Part shown: piece after piece, positions 1 through 54,782 of the stretch
How positions within the stretch are numbered: the first letter of the stretch is position 1
Layout of the letters: every line of letters begins with the position of its first letter
Origin: a virus
Virus record (IMG/VR): IMGVR_UViG_3300025889_000152
Location: 1-54,782 of that record
Length of the DNA stretch: 54,782 nt
Strand: one strand, 5' to 3'
Program-made: the position numbers and the translations under genes
The notes under the pieces: generated by a model
Told to the model about the DNA's origin: nothing
What the model saw: the letters and a program-made list of their open reading frames with translations, nothing else
Databases searched by the model: none

Positions 1-2
1 AT

Positions 3-1292
3 TGTGACAATCAGAGAAGCAATAGAGATTTTCCGTATCCGCCATGTGAAGAACAGGATTTTGTTGAATTTGGGGGCGGCGAATGTGAAGGATCTTATGA
101 AGTTGGCTATCGGCAAACAGGCAATATCAATCCTGATGGCACTTGCGAGCAGATAAAGGTACTTAAATTTAATGAAGCATTAGATTGCCCTTTCCCTGAG
201 CCTCCACCACCTAAAGAATGTGAATCCTTGGAAGAACGCGATTGTTCGCCTATCGCCCCTGAGCCTCCTAAGTGTGTCAATACTGGTAGTGGTGATGGAT
301 TCAACTCTAATGCTGGCTTTAATGCAGTCGTCAAAGTGCGAACTGGAAATAAAGATGTAGAGTATCTGCGCCCTGATAAAAAGGAGTGCATGGAAGTATG
401 TGAGTTTGCAGAAATAGCAGTATTTTCGCCATCATGTCCAGAACCTCCACGCAAGCCTGATCCACGTCCTACTTGTGCTATTGTCCCGCCAAAGCGTTAT
501 TGGGGATGGGCTAACTATGATCTTGAGGCGGGTGGGTTTTTAGTAAATGTTGTTACAGGCGAAATAGACCGTGCTTCGGTATCTTTCAGAGAAATTGTAG
601 AGACTTTTGTTTGTGGTGAACTTGAGCCTGAAACTTCTGTTGCTGCGATAATTCGTAATTCAAAGAAAACTTTTTTTCTTGTTGCGGATACTCGTAAATG
701 TGCTCCTTTAGATTTTGGCTATCTTGACGGGTATCAAGGGCGTGATAAATATGGGATACCGTATGAAAATCCTTGCTGTCCTTGGGATGAGACTAAGCCA
801 CCTCGCCCAGTATGTCCTGAGAAGCCTAAACCAGTTGATAAGTGGTCATGCTCTGGTGGTGTTTGTTCACCTGACGCGAACGGAATCTATAACTCACAAG
901 CTGAATGTGAAGCGGCGCTGATACCTGCCAACTTTACTGGTGGTCAATGTCCTGCCCCTGTTACTTATAAAATATCTTTTGCTTATGAAGATGCTGGCGG
1001 AACAACGTGGTATCAAAATGGCTTTGCTAGTAGCTTGTTTGCCACCACCGACCCTGCAAGCACTGGGACTCCTACAGGCAGCTATTTAGGCAAAATTGTA
1101 TCTGTACAAGCCTATGTTGATCCCGTATATCATCCTCTCCTTAAAGCTATCTTTGTTAACGGGGTTCATAACGGATTGTTAGCAGGGCAATATACTGGGT
1201 ACGTTGTTAACAACTTTAGAGTGTATAGAATTGAGCGTGTAGATGGGCTGCCTGACAATTGTGGTAATCCCCCACCTACTTGTCCACCTTAA
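3..1292 (+). CDS. Adhesin/tail-appendage protein, C-terminal part (copy 1)
   Basis: This reading frame is open from the first bases, so the gene is cut at its 5' end by the window edge and the ATG at 228 is internal. The protein is rich in Pro and Cys, with linkers of the PEPPPP and CCPWDETKPPRPVCP type joining small globular pieces. It matches the C-terminal part of the 51198-53264 protein almost residue for residue, except between about 461 and 772, where an unrelated domain sits between conserved linkers. A structural gene follows after 10 bp. An adhesin or tail-tip role is inferred from position, modularity and domain exchange; no family is recognised. Confidence 0.7.
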   Translation, partial: CDNQRSNRDFPYPPCEEQDFVEFGGGECEGSYEVGYRQTGNINPDGTCEQIKVLKFNEALDCPFPEPPPPKECESLEERDCSPIAPEPPKCVNTGSGDGFNSNAGFNAVVKVRTGNKDVEYLRPDKKECMEVCEFAEIAVFSPSCPEPPRKPDPRPTCAIVPPKRYWGWANYDLEAGGFLVNVVTGEIDRASVSFREIVETFVCGELEPETSVAAIIRNSKKTFFLVADTRKCAPLDFGYLDGYQGRDKYGIPYENPCCPWDETKPPRPVCPEKPKPVDKWSCSGGVCSPDANGIYNSQAECEAALIPANFTGGQCPAPVTYKISFAYEDAGGTTWYQNGFASSLFATTDPASTGTPTGSYLGKIVSVQAYVDPVYHPLLKAIFVNGVHNGLLAGQYTGYVVNNFRVYRIERVDGLPDNCGNPPPTCPP

Positions 1293-1302
1293 CTAAAACC
1301 TC

Positions 1303-3018
1303 ATGGCACAACTAACTCCTGAAGAAATTAAAGCTTATACGATTCGCTGGTTTGGATATCAATCTGACACAGACGATATTGCCTTGGTAGTTGCCAAAAT
1401 TACTGCCGCGATCGCTGACACAGATTTGTATGCAGTAATCAGAACGTCATGCGATCGCATCTTGAAGATGGAAGAACGCATATACGATCAAGCCTTGCGA
1501 GTGCCACACGGTAACTTGTATCTGTTGAACTTTGTCGAAATGGCAAAGGAGATTAAGCGATTAAGCAACCTGCTTGGGCTAGCTCTAAAGCCTCTCGCCG
1601 AACAGGTCTGGAATGAGACTGCAACAGCATCGGCGATCGCTGCCATGCTGTCCCCTGCGGTAACCCCGTTTATTAGCCTCCCTGCGATTAATTTTGAAGA
1701 TTGCATACTCAAGGTATCGCCGATAACCTCGGACACTAAGCCTAAGAATGTTGCTAAAGGGCAAATCTGGAACACTGTCACTAATCCGCAAACCTTTGAG
1801 TTTGACGGGTGGGTATGGCGTGGTAGAACCCAAGGGATTAACTGCGGCAATTTCAATATTGATATTGGGTCCACGATTACCCATGCCTCTGCGGGTTTTA
1901 TTGCAACCCGAATTGCTGGTAATGCTTTTGCAACGGGTTTGGGCATAAGTGCGACACCTTTGGGATTGGTTATTGAACAGGTTCGATCGGCGATCGCCTA
2001 TGACAATGCCACTGGCAACAAACTGAATACATCGGCTGTAACTGGCATGGTGGCGATCGGCATTATCAATGCGGGCGCATCGGCTGGTAAATGGGGTAAG
2101 CGATTGCTTGCCAATAATACTGATACCTTTCAGAAACCGATCGCACAGTCTCCGCCAAGTGGTGTTGACACTAGAGCGACAGAGACATGGACAGATCAAT
2201 CGCCGCCTAATTTTGATCCTTTAGATCCTGATGCGATTGATAACAGACGGGTGAATAATATTGATCCTGTTACGGCTGTGCCAGGGGCGTATCTGGTGAA
2301 TGGCGCACAAGGTCGAGGGACTATAAGCCTTGCAGTCGATACAGGTAGCGTTGCTCCTGCCCTTGGCACGATATTTACGATCGCCGATGCAACTGCTATT
2401 CCAGGTTCGTATCTCGTTAATGGATTACAGGCGATCGGCGTAACAACTTTGGTTGTGGATACTGGGGTAGTTGCGCCGCAAGCTGGTACGACATTTACCA
2501 TTGGCGCTGACCAGACTATCTATACTGTGGGGTCTGGAGCGACTACTACGAGTTGGGCGATTAGCCCTGCCTTGGTCGTGGCTGCTGCCGATAACGCGGT
2601 AATCAGGTTATTGCCTGATGATCAAATCTATCAAGTCGGTGCGGGCGCAACTACTACAAGTTGGCTCATTGATCCACCTTTGCAACGTGCGGCGGCGGAC
2701 AATGCCGTGATTACTATTCGTGGTGCATCGCTAGAGCGTGACAGCAATCGCACAACAATTACTGCTGCGGGTCTGGTCACTAATGCTGGCGGTAAGACTT
2801 CTGTTGTCCAACGCAATAGTCACGTTCAAGGTAATCTGGCAACGGGTGACTATACCTACGTCACACCATCAACTGAAACATTCTATGAATATTACGAAGT
2901 TCTTACAGGCTTTACTAATATTGGTGCTTGCATCAAGACTGTTGCTGCTGCGGGTCAATCTCTCAGGGTCACAGGTGCGATCGCAGGATCATACGCCTTG
3001 ACCATTGCTGCTAATTAA
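1303..3018 (+). CDS. Structural protein with helical N-terminus and repeated beta modules
   Basis: A 571-residue protein. The first 110 residues are predicted helical; residues about 322-472 hold two diverged copies of a beta module with the pattern GxYLVNG...GxxTLxVDTG...GTxFTI. The same module is inserted in the capsid protein at 14632. A diverged copy begins at 54001, and a 17-residue start of another copy is at 53276. The gene follows the adhesin with a 10-bp gap, so the two are probably co-transcribed. A virion surface or tail role is inferred; no named family is recognised. Confidence 0.65.
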   Translation: MAQLTPEEIKAYTIRWFGYQSDTDDIALVVAKITAAIADTDLYAVIRTSCDRILKMEERIYDQALRVPHGNLYLLNFVEMAKEIKRLSNLLGLALKPLAEQVWNETATASAIAAMLSPAVTPFISLPAINFEDCILKVSPITSDTKPKNVAKGQIWNTVTNPQTFEFDGWVWRGRTQGINCGNFNIDIGSTITHASAGFIATRIAGNAFATGLGISATPLGLVIEQVRSAIAYDNATGNKLNTSAVTGMVAIGIINAGASAGKWGKRLLANNTDTFQKPIAQSPPSGVDTRATETWTDQSPPNFDPLDPDAIDNRRVNNIDPVTAVPGAYLVNGAQGRGTISLAVDTGSVAPALGTIFTIADATAIPGSYLVNGLQAIGVTTLVVDTGVVAPQAGTTFTIGADQTIYTVGSGATTTSWAISPALVVAAADNAVIRLLPDDQIYQVGAGATTTSWLIDPPLQRAAADNAVITIRGASLERDSNRTTITAAGLVTNAGGKTSVVQRNSHVQGNLATGDYTYVTPSTETFYEYYEVLTGFTNIGACIKTVAAAGQSLRVTGAIAGSYALTIAAN

Positions 3019-3065
3019 ATTGATAGGCGATCGCCATGGGTCATTAACCCTTGACTCATGGCGAT

Positions 3066-3140
3066 AAAAACATAGGGGGGGTTCCCCAAAATCTTTTATG
3101 TATATATATTCTTGAGAGAGGGAAATATTTTTGAGAAATT
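3066..3140 (+). repeat. Dispersed 75-bp element, copy 1
   Basis: The element begins with an A-tract and CATAGGGG, has a short GGGG/CCCC hairpin, then TGTATATATATTCTTGAG and ends in AAATATTTTTGAGAAATT. Near-identical copies lie at 14337, 29005 and 42564, all in the same orientation. This copy follows the structural gene ending at 3018 and precedes convergent genes. Function unknown; it resembles a weak double-hairpin terminator, and a promoter reading (TTGAGA, about 16 bp, GAAATT) is possible but does not fit the convergent context. Confidence 0.8.
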
Positions 3141-3175
3141 ATTAGGTATCCTCACGAATGAGGATCGCAAAAAGT

Positions 3176-3226
3176 AACCCGTCAGTTTGAGCATTGCTAA
3201 GAGGCTTGACGGGTTTTGTCTTTTTA
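3176..3226 (+). terminator. Rho-independent terminator
   Basis: AACCCGTCA at 3176-3184 pairs with TGACGGGTT at 3207-3215 and is followed by TTTTGTCTTTTT. It lies between the rightward structural genes and the leftward tRNA. The A-rich sequence upstream means it could also work for leftward transcripts. Confidence 0.8.
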
Positions 3227-3233
3227 TTTTAAA

Positions 3234-3308
3234 TGGCGGGAGTTGGATTTGAACCAACGATCTCAGGGCTATGACCCCTGCGAGTTAACCTAGCTTCTCC
3301 ATCCCGCT
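3234..3308 (-). tRNA. tRNA-Met (CAT), initiator-type
   Basis: Read on the minus strand it folds as a full cloverleaf: acceptor AGCGGGA/TCCCGCC, D-stem GAG/CTC, anticodon stem CAGGG/CCCTG around loop GTCATAG, and T-arm GTTGG-TTCAAAT-CCAAC. The anticodon is CAT. Three features match bacterial initiator tRNA: an unpaired 1:72 position (A.C here, C.A in the classical form), A11:U24 in the D-stem, and three stacked G:C pairs at the base of the anticodon stem. The CCA end is not encoded. G32 is unusual. Confidence 0.85.
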
Positions 3309-3364
3309 ATGGGGCGATCGCGCCGCAGATTTGCGCCCTGCGGCTCGGTTGGTTGCGCTTGTGA

Positions 3365-3790
3365 TTAGCTCCTATAATGTTTATACCCTAGTGTTTCGGG
3401 GTCTGGGCGGAAACTTGAATGGTCGTAACACATGACGAGTTTAGTCTCGTTAATCAACCTATTTAGCTCCGCAAGCTTTAGGGCGATCGCATGGTCTGGA
3501 GGTAATATTTCCGAAAAGTCAACGCCGTCTGGCAAGTCAAATTCAGGGAACTCAAGCTCAGGTAGATACTCTGGTTTTGCTAAGAATAGTCTTGCTATCT
3601 CGCAGATACCTTGCGGCGATCGCTTGGCTTCTGCCCATTCAAGATCAACCTTTTTGTCATCACCAATACGATCTTCGTAATGCTCCCAGACATTGCCAAT
3701 ATCGGTGAACCATTCATCTTCGCGATCGGAGTATAAGGGTGTTCCTTCTTCGTAAGGTTTTACTGGGTAATCTAAATATGGCTTTTTCAT
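3365..3790 (-). CDS. Hypothetical acidic protein
   Basis: About 141 residues, starting at the ATG at 3790, which has a clear GGAG Shine-Dalgarno 10 bases upstream; the longer ORF to 3868 would run through an operator-like inverted repeat and lacks such a site. The protein is acidic and rich in Pro, Glu and Trp, with a run of PELEFPEFDLPDGVDF near residues 79-94. It has no membrane segment and no motif I recognise. It lies alone in leftward orientation downstream of a possible two-site operator. Confidence 0.6.
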   Translation of the reverse strand: MKKPYLDYPVKPYEEGTPLYSDREDEWFTDIGNVWEHYEDRIGDDKKVDLEWAEAKRSPQGICEIARLFLAKPEYLPELEFPEFDLPDGVDFSEILPPDHAIALKLAELNRLINETKLVMCYDHSSFRPDPETLGYKHYRS

Positions 3791-3819
3791 TGTTCTGCTC
3801 CAAATCGCAGTTAGCACGT

Positions 3820-3857
3820 CTTTGTAATTACTTAGATTTGTCGGGGTAATTACAAAG
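3820..3857. promoter_or_regulatory. Two-site operator-like inverted repeat
   Basis: CTTTGTAATTAC at 3820-3831 is repeated as its exact inverse GTAATTACAAAG at 3846-3857. The core GTAATTAC is itself palindromic, and the two cores are 22 bp apart centre to centre, about two helical turns. The pair sits in the leader of the leftward gene at 3790 and upstream of the divergent gene at 3940, as expected for a dimeric repressor. It could instead form an RNA hairpin. Confidence 0.5.
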
Positions 3858-3939
3858 CCGTGAACCAAAAGCTTTCACTTTTTCGCTAATAATCTAGCAC
3901 AAGAGATGCAGTAAAATTTATAAAACTACTGCTAAAAAT

Positions 3940-4191
3940 ATGGACATTGCAAAGTGCGATCGCCTTGACTGCCCTATCAAAGAATCATGCCTGAGATATA
4001 CAATGCCGATACCTGACTGCGATCAAGAATGGCATTATATCCAAGGCGATTTCGCAGATAATAAATGTAGTTTTTATTTACTCAATGGCAAAAGTCAATG
4101 TCTAACATCATCGCCGCTATTATCGCAACGATCGCCCCTCTCACATGGGGACTATGGATACTTGATCGCAAACGGTATGATAGCAGAATGA
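3940..4191 (+). CDS. Small Cys-rich phage protein
   Basis: 83 residues. The N-terminal half carries the pattern CDRLDCPIKESCLRY, then a Cys near 27 and CSFY near 43, a spacing I associate with small zinc-binding phage proteins. The last third is overlapped by the membrane-protein ORF at 4098, so only the first 55 or so residues may be constrained. Function unknown. Confidence 0.55.
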   Translation: MDIAKCDRLDCPIKESCLRYTMPIPDCDQEWHYIQGDFADNKCSFYLLNGKSQCLTSSPLLSQRSPLSHGDYGYLIANGMIAE

Positions 4192-4256
4192 TTGCTATAT
4201 CACTTGTGCCTGTGGCGATCGCATGGTGGACAGCATTGTATTTGGTAGGAGCTTAG
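4098..4256 (+). CDS. Small two-helix membrane protein
   Basis: 52 residues with two hydrophobic stretches (about 3-22 and 31-51) joined by the basic loop DRKRYDSR. It starts inside the 3940 ORF and ends 3 bp before the next gene. Size, topology and position next to virion genes would fit a holin, but no family is recognised, and it could equally be a structural membrane peptide. Confidence 0.5.
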   Translation: MSNIIAAIIATIAPLTWGLWILDRKRYDSRMIAISLVPVAIAWWTALYLVGA

Positions 4257-4259
4257 GTT

Positions 4260-4637
4260 ATGGCGCTGACAGATTCAGAATATGCGGATATAGCTTACTT
4301 CCTCGGGTATCCGTCTTATCAGAATATGGCTAACATCAAAACTCGCATTATCTCAAGCTTTGGGCAAACACCAACGCTTGCAACCTATCGCGAGAATACT
4401 ATCCGCGATCTGATAAGGCAGTTGAAGCAATATCAGAAAGACATTCGTGCGGGTGAGCAGAATTTTGGGATGGTAAGACAGCCTGGGGTTGTTATAAATT
4501 CTGCTGAACGTCAAGCTATGCTAATCTCATCGGCGCGAAATTGTGTTGCTGACTTAGAGCAAGCAACTGATGTCGGTTGCATCGGTGATGTGTTTAATCG
4601 CGGTCGTGGCAATGGTTCTGTAAGACTGAGTAGGTAA
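4260..4637 (+). CDS. Probable head-tail/neck protein
   Basis: 125 residues, starting MALTDSEYADIAYFLGYP. Otherwise helical and polar, with a basic C-terminal tail (RGRGNGSVRLSR). It sits 5 bp upstream of the giant internal protein gene at the start of the rightward virion block. A head-completion or connector role is inferred only from this position and its size. Confidence 0.45.
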   Translation: MALTDSEYADIAYFLGYPSYQNMANIKTRIISSFGQTPTLATYRENTIRDLIRQLKQYQKDIRAGEQNFGMVRQPGVVINSAERQAMLISSARNCVADLEQATDVGCIGDVFNRGRGNGSVRLSR

Positions 4638-4642
4638 AGGTT

Positions 4643-7600
4643 ATGGCTAACAAGAAAATCAACACAGGCGCGATCGCTACATCAGCAAATGAACCCTCTC
4701 GCCCAAAGCTAACCAGTGACATAATCGCTGATTACTTAGAACGCATGGGTGGTCAGGCAACATTAGTAAAGCCTGACGGATCGCAATATAACCCAAATCG
4801 CAAAGGTCGCGTCAACATCGGCGATCGCATGACCACGGCTGAGAAATTTGGACAAGCTGCTGACGTTGGTTTGAGTAATGAATTTCAGAAGTTGCCTGAG
4901 GTCCATGCACGATTTGACGATCGCCAAGTTGCATTACAGGTACAAAAAGAACTTGCAACAGGTCGGCTAACAACACAGAAATTCTTTGAGTCTCCCGACA
5001 AGGCGATCGCCGATCAAGCTGCCGATGAAATTAGGCGATCGGATGGACTGCTAGGGCGTGGCGAATCTGTTGAGGTTCGCAAACTTGGTAAGGCTTATGA
5101 AGTAGTTGCGGTAAAGCAATATCAACCTGTGCCAAGTCGCGGTAATAGTGCCGTGCGATCGTATGGACTTGATAATGATCCAGAAGGTCGTTTTGTCGCA
5201 TTCAACAAACCAGAAGAAGCCTATGCTGCGCCCAAAACGCTAAAGGAATTACAAGCTGAAGCTCGGCGATTAGAAGCATCGGGAACACAGGCTTTAGCCT
5301 CTGATACTCGTACAGAATTTAAACCACAGGCACAAAGCAACTGGGAGAAATTAGAACTTCCTGCCCGATCGCCTATGACTGAGCAGCTATTACAGGTTGC
5401 TCCTGAACCAAGGGCGATCGCTGCACAAACTTTAGATACTCCATCTGATGCTTGGAAGTTGCCTCAAGCCAAAGAGCCAAAGTTGCCTCACTTTTACGCA
5501 CAGATGGCAAGCGGTGATAATCCATTGGGTACGGGTTCGACAGTTCAGAGTGAATATGATCGCGCTAAGTCTGCATATCAGGGATATCAAAGATTTGGTT
5601 ATGCACCTCCTGATGTCGAATTTCCAAAGCTTCGAGAATTAACAAAGCTTGCCGAAAGTGAAGGGGTTAAAGGTGATGACGCATTAAAGGCATATATCAA
5701 AGGCAAGCAAAATGCGCCATTGATTGAGGCTGGTGTATTGCCTAAGCCCGAATTGCCTATGACTGCGCGATTAGGTCAACAATATATATCGCCTAAGTCT
5801 GACAAAGTTGGCACTGTCGAAAGTGTTGGCAAAAAAGGCGTGAAGCTAAATGTCGATGGTCAAGCTGTACCAGTTGAGTATCAGACACTTGAGAAGCTTA
5901 AATACACTGGCAACAAAGGTTATGGCTTCGCCGCACCTGCCGCACTTCGCCCCGTCATTGGCGGCTTTATCGGCGGCACTGCTGGCAGCATGGCATTTAA
6001 GCAACTCGCTCAAGCGGTTGGATTGAATGAAGATCAGCAAAATGCGGCGGCGGCTACTGGTGGCTTAATCGGATCATTCGCTGGGTCTGTGGCAACTAAC
6101 TTACCTTTGGACGCTAAGCTTCGTGTACCGACTGCGAGAGAGTTCGCAGCTACGATGATGGGTGCGCCACAACAAAGGGGTGCGGGTGCTAGGTTGTTTG
6201 ACTTGGCAAGTAGTCAGGCTGGGGCGATCGCTCCTGATGTTAGGGCAAAGATTAATTCTTTCCCCGAACTACCAAAGAATGCTTCCATGACTGGCTTAGG
6301 TTTGTATGAGTTGGACGGATCGCCATCGGGGTTAGGCTGGATACTTCGCGGTGAGGCTGACGATCCTTCTAAATATTCTTATGTGCGTAGTCTTCAACAA
6401 GAATTATTGGACTCTCCTAACTTCACTGGTATTTCATATCGTGGCGTTTATGTCCCTTCTAATAAATCCCCAGTAAGTGAGGCGCAAAAGTATGGGATTG
6501 CCAATAGTCGCGGCTATTACGACTCTTCTTTTATGGCAACTACTCCATCGCCTAGCTATGCAAAAACTTACGGCGATAACTTTTTCTTAGAGGTTTTGGG
6601 TAATTCAGGTAAGAAATTGCTTCGTCATGCCGATGAGGGTGGTGAAGTTTTGTATCCTGCTGGCAATCAATTTGATGTAGAGAATTATCGTGTTGAAGAT
6701 GGGAAAGTAACTGCGCGATTAGTTGATCGCAATCTTAAGCCTGATGAAGTTGTGAAGTTAAAAAAACAGGCTTTTGATCGTGCTGACTTTGGTTCTCTTT
6801 TTTCTGACTCAAATCCAATAGATAAAACCTTTCAACAATCTTATACATTAGGTTCACAAGGTTTTGAGTCTGGGCAAAAGTTTGTTTCTCCTAGCGGTGG
6901 TATCGCATCTTTGATAGATGCCTCTGATCCTGAGTCAATTTTCTTTCAGGCTGCTGACGGTAAACCTGTTTACGTTAATCGCAGTCAGTTTGATCGACTA
7001 CAAATCAAAGCTCCTGCAACACTGACCGATCTAAAACGTGGCGATGGCTTGATTTCCAACAAATCAGATCTTCGCTATACCGTAATGGGTGTTGAAGGGG
7101 ATAACGTAAAGCTTCGTGGTGAAGATGGCGTGATCAGAATCACTACTAAGGCTAAAGTGCCGCAATTGTTTAGAGCAAATACATTAGGCTTCGCGACTCC
7201 TGCCGCGTTACGCCCTGTATTTGGCGGCTTTGTCGGCGGCACTGCTGGCAGCATGGCATTTAAGCAACTCGCTCAAGCGGTTGGATTGAATGAAGATCAG
7301 CAAAATGCGGCGGCGGCGACTGGTGGGATTATTGGATCATTCGCAGGTTCGGCTGCAACTAACTTGCCTTTGGATACCAAACTGCGTGTACCGACTGCGA
7401 GAGAATTTGCTCAAACAATGATGTCTGCTCCGCAACAAAGGGGTGCGGGTGCTAGGTTATTTGACTTGGTAAGCTCTGAATCAGGGGCGATTCAACCCGC
7501 TAATCCAGTGATCATGCAACGTCAAGCTGATCGCTTAAAAGCACAAGGATATGACGTAAAGCTTGAAACATTCAACCCAACACAAGGATGGATGGATGAG

Positions 7601-10462
7601 TATGTAACTGAAGTGCAGAAAGCGCCTCAAGGCGGCAAGAATATCCTTGCTGCCAATGCCCCTCTTGATGATGGGTCTATTCGTAAGAGATTAGTTGATG
7701 CTGCCGATCGCACGGGTATTGTTGTTAAACAGGCTGATGGATCGATCGCTGATATTCTTCCAAAGCCTAATAACTTAGAACTTGCGCCTAATCAGCGATT
7801 GCGTGGCACTGCCTATGTTGATCCAAAAACCAAGGCTCAAACGATCGCTGTTGATGCTGCGTTCCCTAAATTCGGGGTTGACAATACCATTGCTCACGAA
7901 ATGGGGCATATATTAGCAGGGCATACCGATGGATCAAGAGGCAAATTACCATCGACTTTGAAGGAATTAGAAGCTAATGCAGTTGCTTATGGCGTTCAAA
8001 AGAAATTAGGCGTAGCTGGCAATCCAAGGCTTCAAGATGCTTATCTTGAGAGGTACAGAAGCCACTTGAATATGCGCCAATATCAGGACTATAGATCGCA
8101 GATTGGCAATATTGATAGTGAGAGAGTGCAGAAAGCGGTTGATGCGATTCTCCCTTACTCTGTTGAATCGCAAAGGCTTGTTCGTGGTGAAAGATCTCAA
8201 CCAGTGGCGATCGCTCCTGAGATTGAGGGTATAACCGAAGCAACACCTCGGCAATCAACGGGGGCAATATATGAGCCTCCTGCATCAACTCAACCGCGAT
8301 CGCTGACCGAATTAAGACAACAAGCGGCTGACTTCAATCAGCGTTATGAATCAGGGCAAATACCAAAGCAAGCATATACAGGCAAATTTGCACCGATTGA
8401 GAAGCTGACTGTGGAACAATCGGCGGCAAGCATGGGTATGACACTTAGGGAATATCGCGATTTCCAAGAGAGGGCATATCGTGATTTTGCCCCTAAAGAA
8501 ATGCCCACAGGCGGATCTAAGAAGCCTCCAAAAATTGTCAAAGCCGATCGCATTGTCATTGATAAGCAAACAGGCGATCGCATTGATATGGATGCTTACA
8601 GAAAAGCGTCTAAGGAATGGCGACAATCGACTGCGGCTGAAACAGCGCCATTGCGTGAGGCATATGATCAAGCTGTTAAATCTGGTGACAAGGAACTGCA
8701 AAAAGCAGCACTTGAGGCGATCGCTGAGACTGAGGCAAGATTGCCAAAAGCGCCTATGCGATCGGACTTCGCCATTGACAAACCTGCGGCTCCCAAAAAA
8801 TCATCGGGCGGATTTAATAGACCTGCCCAATCTATCCAAAGGCAAAGTACATTTATCGCCGAATCTGCGGTAGAAGCTGCTGCCAAATCATCAGGGGCAA
8901 CTACTGGGCAAGTCAAAGCACAGATTGCTAGTCAACGGGCGACTGGTCAAGCTCCTGACCTAGATCGCGCTGTTGAGGCGATCGCACCTGCCGCAAAGCC
9001 TATGTCGTTAGCCGAAAGAATGGCTGTTATGAGGGAGTCTGCTCCTCAGCCTAGTAATAATGCAACGCCTAAAACTACTAGATTGCAATCTAGTTCTATG
9101 GACGCGGATTTAGATAAGGCGATCGCTGATATCGAAGCAAGGAACCCTTCGGCTCGATATTTTAAGGCGAAAGATACATTCTCTGCTTCTAAGCCTAGTG
9201 TTCCTGGTTTAGGTGATGCGATCGCTAGAATTGATTCGACAAACCCTAACTTAAATGCTATTGGTCAGCCAAGAGATGCAACTGGTTTAGATAGGGCGAT
9301 CGCTAATATTGAAGCTAAAAACCCTAGAGATACATTTGACGGGCGATCGCTACGAGATATAAAGTCTGCTACTGCTCAAAGGGTGGGCGATCGCGTTGAT
9401 TTCGGCGATCGCATTGGTGCATCGGGCTTAGGCATATTAATGGATACCGCCCAAGCCGCCCAAGTCCTAACCGAATCTGCGAGCCGTGGCGAAAAAGCTC
9501 CTGTTGCATTAACAAGGGCTGGCTTGTCGGTTGGCGCTGGTTATGCTACTACTGCCTTAGCGTCATATATCCCTAACCCATATCTAAGAACTGCTGCACA
9601 AATTGGCGGTGGTATTGCGGCTGTGGTGGGGGCTGACAAGGCGATTGATCAAGTCGTGGGTCGTGATGCTGCGAGAGAAGATAAGTTTGCAAAAGATTTG
9701 TCAAAACTTGACCTGAATCCAACAAAGGAAGCTGATCAATGGAAACCTTTTGCTAATGATTCTAATGTGCTTGCTGCCTATGGAAACTCGCTGACTGCAC
9801 AAATTCAATCAAACCTTGATTACCGTCCTGCGGCGCGATCGCTTGCAAATCTTGCAAACAGTCAATCGATAGACAATGCGCGTTATGCAAGTGAGAGAGG
9901 GCAAAGTATTGATCTAAATCAACAGGTCGGTGCGGGTCGTAGGCAAATGACTGGTCAATCATCTACCGTATATCGCGATCGCGGTGATGGAGTAACAGAA
10001 GCGATCGGTCGCCGAAGGGCATTTAGTGATGTTGAATCCAGAGTATTGGCATTACAAAACCTTGCTAATGAATCAGGTTATGAAGTACCAAGAACAGGTA
10101 AATTTGATCCTAAATTGTCTGAGGCATTAGAAAAACTTGGGTATAGCGATCGCCAAATTGGTGATTATATTCAAGGGCGATCTAAAACCATCGGCTCCCC
10201 TGCTGCAAAACAATCTAATCAGCAACAGGCTAAACAGCAATTTGCGCTAAGGTCTAAACTTGGCAAGGTCACAAGTTCGCAAATGTCTGAAGCGCTAAGT
10301 GCTGAGCGTAAACGTCAGGGACTTAAAGGCAATCAAAAACTGGATCAAGGCACTGTTGATTCCGTATTTAGTTCGCTGGCTGGGCGATCGCTGTCGCAAA
10401 TGCAAGGCAAGCCATCGTTTGCTAATAAAACATTTGCTAAGGCGGGATTTGGCATGAAGTAA
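4643..10462 (+). CDS. Giant virion/ejection protein with ART-like and HExxH domains
   Basis: 1939 residues. In order: polar helical N-terminus; Gly/Ala-rich segment (about 430-530); an ADP-ribosyltransferase-like region (about 541-720) with YRG (R600), an FMATTPSPSYAK segment and GGEVLYPAGNQF (E668); a second copy of the Gly/Ala segment (about 850-950); a zincin motif HEMGHILAGH at 1085-1094; a long helical region; four repeats of the type LDxAIAxIEAxNP (about 1430-1570); and a hydrophobic Gly/Ala stretch near 1630-1680. Giant internal proteins in podoviruses are ejected with DNA and may carry enzymes. The ART call is tentative because the residue two before E668 is Gly rather than Glu or Gln. 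Confidence 0.7.
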   Translation: MANKKINTGAIATSANEPSRPKLTSDIIADYLERMGGQATLVKPDGSQYNPNRKGRVNIGDRMTTAEKFGQAADVGLSNEFQKLPEVHARFDDRQVALQVQKELATGRLTTQKFFESPDKAIADQAADEIRRSDGLLGRGESVEVRKLGKAYEVVAVKQYQPVPSRGNSAVRSYGLDNDPEGRFVAFNKPEEAYAAPKTLKELQAEARRLEASGTQALASDTRTEFKPQAQSNWEKLELPARSPMTEQLLQVAPEPRAIAAQTLDTPSDAWKLPQAKEPKLPHFYAQMASGDNPLGTGSTVQSEYDRAKSAYQGYQRFGYAPPDVEFPKLRELTKLAESEGVKGDDALKAYIKGKQNAPLIEAGVLPKPELPMTARLGQQYISPKSDKVGTVESVGKKGVKLNVDGQAVPVEYQTLEKLKYTGNKGYGFAAPAALRPVIGGFIGGTAGSMAFKQLAQAVGLNEDQQNAAAATGGLIGSFAGSVATNLPLDAKLRVPTAREFAATMMGAPQQRGAGARLFDLASSQAGAIAPDVRAKINSFPELPKNASMTGLGLYELDGSPSGLGWILRGEADDPSKYSYVRSLQQELLDSPNFTGISYRGVYVPSNKSPVSEAQKYGIANSRGYYDSSFMATTPSPSYAKTYGDNFFLEVLGNSGKKLLRHADEGGEVLYPAGNQFDVENYRVEDGKVTARLVDRNLKPDEVVKLKKQAFDRADFGSLFSDSNPIDKTFQQSYTLGSQGFESGQKFVSPSGGIASLIDASDPESIFFQAADGKPVYVNRSQFDRLQIKAPATLTDLKRGDGLISNKSDLRYTVMGVEGDNVKLRGEDGVIRITTKAKVPQLFRANTLGFATPAALRPVFGGFVGGTAGSMAFKQLAQAVGLNEDQQNAAAATGGIIGSFAGSAATNLPLDTKLRVPTAREFAQTMMSAPQQRGAGARLFDLVSSESGAIQPANPVIMQRQADRLKAQGYDVKLETFNPTQGWMDEYVTEVQKAPQGGKNILAANAPLDDGSIRKRLVDAADRTGIVVKQADGSIADILPKPNNLELAPNQRLRGTAYVDPKTKAQTIAVDAAFPKFGVDNTIAHEMGHILAGHTDGSRGKLPSTLKELEANAVAYGVQKKLGVAGNPRLQDAYLERYRSHLNMRQYQDYRSQIGNIDSERVQKAVDAILPYSVESQRLVRGERSQPVAIAPEIEGITEATPRQSTGAIYEPPASTQPRSLTELRQQAADFNQRYESGQIPKQAYTGKFAPIEKLTVEQSAASMGMTLREYRDFQERAYRDFAPKEMPTGGSKKPPKIVKADRIVIDKQTGDRIDMDAYRKASKEWRQSTAAETAPLREAYDQAVKSGDKELQKAALEAIAETEARLPKAPMRSDFAIDKPAAPKKSSGGFNRPAQSIQRQSTFIAESAVEAAAKSSGATTGQVKAQIASQRATGQAPDLDRAVEAIAPAAKPMSLAERMAVMRESAPQPSNNATPKTTRLQSSSMDADLDKAIADIEARNPSARYFKAKDTFSASKPSVPGLGDAIARIDSTNPNLNAIGQPRDATGLDRAIANIEAKNPRDTFDGRSLRDIKSATAQRVGDRVDFGDRIGASGLGILMDTAQAAQVLTESASRGEKAPVALTRAGLSVGAGYATTALASYIPNPYLRTAAQIGGGIAAVVGADKAIDQVVGRDAAREDKFAKDLSKLDLNPTKEADQWKPFANDSNVLAAYGNSLTAQIQSNLDYRPAARSLANLANSQSIDNARYASERGQSIDLNQQVGAGRRQMTGQSSTVYRDRGDGVTEAIGRRRAFSDVESRVLALQNLANESGYEVPRTGKFDPKLSEALEKLGYSDRQIGDYIQGRSKTIGSPAAKQSNQQQAKQQFALRSKLGKVTSSQMSEALSAERKRQGLKGNQKLDQGTVDSVFSSLAGRSLSQMQGKPSFANKTFAKAGFGMK
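5971..6054 (+). repeat. Intragenic direct repeat A
   Basis: This 84-bp stretch is identical to 7234-7317. It is the core of a longer, roughly 300-bp diverged repeat that encodes the Gly/Ala-rich segment. The two copies are 1263 bp apart, exactly 421 codons, and enclose the ART-like domain. Confidence 0.9.
7234..7317 (+). repeat. Intragenic direct repeat B
   Basis: Exact partner of 5971-6054. Recombination between the two would remove the ART-like domain while keeping the reading frame. Confidence 0.9.
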
Positions 10463-10468
10463 GAGGGC

Positions 10469-10621
10469 TTACTTTGCGAACACTGCAAAAAAGATTATGA
10501 TTGCAATAACAAAAGGTATTTGATAATGCTCCTGAGATCTAATCCATCGTTCGTAACCAATGAAGTAACCAAGAACAAAGGCGATCGCATAACCGTATTT
10601 CTTGATGAAATTGAGTAGCAT
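10469..10621 (-). CDS. Small two-helix membrane protein, reverse strand
   Basis: 50 residues with hydrophobic stretches at about 11-22 (YAIAFVLGYFIG) and 36-48 (PFVIAIIIFFAVF) around a charged loop. It fills the only gap in this part of the virion block. Its ATG abuts the ATG of the rightward gene at 10622 in the palindrome CATATG, and AGGAG lies just upstream on the minus strand. A 30-residue rightward ORF (10525-10617) overlaps it and cannot be excluded. Function unknown. Confidence 0.45.
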   Translation of the reverse strand: MLLNFIKKYGYAIAFVLGYFIGYERWIRSQEHYQIPFVIAIIIFFAVFAK

Positions 10622-12769
10622 ATGGCTCCTAAATTTGACAACTTTGTAGATGGATCTGTTGGCGGCTTAGGCAGTGCGCTAGGTCAATATTTTAAGTGGA
10701 ATTTTAGCCAATCTCCTGCGGGGATTTCTACTTATAATGCCGCATCAAATGCAGGGCTAAGACCATCGACAGCTTTTGGTGCATCGTTGCTTACGACTGC
10801 GGGTTTGCAGTATGCAACTAATAATGCTCTGAAGGGTCGCGATCGCGATCAAAAAAAGCCGATATTTGGAGATTCCTATACTTGGGAAGATCAGGCATGG
10901 GACTCTACTATGGGCTTGATTCTACCAAATCAGGGTAAAGTACCTCGTACTTATGGCGATTATTTGAATGAAGCTCGGCAAAATGGCGCGGCTCAATCAG
11001 AAATTTTATCGCCAAGTGCTTATGAGGCTTGGAAGGACGCTGAGTACAATCAAGGCGGATTATTTAGGATCAATCGTGAAGGTCAAGGTTCTGAAATAGT
11101 TGGGCGTGATACTGCCACATTTTTTAATAGAACAGTTACAAATCCTTTGTATGCCTATGACGGATCACTAGGCAAGGAAAATGTTGATCGTTTAACGGCT
11201 GGCGTAGGACTTGCAGGATTAGGCGGATCTGCTGCTGCATTAAAGGGTTATACCGATTTAGCAAAACTTGGTTCTACTGTAGGGGCTACTCCTGCTTATA
11301 ACCTTGGGGATACATCTAAAATTATAGGTGGGTCAGCACTTAAAGGTTTGGGAGTAGCCGCTACTGTTTACGGTGGCATTACTGACTTTGCCGAAAGTAA
11401 AAAAGCTGGCGATAGTGATTTTAGGGCTGCAACTAATGCAACATTTAATGTTGGTGGTGCACTAGCTGGCGCTGCTGCTGCTGGACAAACTGCTACATCT
11501 TTGTCAGCCCCACTATTGGCAACACCTGCGGCTCCCGCCGTACCTTTTATAGTTGGTGCTAGTACAATAGGCGGCGCTGTAGCAGGGTCGGGCTTAGGCG
11601 GATGGCTAAGTGATCGCGCTTTAGATTTATTTGGTGAAAAAAAATCAAATGAACCAAGTGCTGATGATTTGTACAGGGCGGCAGATCTAAGATTGCAAAG
11701 GGCTTTACAAGATAAACAATTAAGAGAAACAGGTACTAGCGATATGGCAACTCCAAATACTACTACTAACACTGGAACTAGGGTAACGAATAATATTAGA
11801 TCGTCTGATTATGCACCTGGCGAAAGATTTAATTTAGATCGCACAAAAATCCAATTAGACGCAATGAATCAGCGCTATGGAATTGATGCGACTACAGGGG
11901 CAAATTTACAAAACTATCAATGGCAATCGCAGGATCGCCAATTTGCTACTAAAGTAAATGCTGGTGAGACAAGGGTAAAAACCTATGCCGAATTGCAAGC
12001 AGCATTAGATCGCAATCGCGTAACTCGCGAAGTTGGGCTTGATAGCAATCGCGTAACTCGCGAAGTTGGGCTTGATAGTAATCGCGTAACTCGCGAAGTT
12101 GGACTAAACCGTAATCAGTTGCAGTCGGGCGATAATCGCTTTGAGACTACTACTAAGTACGGAACTCAAGAGCGAATGAATCAGTACAATCGCAATACTC
12201 TAGATCGCACTGAAATTGCTAAGGAGCAAATCAAAGCAGGAACCTATGGGCGATCGCAGAGTGATATTAATTCAATGGCGATTGAATCTAATGCTCGGAA
12301 GGTGAATCAAGATTTTAATGATCGCATGATGCAGTATGGTCGCTACCAGATGGAGATCAATAAATTCACTAATGATGTCGGCAATGCGCAGCGATCGTAC
12401 ATGGATCAACGAAGCGATCTTGAGAATGAGCGCCGCGCTGCAACTGCTAGGTATAACCAAGAGCAGGCACAGAAACGCGCCGATCTTGAATACGATCGCC
12501 AACAGCGTAAGCTTGACCGCGATCGTTCATATTATGAATTTGACATAAGGCGTAACGACACCAATGCAACCTTGGCACAGCAAAACGCATTTAGGCAGCA
12601 AGAACTAGCATTTCGTCAGCAAGAAATTAATAATAGTTCTGCACTTGATCAAGCTAGGATTGCCCAAATCTATGCAGATACCAAACTAAAAAATGATCAA
12701 TTTGGTGCTGGTAGAGCAGATATCAGCTACAATCGCAATCAACAGCGATCGCGTTCTATCGCTTTTTAA
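10622..12769 (+). CDS. Large internal virion protein
   Basis: 715 residues. The N-terminal half has several Gly/Ala-rich hydrophobic segments (about 195-215 and 277-333) that could insert in or cross a membrane. The C-terminal half is a long Gln/Arg-rich coiled region containing three 11-residue repeats (DSNRVTREVGL). Like its larger neighbour, it fits an internal/ejection protein of a podovirus. It lies between that gene and the scaffold gene, 15 bp from the latter. The assignment rests on context and composition. Confidence 0.6.
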   Translation: MAPKFDNFVDGSVGGLGSALGQYFKWNFSQSPAGISTYNAASNAGLRPSTAFGASLLTTAGLQYATNNALKGRDRDQKKPIFGDSYTWEDQAWDSTMGLILPNQGKVPRTYGDYLNEARQNGAAQSEILSPSAYEAWKDAEYNQGGLFRINREGQGSEIVGRDTATFFNRTVTNPLYAYDGSLGKENVDRLTAGVGLAGLGGSAAALKGYTDLAKLGSTVGATPAYNLGDTSKIIGGSALKGLGVAATVYGGITDFAESKKAGDSDFRAATNATFNVGGALAGAAAAGQTATSLSAPLLATPAAPAVPFIVGASTIGGAVAGSGLGGWLSDRALDLFGEKKSNEPSADDLYRAADLRLQRALQDKQLRETGTSDMATPNTTTNTGTRVTNNIRSSDYAPGERFNLDRTKIQLDAMNQRYGIDATTGANLQNYQWQSQDRQFATKVNAGETRVKTYAELQAALDRNRVTREVGLDSNRVTREVGLDSNRVTREVGLNRNQLQSGDNRFETTTKYGTQERMNQYNRNTLDRTEIAKEQIKAGTYGRSQSDINSMAIESNARKVNQDFNDRMMQYGRYQMEINKFTNDVGNAQRSYMDQRSDLENERRAATARYNQEQAQKRADLEYDRQQRKLDRDRSYYEFDIRRNDTNATLAQQNAFRQQELAFRQQEINNSSALDQARIAQIYADTKLKNDQFGAGRADISYNRNQQRSRSIAF
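12008..12106 (+). repeat. 33-bp tandem repeat, three units
   Basis: Units start at 12008, 12041 and 12074, each encoding 11 residues ending TREVGL. The units differ by only a few bases, which implies recent slippage or selection for a heptad-like helix. Unit number can change without altering the frame. Confidence 0.85.
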
Positions 12770-12784
12770 ATTATTAGTAACCAT

Positions 12785-13555
12785 ATGGCAACCGAATACA
12801 ATCCTGCTGGCACAACTGATGAGGCGATCACGCCTTCGATTTCACCCACCCCTGCGGCTCCTGCTGACTTAGGAGATGGCGGCTATAAGGCTCTGACTGC
12901 TGAACGTGAACAGCGTAAAGCTCTTGAGAAACAGACTAAGCAACTCGAAGCTATGCTTGTTGAAAGCAAGAAGGCTTTGGAGCAAAGCAACCTGTCGCTC
13001 AAGGAGCAATTTGAACTTGAGAAAGAGCAATATAAGCAATCGCTGCTTACTGAAGCGCAACAGGCGATCGCTGAACGTGACAAGAAGTTGCAAGAAGTTT
13101 ACGAAACCGCCCAACAGTATGAGCAACGTGCGGCGCTTCTTGAGCAACAAAGGGCGATCGCTGCAATTCAAACAGGATTTGCTCAAACCTTTGACGGGTT
13201 ACTCGTTAATCCTCGGAAGGTTGAGGCATATATGTCTCAAATTGCGGATGATTTAACCGTTGCCTCCGATGGGCAACCTGCTTTGATCATCCGCGATCGC
13301 GATGGACAACCTACTGGACTTGCGCCATTGGAACAGGCAATTAATTACTTCCAGCAAATTTATCCTGAAGACTTTAAGCCTCCTGCACAGCAAAACACTG
13401 GCGGCGGCTATCGCAATCTGGCTACTCTTGGTGGCGATCGCTCTGGTAGCAATGGTCAAAGGCTACAGCTTCCGCCAATGGGTAAGATTACTCCTGAACA
13501 GTTCCTAGCTAACCGTGAGGCGATCGCTAAGGGTGACTTTGAGGTGGTGAAATGA
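12785..13555 (+). CDS. Scaffolding protein
   Basis: 256 residues. Low-complexity Pro/Ala start, a long charged coiled coil (about 35-130), a small folded part (about 135-200) and a Gly-rich linker with a helical tail (TPEQFLANREAIAKGDFEVVK). This layout, and a position just upstream of the capsid gene, is typical of scaffolding proteins that template the procapsid. The stop overlaps the HU start (ATGA), implying coupled translation. Confidence 0.75.
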   Translation: MATEYNPAGTTDEAITPSISPTPAAPADLGDGGYKALTAEREQRKALEKQTKQLEAMLVESKKALEQSNLSLKEQFELEKEQYKQSLLTEAQQAIAERDKKLQEVYETAQQYEQRAALLEQQRAIAAIQTGFAQTFDGLLVNPRKVEAYMSQIADDLTVASDGQPALIIRDRDGQPTGLAPLEQAINYFQQIYPEDFKPPAQQNTGGGYRNLATLGGDRSGSNGQRLQLPPMGKITPEQFLANREAIAKGDFEVVK

Positions 13556-13830
13556 ACAAAGGCGAATTAGTTGATGCGATCGCAGTTAGAACCAAGGGAC
13601 TCGCAACCAAGAAAGCTGTTGATGTTGTGGTATCTGAATTGCTTAGCGTAATCATGGATACTGTCGTTAGTGGCGATCGCGTAACCTTGGTAGGATTCGG
13701 GTCGTTTGAAGCGCGAACCAGAAAAGAGCGTGAGGGTCATAATCCTCGGACTGGTGAGAAAATGATTATCCCGCCTGTCACTGTTCCCTGCTTCTCTGCT
13801 GGTAAACTATTTAAAGAAAAGGCAAACTGA
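13552..13830 (+). CDS. hup: HU-family DNA-binding protein
   Basis: 92 residues. It matches HU/IHF throughout: MNKGELVDAIA start, a hydrophobic dimer core, GFGSFEARTRKEREGHNPRTG with the DNA-binding arm and NPRTG, and a PxFSAGKLFKE end. It starts within the scaffold stop codon and is followed by a terminator. It may compact or bend phage DNA, or be packaged with it; its place between scaffold and capsid suggests late expression. Confidence 0.93.
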   Translation: MNKGELVDAIAVRTKGLATKKAVDVVVSELLSVIMDTVVSGDRVTLVGFGSFEARTRKEREGHNPRTGEKMIIPPVTVPCFSAGKLFKEKAN

Positions 13831-13842
13831 CATTTAGGTATA

Positions 13843-13869
13843 TAGCGGTGCTTCGCGCCGCTATTTTTA
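13843..13869 (+). terminator. Rho-independent terminator after hup
   Basis: TAGCGGTG pairs with CGCCGCTA (one G.T pair) around a 5-base loop and is followed by TTTTT. The next gene starts right after it, so expression of the Dps-like gene depends on read-through or on a promoter I do not see. Confidence 0.75.
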
Positions 13870-13880
13870 TGGTGATAACT

Positions 13881-14345
13881 ATGGATATGAAAAAAGAAGA
13901 CTGCGATCGCCTTGGCTACTGTTTCAAAATACTTCGTAACCTAGAGCTTCTGGTCGAACAAGCGCACTGGAATATTAAAGGTGAAAACTTTTACCAGTTG
14001 CATTTATTGTTTATGCGGATCTATGAACTGCTTGATGGGTTTGAGGATCGCTTTGCTGAGAATATGCGATCGCTATTTATCCTTGTACCAAACAGCCCTA
14101 AGTTTCTCGCTGATTGCAAGATGGAGTTCCCAGAGAATCCAAGTCAAACAGGCAAGAAGTATCTTGAGCTTATCCATGCTGGTAATCGTATGCTCGCTGA
14201 GTGTGCGATCGAGTGCATGGATATGTGTACCAAGTGTGGCAAGCATGGCATAGCTAATATGCTGCAAGATATCGTTGAGGCAACAGGAACTATTTACTAT
14301 CTCACCGAATCGCAACTTGGATTGACTGAGATACCCAAAAAATAG
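13881..14345 (+). CDS. Dps/ferritin-like protein
   Basis: 154 residues from the ATG at 13881, preceded by GGTG; an upstream start at 13848 lies inside the terminator. It has the Dps signature AHWNIKGENFYQLHLLFMRIYELLDGFEDRFAENM, in which His, Trp, the Asp and Glu of the helix-1/2 ferroxidase site are kept (broken here as AHWNIKG...FYQLH...DRFAEN). Five Cys, including CTKCGKHG, are unusual for Dps. Dps proteins store iron and shield DNA. The stop codon lies inside copy 2 of the 75-bp element. Confidence 0.75.
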   Translation: MDMKKEDCDRLGYCFKILRNLELLVEQAHWNIKGENFYQLHLLFMRIYELLDGFEDRFAENMRSLFILVPNSPKFLADCKMEFPENPSQTGKKYLELIHAGNRMLAECAIECMDMCTKCGKHGIANMLQDIVEATGTIYYLTESQLGLTEIPKK

Positions 14346-14412
14346 CAGGGGGGTTCCCCAAAATGAACCCTTTGTATATATTCTTGGGAGAGAGAAATAT
14401 TTTTGTAGAATT
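14337..14412 (+). repeat. Dispersed 75-bp element, copy 2
   Basis: Same layout as copy 1: AGCAGGGG, GTTCCCCAAAATGAACCC, TTTGTATATATTCTTGGGAG, then AAATATTTTTGTAGAATT. It overlaps the stop codon of the Dps-like gene and precedes the capsid gene. Confidence 0.8.
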
Positions 14413-14589
14413 TTGAGGCGATCGCATAGACCATATTCTCGGCTTTGGGTAAATGGCGATCGCCTATCTATGCGCCAATAAATCATTAATCTGCTAATAT
14501 GAAATTAACTAAGCCTAATCCTGTCTGATAGTCTCGGCGGCGCGATGCCCTGACGATGATTCGACTAGAGCGACTCGAAAAAGATTTAG

Positions 14590-14622
14590 GCAAAAAAGAA
14601 CCTTCTCAAGAACCTTTTTTGC
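14590..14622 (+). terminator. Hairpin with T-run upstream of capsid gene
   Basis: GCAAAAAAG at 14590-14598 pairs with CTTTTTTGC at 14614-14622, with a smaller CTT/AAG pairing inside. It lies 9 bp before the capsid ATG. It could terminate read-through from the Dps-like gene or be a leader structure. The 14413-14589 stretch holds HIP1 sites and no convincing gene. Confidence 0.45.
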
Positions 14623-14631
14623 TGTAAATAT

Positions 14632-15795
14632 ATGTCAAATATCATTGATGATCAGTTGCTTGTGCGGGGGTACGCACTTGCACTAGAAGCACTTGAACGT
14701 AATCTCGCATTTTTACAATGGACATTACGCACCGATATGAACATCGGTGTGCCTGAAAAGTCTGTTGTTATTCCGATCCCTTCTCGTATGTCCGATGCCG
14801 AAGACGTTGTACCAAGCTCGGCTCCTGCTCAAGGCGATCCAATGCAACCAGGATTTGCGACTGTCACGATCAACAAGTGGAAACGAAAGGGCTTCACTTG
14901 GACGGATGAAGAACAAAATAGCGTTGCTAATGGTGTCCTTGGCGGTCAAAACCAAGCGGCGATCAATGCCTTGGCGCGAACTGTCGTTAAGGATGTTTTG
15001 GGCAATACTTATAAGAAAGCCTATCAAGCTGTCGGTGTCCCTGGGCAAATTCCTTTTACTAACGATTTAACCGTTGCGGGTGAAGCTCGTAAGAAGCTAA
15101 ACCGTCAAGGTGCTGACGCGATGGAGCGCTATATGCTACTTGATAGTGACGCTGACGGCGCGGCTTCGATTCTCCCTGCATTTACTGAAGCACAAAGCGC
15201 TGGCATGGATCATGTTCTCGCAATGCGTGAGGGCATTATTGCTCGTAAAGCAGGTTTCAACTTTGGCTATAACGGTTACTTAGAAGAAGCTTGTAAGCAT
15301 ACTAACGGGACTGCTGCCCCTGGGGCATACCTTGTTAATGGCGCGGGTCAAGCGGTCGGCGCAACTACTTTGACCGTTGACACTGGTTCGGGCGCTCCAA
15401 ATGAAGGGACCCTATTCACGATCGCTGGCGATTCTCAAGAGTATGTCTGCGGTGCTGGCTGTACTACTACGTCATGGACAATTTCACCTGCGTTGAAGGT
15501 TTCCCCTTCTAACGATGCGGTAATTACTATTCGTGGCGCAAGCTCTGCAAGTGGTTACGTTTATCAGTCATTAGCATTTGGTCGTGAGGCGATCGCCTTT
15601 GCATCCCGTCCAGATAATGCAGTCTTGACCCCTGACACGATGATGATGCAGATTCCTAACCCTAATTCGGGATTGGTTCTTGCATTAGAAGTTAGTCGTC
15701 AGAACAAACAGACTTTATTCGATTACTCGATCCGCTACGGCTATACCGTTGCTCGTCCTGAGCTTTTGGTGCGGGTATTCGGCGCGACTGAATAA
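14632..15795 (+). CDS. Major capsid protein, P22-coat-like
   Basis: 387 residues. An alpha/beta N-terminal part (IPIPSRMSDAEDVVP...GFATVTINKWKRKGFTWTDEE) is followed by an inserted beta module at about 225-303 (YLVNG, TTLTVDTG, GTLFTIAG, TTTSWTISPAL). The C-terminal strand region (NSGLVLALEVSRQNK...DYSIRYGYTVARPELLVRV) resembles the end of P22-type HK97-fold capsids, whose extra domain occupies a similar place. It stands alone between two hairpins, as expected for a highly expressed gene. There is no clear Shine-Dalgarno. Confidence 0.8.
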   Translation: MSNIIDDQLLVRGYALALEALERNLAFLQWTLRTDMNIGVPEKSVVIPIPSRMSDAEDVVPSSAPAQGDPMQPGFATVTINKWKRKGFTWTDEEQNSVANGVLGGQNQAAINALARTVVKDVLGNTYKKAYQAVGVPGQIPFTNDLTVAGEARKKLNRQGADAMERYMLLDSDADGAASILPAFTEAQSAGMDHVLAMREGIIARKAGFNFGYNGYLEEACKHTNGTAAPGAYLVNGAGQAVGATTLTVDTGSGAPNEGTLFTIAGDSQEYVCGAGCTTTSWTISPALKVSPSNDAVITIRGASSASGYVYQSLAFGREAIAFASRPDNAVLTPDTMMMQIPNPNSGLVLALEVSRQNKQTLFDYSIRYGYTVARPELLVRVFGATE

Positions 15796-15799
15796 ATCT

Positions 15800-15831
15800 G
15801 AACTACTCGAAAATTTCGAGTAGTTCATTTT
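15800..15831 (+). terminator. Terminator after capsid gene
   Basis: GAACTACTCGAAA pairs perfectly with TTTCGAGTAGTTC (15800-15826) and is followed by ATTTTG. A strong hairpin with a short T-run, limiting read-through into the decoration genes. Confidence 0.8.
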
Positions 15832-15858
15832 GCAAACTTTTATTTTCTGGTGAAACTT

Positions 15859-16245
15859 ATGTCTCTTGGCGCTTATCTTGAGCCTAACATTACTAAAACT
15901 GCTGGCGGTACGATTCAGTTAACTGCTGATGAGGCTGGATCTTTGATTGTTTCTGCTGGTACTACTGCAACATCTTTCCGATTGCCTCCTATCACCTCCC
16001 CTGATCAAGACTTCAGATTTACTTTTCTGAATACCGTTGATCAAAATATGGCGATCTTGCCTCCTTCTACTAAGGGCTATGATAACGCCTCTTTAACCCT
16101 TGGCACATTGAACAATGCTGCTGCTGCATCCGTGACTTACTCAACCAGTTCCCAAAAAATTGGTGCTGTTGCCTCGGCGCGATCGATCGCTGGCAAATGG
16201 TGGGTAGTCAATAACACCGATGCTGCTGCCGCAACTGTTGCTTAA
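15859..16245 (+). CDS. Putative capsid decoration protein A
   Basis: 128 residues starting MSLGAYLEPN; the ATG at 15859 has GGTGAAAC upstream. All-beta composition rich in Ala, Thr and Ser. The C-terminal half (NNAAAASVTYSTSSQKIG...KWWVVNN...TVA) is closely related to that of the next gene, so the two are tandem paralogues. A capsid- or fibre-decorating role is inferred from position right after the capsid gene. Confidence 0.55.
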   Translation: MSLGAYLEPNITKTAGGTIQLTADEAGSLIVSAGTTATSFRLPPITSPDQDFRFTFLNTVDQNMAILPPSTKGYDNASLTLGTLNNAAAASVTYSTSSQKIGAVASARSIAGKWWVVNNTDAAAATVA

Positions 16246-16284
16246 CTTCCGCTTTCTCCGCAAATTTTCTCTAGGTAATAAATT

Positions 16285-16737
16285 ATGGCAGCTGGTAATA
16301 TTCTCGCGTTATGGAACGCAATTACAGGCAAGCAGGATGTAGCTAGGCTTGACTCTACCACAGGCGGCTTGATTGTACGGGCTTATCAAAGCTTTATCGG
16401 TGGCGCGATCGCCGCTAAGACTGCAAACTACACTGTCGGCACTGTTGCCACTGATGTATTTGGCACAGTATTTACAAATGAAGGGGCAAGTGGTGCGGTA
16501 ACTTTTACCCTCCCTGCTCCAACTTCGGGCGCATACTACTTCTTTGCGGGTGTCGCCGATCAAAATATTACTATTTCTGCGGGTGCAGGACTTGGGATAA
16601 CTGTGAATAATGCTGCTGCGGCTAGTATCGCTTTCTCAACCAGTTCTCAAAAGATTGGTAGTTTTGCCGTGGCGATCGCGAATGGCACGAAATGGCTATT
16701 AGTCAATCTCAGCAATAACACGGCTACTGTGGCATAA
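16285..16737 (+). CDS. Putative capsid decoration protein B
   Basis: 150 residues, paralogue of the preceding gene: it shares NNAAAASIAFSTSSQKIG and KWLLVN...TATVA at the C-terminus but has a different N-terminus (MAAGNILALWNAITGKQDVARL). Glycine and alanine rich, probably a beta-sandwich. The pair may form a mixed or alternative surface lattice, which is inference. Confidence 0.55.
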   Translation: MAAGNILALWNAITGKQDVARLDSTTGGLIVRAYQSFIGGAIAAKTANYTVGTVATDVFGTVFTNEGASGAVTFTLPAPTSGAYYFFAGVADQNITISAGAGLGITVNNAAAASIAFSTSSQKIGSFAVAIANGTKWLLVNLSNNTATVA

Positions 16738-16750
16738 GAGGTAATCCCTA

Positions 16751-16960
16751 ATGGAAACAATACATATCCATAGGGACGACTCACCTGATGGGGTTAGGAT
16801 CAATCTTCGCGATTATGATCCTAACTTTCATCGTTTATGGGTCGCCCCAAAAGTAGAACAGCCAAAAATAGAAACTGTTGAAATTGCGGGCTTGCAAGAG
16901 CCTGTTGAAGAAACTCCTGTTGAACCAGTAAAAAGAACTCGCAGAAAGAGAGGTGAATAA
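16751..16960 (+). CDS. Small protein with basic tail
   Basis: 69 residues: N-terminal METIHIHRDDSPDGVRI, an acidic Pro/Glu middle and a C-terminal VKRTRRKRGE. GAGG lies near -12. Its stop overlaps the next start (TAATG). It may be a small virion or assembly factor; no family recognised. Confidence 0.55.
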   Translation: METIHIHRDDSPDGVRINLRDYDPNFHRLWVAPKVEQPKIETVEIAGLQEPVEETPVEPVKRTRRKRGE

Positions 16961-18144
16961 TGGCTGTTCCCTCTAATTATGCTGCTTTGGTCACAGCGAT
17001 CGATGCAATTTTAACAACATACGGTTTATCGCTGTTTCAGGTATTCGGTGGGCGATCGACTCAGCCTTCTTTACGCGAACTAATATCTTTGCGATGGAAA
17101 TTATTTAGTATGACCACACCCGCAAATTATGCAACTTTAATAGCTGAAATTGATGTTGTAATCGAAAGCTACGGGCTAAGCTTGCAAGAAGTATTCGGTG
17201 GGCGATCGACTCAACCAACTTTGCAAGAGCTTATAGATTTAAGGTATGAATTATTTGAAGTTGGTGGTTCTGGTGGCATTGACCTTACCGCGCCGCCTAC
17301 AAACATCGGCACAACTACACCTGTAGCTGTTAATTCAACAATCTTCACAGCACTTCCTGCTAACAATACTTCTGCCCTTATTGCGAGTGGCTCATCGCTC
17401 ACTGGTAGTAATGCTCAGAGCCTTGTGAATTTAAGCCAGACTTGGAATACTACAGGTACTCCAACCGCAATCTTTGCAAACATTACTGACACTGCTAGTA
17501 ATGCGGCTAGTAGCTTATTGGATTTACAGGTAGGCGGAATGAGTAGGTTTAACGTCAGGAAATCTGGCACTATCGACATTTCTAATTCTGGTACAGCAGG
17601 AGTGCTATTAAACGACAACAGCACTTCTGGTATAAGAGCAAATTCCGGTAGCGGAAATATCAAGATAGGTTCGCTAAATGGTTTTGGGTTGGGTGTTTGG
17701 AATAACTTTATCGCAATTCATCCTAGTGCGGGAATAGATACTTGCCTATACCGTGACGCAGCCAACACCCTAGCCCAACGCAACGGGGTAAATAGCCAAA
17801 CATCACGCCTCTACAAATCTTTCACGGACGTATCTAACTACACTCGTGCTGCATGGCAATTCAACGCTAATGGAATTGCTCTTGCTGGCGAAAGTGCTGG
17901 TACTGGTGACGCAAATATATCAATCACTCTTATCCCTAAAGGTACAGGTTCTGTTCGTACCACTGGCAAAATTTACCCTGCTACAGATGCTTTGGCAGAA
18001 CAAACTGCGACAGGGATATTGGCTGGTACTGGTGCGCCAAATAATGCTAATGGTGATAATGGCGATTTCTATTTAAGAAGTGATGGCGGCGCTCTAACCA
18101 CTATCTACCAAAAACGGGCTGGGGCGTGGGTTGGAATTGTATAA
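16960..18144 (+). CDS. Tail fibre-like protein
   Basis: 394 residues. Two tandem N-terminal repeats of about 45 residues share NYAxLxxxID, YGLSL and VFGGRSTQP (about 4-45 and 54-97). The middle is Ser/Asn/Thr rich, and the end GDNGDFYLRSDGGALTTIYQK...GAWVGIV is a pattern seen at the C-termini of phage fibres. It follows the decoration genes. A trimeric fibre or spike is the best guess; the repeats are likely virion attachment units. Confidence 0.65.
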   Translation: MAVPSNYAALVTAIDAILTTYGLSLFQVFGGRSTQPSLRELISLRWKLFSMTTPANYATLIAEIDVVIESYGLSLQEVFGGRSTQPTLQELIDLRYELFEVGGSGGIDLTAPPTNIGTTTPVAVNSTIFTALPANNTSALIASGSSLTGSNAQSLVNLSQTWNTTGTPTAIFANITDTASNAASSLLDLQVGGMSRFNVRKSGTIDISNSGTAGVLLNDNSTSGIRANSGSGNIKIGSLNGFGLGVWNNFIAIHPSAGIDTCLYRDAANTLAQRNGVNSQTSRLYKSFTDVSNYTRAAWQFNANGIALAGESAGTGDANISITLIPKGTGSVRTTGKIYPATDALAEQTATGILAGTGAPNNANGDNGDFYLRSDGGALTTIYQKRAGAWVGIV

Positions 18145-18161
18145 ATAAAGGATAAACAAAA

Positions 18162-18584
18162 ATGACAATCTTAAACTTTTCAATTGATTTTACCGAAGCA
18201 CAGCTAACAGGTATTGCACAGGCTCGAACTGCTTACAATGCTACGAATGAGGCTCAGCTAACCGACTCTGAATATCTGGAATATGTGTTGCTTGGCGCTG
18301 CTAATTCTTATGCTGCTCAGTATTCAGGCTCTGCACCTGTACCACCATCGCCTATTGCGCCGCAATCCCGATCAATCGATATGCGGCGATTATGCTTGGC
18401 TTTGGAGCAAATGGAATTGCTAGATGATATTGAGTCCGCGATCGCCGCGCAATCAAGATCAGCACAAATTGAATGGGAATTTGCAACCGATGTCAGAGCC
18501 GATCATCCTTTGGTGGTGCAATTGGCTACTGCGATGAGTCTTGATATTGATGAGATATTTGATCTTGCTGAGAGCTTTACTTGA
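18162..18584 (+). CDS. Hypothetical virion-region protein
   Basis: 140 residues, starting MTILNFSIDFTEAQLTG with AAGGA upstream. N-terminal helical part, a Pro-rich linker near 67-78, and a helical acidic C-terminus. It follows the fibre gene by 17 bp and probably shares its transcript. No family recognised. Confidence 0.5.
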   Translation: MTILNFSIDFTEAQLTGIAQARTAYNATNEAQLTDSEYLEYVLLGAANSYAAQYSGSAPVPPSPIAPQSRSIDMRRLCLALEQMELLDDIESAIAAQSRSAQIEWEFATDVRADHPLVVQLATAMSLDIDEIFDLAESFT

Positions 18585-18616
18585 TGCGCTAAAATGCCCC
18601 TATATCATAAATAGCT

Positions 18617-19282
18617 ATGTCGGCAATGATACATAAAACCATAATCGGGGTAGCTCCTCAGCGCCCCACGCCAGCACCCGAATCGCCGCCCCCTAGGTCG
18701 GTCGATCCTTGGGTGGTGCTTCTAATGCTTGCATCAAGCGCGGGGACGTACATCGCTACGCAAGCCCCAAAGCTGTTTAGTAGTCCCCTGTTTGCCAAGG
18801 TCGCGCAAACAGCGATCGCCGATCATCAGGCAAAAACTTCTCTCGAAGTCGCGACTGAATTAACCCAGAATAATCTGCAAATTCAGCAAACCGAGGCAAA
18901 GATTGATGAGCGCCAAGATTTGATTGATTTGCTTAAGCAGGTATTGCTCGAAACCCAGAAAGGGACTAATGAGCAGCAATCGCAAATATTGACCCTATTC
19001 GGGCAGATGATGGCATTGCAAGCAACCCATGCTAAGGCGGCTGAATCTCAGTCTGCGATCGCCGCCCGATTGGAAACCATAGCTACAGCGATCGCTGAAT
19101 CAATTACAATTTTGAATCTCAGTTCAGCCCGTAGCCAAAAGGAAACTACTGAGATACTAAAGAAAGTTGCGGACGGGCAAGAAATTACCCACGAATACGT
19201 GGCAAGCTTAGCAGGTGAATTGCGGGTCAAGCTTGCCGATATTGAGAAGACGATCGTCGATGCGATTAACGCAAAAAAATGA
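18617..19282 (+). CDS. Membrane-anchored coiled-coil protein
   Basis: 221 residues. A Pro-rich start is followed by one membrane helix (about 31-48, PWVVLLMLASSAGTYIAT) and then a long coiled coil rich in Gln, Ala, Glu and Ile. Last gene of the rightward virion block; its stop lies in a strong terminator. The layout would suit a spanin, a membrane-associated lysis factor or an adhesin-associated stalk, but nothing distinguishes these. Confidence 0.5.
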   Translation: MSAMIHKTIIGVAPQRPTPAPESPPPRSVDPWVVLLMLASSAGTYIATQAPKLFSSPLFAKVAQTAIADHQAKTSLEVATELTQNNLQIQQTEAKIDERQDLIDLLKQVLLETQKGTNEQQSQILTLFGQMMALQATHAKAAESQSAIAARLETIATAIAESITILNLSSARSQKETTEILKKVADGQEITHEYVASLAGELRVKLADIEKTIVDAINAKK

Positions 19283-19312
19283 GCTACCCAAATTTGAGTA
19301 GCTCATTTTTTT
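19281..19312. terminator. Bidirectional terminator between convergent genes
   Basis: GAGCTACCCAAA pairs with TTTGAGTAGCTC (19281-19304, one mismatch), followed by ATTTTTTT on the plus strand and by TTTTTTT on the minus strand. It separates the rightward virion block from the leftward HAD/RHH genes. Confidence 0.85.
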
Positions 19313-19508
19313 ATTTAAATTTTGAAAATTTATTTTCAAGGAATTGGCAAATATTCGGCTCGCCTTTGTGAATGCCAATCTCGGTAATAAACCCTTCAGC
19401 GATCGCCGCCTGTTTGAGGCGCTCAATCGTGCCTTTAGGCAAGCGTAGATTAAGTTGGGCGCGATCGCCCTCGCCTTTGGGTCGCCCCTTGCGCTTAGGG
19501 GCTAGGCT
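19311..19508 (-). CDS. RHH domain in -1 frame after HAD gene
   Basis: 65 codons in the -1 frame relative to the HAD gene, reading SLAPKRKGRPKGEGD, then RAQLNLRLPKGTIERLKQAA and a tail ending KFSKFK. The middle has the RHH shape: a basic KGRPKG arm, a beta strand and two helices. There is no ATG, GTG or TTG in frame between the preceding in-frame stop and the conserved part. It joins the HAD frame exactly at the slippery heptamer at 19508-19514. It may be made as a frameshifted HAD-RHH fusion; alternatives are a homopolymer sequencing error or a decayed gene. Confidence 0.6.
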   Translation of the reverse strand, partial: SLAPKRKGRPKGEGDRAQLNLRLPKGTIERLKQAAIAEGFITEIGIHKGEPNICQFLENKFSKFK

Positions 19509-19514
19509 AAAAAA
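19484..19514 (-). promoter_or_regulatory. Candidate -1 ribosomal frameshift signal
   Basis: On the minus strand the HAD frame reads GAT TTT TTA GCC TAG. T TTT TTA is a canonical X XXY YYZ heptamer, the same as in HIV-1. After a 5-base spacer (GCCTA) comes a hairpin with stem GCCCCT/AGGGGC and loop AAGCGCA. Spacing and stem strength match known -1 sites, and the -1 frame encodes an RHH domain. Confidence 0.6.
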
Positions 19515-20005
19515 TCGTTCACATCTAGATACTCGCAGCCTAGGTTAGCGGCAAATTGGCGATCGCTATCTCTGCCATTGGCATAGGCTGGATTGCCTGA
19601 TAGATCGCCTATGTAGTGGGTGATCTTTCTGCTAAACACAGTTTGAGCAACAAACCCCATTCCTGCACGGGGTTTGCGAAAATTCAAAAGGTGATCATCA
19701 AAGTATGTCCACCCTTGTTCTTTTGTGCGCCCCCAGCAACTTTCCCCTTCATCAGGGCAAAAGAAAGCCCCAATAAAGTTAGGCTGTTGTGCCATAAGCC
19801 AATCAAACTGAGCTTTGACCACTTCGAGCGTGGTGTAGCCATGTGAAATACCAGCCTGATTGCTGATAATAATCGAGTTTTTTGGCACTCTAGCAAGGAC
19901 TTCTTCAATCAAGGGCATTTCTGCACCTTGATAGTTTTGCGGGTGTCCTGCGGCGAAATTGCCGAGTTTCCCAGCCAATACTCCATCGCGATCAAAAGCG
20001 TACAT
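19502..20005 (-). CDS. HAD-family phosphatase, PNKP/HisB-like
   Basis: 167 residues in the zero frame. HAD motifs are all present: FDRDGV (nucleophile Asp5 and Asp7), IIISNQAGI (motif II), FRKPRAGM (the Lys of motif III) and IGDLSGNPAYANGRDSD (motif IV). The order and spacing resemble polynucleotide 3'-phosphatases and HisB-N enzymes. Possible roles are repair of 3'-phosphate ends or sugar-nucleotide chemistry. GAGGAG lies upstream, inside the end of the 20012 gene. Its last codons hold the frameshift candidate. Confidence 0.82.
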   Translation of the reverse strand: MYAFDRDGVLAGKLGNFAAGHPQNYQGAEMPLIEEVLARVPKNSIIISNQAGISHGYTTLEVVKAQFDWLMAQQPNFIGAFFCPDEGESCWGRTKEQGWTYFDDHLLNFRKPRAGMGFVAQTVFSRKITHYIGDLSGNPAYANGRDSDRQFAANLGCEYLDVNDFLA

Positions 20006-20011
20006 ATTTAT

Positions 20012-20719
20012 TTACTCCTCATTGGCGGCGAAAAGTTCCCACAGCGCACGGGAAAACCACTCCTCTGCTTTTGCCGAAGCAAAAGATATGGTGTCTTCGT
20101 CAAAGTTTTTTTCAATAGGATCAAAGAATTGAGGCTGGCAAATTGCCTCTTTCATGATCCGTTCTGCGGACCTTCTGTCAGGAACGGAAAAATTTTGGCA
20201 TACTTTCCCATCTAGGAATCGCGTAACTACCCCGTTTTCTACTCGCTCAATGGGGTAGCGCCACGGCGATGGGATTGGATTACTGTCTCGCTGTTTTTTT
20301 ACAATCCAGTCTGACTCAGCCAAGATGTCGGCGGCTGCATCCCAATTGGCTCCATTACACCAATAAACGGTGTCTAAGCCTTTTAGGAAATGCTTGTTTT
20401 TTTGCCCCAAAGCAAAACTAATTGCTTTAGGGCAGCCAAAAATTACGGCTATTAAACACCCTGCCAAGCGCGGGTGAAGCTGATTGATTTGCTCCATTAC
20501 CTTTGCTTCTTCTTTGCTCAGCAGAGGCAATGCACTTAGGCGGTTTCCTTTCCCTGCAAGAAGATCATCTAAGATGATCTTCTCCCTATTCAAGAAGAAT
20601 AGATCGTATTCTTCTTGCACCCGTTGGGTGTCGATGGTCAGGGTTGTGGCTGTTCGTTTCCTATCGCCTTGCCACGTCCATGTAGCAATTGGCGCGTAAT
20701 GTTTTTCTAATTCGGGCAT
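20012..20719 (-). CDS. Hypothetical protein
   Basis: 235 residues, with a strong AAGGAGG 5 bases before the ATG. Mixed alpha/beta composition; a hydrophobic stretch GCLIAVIFGCPKAISFALG near 87-105 is probably buried rather than membrane. There is no catalytic motif I recognise. It is translated just before the HAD phosphatase (6-bp gap), so the two may act together on a nucleotide or nucleic-acid substrate; this is inference. Confidence 0.6.
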   Translation of the reverse strand: MPELEKHYAPIATWTWQGDRKRTATTLTIDTQRVQEEYDLFFLNREKIILDDLLAGKGNRLSALPLLSKEEAKVMEQINQLHPRLAGCLIAVIFGCPKAISFALGQKNKHFLKGLDTVYWCNGANWDAAADILAESDWIVKKQRDSNPIPSPWRYPIERVENGVVTRFLDGKVCQNFSVPDRRSAERIMKEAICQPQFFDPIEKNFDEDTISFASAKAEEWFSRALWELFAANEE

Positions 20720-20759
20720 TTGCGCCTCCTTGACGCTAATTTAATTGCCTTTCGGCAAT

Positions 20760-21060
20760 GCGATCGCTAGGACTCGAACCCAGCTTATAAGCAATCTTTT
20801 CGCCTATGATGTTGCCCTTGGATTGATACTGAGAGGTGATCAAGCTCTCTTTCTCATGGTGCGTCCGTTTTGTCGCACATCCTAAACAATAGGTACTTCT
20901 TCCTAAAGGAATTTTCGCTACGTGGGACTCGATCCCACTTTTAAGGCTACTTCGATTGCTAGACCCTTGCCTTGGTTAAGGGATCGCACGGCGGGTTGGT
21001 GTACCGCCACGCTCTGCCAGATGCAGAGACGGCTCCTTTTGTTTTAAGCCCGTGGAGTCA
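20760..21060 (-). other. Gene-free stretch with tRNA T-arm-like fragments
   Basis: No protein gene is convincing here. The minus strand holds CTGGGTTCGAGTCCTAG at 20767-20783 and GTGGGATCGAGTCCCAC at 20922-20938, both shaped like tRNA T-arms, and a stable GGCGG/CCGCC hairpin near 20990-21008. I could not complete a cloverleaf around either T-arm, so they may be decayed tRNAs or parts of another structured RNA. AGCCC/GGGCT at 21047-21065 may end the upstream leftward gene. Confidence 0.35.
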
Positions 21061-21071
21061 GGGCTAGCAAA

Positions 21072-21803
21072 TTAATCAAAAACTCCTTTTCTAAAATCGT
21101 TTTTGATGCTTTCAATTTCTGTTTGCAAAGCGCGAATCTTTTCCTGAACAATGGACTCATGAGGACGAGCGCCATTGAAGAGGACAACATCAGCAAACAC
21201 TCCTCTAATGATGACGGTGTTTGCATCAGCCCATTTTTGCTGATGTCTTGTCACCCTAAAAGGGCAAACTTGAATGCTGGGGCAAATTCTTTTTAATTCA
21301 TCCCAGCATTCATTTGGTACGAATGCCCTTTTGAACGGAGTTAGTAGGCTCCCATCCATCAGTTCTCGAAACTTGGGGTGCGTTGTGATGATTTTTACGA
21401 TCTCCGCTTTTTGGGCGAAAGTCAAAGGTTTAACGGGTTTTGCACCCAATTCTTGCACCCATTTAATTTCTGTCTCCAATCTAGCAATTGTTTCTTTCGC
21501 CAAGTTGAATCGCCGAATTTCTTCAGCTTGTTTTGCGGCTTCAGTATCCGCAAGTTTTTTCAGGATGTCGCCTAATGGCTTAGAGAAATCCAATCCATTA
21601 GGCGAATCGTAGCGGTGTGCCATGATTAAATCGTGGCGCTGGTTTGGCTTTAGCGATTCCCAGACCGCTCCATTTTCTTGAAGAATGGGCAACAACGCTT
21701 GATCATACCGAATCCACTCTTGTTTCCCTTTCCACTTTATTTCAATGGTTTTTTCACAATTTTGGCACAGCCCTTGAATTCCTTCAATTTTAATTTCAGT
21801 CAT
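21072..21803 (-). CDS. Hypothetical zinc-finger/coiled-coil protein
   Basis: 243 residues from the ATG at 21803, which has AGGAGG at ideal spacing; the longer ORF start at 21827 lacks one. N-terminal CQNCEKTIEIKWKGK could bind zinc with later Cys. A coiled coil spans about 80-125, and the C-terminus is again helical. First gene of a leftward unit with a strong promoter. No family recognised. Confidence 0.6.
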   Translation of the reverse strand: MTEIKIEGIQGLCQNCEKTIEIKWKGKQEWIRYDQALLPILQENGAVWESLKPNQRHDLIMAHRYDSPNGLDFSKPLGDILKKLADTEAAKQAEEIRRFNLAKETIARLETEIKWVQELGAKPVKPLTFAQKAEIVKIITTHPKFRELMDGSLLTPFKRAFVPNECWDELKRICPSIQVCPFRVTRHQQKWADANTVIIRGVFADVVLFNGARPHESIVQEKIRALQTEIESIKNDFRKGVFD

Positions 21804-21845
21804 TGCTTGCCTCCTTTCGTTTTTCAATTTAACCTTATGTAAATC

Positions 21846-21874
21846 ATATTAAGCGCTTAAATATAATTTGTCAA
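21846..21874 (-). promoter_or_regulatory. Sigma-70-type promoter with palindromic operator
   Basis: On the minus strand: TTGACA (21874-21869), 17 bp, TAATAT (21851-21846), an almost ideal promoter. The 12-bp palindrome TTAAGCGCTTAA (21849-21860) overlaps the -10 box and is well placed for a repressor. It should drive the 21803, 20719 and 20005 genes. Confidence 0.8.
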
Positions 21875-21886
21875 CCCCTAATTTAA

Positions 21887-21923
21887 AAAAAATAGCGATC
21901 GCCTCAAATAGGAGCGATCGCTA
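21887..21923 (-). terminator. HIP1-built terminator
   Basis: Two HIP1 sites form a hairpin: TAGCGATCGCTCC on the minus strand pairs with GGCGATCGCTA, followed by TTTTTTTT. It ends the long leftward early operon whose last gene stops at 21935. Confidence 0.75.
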
Positions 21924-21934
21924 ATCAGGATGGG

Positions 21935-22156
21935 TTAGGGGCTGATGATTTGGCAAGCCCTAGGCAGAAAGGTTCCGCCGCTTTCCACTTCCCAAAAGGT
22001 AGCGCCAAGATACTGCACTTCCCTTTTAAATATTCCTTCCCTGCGGATGGCACGGGCGTTGTCAACTTCAATAACGCGATCGCCTATGTTGGGGGCTACG
22101 ATAGGCGATCGCGTGGGGAAAGGCAAATCAGGCTGAATGAACACTTTTTTACTCAT
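21935..22156 (-). CDS. Small hypothetical protein
   Basis: About 73 residues starting MSKKVFIQPDLPFPTR; the ATG at 22156 overlaps the stop of the upstream gene, and two more ATGs lie just before it. Probably a small beta-barrel (GDRVIEVDN...GATFWEVES). Last gene of the leftward early operon. No family recognised. Confidence 0.55.
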   Translation of the reverse strand: MSKKVFIQPDLPFPTRSPIVAPNIGDRVIEVDNARAIRREGIFKREVQYLGATFWEVESGGTFLPRACQIISP

Positions 22157-22592
22157 CGTCATCATCTGGATCGGGATATTCTTGATCTAGATTGCCAATG
22201 ATTTTTAAGATTTCATATTCAACTCGTTCTTTCTCTCCACGACTTAAATTGACTGGAATAAAATCAGGTTTAGAGAACTCTGGAATATTCTTGATGCACA
22301 GATCGCAATAGGCGATCGCTCTTTCGAGTGAATAGGTGTGCGATTCATGTAATAGCCATCCTTGCCAAACGATGGTATAGGGATAAGTGCAAAGAGGATC
22401 GCTGGGAGCTTGTACAACCTTCAAGGTTTGATTGGTGTAAAAACAGCGCCATAATTCGGCTGTTTTGATGCGTTGTGGTGGCAAGCGATCTCCAACAAAT
22501 TCGCTCCACAAATCATCGTCATGGTGAATATAGTCATCGGGAAGTTTCTCGACTAAAACTACTGCGGTCTGACGGGCTAAAGAACAGATCAT
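22149..22592 (-). CDS. Hypothetical acidic protein
   Basis: 147 residues with an acidic C-terminus (DQEYPDPDDDDE). Mixed helices and strands; SLARQTAVVLVEKLPDDYIHHDDDLW at the N-terminus (split as SLARQTAVVLVEK and LPDDYIHHDDDLW) is conserved-looking but unknown to me. Overlaps the next gene. Possibly a DNA-mimic or partner of a replication protein, which is speculation. Confidence 0.55.
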   Translation of the reverse strand: MICSLARQTAVVLVEKLPDDYIHHDDDLWSEFVGDRLPPQRIKTAELWRCFYTNQTLKVVQAPSDPLCTYPYTIVWQGWLLHESHTYSLERAIAYCDLCIKNIPEFSKPDFIPVNLSRGEKERVEYEILKIIGNLDQEYPDPDDDDE

Positions 22593-22616
22593 TTAACTAA
22601 TTCCAATAGTGATAAT

Positions 22617-22748
22617 TTATTTTACGCAAGGGGGATTAGATGGGTACTGAGTGCGCGGATCGCTACAACTGCGGGGATCTTGGGAGTAAGCGAGCGCCGC
22701 GATTGGGAATAGAAATAAAACGGAAACTGCGAGAGATAGAATTTTCAT
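22617..22748 (-). CDS. Small secreted peptide
   Basis: 43 residues from the ATG at 22748, with AAGGAG 9 bases upstream. Residues 1-20 (MKILSLAVSVLFLFPIAALA) are a classical signal peptide ending in an AxA-type site. The mature part is only about 23 residues, with two Cys (CSDPRTQYPSNPPC) that could form a disulfide. An exported phage peptide is unusual; superinfection exclusion or envelope signalling are possible but unsupported. Confidence 0.6.
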   Translation of the reverse strand: MKILSLAVSVLFLFPIAALAYSQDPRSCSDPRTQYPSNPPCVK

Positions 22749-23383
22749 GCTATTAGACTCCTTAGATTTGTAATTAGAACTTCGTGCGCTTTGCTTGGCA
22801 GTGCTTGCCAATTGGGATAATTCGATTGATCGCGATCGCGGTATTTCTGTACAAAAGCTTCAAGCCTTGGCGCAATGTCAAATTCAATTTGCATAAGCAA
22901 ATCTTTGATATTTTCAATTTTGCGATCGCGATCGCTGACTGCGGCGGCAAATTCAACAGCCACATTTTTAGGTGTGCGCGGGGTGCTAATCATGATTCGC
23001 CAATCGTGGTAACTGCGATCGTGTAGCCATTCGCAACACTCGCGATTTAGGTTTGTCGAAAAATTAGCGCGGTAATCGGTGGCGCTAACTGGTCGGGGCA
23101 ACCCTTCGCCACTGCCTTTCGCCTCACGAATTTGGTTGTTATACCAAACATCGCGTTCGTCCTGCGACATTTCATAGGCTTTTAGCAAGGCTTGCCCTGC
23201 GGCGCAATCGTAGCGCTGGCAGATATACGGTACGATATCGCCTTGCGGGGGGATGTCAACCAATTCGTTTAAGTAGGGGTTACTGACTTTGCCTGAATCT
23301 TGGCAACAAAAACACTTTGCGGGGGGCGCAATTTCACGCTCAATAAGGGGCGTAGATCGAAGCGTTGCTTGTATTTTGCTCAT
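22745..23383 (-). CDS. Replication-associated zinc-binding protein (candidate)
   Basis: 212 residues. CFCCQDSGKV near 24-33 and CQRYDC near 55-60 resemble a zinc ribbon. The rest is helical and charged. It overlaps the end of the replisome organiser gene by 44 bp and follows it in the same operon, as helicase loaders and their cofactors often do. No Walker motif is present, so an ATPase loader is unlikely. Confidence 0.5.
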   Translation of the reverse strand: MSKIQATLRSTPLIEREIAPPAKCFCCQDSGKVSNPYLNELVDIPPQGDIVPYICQRYDCAAGQALLKAYEMSQDERDVWYNNQIREAKGSGEGLPRPVSATDYRANFSTNLNRECCEWLHDRSYHDWRIMISTPRTPKNVAVEFAAAVSDRDRKIENIKDLLMQIEFDIAPRLEAFVQKYRDRDQSNYPNWQALPSKAHEVLITNLRSLIA

Positions 23384-24257
23384 TTAGATATTTCTCCCAC
23401 TGGTCATATGACCATGTTTTTTGTTCTTCCGTCCAGGTTAGAGGATTTGGTTTTAGCAATCGGGGGCGATTATCCTTTTGCGGTTTTGGGGGGCTAGAAG
23501 CCTCTGTTTTTTTCAACTTGATGTATTCCTCATAAAGGATCTTGATCTCGCCCCTACGCTTTAAATTAAACTGCCCTGACGCAATATTTTTTGCAGCGTC
23601 TGCCATATCAGGTTCCCACTCGCCTTTTTTGGCTGATGGAAGTTTTTGCAAGCGATTAAGCACAAACTCTCGAAAATCAATATCTTGCGCTAATTCGCCA
23701 CAATCAATCTCTGATGGTTTCCAATGCATCTCAAATTTTTCAATATCAGAAATTTCTGAATGCACGCGCACACAAGAATTATTTATGTGTGGATCTTGTT
23801 TAATCTGATCTGATCTGATCTGATCTGATCTAATCTCCTCTTGTCTACCGCGTGACATCGGCGTGACATCGGCGTGACAAGGCGTGACATCTTGAGCTTT
23901 AGCTAACTTGTCACGCTCTCGCTGTAAACGTTTGCGCTGTTTTGTAGCTTCAGGATGATCACTAGGCTTGTCATATTGCCTTTTATCCCAATTTCGGATC
24001 AAAATTTCGTCTTGGCTGAAGTCGATAAACCCTTTAACTTTGAATTTAGCCTTTAAAGTCCTCCAGTCTTCTGGCTGCATTTCAAGCTCAAAAGCAATAT
24101 CATCATCGTCAAGCCCTGCAATAACTCCGCGTGTTTCAGATTCACTGGCAAGGCATAGCAAAATAATAAATGCGTACCTTTCAGCAACTGGGAGTCGCTT
24201 AATTTTGGGGTCATTTCTAAACTCTGAGTGAAGTTTGAACCAAGTCATTTTACTCAT
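23340..24257 (-). CDS. Phage replisome organiser, DnaD-like N-domain
   Basis: 305 residues. The first 100 (MTWFKLHSEFRNDPKIKRLP...RNWDKRQYDKPSD) match the winged-helix N-domain of phage replisome organisers, which bind the origin and recruit the helicase. A low-complexity linker (RSDQIRSDQIKQ) is encoded by a pentanucleotide repeat. The C-terminal half has a helical region and a Trp-rich tail. The start at 24257 or the ATG three codons later cannot be separated. Confidence 0.7.
   Translation of the reverse strand: MSKMTWFKLHSEFRNDPKIKRLPVAERYAFIILLCLASESETRGVIAGLDDDDIAFELEMQPEDWRTLKAKFKVKGFIDFSQDEILIRNWDKRQYDKPSDHPEATKQRKRLQRERDKLAKAQDVTPCHADVTPMSRGRQEEIRSDQIRSDQIKQDPHINNSCVRVHSEISDIEKFEMHWKPSEIDCGELAQDIDFREFVLNRLQKLPSAKKGEWEPDMADAAKNIASGQFNLKRRGEIKILYEEYIKLKKTEASSPPKPQKDNRPRLLKPNPLTWTEEQKTWSYDQWEKYLNEQNTSNASIYAPY
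23801..23835 (-). repeat. Pentanucleotide microsatellite
   Basis: Five perfect TGATC units (23806-23830) flanked by TAATC on both sides, inside the replisome organiser gene. A change of one unit shifts the frame, so the tract could act as an on/off switch. A second short tandem pattern (GTGACATCGGC) follows at about 23853-23880. Confidence 0.75.
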
Positions 24258-24481
24258 CCCTTCACCTCACGGGCGGCGATCGCCTCTTTGCAATTATCAA
24301 TTTGCGCTGCGGCATTAAGCCAGAATGGGTCAGCGCTGGAAAACATTGCGCCATCCCCAAAGTCTTGAGCGATGTCTGCTATCACTTCTAGCAGACCAGT
24401 GACTCCCGCCGATCCCATCATTGATCGCAATGTGGAGCGATACTTTTGATATAGGGCGGGATTTCTTTCTTTGAGCATCAT
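24254..24481 (-). CDS. Small hypothetical protein ending AIAAREVKG
   Basis: 75 residues, helical. The C-terminus EAIAAREVKG is shared with the next three upstream genes because the DNA at the gene junction is repeated. Its stop overlaps the start of the replisome organiser. Function unknown. Confidence 0.55.
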   Translation of the reverse strand: MMLKERNPALYQKYRSTLRSMMGSAGVTGLLEVIADIAQDFGDGAMFSSADPFWLNAAAQIDNCKEAIAAREVKG

Positions 24482-24657
24482 CCCTTCACCTCGCGGGCGG
24501 CAAAAATAGAAGCCTCAAACTCATCAGTAATGATTCCAGACTTCAAACAGATTTCTTGGTACTTCTCTTCAGTAAGAGGAATAGCGCCAAGTTGTTTGGT
24601 AATCAAAGCGCGAGTAGGGAAGCTTTGTACCCCACAAACGGTTAGCCTTTTAGCCAT
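24478..24657 (-). CDS. Small hypothetical protein ending AREVKG
   Basis: 59 residues (MAKRLTVCGVQSFPTRALIT...). It ends FAAREVKG and its TGA overlaps the next ATG. The ATG follows GAGGTGAAGA, which is at once the end of the upstream gene and the ribosome-binding site. Function unknown. Confidence 0.6.
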   Translation of the reverse strand: MAKRLTVCGVQSFPTRALITKQLGAIPLTEEKYQEICLKSGIITDEFEASIFAAREVKG

Positions 24658-24871
24658 TCTTCACCTCACGGGCGGCGATCGCCTCGCGATATTCAGGATG
24701 GATATTCATCGGCTGCAAAGCCCAGCTATCCCAATCAGAATATTTGTCTAAGCATTTTTGGCAGATCGCAAAACTAGGATCAATGCCATCAGAAACGATC
24801 CCTTCAAGGGTAAAAAGATTTCCCTCTTGCACCCATTTTTTACAGCGATCGCATCGCTCTTTAGTTTTCAT
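24650..24871 (-). CDS. Small zinc-finger protein
   Basis: 73 residues with two Cys pairs, CDRCKKW (7-10) and ICQKCLDKY (about 36-41), spaced like a treble-clef zinc site. Ends EAIAAREVKNG through the repeated junction. Probably binds nucleic acid or protein; no family recognised. Confidence 0.6.
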   Translation of the reverse strand: MKTKERCDRCKKWVQEGNLFTLEGIVSDGIDPSFAICQKCLDKYSDWDSWALQPMNIHPEYREAIAAREVKNG

Positions 24872-25317
24872 CCTTTCACCTCCCTAGCGGCGATCGCCTG
24901 ATTTAGCAAACGGATAACAGTAGCCTTTAGGGTGCGATCTTCAGCCTTTGCTAAGGCTTTTAGATTTTCCATTAGCTCTTTGTCGATTTCTACGACTAGT
25001 TGCACTATGCCTGTTTTTTCTTGGGCAGAGCGATTTAGAGCGGGGTCGAAATACTTGATAAGAGCATTCTCGACACTTGGGAGTAGGTCAGCGTCCAAAG
25101 CAAGATACGCGATTCTAACTTGCCCCATAGCTTTTAATGCTTTGGTTCTGTGATGTCCTTGCCACCTTTGATTTAGGTTTGCAGTTCTTCCAATGTACTG
25201 AATAGTCCTTTGAGAATCGATCGCAAAATAAATGGCGGCTTCGTTTGGCAGTTCTGATTTTGACCCTAGGGGGACGCTTGGGAGTGAAGATAGATCTAGT
25301 GGCTGAGGATCAATCAT
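24868..25317 (-). CDS. GIY-YIG nuclease fused to RHH domain
   Basis: 149 residues. An N-terminal GIY-YIG nuclease fold: AAIYFAID (GIY), IQYIGRT (YIG), NLNQRWQGHHR (catalytic Arg/His) and ENALIKYF (metal-binding Glu). The C-terminal 40 residues (VVEIDKELMENLKALAKAED, then RTLKATVIRLLNQ) look like an RHH domain, which could supply DNA binding. Strong AGGAGGTG upstream, inside the end of the RHH gene at 25314. It may be a homing or repair nuclease. Confidence 0.75.
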   Translation of the reverse strand: MIDPQPLDLSSLPSVPLGSKSELPNEAAIYFAIDSQRTIQYIGRTANLNQRWQGHHRTKALKAMGQVRIAYLALDADLLPSVENALIKYFDPALNRSAQEKTGIVQLVVEIDKELMENLKALAKAEDRTLKATVIRLLNQAIAAREVKG

Positions 25318-25478
25318 GCTACACCTCCTAATTCCGCTTTAGCAATTAACTCGCGCATGGCTCTACGCAATTCCTTGGACAAATCGGTGTCAAGCTTTAA
25401 AGCTGCCTTGTTAGCATCTTCTCGCAAAGACTTAGGGGCTTGGAAATTTACTATAACTTTTGGCTCTGAATTAGTCAT
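25314..25478 (-). CDS. Small RHH regulator
   Basis: 54 residues. VIVNFQAPKSLREDANKAAL followed by a second helix (LSKELRRAMRELIAKAEL) is a CopG/Arc-type fold. Directly upstream of the GIY-YIG-RHH gene (4-bp overlap) and downstream of a good promoter; likely autoregulatory. Confidence 0.7.
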   Translation of the reverse strand: MTNSEPKVIVNFQAPKSLREDANKAALKLDTDLSKELRRAMRELIAKAELGGVA

Positions 25479-25503
25479 ACCTTATTTCTAATGCAATAAT
25501 TAA

Positions 25504-25532
25504 AGTATCGCTCTTTATTTCCTATAGGTCAA
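25504..25532 (-). promoter_or_regulatory. Promoter of RHH/GIY-YIG unit
   Basis: Minus strand: TTGACC (25532-25527), 17 bp, GATACT (25509-25504). It lies 26 bp upstream of the RHH start and just after the terminator of the preceding unit. Confidence 0.65.
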
Positions 25533-25596
25533 GCCCCAAAATCCCTTATAGATAATCGCTATGCAATAGATAAAACTCTATGATTGCTGGCAATAA

Positions 25597-25632
25597 AAAG
25601 CGATCGCTGTAGGAAGCGATCGCTTTATTTTT
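25597..25632. terminator. HIP1-built bidirectional terminator
   Basis: AAAGCGATCGCT pairs perfectly with AGCGATCGCTTT across a 6-base loop; T-rich tails are present on both strands. It closes the leftward gene ending at 25631. Confidence 0.8.
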
Positions 25633-25999
25633 ACTCTCTGCCTCTAGTTAATATCTGGCTAATTACCAGTCCTGCATCATGCCAAGCGATGAGTTCTTCC
25701 ACTCTGCCAAAGTTTTTGCTGCGAATAACCCAAAAGCAATCTGACTCGTAAAACGTTTTTGCTCCCAGTCGCTTGCCTGTACGTTGGGCAAGCTGCTTTA
25801 CGCTATCAGGGGCATCGGCAAAAACTTTTACCTTATTGAGTTCGACTTCGAGAGTATCGCTATCCTTGACGAACTCAACTCGAAATACATAGCTTGATTC
25901 GGTTTCACAATAGGCGATCGCGTGGCGCAATGGCTCCGCAAACTCATCCAGTTCATCTCGCAGTGACTCTGCGTAAGACTTTAAGTTTATTCCAATCAT
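25631..25999 (-). CDS. Hypothetical protein
   Basis: 122 residues, mixed alpha/beta (YVFRVEFVKDSDTLEVELNK, KTFYESDCFWVIRSKNF). It follows the methyltransferase gene by 4 bp and ends at a terminator, so it closes that operon. No family recognised; a methyltransferase partner is possible. Confidence 0.55.
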   Translation of the reverse strand: MIGINLKSYAESLRDELDEFAEPLRHAIAYCETESSYVFRVEFVKDSDTLEVELNKVKVFADAPDSVKQLAQRTGKRLGAKTFYESDCFWVIRSKNFGRVEELIAWHDAGLVISQILTRGRE

Positions 26000-26003
26000 C
26001 CAA

Positions 26004-26921
26004 TCATAATCCTGCTATTAATTTTTGATACATCAAGGGCGGTACTGAATTGCCGATACCCTTCCCGTCTAGCGACTTCTTGCCACTCCATTTGTAATCA
26101 TCGGGGAATGACTGCAAACGTGCCAAGCAAGGAATGTCTAAGGCTTTGATTTTGGCATTTTCTAGCAGTGCATTAGCCCTATGCCAATGTCCGTCCTGCC
26201 CCATAGCTCTCAGCGTCCAACATGGCTCATCGGCGGCGCGGGTCTGTAAGGGGCGATCGCTTCTTGCCCCTGTGTTTTCAAGAAGCAATGGCAAATCGCT
26301 TTCATCGTATGGAGCTAATGCCCTAATCTGCCAATCAGCCAGCTTACTATCAGGCAAATCATGCACCTTATCTTTAATTGCCTTATACCATCCAATATGT
26401 TTTTTAGGCAGTGGTAACGCGGGGATAAAGCCACCCTTTACCGCGATTAAGATTAAGCGGCGGCGCGATTGGGGAACGCCAAAATCAGCAGCATTTAGAA
26501 CTTGATGATTTATCCAGTATCCTTGCGAGTAAAGCATTTCAACGATGATATTGAACGCTTTGGATTTGCCGTATGCCTGAACATTCTCAAGGGTGAACGT
26601 GGGCGGCTGTAGTACTTTGATAAATTCTGCGACCTTTCGGGCGCAGTCGACATCTAGCTGCTTCTCACCTTTTTTCGCGTTCGCAGTTGAGAAAGATTTG
26701 CATACAGGCGATGCGTGTAAAACATCTACTTTCTCGAACTTCATAGGGTTAGCGTCTAAGATGTCCATGACATGGCACTTGCCGCCAATATTTGCCTCAT
26801 GTAATTCAGCTAATTGAGGGTCAAATTCCACTGACTCGCAAGGCTCAAACCCTGCGGCGATCGCGCCTAAATCGCAACCGCCGATCCCTGAAAACAATGA
26901 TGTAAATATTGGCTTACCCAC
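26004..26921 (-). CDS. DNA cytosine-5 methyltransferase
   Basis: 305 residues from a GTG at 26921 with GAGGAG upstream; the ATG at 26984 would add a non-homologous leader overlapping the next gene. C5-MTase motifs: FTSLFSGIGG (I), HASPVCKSFSTAN (IV, with catalytic Cys; SPV replaces the usual PP before it), FTLENV (VI, Glu), QSRRRLILIA (VIII) and GKGIGNSVPP (X). The target-recognition region is about 195-275. It probably methylates phage DNA against host restriction. CGATCG, the HIP1 core methylated by a C5 enzyme in Synechocystis, is a tempting but unproven target. Confidence 0.92.
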   Translation of the reverse strand: MGKPIFTSLFSGIGGCDLGAIAAGFEPCESVEFDPQLAELHEANIGGKCHVMDILDANPMKFEKVDVLHASPVCKSFSTANAKKGEKQLDVDCARKVAEFIKVLQPPTFTLENVQAYGKSKAFNIIVEMLYSQGYWINHQVLNAADFGVPQSRRRLILIAVKGGFIPALPLPKKHIGWYKAIKDKVHDLPDSKLADWQIRALAPYDESDLPLLLENTGARSDRPLQTRAADEPCWTLRAMGQDGHWHRANALLENAKIKALDIPCLARLQSFPDDYKWSGKKSLDGKGIGNSVPPLMYQKLIAGL

Positions 26922-27087
26922 GGTGATGCTCCTCACGCAAAAGCTCATCAATAATGTTTTTGAGCGCTGATTGAATGTGACCACGCAAAATGTAATTAGC
27001 TTCAGGCAGTGGATAGATTACAATTCCAGAACGAATATGTGTACGATTCTCTGAAATTGGACAATAGAAAGCTCTGATACTAATCAT
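26914..27087 (-). CDS. Small hypothetical protein
   Basis: 57 residues from the ATG at 27087, preceded by AAGGAG; the longer ORF start at 27204 overlaps a separate gene. Sequence MISIRAFYCPISENRTHIRS then GIVIYPLPEANYILRG. Its end supplies the ribosome-binding site of the methyltransferase. Function unknown. Confidence 0.6.
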   Translation of the reverse strand: MISIRAFYCPISENRTHIRSGIVIYPLPEANYILRGHIQSALKNIIDELLREEHHRG

Positions 27088-27229
27088 CGCTGTTATCTCC
27101 TTTGGGCGCGGGTTGCTTTTTGGGAATAGGCTTAGCGATTGGAGTAGATGGTTTAGGCGTAGTCGGGGGCTTTTTAGCAGGTAGAAAAGGCTCAATTCCT
27201 GCAATCATTTGATAGCGTAAATGGCTCAT
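27080..27229 (-). CDS. Small Pro/Lys-rich protein
   Basis: 49 residues with a low-complexity PAKKPPTTPKPSTPIAKPIP core. ATG overlaps the stop of the 27226 gene, and its stop overlaps the next start. Probably disordered; function unknown. Confidence 0.5.
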   Translation of the reverse strand: MSHLRYQMIAGIEPFLPAKKPPTTPKPSTPIAKPIPKKQPAPKGDNSDD

Positions 27230-27492
27230 GGTGCGATCGCCTCCTCTATGGGCAGGTAAAATGCAATTTTATTTTCAACGCAAGCCCTGCGAAAAAGATT
27301 GAAATCGCAATTAGGAATGTAAATATACATAGTTCCTCTTGCGGAAACAATCAAAGTATTCTCTGGGATGCCAGTAGTTGCAATATCTCTAACAGCTTCG
27401 CCATTGTGAATATATTCAACCCAGCAAGCCAATCGTTTCTTTTTGGCTTGCTCCCAAGCTTTTTCGTAATCTCGGCTTAGTTCAAATTTCAT
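27226..27492 (-). CDS. Small hypothetical protein ending EEAIAP
   Basis: 88 residues. Ends PIEEAIAP because its last codons are GAGGAGGCGATCGCACCA, which serve as the next ribosome-binding site plus a HIP1 spacer. Its start is built the same way by the upstream gene. Function unknown. Confidence 0.6.
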   Translation of the reverse strand: MKFELSRDYEKAWEQAKKKRLACWVEYIHNGEAVRDIATTGIPENTLIVSARGTMYIYIPNCDFNLFRRACVENKIAFYLPIEEAIAP

Positions 27493-27695
27493 GGTGCGAT
27501 CGCCTCCTCGGTTAAATCATCGGGCGAACAATTCAATGTATTGCAAAGCAAAACTACTGTTGCAAACTGTTTAAAGCCTGATCGTTCATTCTCCCAATTG
27601 GCTACAGTATTAACCGTTACGCCTAGCATTTTTGCTAGTTCGCTTTGGGAGATACCAAGGCGATCGCGATGAGTTCTGATATTGAGTTTAATCAT
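27489..27695 (-). CDS. XRE-family transcription regulator
   Basis: 68 residues, almost entirely one helix-turn-helix domain: RTHRDRLGISQSELAKMLGV with VTVNTVANWENERS as recognition helix. Small Cro-like size. It lies in the leftward early operon and is a candidate for binding the operators at 28882-28905 or 35317-35410. Ends EEAIAP through the repeated junction. Confidence 0.85.
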   Translation of the reverse strand: MIKLNIRTHRDRLGISQSELAKMLGVTVNTVANWENERSGFKQFATVVLLCNTLNCSPDDLTEEAIAP

Positions 27696-27918
27696 GAATT
27701 ACCTCTTTTTGAATTTTTTCAATACAGGTAATAATTTGAACTTGCTCAACTAAATAAAGATCTCTTGGAAATGATGTCCAATCGATCAATGTTGCCGCTA
27801 GGGCTTCGCAAACTTTTTGCGACACTTCTTTTGATGGAATGCCGCTAACAATTAGCGATTTTTGGGCAAATACACTAAAAGTCCCATCTAGTGTTTGCCT
27901 GATTTCAAATTCAGTCAT
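27688..27918 (-). CDS. Small hypothetical protein
   Basis: 76 residues, MTEFEIRQTLDGTFSVFAQK; N-terminal beta and C-terminal helix with EQVQIITCIEKIQKEVIHD. Overlaps both neighbours by 8 bp. Function unknown. Confidence 0.55.
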   Translation of the reverse strand: MTEFEIRQTLDGTFSVFAQKSLIVSGIPSKEVSQKVCEALAATLIDWTSFPRDLYLVEQVQIITCIEKIQKEVIHD

Positions 27919-28135
27919 TTCTTGATACCTCTATTATAAATTCTGGATATAAAACAACAGCCTTAGCAAACTGCTCTCTATAGCTATCGCCATAGGGCGC
28001 TTTGTCAAAGCCGAATAGCATGATGTGTCCGCGATCGCAGATCTCTTTATGCTCAATCAATTCTCCAGATAAGCGAACCGCAAGGGCGATCGCTTCATGG
28101 GAATAGGTTGAGCATAGGATTTTAATTTGGGGCAT
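27911..28135 (-). CDS. Small hypothetical protein
   Basis: 74 residues from the ATG at 28135, preceded by GGGGTGAT. MPQIKILCSTYSHEAIALAVRLSG with alternating strand and helix could be a small Rossmann-like fold. It overlaps the end of the ASCH gene. Function unknown. Confidence 0.55.
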   Translation of the reverse strand: MPQIKILCSTYSHEAIALAVRLSGELIEHKEICDRGHIMLFGFDKAPYGDSYREQFAKAVVLYPEFIIEVSRND

Positions 28136-28493
28136 TGATATCACCCCACTGAATTAAAACCCCTTCAAAGGGCAACCCGTAGCTTTTTTCAATGTACTGG
28201 ATTAGATCATCCCAATTGTCAAAACCATCGGCGATCGCAAAGGTATCTAAATGGACTTTAACCATTTGAGATTCATATGGCATAACATAGCCATTTCTCA
28301 TGATTTGGATATGCTTGACGCTTGTGCAAGTAGCCTCTCCTAATTTTTCGCAATCTTTGGGTGATTGCTGTTTCCAGAAAAGGTAAAGCTTGTCGCCTGT
28401 GGCGATCGCCCGTTTGCGAACTGACCTGATGGTTTGGCGCTTCGCGCCGCTTATGATTTTGTCTTTAAAGACTGAAAATGATAATGCTGGCAT
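28122..28493 (-). CDS. ASCH-domain protein
   Basis: 123 residues with the ASCH pattern: KIISGAKRQTIRSVRK, GDKLYLFWKQQSPKDCEKLG, the middle strand, and FAIADGFDNWDDLIQYIEKS ending LIQWGDI. ASCH domains are RNA- or nucleotide-binding beta-barrels, often in phages; some cut nucleic acids or act in nucleotide salvage. Role here not determinable. Confidence 0.8.
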   Translation of the reverse strand: MPALSFSVFKDKIISGAKRQTIRSVRKRAIATGDKLYLFWKQQSPKDCEKLGEATCTSVKHIQIMRNGYVMPYESQMVKVHLDTFAIADGFDNWDDLIQYIEKSYGLPFEGVLIQWGDINAPN

Positions 28494-28661
28494 TTATTTC
28501 TCCTTGAGCAGTTCATTGTTTTTACCCTGCGATGCTTTGAGACCTAGCCTTAAAAGGTTTTCAATAACCACGCATGGGAATACTTTTGACTCTACTGCGA
28601 TTCGATTGATTTCCAACTTAAGATCCTCATCAAGCATCAATGTTGATCTCTTTCTTGCCAT
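28494..28661 (-). CDS. Small RHH regulator
   Basis: 55 residues from the ATG at 28661 (GAGGA upstream). MARKRSTLMLDEDLKLEINR, then VIENLLRLGLKAS, is an RHH fold. Second gene after the leftward early promoter, so it could autoregulate it. Confidence 0.7.
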   Translation of the reverse strand: MARKRSTLMLDEDLKLEINRIAVESKVFPCVVIENLLRLGLKASQGKNNELLKEK

Positions 28662-28662
28662 G

Positions 28663-28854
28663 CTAATCCTCGCGATTTGCTTCTTCGTAGGACATGGGCG
28701 GTGCATAGTTTGCTTTTGCCTCTTGAATGTTTCCGCCTTCTCCGACTATTGCACCGTCTTCCCATAGAGTGAATCCCTCTTTGGTTTTTTGGACGTAGAT
28801 GCCACTTACTCGCGATGAGTAATTAGCTGGTGATAATGGTTTTCTTTTTCTCAT
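28663..28854 (-). CDS. Small hypothetical protein, first early gene
   Basis: 63 residues, MRKRKPLSPANYSSRVSGIY, then a small beta-rich part (GFTLWEDGAIVGEGG). First gene of the leftward operon. No family recognised. Confidence 0.6.
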   Translation of the reverse strand: MRKRKPLSPANYSSRVSGIYVQKTKEGFTLWEDGAIVGEGGNIQEAKANYAPPMSYEEANRED

Positions 28855-28876
28855 TGAATTACTGTAACTCTGTGTT

Positions 28877-28905
28877 TAGTATTGCATACTTACATACTTA
28901 TGCAA
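28877..28905 (-). promoter_or_regulatory. Leftward early promoter with operator
   Basis: Minus strand: TTGCAT (28905-28900), 17 bp, ATACTA (28882-28877). The promoter is also an inverted repeat: TTGCATA and TATGCAA bracket the spacer, and CATACTTA is repeated twice inside it on the plus strand. A repressor here would block polymerase directly. Confidence 0.65.
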
Positions 28906-29004
28906 CTATAAACAGCTAATGCTAATCGCCATAACCATAGACGCTACTCTATGCGATATTTATATAAAGATGCGGATTATATGGCTTGCTGACCTTGTAG
29001 CGTG

Positions 29005-29079
29005 AAAAAACATAGGGGAGATCCCCAAATTGAAACCTATGTATATATTCTTGAGAGGGAGAAATATTTTTGCAAAATA
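29005..29079 (+). repeat. Dispersed 75-bp element, copy 3
   Basis: Here the outer arms also pair: ACATAGG and CCTATGT enclose the GGGG/CCCC hairpin. The rest (GTATATATTCTTGAGAGGGA, GAAATATTTTTGCAAAAT) matches the other copies. It lies between two leftward genes, so its plus-strand orientation is opposite to local transcription. Confidence 0.8.
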
Positions 29080-29265
29080 TTGGGGTGATGTCGGCGGCGG
29101 TGTTGTTTATCGGAATAACTGGAAACATATTTGAGAAGAGATCCTTTATTCCGTAGCAGATAACCTAAAAACCGCGCGGCAAGGCAAAAAAAGAAAAATT
29201 TTTTTTAAAAAAAGAGGTGAAAAACATCTGAAATTCACTTCCGCTTTAGGGTTGGATTTTGGCAC
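29080..29265. other. Gene-free A/T-tract region beside the clamp gene
   Basis: No ORF is convincing. It holds alternating A- and T-runs at about 29187-29213, likely intrinsically curved DNA, and no iterons that I can see. Its place next to the sliding clamp gene and away from coding sequence makes it one candidate origin; this is inference. Confidence 0.3.
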
Positions 29266-29294
29266 AAAAAAAGATCGCCTATTGCTAGGCGATC
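29266..29294 (-). terminator. Terminator after sliding clamp gene
   Basis: GATCGCCTA pairs with TAGGCGATC around GCAA, followed on the minus strand by TTTTTTT. Built in part from a HIP1 site. Confidence 0.8.
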
Positions 29295-29312
29295 GCTGTA
29301 AGAGATAGAAGT

Positions 29313-30590
29313 TTATGCAGTTCGGCGATCTTCCTTCGCCTTAAACTCTAGAACCTCGCCATATGGTGCGGGTGCTTCCTTGCTGCAAGTCATGATGCTG
29401 GCGTTGTTTTTGCCTAGTGAGCCGATCGCGATGACGGGCTGATCTTGAATAGAATCAATAGCGATCGTGAGGTCGCGATCTTTGTCGGCGGTCTTGATGA
29501 CCTTGATTAGATTGTCAATCTTGATCTTTGCCTGTTGGTCGGAATGGGCGGCGATCGGTAGGGTGAAGCATAGAGTATTGGCAATATATTCATAGCTAAG
29601 AGAAAAGCTTAAATGCGCCTCCCTTCCTTCGCTGTGTTGGTATCCGTAACCCTTGCGAAACCATGAGCTAGGCGCGATTGCTTGGTGATAGCTGACATAC
29701 TGAGTGATTGGGGTGGCGATCGCTAGTGCGTAGTAGTACAAGTGTGTGGGGGTGGGTGTGTTGATTTCGTAACGCTCTGTCTTGCTGTCGGTGGTGAAGC
29801 ATTTTAAAATTAGCTCCTGACCTCGAATATAAAGATCGATTGTGTCGCTACCCATCGCCTTAGCAATTTCGAGATTAGAGATTAAGGCGGCGCGATAATC
29901 GCGATCTAATACTGCCGCTTCTCCTGTCGCCTTGGGTAATTCGGGGTAATTACCCTCTAATAATTTTGAGGTGATCACGATGTCGCCGATCTCCATTGAA
30001 ATATTAAAAGCATCATGAGTGATCATTAATTCGCGATCGCTTTTAGTCTTCAAAATCTCGAAAAATTTAGTAGGGATTGTGATATCACAGTTAGGCGCTG
30101 TAACTTTAAACTCTGCCTGTGCTGCCTTGTGTCCGTCTGTGCCTGATAGGGTTGCCACGTTGTCGCGGACCTTCAGGTTTGCACCTTGAAGCATTCTTGA
30201 GTGATGATTAGTTTTGATCGCTGGTTTAACAGTCTGCCACGCTTTTAAAAGCTTAGACTCCCATAATGTAAATGATTCGCCTTTGACTTCTGGCAAGCAT
30301 GGAAACTCTGCGGGGTCAATTGTGGCGATCGCGTTGCTGCCTGTGCCTGTAATTTGGATCGCGTCATCGGTGGCGGTTAGCGAAAATTTATCCAACTTCG
30401 CTGTAAACTTCTTGAGCATTTCCCCGTTTGTGCAAAATACGGGGGTGTGGGGGATCTTGATACTGATCGCAGTTTCCAGGTCAAAAGCTTCTAGGGTGTT
30501 GCCTGTCGATTTGATGCAAGCCAAAACGGGGTGTGATGGGCGTTTGCTGACATACTTTGCTGCTAGGGCGATCGCTTCTTTGATTAACAT
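29313..30590 (-). CDS. dnaN: DNA polymerase III beta clamp homologue
   Basis: 425 residues, longer than the usual 370. Clamp signatures include HPVLACIKSTGNTLEAFDLE, FPCLPEVKGE, LSGTDGHKAAQ (as TDGHRL in domain 2) and LLEGNYPELPKATG. An extra segment of about 45 residues (SYHQAIAPSSWFRKGYGYQH, region about 295-345) sits in domain 3, and the C-terminus is extended and lacks the usual end. It probably tethers the host polymerase to phage DNA. Phage-encoded bacterial-type clamps are uncommon. Confidence 0.8.
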   Translation of the reverse strand: MLIKEAIALAAKYVSKRPSHPVLACIKSTGNTLEAFDLETAISIKIPHTPVFCTNGEMLKKFTAKLDKFSLTATDDAIQITGTGSNAIATIDPAEFPCLPEVKGESFTLWESKLLKAWQTVKPAIKTNHHSRMLQGANLKVRDNVATLSGTDGHKAAQAEFKVTAPNCDITIPTKFFEILKTKSDRELMITHDAFNISMEIGDIVITSKLLEGNYPELPKATGEAAVLDRDYRAALISNLEIAKAMGSDTIDLYIRGQELILKCFTTDSKTERYEINTPTPTHLYYYALAIATPITQYVSYHQAIAPSSWFRKGYGYQHSEGREAHLSFSLSYEYIANTLCFTLPIAAHSDQQAKIKIDNLIKVIKTADKDRDLTIAIDSIQDQPVIAIGSLGKNNASIMTCSKEAPAPYGEVLEFKAKEDRRTA

Positions 30591-30662
30591 GGCTTTGGTT
30601 GGGTGGTTGGGGTTTACTGGTCGGGGGCGATCACCATAGGATAGGCGATCGCTAGTGGGTGG

Positions 30663-30902
30663 TTAAAGTTTTCCTAGTAGCTCGATCGCCCTACGAACTT
30701 CAGCGCGATCAAGTAATTGGCATAGCTCAAAATCTTCGCTGGCGGCGATAACCCTGAGCTTGCCTTGAGCTATCCTGCGAAATAGCTCTGAAACATTGGC
30801 TTTACTGCCATATATGCAACCGTGGGCGATCGCTATGGCTTCTAAGGCTTTGCTATCAGCTTCGCAGACTGATAGCGTGATTGATTCGTTCTTTTTTGTC
30901 AT
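30663..30902 (-). CDS. RHH-like regulator
   Basis: 79 residues. ITLSVCEADSKALEAIAIAH and ANVSELFRRIAQGKL resemble the strand-helix-helix of RHH proteins. C-terminal helical tail. It lies upstream of the clamp gene. Moderate certainty. Confidence 0.5.
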   Translation of the reverse strand: MTKKNESITLSVCEADSKALEAIAIAHGCIYGSKANVSELFRRIAQGKLRVIAASEDFELCQLLDRAEVRRAIELLGKL

Positions 30903-30941
30903 TGTTTGGCGCGGTGCGATCGCGCCTTTACGCTATAGGTA

Positions 30942-31256
30942 TTACTGCAAGCAGATCTCAACTTCGTGACCTTTGTCATTTAGATAAGGTGCAAAGGACT
31001 CCTCATCTTCTGCGAGTGAAATGCAAACATCGTTTACGACTTCTGACAAATTCTCGAACTTGTCAAAATCCCATGAAACTTGATGCTTAAACCATAGTGA
31101 TCTCATCGAATTTTTTTGAATCATCGTGCGAACAATTTGTTCGATGGGCTTTGCGCCTGATTCAATCGAACCGTATTGAGTAGCTTGATATCTAGCTTCT
31201 TCGTCCCATGCCGCTTCTTGATCGCGGCGCTCTTGAATTTTTTCTGACCAGTCCAT
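30942..31256 (-). CDS. Hypothetical charged protein
   Basis: 104 residues, N-terminal highly charged helix (DWSEKIQERRDQEAAWDEEA), acidic C-terminus. First gene after a promoter with an embedded operator. No family recognised. Confidence 0.55.
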   Translation of the reverse strand: MDWSEKIQERRDQEAAWDEEARYQATQYGSIESGAKPIEQIVRTMIQKNSMRSLWFKHQVSWDFDKFENLSEVVNDVCISLAEDEESFAPYLNDKGHEVEICLQ

Positions 31257-31324
31257 AATATTTAAATCTCCGTATAATTTGGTTTACCGTGGAAACTGCC
31301 TCTAAACTCAATTCCCACTATTAA

Positions 31325-31382
31325 ATATTAGCAGTATCCGTACAGAATAGCAATACTTTTTAAAAGATAGTGTCCGTACACT
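31325..31382 (-). promoter_or_regulatory. Promoter with repeated TGTACGGAnAC operator
   Basis: Minus strand: TTGCTA (31353-31348), 17 bp, TAATAT (31330-31325). The spacer contains CTGTACGGATACT, and a second copy GTGTACGGACACT lies about 36 bp upstream near the end of the 31381 gene. The second copy is also a partial palindrome (AGTGT/ACACT). Confidence 0.65.
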
Positions 31383-32007
31383 AGAAAAAATCATCTTGCG
31401 GCGGCATGGGCTTTGCCGATCGCAACTCGATCAAATACTGCTGCAATTCATCAGAGCTTAGCTTCTCGCGGGGCTTATTCCAGCGAACTAAGCAATGCTC
31501 GGCTTTGCCAAGATTAAGGCGTGTGCAATGCACGTCTAGCTCTGAAAGGATAGAGCTAAGATCAATAGGCTCTGCTGGTGGGACAACTAGCTTTGATTTC
31601 TTTTCAGAAAGCAGTTCGCTGGCTTCTGTGGCGATCGCTGGTACTGATAGAAATACCTGCCAAATTGCGGGGGTTTTGATTTTTTTATACAATTCTTCAA
31701 AATCCTTGAGATTGTTACAGGCGGCGATCGAGATCTTGAGCTTGGCTAAGTACTTTGCGGGGTCGGGCGGTGCTTTGGGCTTAGGTGCTGCCTTGCTACT
31801 GCATTCCAAATTAAGATTGATCGCGCCCGATCGCGCCTCACATCGCCACAAACTGATATCTATTTCGATGTCCCCGTTTGAGGCATTGAGAAGATCTTGG
31901 ATCATGGCGCGATCGATTAACAGATAGCCTTTATAGCTTGGCTGGCTGTCTTCGGTTTTCTCAAATCTGAATAGCGTTCCCTTGTTTGGGCGTTTTTCAT
32001 ATGCCAT
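31381..32007 (-). CDS. SSB-like protein with acidic tail (candidate)
   Basis: 208 residues. The N-terminal 70 (MAYEKRPNKGTLFRFEKTED, YKGYLLID, IEIDISLWRCEARSGAINLN) look like a small beta-barrel of the type found in phage single-strand DNA-associated proteins. A Pro/Lys linker and helical part follow. The last residues PPQDDFF imitate the acidic, aromatic tip of SSB that recruits repair proteins. It lies among replication genes. No direct family match is claimed. Confidence 0.5.
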   Translation of the reverse strand: MAYEKRPNKGTLFRFEKTEDSQPSYKGYLLIDRAMIQDLLNASNGDIEIDISLWRCEARSGAINLNLECSSKAAPKPKAPPDPAKYLAKLKISIAACNNLKDFEELYKKIKTPAIWQVFLSVPAIATEASELLSEKKSKLVVPPAEPIDLSSILSELDVHCTRLNLGKAEHCLVRWNKPREKLSSDELQQYLIELRSAKPMPPQDDFF

Positions 32008-32064
32008 GTTTTTTTCTCCTGATAATAGTTAACCGATCGCTGGTGTGCGATCGGCTGTGAGTGA

Positions 32065-33042
32065 TTAAAACTGCAAGCGGTTTTGTACTATTGCAAAAGC
32101 TTCTTTGATTACTCGATGATTTTCTGGATAAGCTTTGTAAGCTTGCTGTCTTTGAGTCCATTCGATTAGTTCATCTAATTGATCCTCGTCTTTGCAGCGA
32201 TCGCAAGCACCAGAAAAAGCGGCGAAAAAATCTGACCATACGGGCTTTGCTGTAACATCGATCGCTGGTGGTAGTTGGGCGATCGCGTCAACATTTGCGA
32301 GTTTGCGGGGTTCGTAAATCGCCCCAATTTCTGCATACTTGGCGGCGCTAATAGCGCGATCTATCTTTTGCTGATACTGCGGATCAATTGATAGATACAG
32401 TAAGTTTTCTTCGCCCCTAAATTGTTTCTGGGCTGTGGTTTTCGTGATCATGCGTGGCGATCGCGACAAAATCAACGGGGCGTACTTCAGAGATGCGCCA
32501 CATAAGGCAAGCTCGGCGGCGATCTCTTGCAGTTGGCTCTTCAAAAAAACAATATCGTTAATTGAGGTGGTTGAAAGTTCGATATTCCCTGAGTAACCCA
32601 TGTATCTAAATTCAGGCATCCCAAATTTAATTAGGGCTGAGGCTCTGCACTTATCGCAACCTTTGGGGCTATTAGGTGCGCGGCAAGGCTTAGGCTCGTT
32701 GAGGTGATAAACTCCGCGATCGTCTCTCCACTCGGTAATAGTTTCTCCATCGCACTTAGTTTTTAAAAGACCTCCTGTGCCAAATTCTGAGTACCAATCA
32801 TCAATCAGTTGATCAATGTTGTCATGTTTGAAAAAGATTTGAATTTCTTTGGGCTGATCGCCGTAGAATTGTTCCCAAATTTCCGCCACTCTCTCGGCGC
32901 TAACTCCAGGGGTGGGGACAAATCTAAAGTAATTTAGGTTTGCCCCTGGGCGGTTGCCTGTTTTCTCTGCCCCTTTGAAAATCTTGCCAATTGGCTGCAC
33001 CCTTGGCGATCGCTCGGTGGGGCTGTATCTTTTAATTGCCAT
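32065..33042 (-). CDS. Gp3-like (recombination directionality factor-like) protein
   Basis: 325 residues from the ATG at 33042. It fits the phage family related to phiC31 Gp3: PTPGVSAERVAEIWEQFYGD, IQIFFKHDNIDQLIDDWYSE, GLLKTKCDGE, CRAPNSPKGCDKCRASALIK (zinc-binding Cys cluster) and the helical middle. In phiC31 such a protein controls integrase direction, but most family members lie in replication regions, as here, and no integrase is seen. Confidence 0.65.
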   Translation of the reverse strand: MAIKRYSPTERSPRVQPIGKIFKGAEKTGNRPGANLNYFRFVPTPGVSAERVAEIWEQFYGDQPKEIQIFFKHDNIDQLIDDWYSEFGTGGLLKTKCDGETITEWRDDRGVYHLNEPKPCRAPNSPKGCDKCRASALIKFGMPEFRYMGYSGNIELSTTSINDIVFLKSQLQEIAAELALCGASLKYAPLILSRSPRMITKTTAQKQFRGEENLLYLSIDPQYQQKIDRAISAAKYAEIGAIYEPRKLANVDAIAQLPPAIDVTAKPVWSDFFAAFSGACDRCKDEDQLDELIEWTQRQQAYKAYPENHRVIKEAFAIVQNRLQF

Positions 33043-33072
33043 AATTTTTTGCTGAATAATTGAACATGATGC

Positions 33073-33103
33073 GCGATCGCCATATAGAATCAATGGCGAT
33101 CGC
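33073..33103. other. HIP1-pair hairpin between genes
   Basis: GCGATCGCCAT and ATGGCGATCGC form an 11-bp stem around ATAGAATCA. No T-run follows on either strand, so termination is uncertain; it may protect mRNA or bind a HIP1-binding factor. Confidence 0.5.
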
Positions 33104-33109
33104 TGAAAA

Positions 33110-33490
33110 CTAAAGGCGGCTAACTCTCCGCTTTAGTTCTTCGCGGGATAGTGAGGCGATCGGGCGGTTGGCAGATTGCATTTCGGCGATCGCTTTTTCG
33201 ACTGCTATCTTTTGAGGAATTGCCCCCGTGCAAAAGCGATCGGGTTTGCAGTCGATCCAGAATCTGTAATAGAAAGCGCGATCGCTTTTTAGGAATGCTT
33301 CCATATCATCCATGTTGAATGATCGAAAAGAATGCTCATTGTAAATAAAATCTCTGGCGATCGCGATCGCAAAGTTTTTTTGCTTCTCGCTGACTGCGGT
33401 TGCTGCTAGACGCGGATCATTTAGAAAGAAATAGCGGATATCACTAATCCTTCTATTTGCTGCGTAAGCAATATCGTAATTAGGTAGCAT
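33110..33490 (-). CDS. Hypothetical protein
   Basis: 126 residues. The middle (SEKQKNFAIAIARDFIYNEH) and FYYRFWIDCKPDRF suggest a small helical domain; the C-terminus is basic. In the replication-region operon upstream of the Gp3-like gene. No family recognised. Confidence 0.55.
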   Translation of the reverse strand: MLPNYDIAYAANRRISDIRYFFLNDPRLAATAVSEKQKNFAIAIARDFIYNEHSFRSFNMDDMEAFLKSDRAFYYRFWIDCKPDRFCTGAIPQKIAVEKAIAEMQSANRPIASLSREELKRRVSRL

Positions 33491-33564
33491 GATTTTTTGT
33501 GGGTGGTTGGGTGGAGTTTGCTGCCTTCACTTTTGACTGGCGCTGTAGGCTACGGCGCGATCGA

Positions 33565-33765
33565 CTATGCTGCAATCAATTCGCGATCTTCACTGTTGAT
33601 TGATTCGCAGATGTCGTCAATCTCGGCGGCGATCGCTTCGGGAGCAATAGAAACTCCGTAATATTCGCGCAACTTGTAGGCTATAAGATTGGGATCTTGA
33701 CCTTGCAGATCTCGCAGTGCCAATAAAATCAAAGCTTCGATGCGTTGCTGGGTTGGGTATGTCAT
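33565..33765 (-). CDS. Small hypothetical protein
   Basis: 66 residues, helical, acidic C-terminus; MTYPTQQRIEALILLALRDL. Overlaps its upstream neighbour by 4 bp. Could be a small winged-helix (YKLREYYGVSIAPEAIAAEI), weakly supported. Confidence 0.5.
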   Translation of the reverse strand: MTYPTQQRIEALILLALRDLQGQDPNLIAYKLREYYGVSIAPEAIAAEIDDICESINSEDRELIAA

Positions 33766-33953
33766 GGGTTTAAATCTTGATAGGTTGATCGCGTGTTTGA
33801 TTTGTTTTTGAGTTTTGCCACTGCCTCGGCTTCTAAGCGATCACGGTCGATTGCTATTTGGCAGTAATGCAGGGCGATCGCTCGTTGCCTTTTGATGGCT
33901 GCGGCGATCGCTGGATCTTGTTGTGGGATGGCGAAAATATCAAGTTGTTTCAT
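33762..33953 (-). CDS. Small hypothetical protein
   Basis: 63 residues, MKQLDIFAIPQQDPAIAAAI with a Lys/Asp-rich helix. The start MKQLDIFAIPQQ resembles clamp-binding peptides (QLDIF, compare QLxLF), which could let it bind the phage or host sliding clamp. Overlaps neighbours by 4 bp. Confidence 0.55.
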   Translation of the reverse strand: MKQLDIFAIPQQDPAIAAAIKRQRAIALHYCQIAIDRDRLEAEAVAKLKNKSNTRSTYQDLNP

Positions 33954-34132
33954 GTGGTGGGGACTGGGTAGGATTTTTGAAAGCCTCCCTTTTCGTAATG
34001 GAGATCAAGGGATCTCTTTTTTGCCTTGGCGATCGGTATCGGTGTAGGCTGTAGCATGGCTTTTATAATCCCGTTGCTTTCGGGAATATCCGCCATATAA
34101 GGCGGGAAAATTGATACTTTTAATGGCTCCAA
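33950..34132 (-). CDS. Small Pro-rich hypothetical protein
   Basis: 60 residues, MEPLKVSIFPPYMADIPESN, basic middle. Its stop overlaps the next start by 4 bp, which supports coding. Function unknown. Confidence 0.45.
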   Translation of the reverse strand: MEPLKVSIFPPYMADIPESNGIIKAMLQPTPIPIAKAKKRSLDLHYEKGGFQKSYPVPTT

Positions 34133-34220
34133 TTAAAAATCCTCGCTAGTTGGTTGGGTTTTGCCTTTCGGCTATGCCCGATCGCTCCGCTCTGAGGTGG
34201 CGATCGGGCGATCGCTGGAT

Positions 34221-34409
34221 CTAGAGTGTGGCTCTGTTGGCTAGGCGATCGCTGATCAAGCCGTCCTTGTGGATCGAGTTTAGCCAATCCACAAAGCAGC
34301 ATCTAATATCTGTGCTGTAATCTTTTTGACGCTTGCGGGTTCGGTACTCGCTTGTAAATTGTGGGTGTGCTTGCCAAAATGCGGCGCGGATCTCTGTAAT
34401 GGTTTTCAT
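34221..34409 (-). CDS. Small hypothetical protein
   Basis: 62 residues, MKTITEIRAAFWQAHPQF, basic then hydrophobic/charged helix (CCFVDWLNSIHKDG). The AFWxxHP...RxxxRQxxY pattern recurs in small phage proteins of this kind in my recollection. A 60-residue ORF in another frame (34120-34302) is treated as a shadow. Confidence 0.55.
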   Translation of the reverse strand: MKTITEIRAAFWQAHPQFTSEYRTRKRQKDYSTDIRCCFVDWLNSIHKDGLISDRLANRATL

Positions 34410-34442
34410 GGTTTTTTATAGTTGGTGTCGGTGGGGGTGAGA

Positions 34443-34790
34443 CTAGAAAAATGATTTGGCTTCGTTGCCTTGGGCGATCGCCTCTGCATCCGACAGCCGC
34501 GCTAGGCGATCGCGCTGTAAGGATAGAAGCGATTCATAGCACTGACTAGCATTACGGTATCCGTACCGCTTGCCTTGCTCAAAAGATGAGCCGTCTCTAA
34601 ATAAAATTGCAGTTCGCGCTAGCGCGACTTTTAAAATCCCTGCTAGATCTTGGCAATCTTCCCATGATCGTTTAGTGGGGCGCTGGCGTTTGGGCTTACC
34701 TCCGAATAGTTGCGCCGACGCATCTACTGGCATCCCGCCGTATCTTGCATCGACTGCGATAAATTGATGCTCTTTCCAAAAATCTTGCAT
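34443..34790 (-). CDS. Hypothetical protein
   Basis: 115 residues, MQDFWKEHQFIAVDARYGGM. Helical and basic, Gly-Lys rich centre. No motif recognised. Part of the leftward string of small genes. Confidence 0.5.
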   Translation of the reverse strand: MQDFWKEHQFIAVDARYGGMPVDASAQLFGGKPKRQRPTKRSWEDCQDLAGILKVALARTAILFRDGSSFEQGKRYGYRNASQCYESLLSLQRDRLARLSDAEAIAQGNEAKSFF

Positions 34791-34831
34791 AATGCTTTAT
34801 ACTCCTAATACTGCCTTTGGTTGGGTGGTTT

Positions 34832-34862
34832 TGCCGATCGCTTTTATAGGCGATCGGCTTTG
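34832..34862. other. HIP1-pair hairpin
   Basis: GCCGATCGC and GGCGATCGGC form a stem around TTTTATA between two leftward genes. No clear T-run; possible mRNA-processing or weak termination site. Confidence 0.45.
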
Positions 34863-34877
34863 AATTTTAGATGATCG

Positions 34878-35018
34878 TTAATACCAGGCTGTCCAGATCC
34901 CGTTAAGGTAGCAGCTTTTTAGCGGTGCGGCTGGGTAGCGACTGAACTTTTTAAAATAGGCATTGCACAGATCGGCAAAATGTGTAAATGTTTGAGTCCC
35001 CAGGATGTAGTTAGTCAT
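34878..35018 (-). CDS. Small hypothetical protein
   Basis: 46 residues, MTNYILGTQTFTHFADLCNA then YFKKFSRYPAAPLKSCYLNG. Preceded by GGAG 8-9 bases upstream. Aromatic-rich compact protein. Function unknown. Confidence 0.55.
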   Translation of the reverse strand: MTNYILGTQTFTHFADLCNAYFKKFSRYPAAPLKSCYLNGIWTAWY

Positions 35019-35099
35019 TTAAAATCTCCAAAAATAGCTGAGGTTTTAGGCGGTGGTTGCCTTCGCTTTGCGCTGTAGGCTGGCGGCGCGATCGGGTGG

Positions 35100-35270
35100 T
35101 TAGTGCGTGATTTCGTAAAGATAATCGCAGGTATCTTGTGCGAAATTACTAAAATCCCGTGCATAGATATCCATGAGAGACCCAAAACAATCCTCAATGA
35201 ATAAGCTGAAATTGTGTAGATCTTGGATTTCGGCTACCGCTTTTACTCTTATTAGGTGAAGGTGAATCAT
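35100..35270 (-). CDS. Small acidic protein, first leftward gene
   Basis: 56 residues, MIHLHLIRVKAVAEIQDLHN, acidic and aromatic C-terminus. First gene of the leftward unit after the operator-controlled promoter at 35310-35338; GGAG lies just upstream of the ATG. Its place suggests an early regulator or host-takeover peptide, unproven. Confidence 0.5.
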   Translation of the reverse strand: MIHLHLIRVKAVAEIQDLHNFSLFIEDCFGSLMDIYARDFSNFAQDTCDYLYEITH

Positions 35271-35309
35271 TTGATTTGCTCCGTTGCTTTATTCATTTGG
35301 TGTGATACC

Positions 35310-35338
35310 ATTGTAGCCATGTTTACATGGCTTGCATA
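35310..35338 (-). promoter_or_regulatory. Leftward promoter with operator O1
   Basis: Minus strand -10 TACAAT (35315-35310). The near-palindrome CCATGTAAACATGG fills the spacer (plus-strand 35317-35330), 17 bp from a weak -35 (TATGCA, 35338-35333). The same operator recurs at 35397-35410, so one dimeric repressor could hold both directions. Confidence 0.65.
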
Positions 35339-35387
35339 GGGGTTTTAGATTTGTATAAGCGATCGCTTTGCCTTGCCTTAATAAGAT

Positions 35388-35418
35388 TTGCTTATACCGT
35401 GTAAACATGGCAGTATTA
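35388..35418 (+). promoter_or_regulatory. Rightward promoter with operator O2
   Basis: TTGCTT at 35388-35393, then CCGTGTAAACATGG (35397-35410) in the spacer and CAGTATTAA as weak -10. GTATAAGC at 35353-35360 pairs with GCTTATAC at 35390-35397, and AGCGCTA/TAGCGCT at 35418-35434 adds a further inverted repeat before the gene at 35456. Confidence 0.55.
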
Positions 35419-35455
35419 AGCGCTAGAATAGCGCTAATAAATTTATATAGAATGT

Positions 35456-35683
35456 ATGGCTAAAGTTGTTAATGGCGATCGCGGTCTGTTTGCGCCGATC
35501 TCTGGATCGTCCACTTTTACCGCTACTGGTTCCCGTGTTTTTGCTTTTCGTGATGCTGGCAAGAGTGCCGATATTTTGGGCGCTATGGAGTCGGGCGATC
35601 GCGGGGATTTTATTCGGGCGGCGATCGCTGAGAAGTTAGAACGCGATAGTTCCAATCAAGAAAATTGTCTTAGGGAAGGATAG
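35456..35683 (+). CDS. RHH-like switch regulator (candidate)
   Basis: 75 residues. N-terminal Gly/Ser/Thr-rich arm, then VFAFRDAGKSADILGAMESG and DFIRAAIAEKLERD, whose C-terminal helix matches RHH proteins. It is the first rightward gene after operator O2 and faces away from the leftward early genes, so it is a natural candidate for the repressor of both promoters. Confidence 0.55.
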   Translation: MAKVVNGDRGLFAPISGSSTFTATGSRVFAFRDAGKSADILGAMESGDRGDFIRAAIAEKLERDSSNQENCLREG

Positions 35684-35720
35684 CGCGGCGCTGTCTAAGT
35701 TTGATTATGTCTGAGCGATC

Positions 35721-35804
35721 GCCTATGCTGTAGCTGAAAATTTCGGGCGTTCTTTTCTCACGAACGCAACGCACCCATCCGCAGGATGAACAGCTACAGG
35801 CGTA
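35721..35804 (+). ncRNA. Structured RNA candidate, three-way junction
   Basis: Outer stem GTAGCTG (35730-35736) with CAGCTAC (35791-35797), extended by GCCT/AGGC across a bulge. Inside lie two hairpins: GCGTTC/GAACGC (35747-35767) and CATCC/GGATG (35776-35788). No ORF overlaps it. The nested pairing suggests an RNA or a DNA cruciform; strand and function unknown. Confidence 0.45.
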
Positions 35805-36061
35805 CGGCTAACGCAGTCATAGAACTAGCAAAACCCTGGAGCGTCATTTTGCTATTTATAGATTATTGGCTGTCTAAGTTGCGACGCTCGTTTTGCGGCA
35901 ACTAAGCAAGACGCTAGATTTAGCTTTTGCAACAATATTGTACCGAAGCGATCCCATAGCAAGGCGTGAGATAAGTTGCCCGATATTGCATAAGTTCGCA
36001 GAAGCTCATAGAGCGCGATAGCGCGGCGCTGTGCAATATGTTGAGTTGCACGCCTAGCGAT
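35805..36061. other. Gene-free stretch with further inverted repeats
   Basis: No credible gene. GAGCGTC at 35839-35845 pairs with GACGCTC at 35883-35889, and AGTTGC/GCAACT pair around the second arm. The sequence GATAGCGCGGCGCTGT occurs both at about 35680 and 36015. Candidate origin, att site or regulatory RNA region; none proven. Confidence 0.4.
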
Positions 36062-36178
36062 CTACTCTAAATTGGCGATCGCCGCCACTGCCAGAAATCC
36101 AAGGGCGATCGCCATATTGATATTGTTCTCCCAGATTAGATAGGCGATCGCAGTCCACAGCAATATTTTAATCAGCAT
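36062..36178 (-). CDS. Small two-helix membrane protein
   Basis: 38 residues, MLIKILLWTAIAYLIWENNI then MAIALGFLAVAAIANLE: two hydrophobic helices. Starts inside the end of the RHH gene at 36168. HIP1 sites encode its AIA motifs, so the ORF could be partly a by-product of HIP1 density. Confidence 0.4.
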   Translation of the reverse strand: MLIKILLWTAIAYLIWENNINMAIALGFLAVAAIANLE

Positions 36179-36377
36179 CTAATCGAGCCTCAATAGCGGC
36201 GATGCGTATTTCGAGTGCAGTTAAGCGATCGCTTAATTCTGGTTGTTCAGGGCAATCTAAGCCTTTTCGCAAAGCATCAACTATTACCGTATTGATTTTT
36301 AGGTCTGGGCTTGACTGCTGAATTTCTAATATTTTTTCATCAACATCATCGGGAATCCTGATTGATCGGACTGGCAT
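36168..36377 (-). CDS. RHH regulator with coiled-coil tail
   Basis: 69 residues from the ATG at 36377 (AGGTG upstream). MPVRSIRIPDDVDEKILEIQ...INTVIVDALRKGL is an RHH/Arc fold; the tail ELSDRLTALEIRIAAIEARL is a leucine-zipper-like coiled coil. Divergent to the rightward operon and likely binds the repeats between them. Confidence 0.75.
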   Translation of the reverse strand: MPVRSIRIPDDVDEKILEIQQSSPDLKINTVIVDALRKGLDCPEQPELSDRLTALEIRIAAIEARLDAD

Positions 36378-36400
36378 ATAGCACCTATTACAACATAGAC

Positions 36401-36460
36401 ACAAAATACACTACAAACCTATTGACAGCACACATTACATTAGTGTAGTGTCTTTTGTAG
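36401..36460 (+). promoter_or_regulatory. Divergent control region with CACTAC repeats
   Basis: TTGACA at 36422-36427 is a perfect -35; the -10 is weak. ACACTAC (36408-36414) and GTGTAGTG (36443-36450) are inverse copies, and ACTACAAA/TTTTGTAG extend them. Short repeats of this kind suit an RHH repressor, such as the adjacent 36377 gene. Three CCATGAA direct repeats follow before 36515. Confidence 0.5.
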
Positions 36461-36514
36461 TTGCTCCATGAATCAATCCATGAAGCACACCATGAATCAT
36501 TGACTTAATGAACC

Positions 36515-36757
36515 ATGAGCTATTCTCAAGTCCAAGCAGAGATTACGATCGCGCAATTTACAAGCGCTTTTGATATTCCCCGATCTAACTTCCAAAGATG
36601 GCGTGATGCTGTTTATTCGGGCGTGGGTGAATCGCCTTACACCAAAGACGAACTCAGGATCATTATTGAGGAAGGGATTAGGCAAAGCCAAAAAGCTGTT
36701 GGCGCAACCCGTAATCGCAATATTCAAAAACTAAGCAGGATATTAAATCAGTTATGA
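36515..36757 (+). CDS. Putative DNA-binding protein
   Basis: 80 residues. ITIAQFTSAFDIPRSNFQRW resembles a helix-turn-helix. The C-terminal half is charged and helical (ELRIIIEEGIRQSQKAV). First gene of the rightward operon; may be a regulator or excisionase-like factor. Family not recognised. Confidence 0.5.
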   Translation: MSYSQVQAEITIAQFTSAFDIPRSNFQRWRDAVYSGVGESPYTKDELRIIIEEGIRQSQKAVGATRNRNIQKLSRILNQL

Positions 36758-37245
36758 GCAACTACAAATCCAAAGCCGAGATCAAAGCTGAGCAACAAGC
36801 ACAGCAAGGAAGATCAAGCAATACAGCTACCCTAGACCGCCCCATTACCGAAGAAGTTAAGACGATTTTTCTGGATTCAATGACAGGGGCTTACGATGCT
36901 TGCCATGAAGCTCGAAACAAGGGTATTTCGGCTGGTATCGCTAAGTTTCGTGCTGAAGTTTCTACAGGCGATCGCGATTTTTTCGCAGATTGGGAGATCG
37001 AAGCAGAGCAAATCTTGGAGGCTCGGATCTCGAATTTGAGTGCATTGCCAGAATGCACGGACTCTATTAAGGATTTGGCTTTGGATCTCTCAAATCTTGA
37101 GCAGTATCCCCTAGAATTGCTCCGCGATCGCAATAACTACCTAAATGATTTGCCATCGCTAGACGCGGATCAGGATCATGAATTGGAGGTTCTATACGGC
37201 TTCCTTACAAGCCGTCCAGAAGCGTCTAATCCAGACGTAGCCTAG
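36754..37245 (+). CDS. Hypothetical protein
   Basis: 163 residues, charged helical N-terminus (KSKAEIKAEQQAQQGRSSN), acidic C-terminus. Overlaps the preceding gene by 4 bp. No membrane helix and no motif recognised. Confidence 0.55.
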   Translation: MSNYKSKAEIKAEQQAQQGRSSNTATLDRPITEEVKTIFLDSMTGAYDACHEARNKGISAGIAKFRAEVSTGDRDFFADWEIEAEQILEARISNLSALPECTDSIKDLALDLSNLEQYPLELLRDRNNYLNDLPSLDADQDHELEVLYGFLTSRPEASNPDVA

Positions 37246-37282
37246 TCTAGCGGCGAATAGACATCATTAGACAATAGACATT

Positions 37283-37480
37283 ATGACCCTTGAAATATTG
37301 GCGCAAGCCGTAATTACAGATGAGTCTTTTCATCTATTTCATTCGTGGGTAACAGCCAAGATTGCCCTTCCTGTAATCAAAGATTTTCTTGCTGATCGGA
37401 AATTACCTTTGTCTGAAACGGAGCAAGACATTGTTAATACCGCATTATTGATTTCTCCTATTGAAAGCTGGGTTCTGTGA
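37283..37480 (+). CDS. Small hypothetical protein
   Basis: 65 residues, MTLEILAQAVITDESFHLFH, helical. Its stop overlaps the next ATG (TGATG). Function unknown. Confidence 0.5.
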   Translation: MTLEILAQAVITDESFHLFHSWVTAKIALPVIKDFLADRKLPLSETEQDIVNTALLISPIESWVL

Positions 37481-38079
37481 TGCAAACTCTCGAAGAAATA
37501 CTAATGGCGAGGCATTGCCCTAATTTTCAACCAAGGGCAATGCCTCTAGCAAGGGTAGAAACGCCTCAAGTTCTTGAGGCTGAATATATTCCCGTCAACA
37601 GCGCGATCGCCCCTATGCCAGCGCAACAAACCGAATTTGCGGCTTTAGCTCAAAAGCTAGATTCGCATCATAAGTTTGTTGCCGATGGATTTAGTCATTT
37701 GGTGACACAAGGGCAATCTTTTGAAGCTCGACTTACTCAATTAGAGCAGCAAAGGCAATCCGCGCCGATCGCTCAATATCAGCAGCCACAAGCTGACATC
37801 ACCCCCGCGCTATTGGCGATCGCGCAACAGAACCAGCAAACTCAACTTGTGCTGGCGCAAATGGCTCAGTCTATGCAAAAGATTAGCGATCGCCCAACGG
37901 TGGTTAATCATTTTGTGGATAACACAGTGCATAACGATTCCCATGAAGTAATTGTTCACGGAGATAATTACGGGAATATATGCACTGACGGGGTTCAAAG
38001 AAATGGCGCTGGATTCTTGTGGATTTTATTTGGTGTAGTTGGCACAATAATTTTAGGAGCGCAGCTTTATGGCAAATAA
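37480..38079 (+). CDS. Gln-rich coiled-coil membrane protein
   Basis: 199 residues. Pro/Gln-rich cytosolic part with a coiled coil (about 50-140), a beta-like stretch VVNHFVDNTVHNDSHEVIVH, and a C-terminal membrane helix (GFLWILFGVVGTIILGAQLY). Upstream of two further membrane proteins and the FtsK-type ATPase, so possibly part of a membrane complex. Confidence 0.55.
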   Translation: MQTLEEILMARHCPNFQPRAMPLARVETPQVLEAEYIPVNSAIAPMPAQQTEFAALAQKLDSHHKFVADGFSHLVTQGQSFEARLTQLEQQRQSAPIAQYQQPQADITPALLAIAQQNQQTQLVLAQMAQSMQKISDRPTVVNHFVDNTVHNDSHEVIVHGDNYGNICTDGVQRNGAGFLWILFGVVGTIILGAQLYGK

Positions 38080-38431
38080 TCCACAAGAGCCACAGGAGCC
38101 AAAAGGGTTTTTCTTTGTTTGGTTTCCTGTTATAGGCTTAGTTGCCATGCTTGGCATTGCATCATGGCAAACCAAGGCTATTGACAAGATCATTGCACTT
38201 ACTAAAAGTGCGCCTTCTATGCAGTCAGCTATGGCTACAGGGGAAGGGAGCAAGAAAACCCAATTAATAGGGTGTTACGCCCGTCTTGGGGTTTCCGATC
38301 CTGAGTCGGTAGCGAAATTAAACGCTTTGACTGAAGCCCAAGCAAATGATTTGCTTTACGAATGCAGGAAAGTATTACAAAAGAATTTAGAGCAGGAGAA
38401 CCTCAATGGCAGATCAAATTCGGGAGTTTAA
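38069..38431 (+). CDS. Single-pass membrane protein
   Basis: 120 residues; one N-terminal membrane helix (about 11-29, FFFVWFPVIGLVAMLGIAS) and a soluble helical domain with two Cys. Overlaps both neighbours. Function unknown. Confidence 0.55.
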   Translation: MANNPQEPQEPKGFFFVWFPVIGLVAMLGIASWQTKAIDKIIALTKSAPSMQSAMATGEGSKKTQLIGCYARLGVSDPESVAKLNALTEAQANDLLYECRKVLQKNLEQENLNGRSNSGV

Positions 38432-38732
38432 TAAGCAGTTTAATGAGCAGTGTCAACAAATGGCTGTATCTCAAAAAGTTATGGGTTACGCATCAAAATG
38501 GAGAGAAATAGTCGAACATTTTGTTATCTGGGGTATTGCCCCAATGGTCGGATTTCATTATTTACTTCAATTTTTAAGTTACGTTTTTAACCCTTGGTGG
38601 GCTTCTCACCTAGTCGGGTCTGCTTTTGTAACAGCAATTTGGCTGACAGACAGACTTCGTGCTGGCAATTTCGTTATTTTTAAACGGATTGCACACCTCG
38701 CTACTGCCTATATCTTGATTGCATTTCGGTGA
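38406..38732 (+). CDS. Multi-pass membrane protein
   Basis: 108 residues; amphipathic N-terminus then two or three membrane helices (about 36-60, 64-78 and 92-106). Directly upstream of the FtsK-type gene. It could provide the membrane anchor that phage FtsK-type protein lacks; inference from order. Confidence 0.55.
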   Translation: MADQIREFNKQFNEQCQQMAVSQKVMGYASKWREIVEHFVIWGIAPMVGFHYLLQFLSYVFNPWWASHLVGSAFVTAIWLTDRLRAGNFVIFKRIAHLATAYILIAFR

Positions 38733-38737
38733 TAATT

Positions 38738-40156
38738 ATGGACTTTTCAACTGTCGACACATCCAAATTCAATGAAGTGCAAAGACAGCTATGGGGAATG
38801 CACTTTGGGAAACCGCGATCGCCTAAAGTTTCTACTCAAGAGCCACAGCGATCGCCTTTTTCTGGCATTCAATTAGCACAACCTCAGACAGCTAAACATC
38901 CTATTACTCAAGCTCTAGCCGATATTGGCATAGGTGCTGAATGGATAGGGCAGAAAGAAAGCCCTTCATTCATTCGGCACTTAATTAAGCCATGCGCAGG
39001 GGTAAAAGTGGCAACTATACTCAAAGCTGTTGAAGACTTGCAAATGGCTTTGATGCTTGATGTACCGCCCTTAGTATGCGTTAAGCATGGCGCGATCGCC
39101 ATTGACTTACCGCGTCAAGATCGGCAAGCTGCAATGTTCTCTGATTTTTGGCAACCTTCCAAGAAATTAGAGGGTGCGATCGGGGTAAATATTGACGGAA
39201 AGTTAATTAAGGTTGATTTACGCAACCCCGATACTTGCCATTTTTTAGTTGGTGGGATGACTGGATCTGGTAAGTCGGTGTGGCTGCAAAGCTTCTACCT
39301 AAGTCTTGCTTTAGCCCACAGCCCCGATATGTTTCAGGCGATTATCTGCGATCCTAAGCGGGTGAGTTTTCCTATGATGCGCGAGTCTGCTCACCTAAGA
39401 ATGCCAATTATCTATGATGCCGAAAAAGCGGAGCCTGTACTAGCCGATTTAATCAATATCATGGAATATCGGTATGGATTGTTGGAGCAGTCCAATTGCC
39501 AAGATATTGCCGAATACAGCAAAAAAACAGGCAATTCTGAACCCACAATTCTATTCATTTGCGATGAGTTTGCAGACTTATTAGATGCTGCGGAAGATCG
39601 GAAAGGATGTGAAACTAAGTTGGTCAGATTAGCTCAAAAAGCAAGGGCGGCTGGCATCAATCTATGTCTTGGCACACAGCGCCCAGATCGTGATGTAGTA
39701 ACGCCTCGACTGCGTTCTAATCTGGTTGTCAGAATTGCTTTACGGGTTAAATCTATTCAGGATTCCGACATTATTTTAGGCGGCGGCGACAAGGCTATAA
39801 ATGCTACTTCATTGCTTGGTAAAGGAGATCTGTACTACGAGGGCGATCGCTTACAAGCTTTACTGCCAACCGAATCAGATTTTGCAATGTTGCCAAAGAA
39901 AGCATTAGCGATCGCCCCTGCAACTATTGATATTGAGTCTGAGGCTGTGAGCGATGATATTGAATCAGAATTGATTCAGGTATTAAGCGAACTTTCTCAA
40001 AAGAAAGGATGGCTTACCGCTTCTACTGTGAAGCAATTTAGCCGCCAATTTAAGAATGTTTCTCCCGATCAAATTAGGCAAATGTTTTTGTACATGGCAG
40101 CTAAAGGAATTGGTAAAACCCAAAAAGCTGATAGCGCTTTGGAGTGGTCAATATGA
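38738..40156 (+). CDS. FtsK/SpoIIIE-type DNA translocase
   Basis: 472 residues from the ATG at 38738 (GGTG upstream). Motor domain: Walker A GGMTGSGKSVWLQSF, AIICDPKRVSFPM, Walker B TILFICDEFADLL, and CLGTQRPDRDVVTPRLRSNL. A C-terminal winged helix (about 410-470) resembles the gamma domain that reads DNA. No membrane helices of its own; small membrane proteins flank it. Such motors move double-stranded DNA during division or conjugation. A role in plasmid-like maintenance or transfer is possible. Confidence 0.88.
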   Translation: MDFSTVDTSKFNEVQRQLWGMHFGKPRSPKVSTQEPQRSPFSGIQLAQPQTAKHPITQALADIGIGAEWIGQKESPSFIRHLIKPCAGVKVATILKAVEDLQMALMLDVPPLVCVKHGAIAIDLPRQDRQAAMFSDFWQPSKKLEGAIGVNIDGKLIKVDLRNPDTCHFLVGGMTGSGKSVWLQSFYLSLALAHSPDMFQAIICDPKRVSFPMMRESAHLRMPIIYDAEKAEPVLADLINIMEYRYGLLEQSNCQDIAEYSKKTGNSEPTILFICDEFADLLDAAEDRKGCETKLVRLAQKARAAGINLCLGTQRPDRDVVTPRLRSNLVVRIALRVKSIQDSDIILGGGDKAINATSLLGKGDLYYEGDRLQALLPTESDFAMLPKKALAIAPATIDIESEAVSDDIESELIQVLSELSQKKGWLTASTVKQFSRQFKNVSPDQIRQMFLYMAAKGIGKTQKADSALEWSI

Positions 40157-40284
40157 GGCGATCGCACAGCCCTATGTTTGCTTTTCTGATATTTGCGATC
40201 ATGTTTGTGTGGTTCTATTTTGTGACCGACATGGGCAAGCGAACTGTTGATGAACCTAGAAATATTATGGAGAAAAGACAATGA
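40153..40284 (+). CDS. Small single-pass membrane protein
   Basis: 43 residues, one membrane helix (MFAFLIFAIMFVWFYFVTD). ATG overlaps the translocase stop (ATGA), arguing for coupled expression. Confidence 0.6.
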   Translation: MRRSHSPMFAFLIFAIMFVWFYFVTDMGKRTVDEPRNIMEKRQ

Positions 40285-40436
40285 AAGCAAGCTATGAAAC
40301 TCAATTGGAAATTTCTTATATCAACAATCGACCTATCCCCGAAGGTCAGATTAGTGATAACGCTCTTGTTTTCTGGGGTTTTCTATTTTTCCTGTTCACT
40401 GGTTCTCTTTTTGCAATACTTGGAGGCGATCGCTGA
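40281..40436 (+). CDS. Small single-pass membrane protein
   Basis: 51 residues: soluble N-terminus (MKASYETQLEISYINNRPIP) and C-terminal membrane helix (ALVFWGFLFFLFTGSLFAIL). ATGA overlap with the previous gene. Ends GGDR through a GGAGG-HIP1 sequence that serves the next start. Confidence 0.6.
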   Translation: MKASYETQLEISYINNRPIPEGQISDNALVFWGFLFFLFTGSLFAILGGDR

Positions 40437-40561
40437 TGTCATCAACCTTTGAACTAGGCTACCCCCTCAACACCCTCAATTATCACCTTGTGCTGCTACT
40501 GCACTTAGGAGATGAAGCGATCGCAGGAATGATTCTTTATGTATGGGATGTGTGGCAATGA
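40436..40561 (+). CDS. Small hydrophobic protein
   Basis: 41 residues, MSSTFELGYPLNTLNYHLVL and a hydrophobic C-terminus. Start is TGATG with GGAGG and a HIP1 spacer upstream. Function unknown. Confidence 0.5.
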   Translation: MSSTFELGYPLNTLNYHLVLLLHLGDEAIAGMILYVWDVWQ

Positions 40562-40755
40562 AACCTCAAATTATTTACGATGGCAAATCCCTTGACGGCG
40601 ATCGCCCCTCAACATTCAGCCAAGATTGTCGGCAACTAGCGCGAACAACTGCCATAGCGTCAACTGTCGCGATCGCCTTGCCCTTGGGTGTAGTAGCGGC
40701 GGTTGTGTACGGTATTTCAGAAGCTGTTCACGCTGCAAAGGAGCTTGAAGGATGA
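40558..40755 (+). CDS. Small single-pass membrane protein
   Basis: 65 residues from the ATG at 40558 (ATGA overlap). Helix TAIASTVAIALPLGVVAAVV near 32-51 after a basic Arg/Cys segment. Part of the small membrane-gene stack. Confidence 0.6.
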   Translation: MKPQIIYDGKSLDGDRPSTFSQDCRQLARTTAIASTVAIALPLGVVAAVVYGISEAVHAAKELEG

Positions 40756-40916
40756 AAGGATTCGCAAAGATTTATGAAGTTCCCCTTGGGGCTTTCATTA
40801 TGATTGATGGAAAACCAGTAAAGTGTAAGTCGCGTTGCAAAATAGGCGATCGCGTCTATTTCAATGGCGAAGAAATTTTTGATGCTCTTGACGCTGTGAC
40901 TGAATGGTGGCAATAG
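40752..40916 (+). CDS. Small hypothetical protein
   Basis: 54 residues, MKGFAKIYEVPLGAFIMIDG then CKSRCKIGDRVYFNG: a small beta-barrel (SH3-like) is likely. ATGA overlap with the previous gene; ends one base before the next. Confidence 0.55.
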   Translation: MKGFAKIYEVPLGAFIMIDGKPVKCKSRCKIGDRVYFNGEEIFDALDAVTEWWQ

Positions 40917-41132
40917 ATGAGTAAAAAGCCGCGCCGCGATCTCGCAACTAAAGAAGATTGTGCTGAGATTTACCGATTAGCACAGATTCTCGGCAAGAGG
41001 TGCAAAGCCAGTAATATTGATGCAAGCAAAATCCCAATTACTTGCAAAAAGGTAATCGAATCACACTATATTTTGGCTGATGATGGTAGCTACATTAGAA
41101 GGTATGGAGGCAAGAAATACCATGATATCTAA
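40917..41132 (+). CDS. Small basic protein
   Basis: 71 residues, MSKKPRRDLATKEDCAEIYR, basic helical. Possibly DNA or RNA binding. No family recognised. Confidence 0.5.
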   Translation: MSKKPRRDLATKEDCAEIYRLAQILGKRCKASNIDASKIPITCKKVIESHYILADDGSYIRRYGGKKYHDI

Positions 41133-41340
41133 AATCCACGCTGACATGATCGCAGGGCATAAAGCGGCGATCGCTGCCCTAGAGCAATCAATAGCAGCAA
41201 GAGAAGCCAATGCAACTTCAAGCTATTATGGCGTATTGCCGTTTACCGCAATCAGCACAATTCATCAAACTGAATTGAAGCAACTTGAACAACTCAACAC
41301 TGAACTAAGGAACATGGAGGCAATATATGGGAAAGCATAA
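41122..41340 (+). CDS. Small helical protein
   Basis: 72 residues from the ATG at 41122, preceded by GGAGG; the ORF start at 41080 lies in another gene. Mostly a coiled coil rich in Ala, Glu and Gln. Function unknown. Confidence 0.55.
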   Translation: MISKIHADMIAGHKAAIAALEQSIAAREANATSSYYGVLPFTAISTIHQTELKQLEQLNTELRNMEAIYGKA

Positions 41341-41659
41341 CCCTGATTACATCAACAATTTGAATGCTTACGATGCGTGGCTTTATTGCAACAAGAATAT
41401 TGCTGAAGCTGCTAAATATATCGGCGTTACCCAATCGGAAATCAAGGCGGCGATCGCATGGGTGAAGCAAATTCCAGTCACTTCCCAAAATGAATTTGAT
41501 CCTGAAACGGGTCGTGTCATTCTCAAAAACCCTGCTCACAGGGAAGAATATAATCGGTTGGTTCGATATCGAAGTGAGGCTGTGGCGTACAATTATGCAA
41601 GGTGCGTCACGCTTAATCTAGGTAGGGGTGCGTCACACCATTCAGATAGAAAAAGGTAG
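41327..41659 (+). CDS. Putative HTH protein
   Basis: 110 residues. NIAEAAKYIGVTQSEIKAAI is a plausible helix-turn-helix. Basic C-terminus (RGASHHSDRKR). Overlaps its neighbour by 14 bp. Preceded by GGAGG. Regulator of the rightward operon is possible. Confidence 0.5.
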   Translation: MGKHNPDYINNLNAYDAWLYCNKNIAEAAKYIGVTQSEIKAAIAWVKQIPVTSQNEFDPETGRVILKNPAHREEYNRLVRYRSEAVAYNYARCVTLNLGRGASHHSDRKR

Positions 41660-41661
41660 CT

Positions 41662-41856
41662 ATGCAATATTTGTTTTTTCTTTTGCAAGCGGCGATCGCC
41701 TATACTTCCAAGCTTTATCTTGGGCTAAAGAGGGCTGTTTGCTTTCGCCTATGGAAACGGAACCGCGATCGCCTAACACTAGAACAATTTCTGCAAAGCC
41801 TTGAATTGGAATATTATGAAGCGTTTATTGAAGATTTATATAGAGGTGAAAAATGA
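41662..41856 (+). CDS. Small hypothetical protein with hydrophobic N-terminus
   Basis: 64 residues; hydrophobic N-terminus (MQYLFFLLQAAIAYTSKLYL), then basic and acidic helices. The stop overlaps the next ATG by 4 bp. Function unknown. Confidence 0.5.
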   Translation: MQYLFFLLQAAIAYTSKLYLGLKRAVCFRLWKRNRDRLTLEQFLQSLELEYYEAFIEDLYRGEK

Positions 41857-42236
41857 CTGCATCAAAGGAAGACTGCACCGCTTTTGAATTGGCTAATGAG
41901 CAAAATCGCCAAATTCAAGAGCGCGATCGCGAGATTGAAGAACTTCAAGCCTCTCTCAGGAACCATCATGAGCAGTTTGATAATCTTCGGCTTGGGGCTG
42001 AAGTGACGTACAAGGCGATCGCTATGATGCTTGAAGCCCTGAAAGGCGATCGCAAGCCCGATGAAATTAGGGATGTTGATGGCGTGATGGTGAAATTTAG
42101 AAATTATGATGATACTCTTACTCATCATCAGAAAAATATAATCATCGGCAATATCCAACGGGCGATCGGCAATGAGTCCAGCAAGCTCAAGGGGCGCAAG
42201 CTGATTGACATTTCCTATGATGAGCAACCCTTCTAA
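41853..42236 (+). CDS. Coiled-coil hypothetical protein
   Basis: 127 residues; a charged coiled coil (about 10-45), then a polar domain. Stop/start overlap (TAATG) with the nuclease gene suggests they work together. Confidence 0.55.
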   Translation: MTASKEDCTAFELANEQNRQIQERDREIEELQASLRNHHEQFDNLRLGAEVTYKAIAMMLEALKGDRKPDEIRDVDGVMVKFRNYDDTLTHHQKNIIIGNIQRAIGNESSKLKGRKLIDISYDEQPF

Positions 42237-42574
42237 TGGCTTCTCAATTAGAAATAACTTTTGCTCAACTCTGGGTAGCCTACTATCCAGAGATTGACTT
42301 ACATAGTGAGTGGCGCTTCGCACCGCCTAGAAGATTCCGCTTTGACTTTGCACATCTGCCTAGCAAGATAGCGATCGAGTTGCAGGGCGGGATCTTTAGC
42401 CCCAATACTAGGCACATTAACGGGGCGGCGCTGCTTAAGGAACATGAGAAGCTAAACCTAGCAGCATCTCTAGGCTGGCGCATATTCTACATCTCAATCA
42501 AGACGGTTGACGACATTGCTATATATGAGCAGATTGCACAAGCGATCGCCAACTCATCGCCAGAAAAAACATAG
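42236..42574 (+). CDS. PD-(D/E)xK-type endonuclease (VSR/DUF559-like)
   Basis: 112 residues. LEITFAQLWVAYYPEIDLHS, RRFRFDFAHLPSKIAIELQG (Asp and the Glu-x-Gln of the metal site) and the final GWRIFYIS strand match small restriction-endonuclease-like enzymes. Possibly a nickase or resolvase. Its stop codon lies inside copy 4 of the 75-bp element. Confidence 0.7.
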   Translation: MASQLEITFAQLWVAYYPEIDLHSEWRFAPPRRFRFDFAHLPSKIAIELQGGIFSPNTRHINGAALLKEHEKLNLAASLGWRIFYISIKTVDDIAIYEQIAQAIANSSPEKT

Positions 42575-42638
42575 GGGGGTTCCCCAAAACGAAACCCTTG
42601 TATATATTCTTGAGAGGGAGAAATATTTTTGTAGAATT
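42564..42638 (+). repeat. Dispersed 75-bp element, copy 4
   Basis: ACATAGGGGGGTTCCCC, AAAACGAAACCC, TTGTATATATTCTTGAGAGG, AAATATTTTTGTAGAATT. It supplies the stop of the nuclease gene and lies before a convergent gene. Confidence 0.85.
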
Positions 42639-42681
42639 ATGTGATGATATATCAGTCTCCATCGATTTCCCCTCTATAGTT

Positions 42682-42724
42682 AAGCGATCGCCTGTCACTC
42701 TCTACAGATAGGCGATCGCTTTTG
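42682..42724. terminator. HIP1-built terminator between convergent genes
   Basis: AAGCGATCGCC pairs with GGCGATCGCTT, followed by TTTG on the plus strand. It separates the rightward operon from the leftward portal gene. Confidence 0.7.
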
Positions 42725-44773
42725 TTATTCCCTAATATTTGGATTTGCTTTAGCGTCTCTTGGAGCGGGTTCACCTTTTAGCACTGTGTCTAAAGTTGGT
42801 TTAGCTCTGCTGACTGATGGCTGCCAATTTTTAGGAGAGTCAAGATATTTCATCAGGGCTAGTTTCAACATTTCAGCATCAGGACTGCCGACTGATGCAA
42901 GTTTGCTGTAAGCCGTCATCAGGCGATTGGGATCGATTGGTAAACTTGAGCCTATACCATCTGCCGCATCCTCGGACATTGGTTGCGACAAATAGGTTCC
43001 TACCATTTGAAGATTAACCGTGTCGCCTGATCGTTCTAACACATCCTCAATCGATACATCTACAGGTAGATTTCCTGCTGTTCCCAAGATTTGCAAGGCA
43101 GTGGTCTTATCCACGATATCTTTCAAAACCATGTCCGAAACAGCTTTCATCAAATCAGGATTAGGATTAAACGGCGCACGTCCTGCACTAGCCGCTTTAG
43201 CCTCCTCTGCTATGAGTTCACTTTCTCTTGCAGTTGAATACCATTCAGGCAACAGTCCGTAATCCTTCAAAAGATTCTTGAAAGTTTGACCTGAAATTAG
43301 ACCATCGCCTTGCAGTTGACGGAAGAAGCTGAATGTATTTGGATCGCCTGACTTGCGATCGATTTGAGGATTAAGGATGATATAGCCTGATAGCCCACCT
43401 TCATCTAAGAAGTGTCCAGTTGCTTCTAGAACGTGCTTTATGCAATCGCAGAAATTTCTACAGGCTAGGTCTAGGGTTGAGTCGATGGTTAGTAGTTGGG
43501 CAGTCGTGGTAAATGCTGCTTGGCGATCGCTGGGAGTTTTGAGATATTCAGTTTCCATGAAACCGATATCTCGTTTAATCTTGTCGATTTTCCCCTCGGT
43601 GAAGGAGAGGGTGACGGGTGAAGGGATTAGCCAATAGGGTTTAGTGCCTGATGGCGTATTAAGCACTTTGCCAGGCGAAATAATAATATCGTCAATGACC
43701 TGACCGTTAGGATTATCGATCGCCAATACAGGCACATTACAAAGGTGATGGATATATTCAAGGTCAGACTCATTGTTATAAAGCTTCAGATTAAGCTCTG
43801 CGAGAGCTTTTAGACTTGGTTCGGACTCGCCAAATTTAATAAAGTTGCCAGTATGAACCATGTATAAGGGGATTTCGCCTATGGATATTTCCCCCTCCTC
43901 GATGATTTCAAAATCGGCGATCGTGCGATTATTCTCAAATTTAGCTACACTTTCGCGCACTTCCTTTGGCATATCCTCAAACTTTGCGTCCTGTTTGAGC
44001 CTGAATAATTGGTATGTGACATACCTTGGAGCCGATGGGTTTTCAGGATCGCCAAATAACTTAAATACGCGATAATGCTCAACTTCAATTTCGCCAAAAT
44101 CGCTGTTAGGGTCGGCGGCGATCGCATACTCTCTGACGGTTGCCTGTACTAAAGTATCATGACCATTAATTTTGATCGTGCGCCAATTCAGTACATTTGA
44201 CGCTTCAATCGCGATCCAGTATGGGCGGCGTTGGTCTGCTGCTTCGCGATACTCTGCCAAATTTGTAGCGGGTTGGATATTTGCGTAGTCAACCATGATA
44301 TAGGTATGACCATCCCTGAGCGCTTCCTTGAACCGTGAGAATAGAAACAAGTCTCCATCAGTATGATCACCGTCAATGTTTTCCCATAGCGGCGCGAATC
44401 CCGTTTGTAGGGTTTCTTCTGGACTATGCCATAGAGCAAAGGGCATATCCATTTTCTCTAACCCATTGCTAAAAGATAGTGTCGTAAACCTTTCGATCGC
44501 TTGCCCAAATTTGTTGTCATATGGCGATCGCGCAAGCCTCTTTTCGTAATCGTCTTTTTCCTCACCATTGGACTTAATTAAGTATTTTTCGGCTTCCCTT
44601 GTATAGCGGATAGTGCCATCTTCGTTATACTTTAACCATGAGCCAGTCGCGATCGCCTTCAACCGTTTCCAAAGGGGGGCTTGATGGAGATAGGCAATAT
44701 TCTTATAGCTAGGTAAATCTTTATTCTGTGGGCTTTCGGTGAAACTGAGTGATGATGAGATATTGGATGCCAT
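42725..44773 (-). CDS. Portal protein (DUF4055-like)
   Basis: 682 residues from the ATG at 44773. Long alpha/beta protein with YTREAEKYLIKSNGEEKDDY, RAFGQAIERF-type N-terminal helices, HTYIMVDYANIQP, PLYMVHTGNF, NNESDLEYIHHLCNVPVLAI and MLKLALMKYL, in the style of podovirus portals of the DUF4055 group. Portals form the dodecameric DNA gate. It is read opposite to the terminase gene, with overlapping start codons, unusual for a packaging cluster. Confidence 0.75.
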   Translation of the reverse strand: MASNISSSLSFTESPQNKDLPSYKNIAYLHQAPLWKRLKAIATGSWLKYNEDGTIRYTREAEKYLIKSNGEEKDDYEKRLARSPYDNKFGQAIERFTTLSFSNGLEKMDMPFALWHSPEETLQTGFAPLWENIDGDHTDGDLFLFSRFKEALRDGHTYIMVDYANIQPATNLAEYREAADQRRPYWIAIEASNVLNWRTIKINGHDTLVQATVREYAIAADPNSDFGEIEVEHYRVFKLFGDPENPSAPRYVTYQLFRLKQDAKFEDMPKEVRESVAKFENNRTIADFEIIEEGEISIGEIPLYMVHTGNFIKFGESEPSLKALAELNLKLYNNESDLEYIHHLCNVPVLAIDNPNGQVIDDIIISPGKVLNTPSGTKPYWLIPSPVTLSFTEGKIDKIKRDIGFMETEYLKTPSDRQAAFTTTAQLLTIDSTLDLACRNFCDCIKHVLEATGHFLDEGGLSGYIILNPQIDRKSGDPNTFSFFRQLQGDGLISGQTFKNLLKDYGLLPEWYSTARESELIAEEAKAASAGRAPFNPNPDLMKAVSDMVLKDIVDKTTALQILGTAGNLPVDVSIEDVLERSGDTVNLQMVGTYLSQPMSEDAADGIGSSLPIDPNRLMTAYSKLASVGSPDAEMLKLALMKYLDSPKNWQPSVSRAKPTLDTVLKGEPAPRDAKANPNIRE

Positions 44774-45146
44774 GACAAAACCCATTAAAACGGGGAGAGA
44801 TGCTACTAAGCATAATCTTACACCTCAACGCAAGGAGATTATAGAAAGGGCGGCTAGGGCTGGCTGTTCCTTAAAGCAGATTGCTTGTTTATTGGGTCTA
44901 AGTAAGAGGACTTTGGAAGAGTGGATCACTCGTCCTGATGTGGAAGATGTTTATCAAGCGGCGAAAATGAATGCGATTTTGAATGTGGCGGATATGTTAT
45001 ATAATCTCGCACTTGCAGGAGACCTTAACGCGCAAATATTTTATTTACGATGTCAGGCTGGCTGGCGCGTGGCTACTAATGATGTCGTTCAGGCTGACGT
45101 GGAGGATCAAGTGACAATTTATTTGCCCGAAAATGGTAGGGACTAA
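44772..45146 (+). CDS. terS: Terminase small subunit
   Basis: 124 residues from the ATG at 44772; a GTG at 44739 would overlap the portal gene more. KQIACLLGLSKRTLEEWI is a DNA-binding helix-turn-helix, followed by AAKMNAILNVADMLYNLALA and NAQIFYLRCQAGW, characteristic of small terminases that bind the packaging site. Start overlaps the portal start in CATG. Confidence 0.78.
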   Translation: MTKPIKTGRDATKHNLTPQRKEIIERAARAGCSLKQIACLLGLSKRTLEEWITRPDVEDVYQAAKMNAILNVADMLYNLALAGDLNAQIFYLRCQAGWRVATNDVVQADVEDQVTIYLPENGRD

Positions 45147-45150
45147 GGGT

Positions 45151-45231
45151 TTCAGGGTATAATAATAAAATACTCCCGCGTGTTTACGAGACACCGAGAG
45201 CGTGAGTCAACCTAGTATCAGTAGGCAAACT
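45151..45231 (+). promoter_or_regulatory. Homing-endonuclease leader 1
   Basis: TTTCAGGGTATAAT promoter (-10 at 45158-45163), a hairpin (CTCCCGC/GCGTGAG with GTGT/ACAC inside), then CAACCTAGTATCAGTAGGCA just before the ATG. The last block forms CCTA/TAGG and may hide the start. Leaders 2 and 3 share this order. Confidence 0.7.
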
Positions 45232-45771
45232 ATGAGTATTGTAAGTGAAATCTGGAAAGATGTTGTAGGCTACGAAGGGTTTTATCAAGTTTCTAATTTG
45301 GGTCGTGTCAGAAGTTGCGATCGCTATATTGAGTTTCATAGAGGGACTAGGCTCCACAAGGGTAAGCTTCTACGTCCTAGAGAAAGGGCTGGCTATCTTG
45401 CGGTTGCTTTATCTGCTTATGGCATTCAAAAGGATAAGAATATCCATATTCTTGTCGCTGAAGCTTTTCATGGTGATCGTCCACGAGGTTTTCAAGTCAA
45501 TCATATTGACGCTGACAAGCATAACAATTGCGCCTCAAATCTTGAGTTTATTAGCCCTTCCGACAATACCAAACACGCATATTCTATGGGTAGAATATCT
45601 CAGCTTGGCGAGAAGAACAATCAGGCTACGATTACTGATTCTGACGTTCGCCAAATTCGCCATTACTTGGCTAGTGGTATGACAGTTACAGGCGTTGCTC
45701 GACTTCTTGGGTTTACCGTTGCTGTCGTCTCTGGCATTAATGTTGGGCGCACTTGGAAACATATTCAATAG
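45232..45771 (+). CDS. Homing endonuclease, NUMOD4-HNH type (1)
   Basis: 179 residues from the ATG at 45232 (equivalent to copies 2 and 3). NUMOD4 (EIWKDVVGYEGFYQVSNLGR), HNH core (VAEAFHGDRPRGFQVNHIDA, CASNLEFISPSDN) and a C-terminal helix-turn-helix. Free-standing mobile endonuclease inserted between the small terminase and the next gene. Confidence 0.9.
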   Translation: MSIVSEIWKDVVGYEGFYQVSNLGRVRSCDRYIEFHRGTRLHKGKLLRPRERAGYLAVALSAYGIQKDKNIHILVAEAFHGDRPRGFQVNHIDADKHNNCASNLEFISPSDNTKHAYSMGRISQLGEKNNQATITDSDVRQIRHYLASGMTVTGVARLLGFTVAVVSGINVGRTWKHIQ

Positions 45772-45782
45772 CAAATAGCAAT

Positions 45783-45814
45783 AACCGCGATCGCATAGAG
45801 TAGCGATCGCGGTT
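45783..45814. other. HIP1-pair hairpin
   Basis: AACCGCGATCGC pairs with GCGATCGCGGTT. Follows the homing endonuclease stop. No T-run; possible 3'-end structure. Confidence 0.55.
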
Positions 45815-45822
45815 ACCAGAAA

Positions 45823-45996
45823 TTAGCGGGTTTTTCGATAAACTTGGGTTTCAGTTGATTCGACTTTTGTGACTAGAACATCACTGAAGGTTTCAAAAAG
45901 GCTGTCAGCGATCATGATCGCGTCTCCTTTAAACCAGTGACGTTTTTTGTGAATCCACTCGGTGCTTTGTGCATCTTTTGCGTAAATGTTATACAT
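45823..45996 (-). CDS. Small hypothetical protein, paralogue of 47349
   Basis: 57 residues from the ATG at 45996 (GGGA upstream). MYNIYAKDAQSTEWIHKKRH...ADSLFETFSDVLVTKVES resembles the protein at 47349 (MKYVIYAKRTRLSPWVKID...VKVEHED). Lone leftward gene here. Function unknown. Confidence 0.6.
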   Translation of the reverse strand: MYNIYAKDAQSTEWIHKKRHWFKGDAIMIADSLFETFSDVLVTKVESTETQVYRKTR

Positions 45997-46035
45997 AAAT
46001 ATTCCCTTTCTATGCAAAGTATTTTAGCTTGAATT

Positions 46036-46572
46036 ATGCCAAAAAAGATTGTCCCTAAATCGCCCCTAGAGCTACGATACGAAAAAATAGATCCTAAACC
46101 GCAATTTCCCCTTGAGACGTATCGCATGATCTTGGCGGTAGGCTTTAAGATTGGCTCGTATCCGACATTATGGAGAGATAGAAAACCTAACATCCAGCAG
46201 TTCATGCGATCGCTGCATCCGAACTGTGAAATGTGCGGCAAAGACTCAAGCGGCGGATCGCTTGACGTACATCATTTGAAATGGGATAAAAAGCATGATT
46301 GCACATACGAGAATTTGTTTGTGGTGTGTCGCGGGTGTCACGTTCGCTTGCATAGGCGTGGTGATGGGTGGTTTCCCTCAAAGCCTTGGGCTAGTGAATG
46401 GGGTGATGTACCTCAAGGGCTTATTGATCGCAACCATTTAGACAAAGATGGCAATGCGATCGCCCCTCAAATTATGGATAATAATAAAAAATCAAAACTC
46501 AATGAAAGTGAACATAAAAGTACAAAGACTAAGCGATCGCGCAAGGCTGCCACAGTATCAGCACAAGAATGA
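46036..46572 (+). CDS. HNH endonuclease
   Basis: 178 residues. CEMCGKDSSGGSLDVHHLKW, NLFVVCRGCHVRLHRR is a clear HNH/zinc site. N-terminal region is basic. It overlaps the dUTPase gene by 71 bp. Could be a homing or packaging-associated nuclease. Confidence 0.8.
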   Translation: MPKKIVPKSPLELRYEKIDPKPQFPLETYRMILAVGFKIGSYPTLWRDRKPNIQQFMRSLHPNCEMCGKDSSGGSLDVHHLKWDKKHDCTYENLFVVCRGCHVRLHRRGDGWFPSKPWASEWGDVPQGLIDRNHLDKDGNAIAPQIMDNNKKSKLNESEHKSTKTKRSRKAATVSAQE

Positions 46573-46939
46573 TGCTGGCATGGATATTTGCGCTATTTAT
46601 GATCATGTGATTTTTGCTGGCGATCGCAAGCTAATCCCAACAGGTTTAGCTTTTGAGTTGCCTGATTACTGTCAAATCGAAGTGCGTCCACAATCGGGAC
46701 TTGCCTTGAAACATGGAATTACGGTACTAAATTCCCCTGGAACAATTGACTCCAACTATAGAGGTGAGCTTGGCATTATCCTGATTAATCATGGCAGCGA
46801 GAAATTTGAGATTAAGGCTGGCGATCGCATTGCTCAAATAGTATTCATGCCCTTTTATACTGCTAATCTGGTAGATAGCGAATTGCTAGAAGATAGCGAT
46901 CGGGGTATCAATGGATTTGGATCATCGGGAGTAAGCTGA
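46502..46939 (+). CDS. dut: dUTP diphosphatase
   Basis: 145 residues from the ATG at 46502, where homology begins. All five trimeric dUTPase motifs: NDAGMDICA, VRPQSGLALKHGI, GTIDSNYRGELG, AGDRIAQIVF and RGINGFGSSG. Hydrolyses dUTP to dUMP, keeping uracil out of phage DNA. Confidence 0.95.
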   Translation: MKVNIKVQRLSDRARLPQYQHKNDAGMDICAIYDHVIFAGDRKLIPTGLAFELPDYCQIEVRPQSGLALKHGITVLNSPGTIDSNYRGELGIILINHGSEKFEIKAGDRIAQIVFMPFYTANLVDSELLEDSDRGINGFGSSGVS

Positions 46940-47079
46940 TGGAATTTGACATATTAAAAATGGTTCCTCGCGAAACTAAACCTAAAGTTGTCAGCGCTTT
47001 TCCTGATACAAGTGAGTTCACGAAAAAAGCTATTCGTAATCATTATCCTGAGCTAGTACATAAATTAATTAAGGATTGA
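46939..47079 (+). CDS. Small hypothetical protein
   Basis: 46 residues, MEFDILKMVPRETKPKVVSA, basic. Stop/start overlap with dut (TGATGG). Function unknown. Confidence 0.55.
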   Translation: MEFDILKMVPRETKPKVVSAFPDTSEFTKKAIRNHYPELVHKLIKD

Positions 47080-47083
47080 AGCT

Positions 47084-47233
47084 ATGAGTCTCTACGAAAA
47101 TATCAACAATAAAAGGAAACGCATCGAGAACGGTTCGGGCGAAAAAATGCGTAAAAAAGGCGATAAGGGCGCACCAACTGAACAGAATTTTAAAGATGCT
47201 GCCAAGACTGCGAAAAAGCCTAAAAAGAAATAG
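47084..47233 (+). CDS. Conserved small phage protein (SLYENI family)
   Basis: 49 residues, MSLYENINNKRKRIENGSGE then KMRKKGDKGAPTEQNFKDAA, Lys-rich end. The pattern SLYxNIxxKRxRIxxGSGEKMR is common in unrelated phages, near packaging or virion genes. Role unknown. Confidence 0.8.
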   Translation: MSLYENINNKRKRIENGSGEKMRKKGDKGAPTEQNFKDAAKTAKKPKKK

Positions 47234-47248
47234 CGTTATTGAGAATCG

Positions 47249-47301
47249 CGCCTATGTTTTGCCGTACTTATTGACTACCGCAATAATTTAAAACATAGGC
47301 G
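47249..47301. other. 12-bp perfect inverted repeat
   Basis: CGCCTATGTTTT at 47249-47260 and AAAACATAGGCG at 47290-47301, 29 bp apart, between two rightward genes. The right arm shares AAAACATAGG with the start of the 75-bp element. Possible operator or RNA stem. Confidence 0.55.
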
Positions 47302-47348
47302 TATCAATTATTTCATAAGCAATCAAACTAATGACAACAATCGCAATA

Positions 47349-47519
47349 ATGAAGTATGTAATTTACGCTAAGCGAACTCGGCTATCGCCTTGGGTTAAGA
47401 TTGACTCGTACAGCGATCGCGATCTTGCGTACCGTGTTGCAGAGAAATATAAGCGCGATTATTCACATTCGCAGGTAAAGGTAGAGCATGAAGACACTCG
47501 CCGAACTCAAGAAAACTAG
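47349..47519 (+). CDS. Small hypothetical protein, paralogue of 45823
   Basis: 56 residues from the ATG at 47349, chosen by alignment with the 45996 paralogue. Basic, beta then helix. Overlaps the next gene by 32 bp. Confidence 0.5.
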   Translation: MKYVIYAKRTRLSPWVKIDSYSDRDLAYRVAEKYKRDYSHSQVKVEHEDTRRTQEN

Positions 47520-47868
47520 CTTTGAGGTTCCTGCCTCGGTACGTAAAGCTGCGGCAAAAGGGCTTGAACTTCGCAAGGAGTTTGGGCGTGGTGGGTTATC
47601 GATTCAAGAAGCATCAAAGCAAGGCATTGGATCGGGTGTGGCTAGGGCAAGAGATTTAATCAAGGGCAAAGTTAGCCTTGAAACTGTGAAGCGGATGAGG
47701 TCTTACTTTGCTCGTCATGCTGTTGACGCTAAGGCTAAGGGTGACGAGTCAAGGGGTTATTGGGGCAAAGATTCAAACCCAAGCGCGGGGTATATTGCGT
47801 GGTTACTTTGGGGCGGCTCGGCTGGCGAAAAATGGGTTAATGGTATCTTGAAAAATATCGCGGACTAA
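47488..47868 (+). CDS. Conserved phage virion-associated protein
   Basis: 126 residues. VRKAAAKGLELRKEFGRGGL, IGSGVARARDLI, VKRMRSYFARHAVD and SAGYIAWLLWGG form a well-known conserved phage protein found close to terminase and portal genes. Often suggested to act in head maturation or host interaction; not experimentally defined as far as I know. Confidence 0.75.
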   Translation: MKTLAELKKTSFEVPASVRKAAAKGLELRKEFGRGGLSIQEASKQGIGSGVARARDLIKGKVSLETVKRMRSYFARHAVDAKAKGDESRGYWGKDSNPSAGYIAWLLWGGSAGEKWVNGILKNIAD

Positions 47869-47874
47869 ACAATA

Positions 47875-48168
47875 ATGCCTGACCTTGAACAAGTAATTAG
47901 AAAGCAAGAAATTGTTAAGTTATTTCGTAAAGGCATTTATCAATATTTCAATTATGAGTGTGTGTACTGCGGCAATGCTGCTGAGTCACTGGATCACGCC
48001 AAACCAAAGGCAAGGGGTGGTGAAACTATCACAAGTAACTTAGTTCCTGCGTGTAAACCCTGCAATCAGGACAAAGGCAGCAAGGAATTATTTGAATGGT
48101 ATAGGGCGCGATCGCACTGGACTATTGAAAGGGAACAGGCGATCGCTCGTTGGATTGCGGGTGAGTAA
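47875..48168 (+). CDS. HNH endonuclease, small
   Basis: 97 residues. YECVYCGNAAESLDHAKPKA and NLVPACKPCNQDKGSK are an HNH with two CxxC. Lies just upstream of the terminase region; may assist packaging cleavage, as in HK97-type systems, or be a mobile gene. Confidence 0.82.
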   Translation: MPDLEQVIRKQEIVKLFRKGIYQYFNYECVYCGNAAESLDHAKPKARGGETITSNLVPACKPCNQDKGSKELFEWYRARSHWTIEREQAIARWIAGE

Positions 48169-48188
48169 AAGCTTTACTGTGTAATGGT

Positions 48189-48276
48189 TTTAGGCTATAA
48201 TATTGGGAATGCGATTGCCTTGTTAGTGAAGTTTCAAGGCGATCGCGTTAAGTCAACCTAGTATCAGTAGGCAACT
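48189..48276 (+). promoter_or_regulatory. Homing-endonuclease leader 2
   Basis: TTTTAGGCTATAATA (-10 at 48196-48201), then a 12-bp stem GCGATTGCCTTG/CAAGGCGATCGC (48211-48246), then CAACCTAGTATCAGTAGGCA before the ATG at 48277. Same order as leader 1. Confidence 0.75.
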
Positions 48277-48819
48277 ATGAATAGTTTAAATGAAGAATGG
48301 CGCGATGTCGTTGGTTTTGAAGCTTTGTATCAGGTTTCTAGCCTTGGGCGTGTAAGAAGCTGCGATCGTGTGATTTATGATAATCGAGGTTATAGCAAGA
48401 GTAGGAAATCTCGGCTTTTGTCTCCAACCATTGATAAGTATGGTTATTACAAGCTTCATTTAAGCAAGAATGATGTTCGTGGCTATTTTACTATTCACGT
48501 TTTGGTTGCTAAAGCATTTATAGGCGATCGCCCTGATGGGCTTCAGGTCAATCATATCAACGGGGTAAAAACTGATAATCGTCCCGAAAACTTGGAGTAT
48601 GTTACTGGCTCTCGCAATATTGTTCACGCTCAAGATATGGGACTTAAACCAGTTGGATCGAGATGTTGGCAAGCCAAGCTTTCTGAGTCAGATGTATCTA
48701 CTATTAAGGCTCTTATTCGTCAAGGTGTTAATATTATTGAAATTGCTGATCGCTATGGTGTTGTTAAGCAAACTATTTCATCTATAAAACAAGGCGTTAC
48801 TTGGAAGCACGTTAGCTAA
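48277..48819 (+). CDS. Homing endonuclease, NUMOD4-HNH type (2)
   Basis: 180 residues. NUMOD4 (EEWRDVVGFEALYQVSSLGR), HNH core (FIGDRPDGLQVNHINGVKTD, RPENLEYVTGSRN) and a C-terminal helix-turn-helix. Paralogue of copies 1 and 3. Its stop overlaps the start of the terminase gene (TAATG), which therefore lies directly behind it. Confidence 0.9.
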   Translation: MNSLNEEWRDVVGFEALYQVSSLGRVRSCDRVIYDNRGYSKSRKSRLLSPTIDKYGYYKLHLSKNDVRGYFTIHVLVAKAFIGDRPDGLQVNHINGVKTDNRPENLEYVTGSRNIVHAQDMGLKPVGSRCWQAKLSESDVSTIKALIRQGVNIIEIADRYGVVKQTISSIKQGVTWKHVS

Positions 48820-50213
48820 TGGCTAAAATTTCTATCAAACCTCAACCTAAACAGGAGCTTGCCCTTGCTTCACCCGCAGACATTGTTCTGTTGGGTGGTA
48901 GCAAGGGCGGTTGAGGTGGCAAGAGTTTTTGTTTAAGAATCGCGCCACTAAGACATATTAATCGCTTGGGATATCATGCAGTCGTGTTTAGGCGATCGCT
49001 GCCACAAGTGAGGTCTAGCGGGGGATTGTGGGATAAGAGTATGGAATTATATCCGTCTCTTGGCGGTCATCCTAATCGATCTGAGAGGCGTTGGACTTTC
49101 CCTTCGGGGGCTTCCGTTAAGTTTTGGCACTTAAATTCTGAGGACTCATGGACAGATTGGCAAGGTAGTGAGGTCAGTTTCTTTGCCTTTGATGAGTTGA
49201 CTGAATTTACTCAAACACAGTTTTTAAAAATTCTAAGTTGCGGTCGTTCAACGTGCGGCGTGAAGCCCCAAATTTTTGCAACTTGTAACCCAAAGGCTAA
49301 CCATTGGTTAAAAGACTTTGTGAGTTGGTGGTTAGCTCCTGACGGATACGTTGATCTTGAGAAAAACGGGGCTATCAGATATTTTACAGTTATCCAAGAT
49401 GAGGACGATCGCCCACAATTTCTGTGGGTCGACAAGGATTGGCGCGATGCAAATGATCAGCCGCCAAAATCAGTCGCCTTTATTGTCTCGGATGTATGGG
49501 ACAATGCCGCTTTACTGCAATCCAACCCTGAGTATTTGTCGTCGCTGATGGCGCAAAATGCTGTAGATAGGGCGCGATTTTTGGGTATTCGTGGTAGAGG
49601 GGGAAACTGGTTAATTGAAGAAACCGCAGGCATTATGTTCCGCAGTGAATGGTTTGGCATAGTTGATCGCCTCCCTGATTTCCGTCCAGACATTAAAAAG
49701 TGTGTGAGGGCATGGGATTTAGCCGCTACTGAAAAGGATTACAGCGATCCGACTGCCTCTGTAAAAATGATGACCGTTGACGATGATAACGGACAGCAAA
49801 TGTTTTACATCCTCGGCATGACTAATGAGGTAATGTCCCCCGATCGCATAGAGAAACGAATCTTAGAATGTGCCAATGCTGACGGTAATCGGTACGCGAT
49901 TAGATTTGAACAAGAGAAAGGTGGATCGGCGGCGATCCGTGATGCTGCCGCTAGGGTAAGAATGTTGAATGGTTTTAATGCTGCGGGGGTGCTTGCATGG
50001 GGAGACAAAATTGAACGCGCAAAGGGCTTGTCTGCTGCTGCTGAACAAGGTCGGGTTAAGTTACTGCGCGGCACATGGAATGATACTTTTTTGAACCAGT
50101 TTAATGAGTTCCCTGATCGCTGTCTCCACGATGACATAGTGGACGCGGCAAGTTACGCTTTTAACTACCTGAGCAATTATCAGCCTATTAGCATGGGCAA
50201 ATTTAAACATTAA
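48819..50213 (+). CDS. terL: Terminase large subunit, interrupted by in-frame TGA
   Basis: 464 codons plus an internal TGA. From the ATG at 48819 the frame reads ...DIVLLGGSKGG, TGA (48912-48914), then GGKSFCLRIAPLR. The stop falls inside the Walker A P-loop (codon 32). The rest is intact: Walker B FFAFDELTEF near 118, coupling motif around FATCNPKANH, and the RuvC-like nuclease with RAWDLAATE (Asp near 300) and the final DDIVDAASYAF. An ATG at 48966 would give a protein without the ATP site. TGA is used as a normal stop elsewhere, so global recoding is excluded. Sequencing error, mutation or read-through remain. Confidence 0.85.
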
Positions 50214-50253
50214 TCCCGTGATACAATATCGCCATAGTAGTTACCACACAACA

Positions 50254-50481
50254 CTCATGAGCTATTCCAAGCTAACTCAAACTATTGATGCGACTGTATG
50301 GGCTAAGGAATTTATAGATTTGTTTGGTCATTGCCCTGAGCAGATTACCTATGACCTTATGGTTGCATGGTTTGCAAATGCAATTATGACGGGCTACGAT
50401 GCTGCGAATAAAGTTGATTTAACTCAACAAACAGCGATCGCGCATTCTATGATTAGTACAGATGGCGAAGTTTTTTACTGA
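50254..50481 (+). CDS. Small hypothetical protein
   Basis: 75 residues from the ATG at 50254. DLFGHCPEQITYDLMVAWFA and AIMTGYDAANKV. This kind of small helical protein is frequent after terminase genes in cyanophages, but I cannot name it. Confidence 0.6.
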   Translation, partial: LMSYSKLTQTIDATVWAKEFIDLFGHCPEQITYDLMVAWFANAIMTGYDAANKVDLTQQTAIAHSMISTDGEVFY

Positions 50482-50493
50482 GGGTGAATAATC

Positions 50494-50649
50494 ATGACCG
50501 ATCGTCTGTCTATTTTGATTTTCGATAATCCTAGACCTGTAAGTCATGATCTTTATAAACGGTTTTGCGAAAACTGCGATCGCATTAACCGGCTAGAAGC
50601 TATGAAGCGATCTGCCCGTCAAGCAATCTTAGATAAGGTGATACTATGA
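50494..50649 (+). CDS. Small basic protein
   Basis: 51 residues, MTDRLSILIFDNPRPVSHDL, then a basic helix with two Cys. ATGA overlap with the next gene. Function unknown. Confidence 0.5.
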   Translation: MTDRLSILIFDNPRPVSHDLYKRFCENCDRINRLEAMKRSARQAILDKVIL

Positions 50650-50783
50650 GCGATCGCCGCGTAATACCGTTAGTACCTCCGCGCAACTACGAGGGCAAAA
50701 AAGATCGCGATACCAGAGAGCAGAAATTAAAAAAGCAAGGGCTAGATCAAAATTTCATCGACAAGTGGAATAAAAATGACTGA
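50646..50783 (+). CDS. Small basic protein
   Basis: 45 residues, MSDRRVIPLVPPRNYEGKKD, Lys/Asp-rich end. Overlaps both neighbours, supporting coding. Function unknown. Confidence 0.5.
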   Translation: MSDRRVIPLVPPRNYEGKKDRDTREQKLKKQGLDQNFIDKWNKND

Positions 50784-51198
50784 AACTGCAACTAATTACA
50801 ATGTTGACGCGATCGCCTCTGAACTAACCGAACTTGAGCAACTGAATTTAGATGTTGCAGCGATCGCAGGTTGGACGAACATAGAAGTATGGCAACCAGA
50901 TCGAAATTTGCCTATCAGAACTTTCCAAGGGGAAAACAAAGCGCATCCCAAATTAGGTAAGTTTGTGCCTAAATATGTCGAAAGTATTGATGCGATCGTT
51001 TCCGTTTTTGATGCTTTTGATTTGGATTGGAATATTGGCAAAGATTGCAATGCTTATAATTGCTATGGGCAAGATGACGGGGTTGAGATTATAGATGTGT
51101 ATGCCGAAACTCCCGCGATCGCATTATGCAAACTATTACTTGAGCTAAATCCTAAGCCTGAAACTAAACCAGAAGTCATTGAGGCAACATTCGGATAA
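50776..51198 (+). CDS. Phage ABA-sandwich-like protein
   Basis: 140 residues. AAIAGWTNIEVWQPDRNLPI, YVESIDAIVSVFDAFDLDWN and ETPAIALCKLLLEL follow the pattern of the small alpha-beta-alpha proteins seen in many phages. Overlaps the adhesin start by 1 bp. Function unknown. Confidence 0.5.
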   Translation: MTETATNYNVDAIASELTELEQLNLDVAAIAGWTNIEVWQPDRNLPIRTFQGENKAHPKLGKFVPKYVESIDAIVSVFDAFDLDWNIGKDCNAYNCYGQDDGVEIIDVYAETPAIALCKLLLELNPKPETKPEVIEATFG

Positions 51199-53264
51199 TG
51201 GCAGTAACTTTACCCAACGGATCTTGGAGCTTTGCGGATCTACAAAATAGATACGAAAGGGCCCAATCATTAGCCAATGACTGCATACAAGATTTTGCGG
51301 GTAATTACTTTTTTCCTAGCGATCGCAGTCCAAAGGGCTACTGGACTACATCAAGAAGACAAAAACTTGATTACGTCTGCGATTGCCCTGACTTTGCCAG
51401 ATTGATTGATCAGCAGATGATGAACTCTGCACCTAGCCGATGGGTGCGTAATGACTGGTCAACCAATCCAGACAACAGGAAATTGGTCAATCGCTGTATT
51501 CATTGCTTTGCAGTGGCGATCGCTGAGCGAGAATTAGATCCAAGCTTTCCGATAAACCGAATTTACAGCGCAAAACGTGGGCGATTTCCTAAAACCGACT
51601 GCGGATGTGGATGTGGTGGATCTGGTGGGTGCGGTTGCCCTAGCAAAGAATTGGGCTTACCACCTCCAAAATTAATCCAAGGATGCGATACCGATTGCTA
51701 TGTTGAGCCATTAACCCCTAGAACACAGCGAACTCCGTCAACTACTGAGGGCGTTCCTGCATATCAAACATTTGAACTGCCGACAATTCAGTTTCAGGAT
51801 ATAGAATTTAAAGCTTGTGCTGGCAAAGAAATAACGATTACTTTAGTTAGGTCTACATCGCAGGGATTTAACAACGCGACAGTATCAGGACTGCTAACTG
51901 ATATCGAATTTCCTTTTGAGCCAGAATTTAAAACATCGTCAAAGTCAGTGTTGCTAGATATTTCCCCTGGCGAGTATGTCATCGGCATATCGGCGATCGC
52001 GACTGGCAATTTCGGCGAAAAGACTGAAGCTAAGCTATTAGTATTTGATTGTGACAATCAGAGAAGCAATAGAGATTTTCCGTATCCGCCATGTGAAGAA
52101 CAGGATTTTGTTGAATTTGGGGGCGGCGAATGTGAAGGATCTTATGAAGTTGGCTATCGGCAAACAGGCAATATTAATCCTGATGGTACTTGCGAGCAGA
52201 TAAAGGTACTTAAATTTAATGAAGCATTAGATTGTCCTTCCCCTGAGCCTCCACCACCTAAAGAATGTGAATCCTTGGAAGAACGCGATTGTTCGCCTAT
52301 CGCTCCTGAGCCTCCTAAGTGTGTCAATACTGGTAGTGGTGATGGATTCAACTCTAATGCTGGCTTTAATGCAGTCTTCAAGGTGCGAACTGGTAACAAG
52401 GATATAGAGTATCTGCGCCCTGATAAAAAGGAGTGCATGGAAGTATGCGAGTTCGCGGAAATAGCGGTATTTTCGCCGTCATGTCCAGAGCCTCCGCCTA
52501 AGCCTGTGCCTCCGCCATTTTGCCCATTGCCTATAAATAGGTATATCGGATGGCAGACTGAGGCTGATTATTTAGCATCGGCGGCTGTCAATGGCATAGG
52601 TATTCATGAGACATTCTCATGTGATGACGGGACTGTTTATGTCTTGGTTGGACGACTAGCTAAGTGTTTGCCTCCTGCTAATCGCTATGTCGATAGCTTT
52701 GAAGCGGCAACTTATGACGGCAATAAATTTGGAGAGGGCTGCTGTCCATTCAATGAGACTAAGCCACCTCGTCCAGTATGTCCTGTCAAGCCCAAGCCAG
52801 TGCCAGTTGATAAATGGTCGTGTTCTGGTGGTGTATGCTCACCTGATGCGAACGGAATCTATAACTCACAAGCTGAATGTGAAGCGGCGCTGATACCTGC
52901 CAACTTTACTGGCGGTCAATGCCCTGCCCCTGTCAGATATAGAATTTCGTTTGCTTACGAAGATGCTGGTGGGACAACGTGGTATCAAAATGGCTTTGCC
53001 AGTAGCCAATTTGCTACTACAAACCCCGCAATTACAGGAACGCCTCAAGGTAATTATCTAGGTAAAATCACATCAGTACAAGCTTATGTTGATCCCGTAT
53101 ATCATCCTCTCCTTAAGGCTATCTTCGTTAATGGAGTTTATAACGGATTGTTAGCAGGGCAATATACTTGGTACGTTGTTAACAACTTTAGAGTGTATAG
53201 AATTGAGCGCGTAGATGGACTGCCTGATAACTGCGGCAATCCTCCGCCTACTTGTCCACCTTAA
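51198..53264 (+). CDS. Adhesin/tail-appendage protein (copy 2, complete)
   Basis: 688 residues. N-terminal domain (about 1-120), a Cys/Gly cluster DCGCGCGGSGGCGCP near 135-150, a beta-sandwich (about 185-290), then Pro/Cys linkers alternating with small domains. From 52049 it parallels copy 1 at 3-1292; its variable domain at about 52503-52738 (INRYIGWQTEADYLASAAVN...) is unrelated to that of copy 1. C-terminal domain (ISFAYEDAGGTTWYQNGFAS) is conserved. Probably a host-binding protein with exchangeable modules. Confidence 0.72.
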   Translation: MAVTLPNGSWSFADLQNRYERAQSLANDCIQDFAGNYFFPSDRSPKGYWTTSRRQKLDYVCDCPDFARLIDQQMMNSAPSRWVRNDWSTNPDNRKLVNRCIHCFAVAIAERELDPSFPINRIYSAKRGRFPKTDCGCGCGGSGGCGCPSKELGLPPPKLIQGCDTDCYVEPLTPRTQRTPSTTEGVPAYQTFELPTIQFQDIEFKACAGKEITITLVRSTSQGFNNATVSGLLTDIEFPFEPEFKTSSKSVLLDISPGEYVIGISAIATGNFGEKTEAKLLVFDCDNQRSNRDFPYPPCEEQDFVEFGGGECEGSYEVGYRQTGNINPDGTCEQIKVLKFNEALDCPSPEPPPPKECESLEERDCSPIAPEPPKCVNTGSGDGFNSNAGFNAVFKVRTGNKDIEYLRPDKKECMEVCEFAEIAVFSPSCPEPPPKPVPPPFCPLPINRYIGWQTEADYLASAAVNGIGIHETFSCDDGTVYVLVGRLAKCLPPANRYVDSFEAATYDGNKFGEGCCPFNETKPPRPVCPVKPKPVPVDKWSCSGGVCSPDANGIYNSQAECEAALIPANFTGGQCPAPVRYRISFAYEDAGGTTWYQNGFASSQFATTNPAITGTPQGNYLGKITSVQAYVDPVYHPLLKAIFVNGVYNGLLAGQYTWYVVNNFRVYRIERVDGLPDNCGNPPPTCPP

Positions 53265-53275
53265 CTAAAATCTCA

Positions 53276-53392
53276 TGGCACAACTAACTCCTGAAGATAT
53301 TAAAGCTTATACAATTCGCTGGTTTTATTTAATGTGCTTCCAATTTCTACCGTTTTTAATTCTTAGGATTGTGATCCCGCTAACACCATAGT
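53276..53392 (+). pseudogene. Truncated start of structural gene
   Basis: MAQLTPEDIKAYTIRWF matches the first 17 residues of the 1303 gene, then the frame runs into the reverse of a homing endonuclease and stops. The body of a related gene resumes at 54001. Remnant left by endonuclease insertion or recombination. Confidence 0.75.
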
Positions 53393-53870
53393 CTTTCCCG
53401 ATAGACCTTTGAGACTCTCCGTTAGCAAGCCTTTGTCTTATAACAGGTATGTCTTCATTGGTTAGTCTAGAGTCTCGCCTGTTTTCCCCGATCACAGAAT
53501 TGCATAGTCCAGTTCTATAGGCGTGTTGCGTGTTCTCTGATGGAGTGCAGTATTCGAGATTGCTTACGCAATTATTGCTTTTTACTCCATCAATGTGATT
53601 GACTTGCAGATTTTCCTTTGGGCTGCCGATAAATACTGATGCGACTAAACGATGGACAGCCATATTTTTATGTTTCCCGTCCTTGGAGAGTCCGACACGC
53701 ATATATCCTTCTTGATGCTTGCTCAGTTTTAAGACTTCCCCTTTTAAGCTGAGATGATTTTTCCCCCTAGGCACAACGCGATCGCAACTTCTAACACGCC
53801 CAAGGCTAGAAACCTGATACAAACCTTCATAGCTTGGGATATCTTTCCAAACTTCATCTACAATATTCAT
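53325..53870 (-). CDS. Homing endonuclease, NUMOD4-HNH type (3)
   Basis: 181 residues. NUMOD4 (EVWKDIPSYEGLYQVSSLGR), HNH (FIGSPKENLQVNHIDGVKSN, CVSNLEYCTPSEN) and a helix-turn-helix tail. Inserted in reverse orientation at a TGGTTT site within the structural gene. Copy 1 of this locus (1303) lacks it. Confidence 0.9.
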   Translation of the reverse strand: MNIVDEVWKDIPSYEGLYQVSSLGRVRSCDRVVPRGKNHLSLKGEVLKLSKHQEGYMRVGLSKDGKHKNMAVHRLVASVFIGSPKENLQVNHIDGVKSNNCVSNLEYCTPSENTQHAYRTGLCNSVIGENRRDSRLTNEDIPVIRQRLANGESQRSIGKDYGVSGITILRIKNGRNWKHIK

Positions 53871-53956
53871 AATTGCCTATCCTAATTAGGTGATTCACGC
53901 GATCGGTTGTTTCCAGCAACGCGATCGCACTTCTACATTATACCTCAAAGCGTTAC
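53871..53956 (-). promoter_or_regulatory. Homing-endonuclease leader 3
   Basis: Minus strand: TTTGAGGTATAAT (-10 at 53942-53937), a stem of CGATCG-GTTG/CAAC-CGATCG type, then CACCTAATTAGGATAGGCAA before the ATG. Diverged but same order as leaders 1 and 2. Confidence 0.7.
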
Positions 53957-54000
53957 TGAGTAATGCTTTTAAAAGCTTTTATCTTTGTTTAATATAAATT

Positions 54001-54782
54001 ATGCCTCTAACTACTTCCCAAAAAAAGGCTGCCGTGATCAAATGGTTTGGGTATCAATCTGATGCCGATGATATCGCCTTGGTTACTGCTAAAATCACGG
54101 CTGCGATCGCCGATGCCGATCTTCTCGAAATCATTGATCAATCATGCGATCGCATCTTGAAGATGGAAGATCGCATATATGATCAAGCCTTGCGAGTGCC
54201 ACACGGTAACTTGTATCTACTGAACTTTGTCGAAATGGCAAAGGAGATTAAGCGCCTAAGTAATTTGCTTGGGCTAACTCTCAAACCATTGGCTGAACAG
54301 GTCTGGAATGAGACTGCAACAGCATCAGCGATCGCCGCAATGCTTAGCCCTGCGGTAACTCCGTTCATGAGTCTTCCTGCGATTAATTTTGAAGATTGCA
54401 TATTAAAAGTTGCACCAATAACCTCGGATACTAAGCCTAAGAATGTTGCTAAAGGGCAAATCTGGAATACTGTCACTAATCCTCAAACATTTGAATTTGA
54501 TGGGTGGGTATGGAGAGGTCGCACCCAAGGGATTAACTGTGGCAATTTCAATATTGATATTGAGTCCACGATTACCCATGCTTCGGCGGGTCTGATTGCA
54601 ACCCGAATCGCTGGTAATGCTTTTGCAACGGGTGCGGGTATAAGCGCGACACCTTTGGGATTAGTTATTGAACAGGTGCGGTCAGCGATCGCCTATGACA
54701 ATGCCACTGGCAACAAACTGAATACATCGGCTGTAACTGGCATGGTGGCGATCGGCATTATCAATGCGGGCGCATCGGCTGG
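54001..54782 (+). CDS. Structural protein, paralogue or allele of 1303 gene (partial)
   Basis: Open to the window end (260 codons). It starts MPLTTSQKKAAVIKWFGYQS, different from MAQLTPEEIKAYTIRWFGYQ, and then follows the 1303 protein closely to IINAGASAG. It overlaps positions 1342-2094 of copy 1. Since a matching N-terminal piece lies at 53276, this gene has a new start after the endonuclease. Confidence 0.75.
   Translation, partial: MPLTTSQKKAAVIKWFGYQSDADDIALVTAKITAAIADADLLEIIDQSCDRILKMEDRIYDQALRVPHGNLYLLNFVEMAKEIKRLSNLLGLTLKPLAEQVWNETATASAIAAMLSPAVTPFMSLPAINFEDCILKVAPITSDTKPKNVAKGQIWNTVTNPQTFEFDGWVWRGRTQGINCGNFNIDIESTITHASAGLIATRIAGNAFATGAGISATPLGLVIEQVRSAIAYDNATGNKLNTSAVTGMVAIGIINAGASA

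Follow-up and report, generated by a model that had tools for sequence, protein, structure and literature searches.

A probable −1 frameshift cassette behind unrelated phage genes may make the last enzyme of an operon its own repressor

The window, as the DNA analysed here is called, comprises the 54,782 bases of a virus record and contains head, portal and terminase genes. It is likely to come from a cyanophage, as judged from its numerous GCGATCGC sites and from a relative of the module described below in Phormidium. Near-duplicate coding sequence lies close to both ends of the record (228-1292 and 51198-53264). An operon running from 21803 to 19311 ends in a gene for a HAD phosphatase (Table 1). 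The protein matches Pfam PNK3P (PF08645, E=3.6e-7) with 30.5 bits, above the gathering score of 22, and its matches to the NCBIfam HAD-IIIA and DNA-3'-phosphatase models are below cut-off; by family it is a PNK3P 3'-phosphatase of predicted activity. Searches with the HAD protein gave a sole, 27%-identical match in phages, two distant cyanobacterial matches in plasmids and none in genome contigs, and a Foldseek search with its structure model (pLDDT 66) found no reliable match (best E 0.085).

Table 1. Features of the operon and of the HAD-RHH junction in the window
Feature	Position	Strand	Basis
Promoter TTGACA-N17-TAATAT	21846..21874	-	shared upstream sequence
Putative operator palindrome TTAAGCGCTTAA, in the spacer and overlapping the -10 hexamer	21849..21860	-	exact 12-bp match
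First operon gene, 243 aa if the start is ATG 21803	21072..21803	-	no Pfam family
Second operon gene, 235 aa, directly upstream of HAD	20012..20719	-	no Pfam or PHROG family
HAD phosphatase, PNK3P type, 167 aa, 0-frame product, complete enzyme	19502..20005	-	Pfam PNK3P
Slippery heptamer T_TTT_TTA, in phase	19508..19514	-	same in L002, L003
0-frame stop TAG, one codon 3' of the heptamer; 5' boundary of the cassette	19502..19504	-	
Hairpin GCCCCT-AAGCGCA-AGGGGC, putative frameshift stimulator	19484..19502	-	
-1 frame: AT-hook-like GRP linker and Arc-like RHH; stop 19311-19313	19311..19514	-	
Codons for QLNLR, predicted DNA-binding strand, Q-x-N-x-R-x-P as in Arc Q9/N11/R13	19443..19457	-	alignment to Arc
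Inverted repeat tgagctactcaaatttgggtagctca, flanked by A/T runs, just past the RHH stop	19280..19305	.	sequence

The HAD reading frame ends in GAT GTG AAC GAT TTT TTA GCC TAG. As the initial annotation had noted, these last codons hold T_TTT_TTA in phase, followed by a 5-nt spacer (GCCTA) and a GC-rich hairpin in which a 6-bp stem (GCCCCT/AGGGGC) closes a 7-nt loop (-11.3 kcal/mol). Taken alone, the hairpin is ordinary for its composition, with 24 of 200 shuffled sequences equally stable. The -1 frame, correctly described in that annotation as lacking a start of its own, is open for 64 codons up to the stop at 19311; its first ATG, GTG or TTG is a TTG located 62 nt beyond the HAD stop codon and past the predicted DNA-binding strand. 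The inverted repeat that follows the frame is a probable bidirectional terminator. A terminator scan omitted it; the repeat exceeds the loop limit of the scan or misses its pairing rule.

The segment encoded in the -1 frame resembles the Arc class of RHH repressors. Its strand AQLNLRLP aligns with QFNLRWP of Arc, where residues Q9, N11 and R13 read the operator (PMC12645479). The window sequence scores 13.3 bits (E=0.075) against Pfam Arc, and none of the RHH profile scores reaches its cut-off (13.3-14.2 bits versus 20.4 for Arc, 15.7 versus 26 for RHH_5). Arc repressor is also the best, weak PDB sequence match (E=1.1), and a low-confidence AlphaFold model (pLDDT 59) places two predicted helices 3' of the QxNxR strand region. 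These weak profile matches, the strand signature and the order of the helices together suggest an RHH domain. Neither the window RHH alone, used as a query for related loci, nor tblastn with the RHH against phages and plasmids gave a match. With dN/dS values of 0.11-0.38 (0.15 for the pair formed by the window and L002, where dS is saturated), the RHH frame is under purifying selection.

Homologues of the HAD gene are present in two IMG/VR contigs, L002 and L003, at 72-74% identity (70-72% in tblastn segments). Both retain GATTTTTTA and the one-codon distance between heptamer and stop, the stop codon itself being TGA in L002, TAA in L003 and TAG in the window. A hairpin of different sequence occupies the same position, with 9 bp arranged as GCCTACAGG-N8-CCTGTAGGC, and the RHH segments are 55% identical to that of the window. 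Conservation of heptamer, spacing and hairpin, the check proposed in the initial annotation, is thus found in both contigs. A -1-frame stop codon adjoins the 5' side of the heptamer in L002 and L003, which confines the shift to three codons.

Seven T residues at the junction would have indicated a simple in-frame fusion, but the run contains six in each of three independent contigs (the window, L002 and L003), and a sequencing slip is therefore rejected by the relatives. The homopolymer at the junction could also hint at a decayed in-frame HAD-RHH fusion, broken by an indel or an error or arising by chance. We consider such an origin so improbable that it can for practical purposes be disregarded, because the frame relation and the heptamer are the same in independent contigs, the frame relation recurs in the genome of a cultured isolate and the RHH frame is under selection.

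The RHH segment is part of a cassette common to unrelated genes, a feature that had escaped the initial annotation. A search of bacterial and archaeal genomes with an RHH alignment located the module in the genome of Phormidium tenue FACHB-1050 (L007), the cultured isolate mentioned above, where it lies in the -1 frame behind a gene for Csx3 (PF09620, E=1e-26) and is preceded by an in-phase C_CCT_TTG. Searching viral contigs with the hairpin sequence yielded three further contigs. L015 carries a second Csx3 (also a PF09620 match) with the cassette and C_CCT_TTG; L012 is the same as L007 in sequence over the module region; and the host gene in L011 encodes an unrelated 80-aa protein, with a 3' end that reads A_AAA_AAG ATC TAG. 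The searched data contain only six distinct sequences (the window, L002, L003, L007, L011 and L015), and all six share the arrangement (in-phase heptamer)-NNN-stop-hairpin-RHH(-1). The heptamer is T_TTT_TTA in the window, L002 and L003, C_CCT_TTG in L007 and L015, and A_AAA_AAG in L011. Sequence comparison places the boundaries of the cassette directly: across different host genes, DNA homology sets in between positions -2 and +4 relative to the stop codon and continues to the end of the RHH, a length of about 190 nt. Over this span L011 and L015 are 93% identical. The three host genes, encoding the PNK3P HAD, Csx3 and the 80-aa protein, are mutually unrelated.

The Csx3/Crn3 genes are located at 2714-3010 in L007, a Phormidium prophage region, and at 869-1171 in the viral contig L015. 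The L007 protein, in which the catalytic residues were checked, retains H57, H60, D69, R71 and H80 of A. fulgidus Csx3. Judged by family, both proteins are likely to act against type III CRISPR.

The window's genes have in-phase X_XXY_YYZ heptamers at 0.54% of their codon positions, and a GC-rich hairpin of at least 6 bp at matching spacing is found at 0.73% of positions. With 13 positions allowed, the chance of three unrelated genes agreeing is about 2e-6. The spacers between heptamer and stem measure 5-7 nt across the sequences, and those of bacterial stimulators are usually 5-8 nt (PMC4066793). The heptamers A_AA.A_AA.G and C_CC.U_UU.G belong to the shift-prone set of E. coli; T_TTT_TTA is absent from that list, which describes E. 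coli and not cyanobacterial ribosomes (PMC4066793). The hairpins of the relatives fold far better than shuffled sequences (z of -3.7 to -4.4), that of the window less so, its stem being rebuilt from other bases than theirs. The outer stem pair of the relatives changes from G-C to A-U with both sides altered. This covariation involves one pair in two of five sequences, the five relatives being invariant at 8 of 10 stem pairs, and 56 of 500 shuffles do as well.

The arrangement is specific to cassette carriers in the comparisons made. Of 28 non-cassette matches to Csx3 in cyanobacterial genomes, none carries a heptamer at 3 nt from its stop codon; the heptamer-hairpin-RHH arrangement is also missing from three further viral Csx3 genes. 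Seven virus records and a 20-kb part of the Phormidium contig contain no second site at which an in-phase heptamer lying 3 nt before the stop is joined by both a GC-rich stem and a long -1 extension. At about 15210 on the minus strand of L063, an in-phase TTTTTTG lies 9 nt before a stop, together with a hairpin of 9 bp and an extension of 269 codons in the -1 frame; this site is possibly a second frameshift site or an interrupted gene.

The identical geometry of six distinct sequences, drawn from three unrelated host genes, decides the case for frameshifting: ribosomes very probably slip by -1 at the heptamer. The programmed HAD-RHH fusion that the initial annotation put forward is thus supported by comparison, and in other host genes different heptamers appear to give access to this -1 RHH frame. 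The T6 run of the HAD genes and the A6 run of L011, each followed by a hairpin, would also suit slippage of the polymerase during transcription on a homopolymer. Six-base runs are short for polymerase slippage, and the longest run in the CCCTTTG of the Csx3 genes is three, which cannot be explained in this way; we regard a transcriptional origin of the fusion as very unlikely.

The RHH could instead be a separate small repressor translated by termination and reinitiation beside the hairpin, with the heptamer incidental. In L002 a TTG overlaps the TGA stop (TTGA), and the RHH of this contig could additionally be started separately from it. That such proteins exist without a fusion partner is evident from a standalone RHH paralogue (L002 1695-1886 and L003 2133-2324), which has its own ATG and is 30% identical to the window RHH. 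Reinitiation is nevertheless quite unlikely as the general mechanism, as is separate translation of the RHH part, considered in the initial annotation. No ATG, GTG or TTG precedes the DNA-binding strand in five of the six sequences, the window and L003 included, and the L007 frame has none at any position. Reinitiation also fails to explain why three different canonical heptamers occupy one and the same position. The paralogue with its ATG has no in-phase heptamer and no hairpin, only the 3' arm of the stem (z of +0.29).

Comparison of upstream regions reveals that every cassette operon is headed by TTGACA-N17-TAATAT with TTAAGCGCTTAA, or a version of it with one substitution, lying across the spacer and the -10 hexamer, an association read from the sequences themselves. 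The palindrome has a single exact occurrence within the window. In the L002 record the promoter-operator combination is present twice, before two adjacent units that lead to the HAD gene. A scan of 2.9 million IMG/VR contigs with the promoter-operator pattern returned four contigs, all of which carry the cassette; a fifth carrier, L015, has a promoter form that is one base longer. The same scan within the order of the host matched one of 38 genomes, namely the carrier, at a site about 0.9 kb upstream of the cassette. The standalone paralogue in L002 and L003 belongs to an operon whose promoter is similar but contains another spacer sequence, and the strand residues of this RHH differ correspondingly; the paralogue may be a second regulator in these phages. 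The coding hairpin was considered as an RHH operator and set aside: its sequence is not that of the palindrome in the promoter, and the window does not share it.

Elsewhere in the operon, a long intergenic stretch (20720-21072, minus strand) contains two hairpins that resemble tRNA T-arms (GTGGGATCGAGTCCCAC and CTGGGTTCGAGTCCTAG). ARAGORN and Rfam found nothing convincing in the operon and left these hairpins uncalled; they are possibly degenerate or decoy tRNA-like elements. A 77-bp piece of this stretch matches part of another phage's Csx3-RHH operon (L069 6501-6425) at 92% identity. At 36422 on the plus strand, a TTGACA promoter-like site with the palindromic-looking spacer ACACATTACATTAGTGT is located upstream of a plus-strand gene cluster and is a possible operator of another regulator.

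Together these features suggest a model in which a portable cassette, in which a stop codon is followed by a stimulatory hairpin and an Arc-like RHH in the -1 frame, sits behind the last gene of a phage operon and adjoins a slippery heptamer in the final codons of that gene. The majority of ribosomes would stop and release the plain enzyme (PNK3P here, Csx3 or the 80-aa protein in other phages). A fraction, aided by the hairpin, would slip back one base on the heptamer and produce an enzyme-RHH fusion, which would dimerize through the RHH, bind TTAAGCGCTTAA in the promoter of its own operon and repress it. The repressor would then be a fixed minor fraction of the enzyme, placing a strong promoter under negative feedback. 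The initial annotation had raised autoregulation, and the shared palindromic operator gives that idea strong new support. From it we infer that the fusion binds the palindrome and represses the operon, which is probable, although common descent of the operons, rather than binding, could account for the association. Csx3 degrades cA4, the messenger of type III CRISPR, and PNK3P could contribute to the repair of RNA or DNA that has been cleaved. Whether the operon products counter host defence, as these enzyme families suggest, is an even call. The model as a whole, including frameshifting at some efficiency, autorepression and a probable counter-defence role, we hold to be fairly likely.

The fusion might instead serve to recruit the enzyme to DNA, such as broken ends, with a genuine frameshift that has no part in operon regulation. 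PNK3P enzymes act on nucleic-acid ends, and an AT-hook-like GRP motif lies 5' of the RHH. The cassette, however, is also attached to Csx3, whose substrate is a cyclic oligonucleotide, and to the unrelated 80-aa protein, and a specific palindrome is found in the promoter of every cassette operon and almost nowhere else. Targeting of an end-processing enzyme to DNA, suggested in the initial annotation, is for this reason not supported, and we judge it unlikely.

The junction resembles those of dnaX and of transposase genes of the IS3/IS911 type, which likewise use an X_XXZ_ZZN heptamer with a stem-loop about 5-8 nt downstream and a C-terminal domain in the -1 frame, or a frame switch near the stop (PMC4066793, PMC5009743). 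In those systems the signal is fixed to one gene family, whereas here one cassette serves three unrelated genes with three heptamers, and the domain it appends resembles a repressor. Phage repressors of the Arc/Mnt type share the QxNxRxP strand and a palindromic operator at a phage promoter; the Arc operator lies between -35 and -10. They differ in that the RHH here would be made only as an extension of an enzyme, with no independent gene, and in that the segment between the predicted helices is longer and the profile match falls below cut-off. The shared operator is also consistent with Aca-like repression of the operon's own promoter. As with the Aca autorepressors, the predicted target is a strong promoter, and in two phages the operon holds a ring nuclease that is likely anti-type III. 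Aca proteins, in contrast, are separate genes, while no independent start is present in five of the six sequences and the repressor would arise by frameshifting, as a tail on the enzyme that the operon itself encodes. The Csx3 proteins match PF09620 as Csx3/Crn3 ring nucleases do, with catalytic residues kept in L007, but they are phage-borne and carry a -1 RHH tail, whereas known Crn3 fusions are to an AAA-ATPase. In a 2025 survey covering 28,114 phage genomes, the portion consulted names AcrIII-1, Csx20 and Csx16 and no Crn3 (PMC12409355); the present loci place Csx3 in phages, where that portion of the survey did not list it.

Our search of open-licence PMC literature found no paper in which ribosomal frameshifting is paired with an RHH domain in such a case, and the initial annotation was likewise aware of no described HAD-RHH frameshift pair. 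Nor did we find there an earlier description of a stop codon, stimulator and repressor carried as a cassette behind unrelated genes. Each element has precedents (frameshift signals, RHH repressors, ring nucleases and Aca-type autoregulation); it is their combination that was not found in this literature.

A programmed frameshift signal is generally regarded as tied to a single gene family. In the present loci the stop codon, the stimulator and the appended domain appear to move as a unit between unrelated genes, with heptamers that differ in sequence and agree in place. By landing in the -1 frame behind a gene that ends in a heptamer, or that evolves one, such a mobile recoding cassette would make the gene its own repressor and could act as an interchangeable feedback regulator of counter-defence operons, a generalization for which we see the arguments on either side as balanced. 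It suggests a compact viral way to couple the dose of a repressor to that of an enzyme, and it predicts a DNA-binding specificity that is directly testable. The cassette and its operator may also be used as bait for new counter-defence genes, with the 80-aa protein of L011 as the first candidate.
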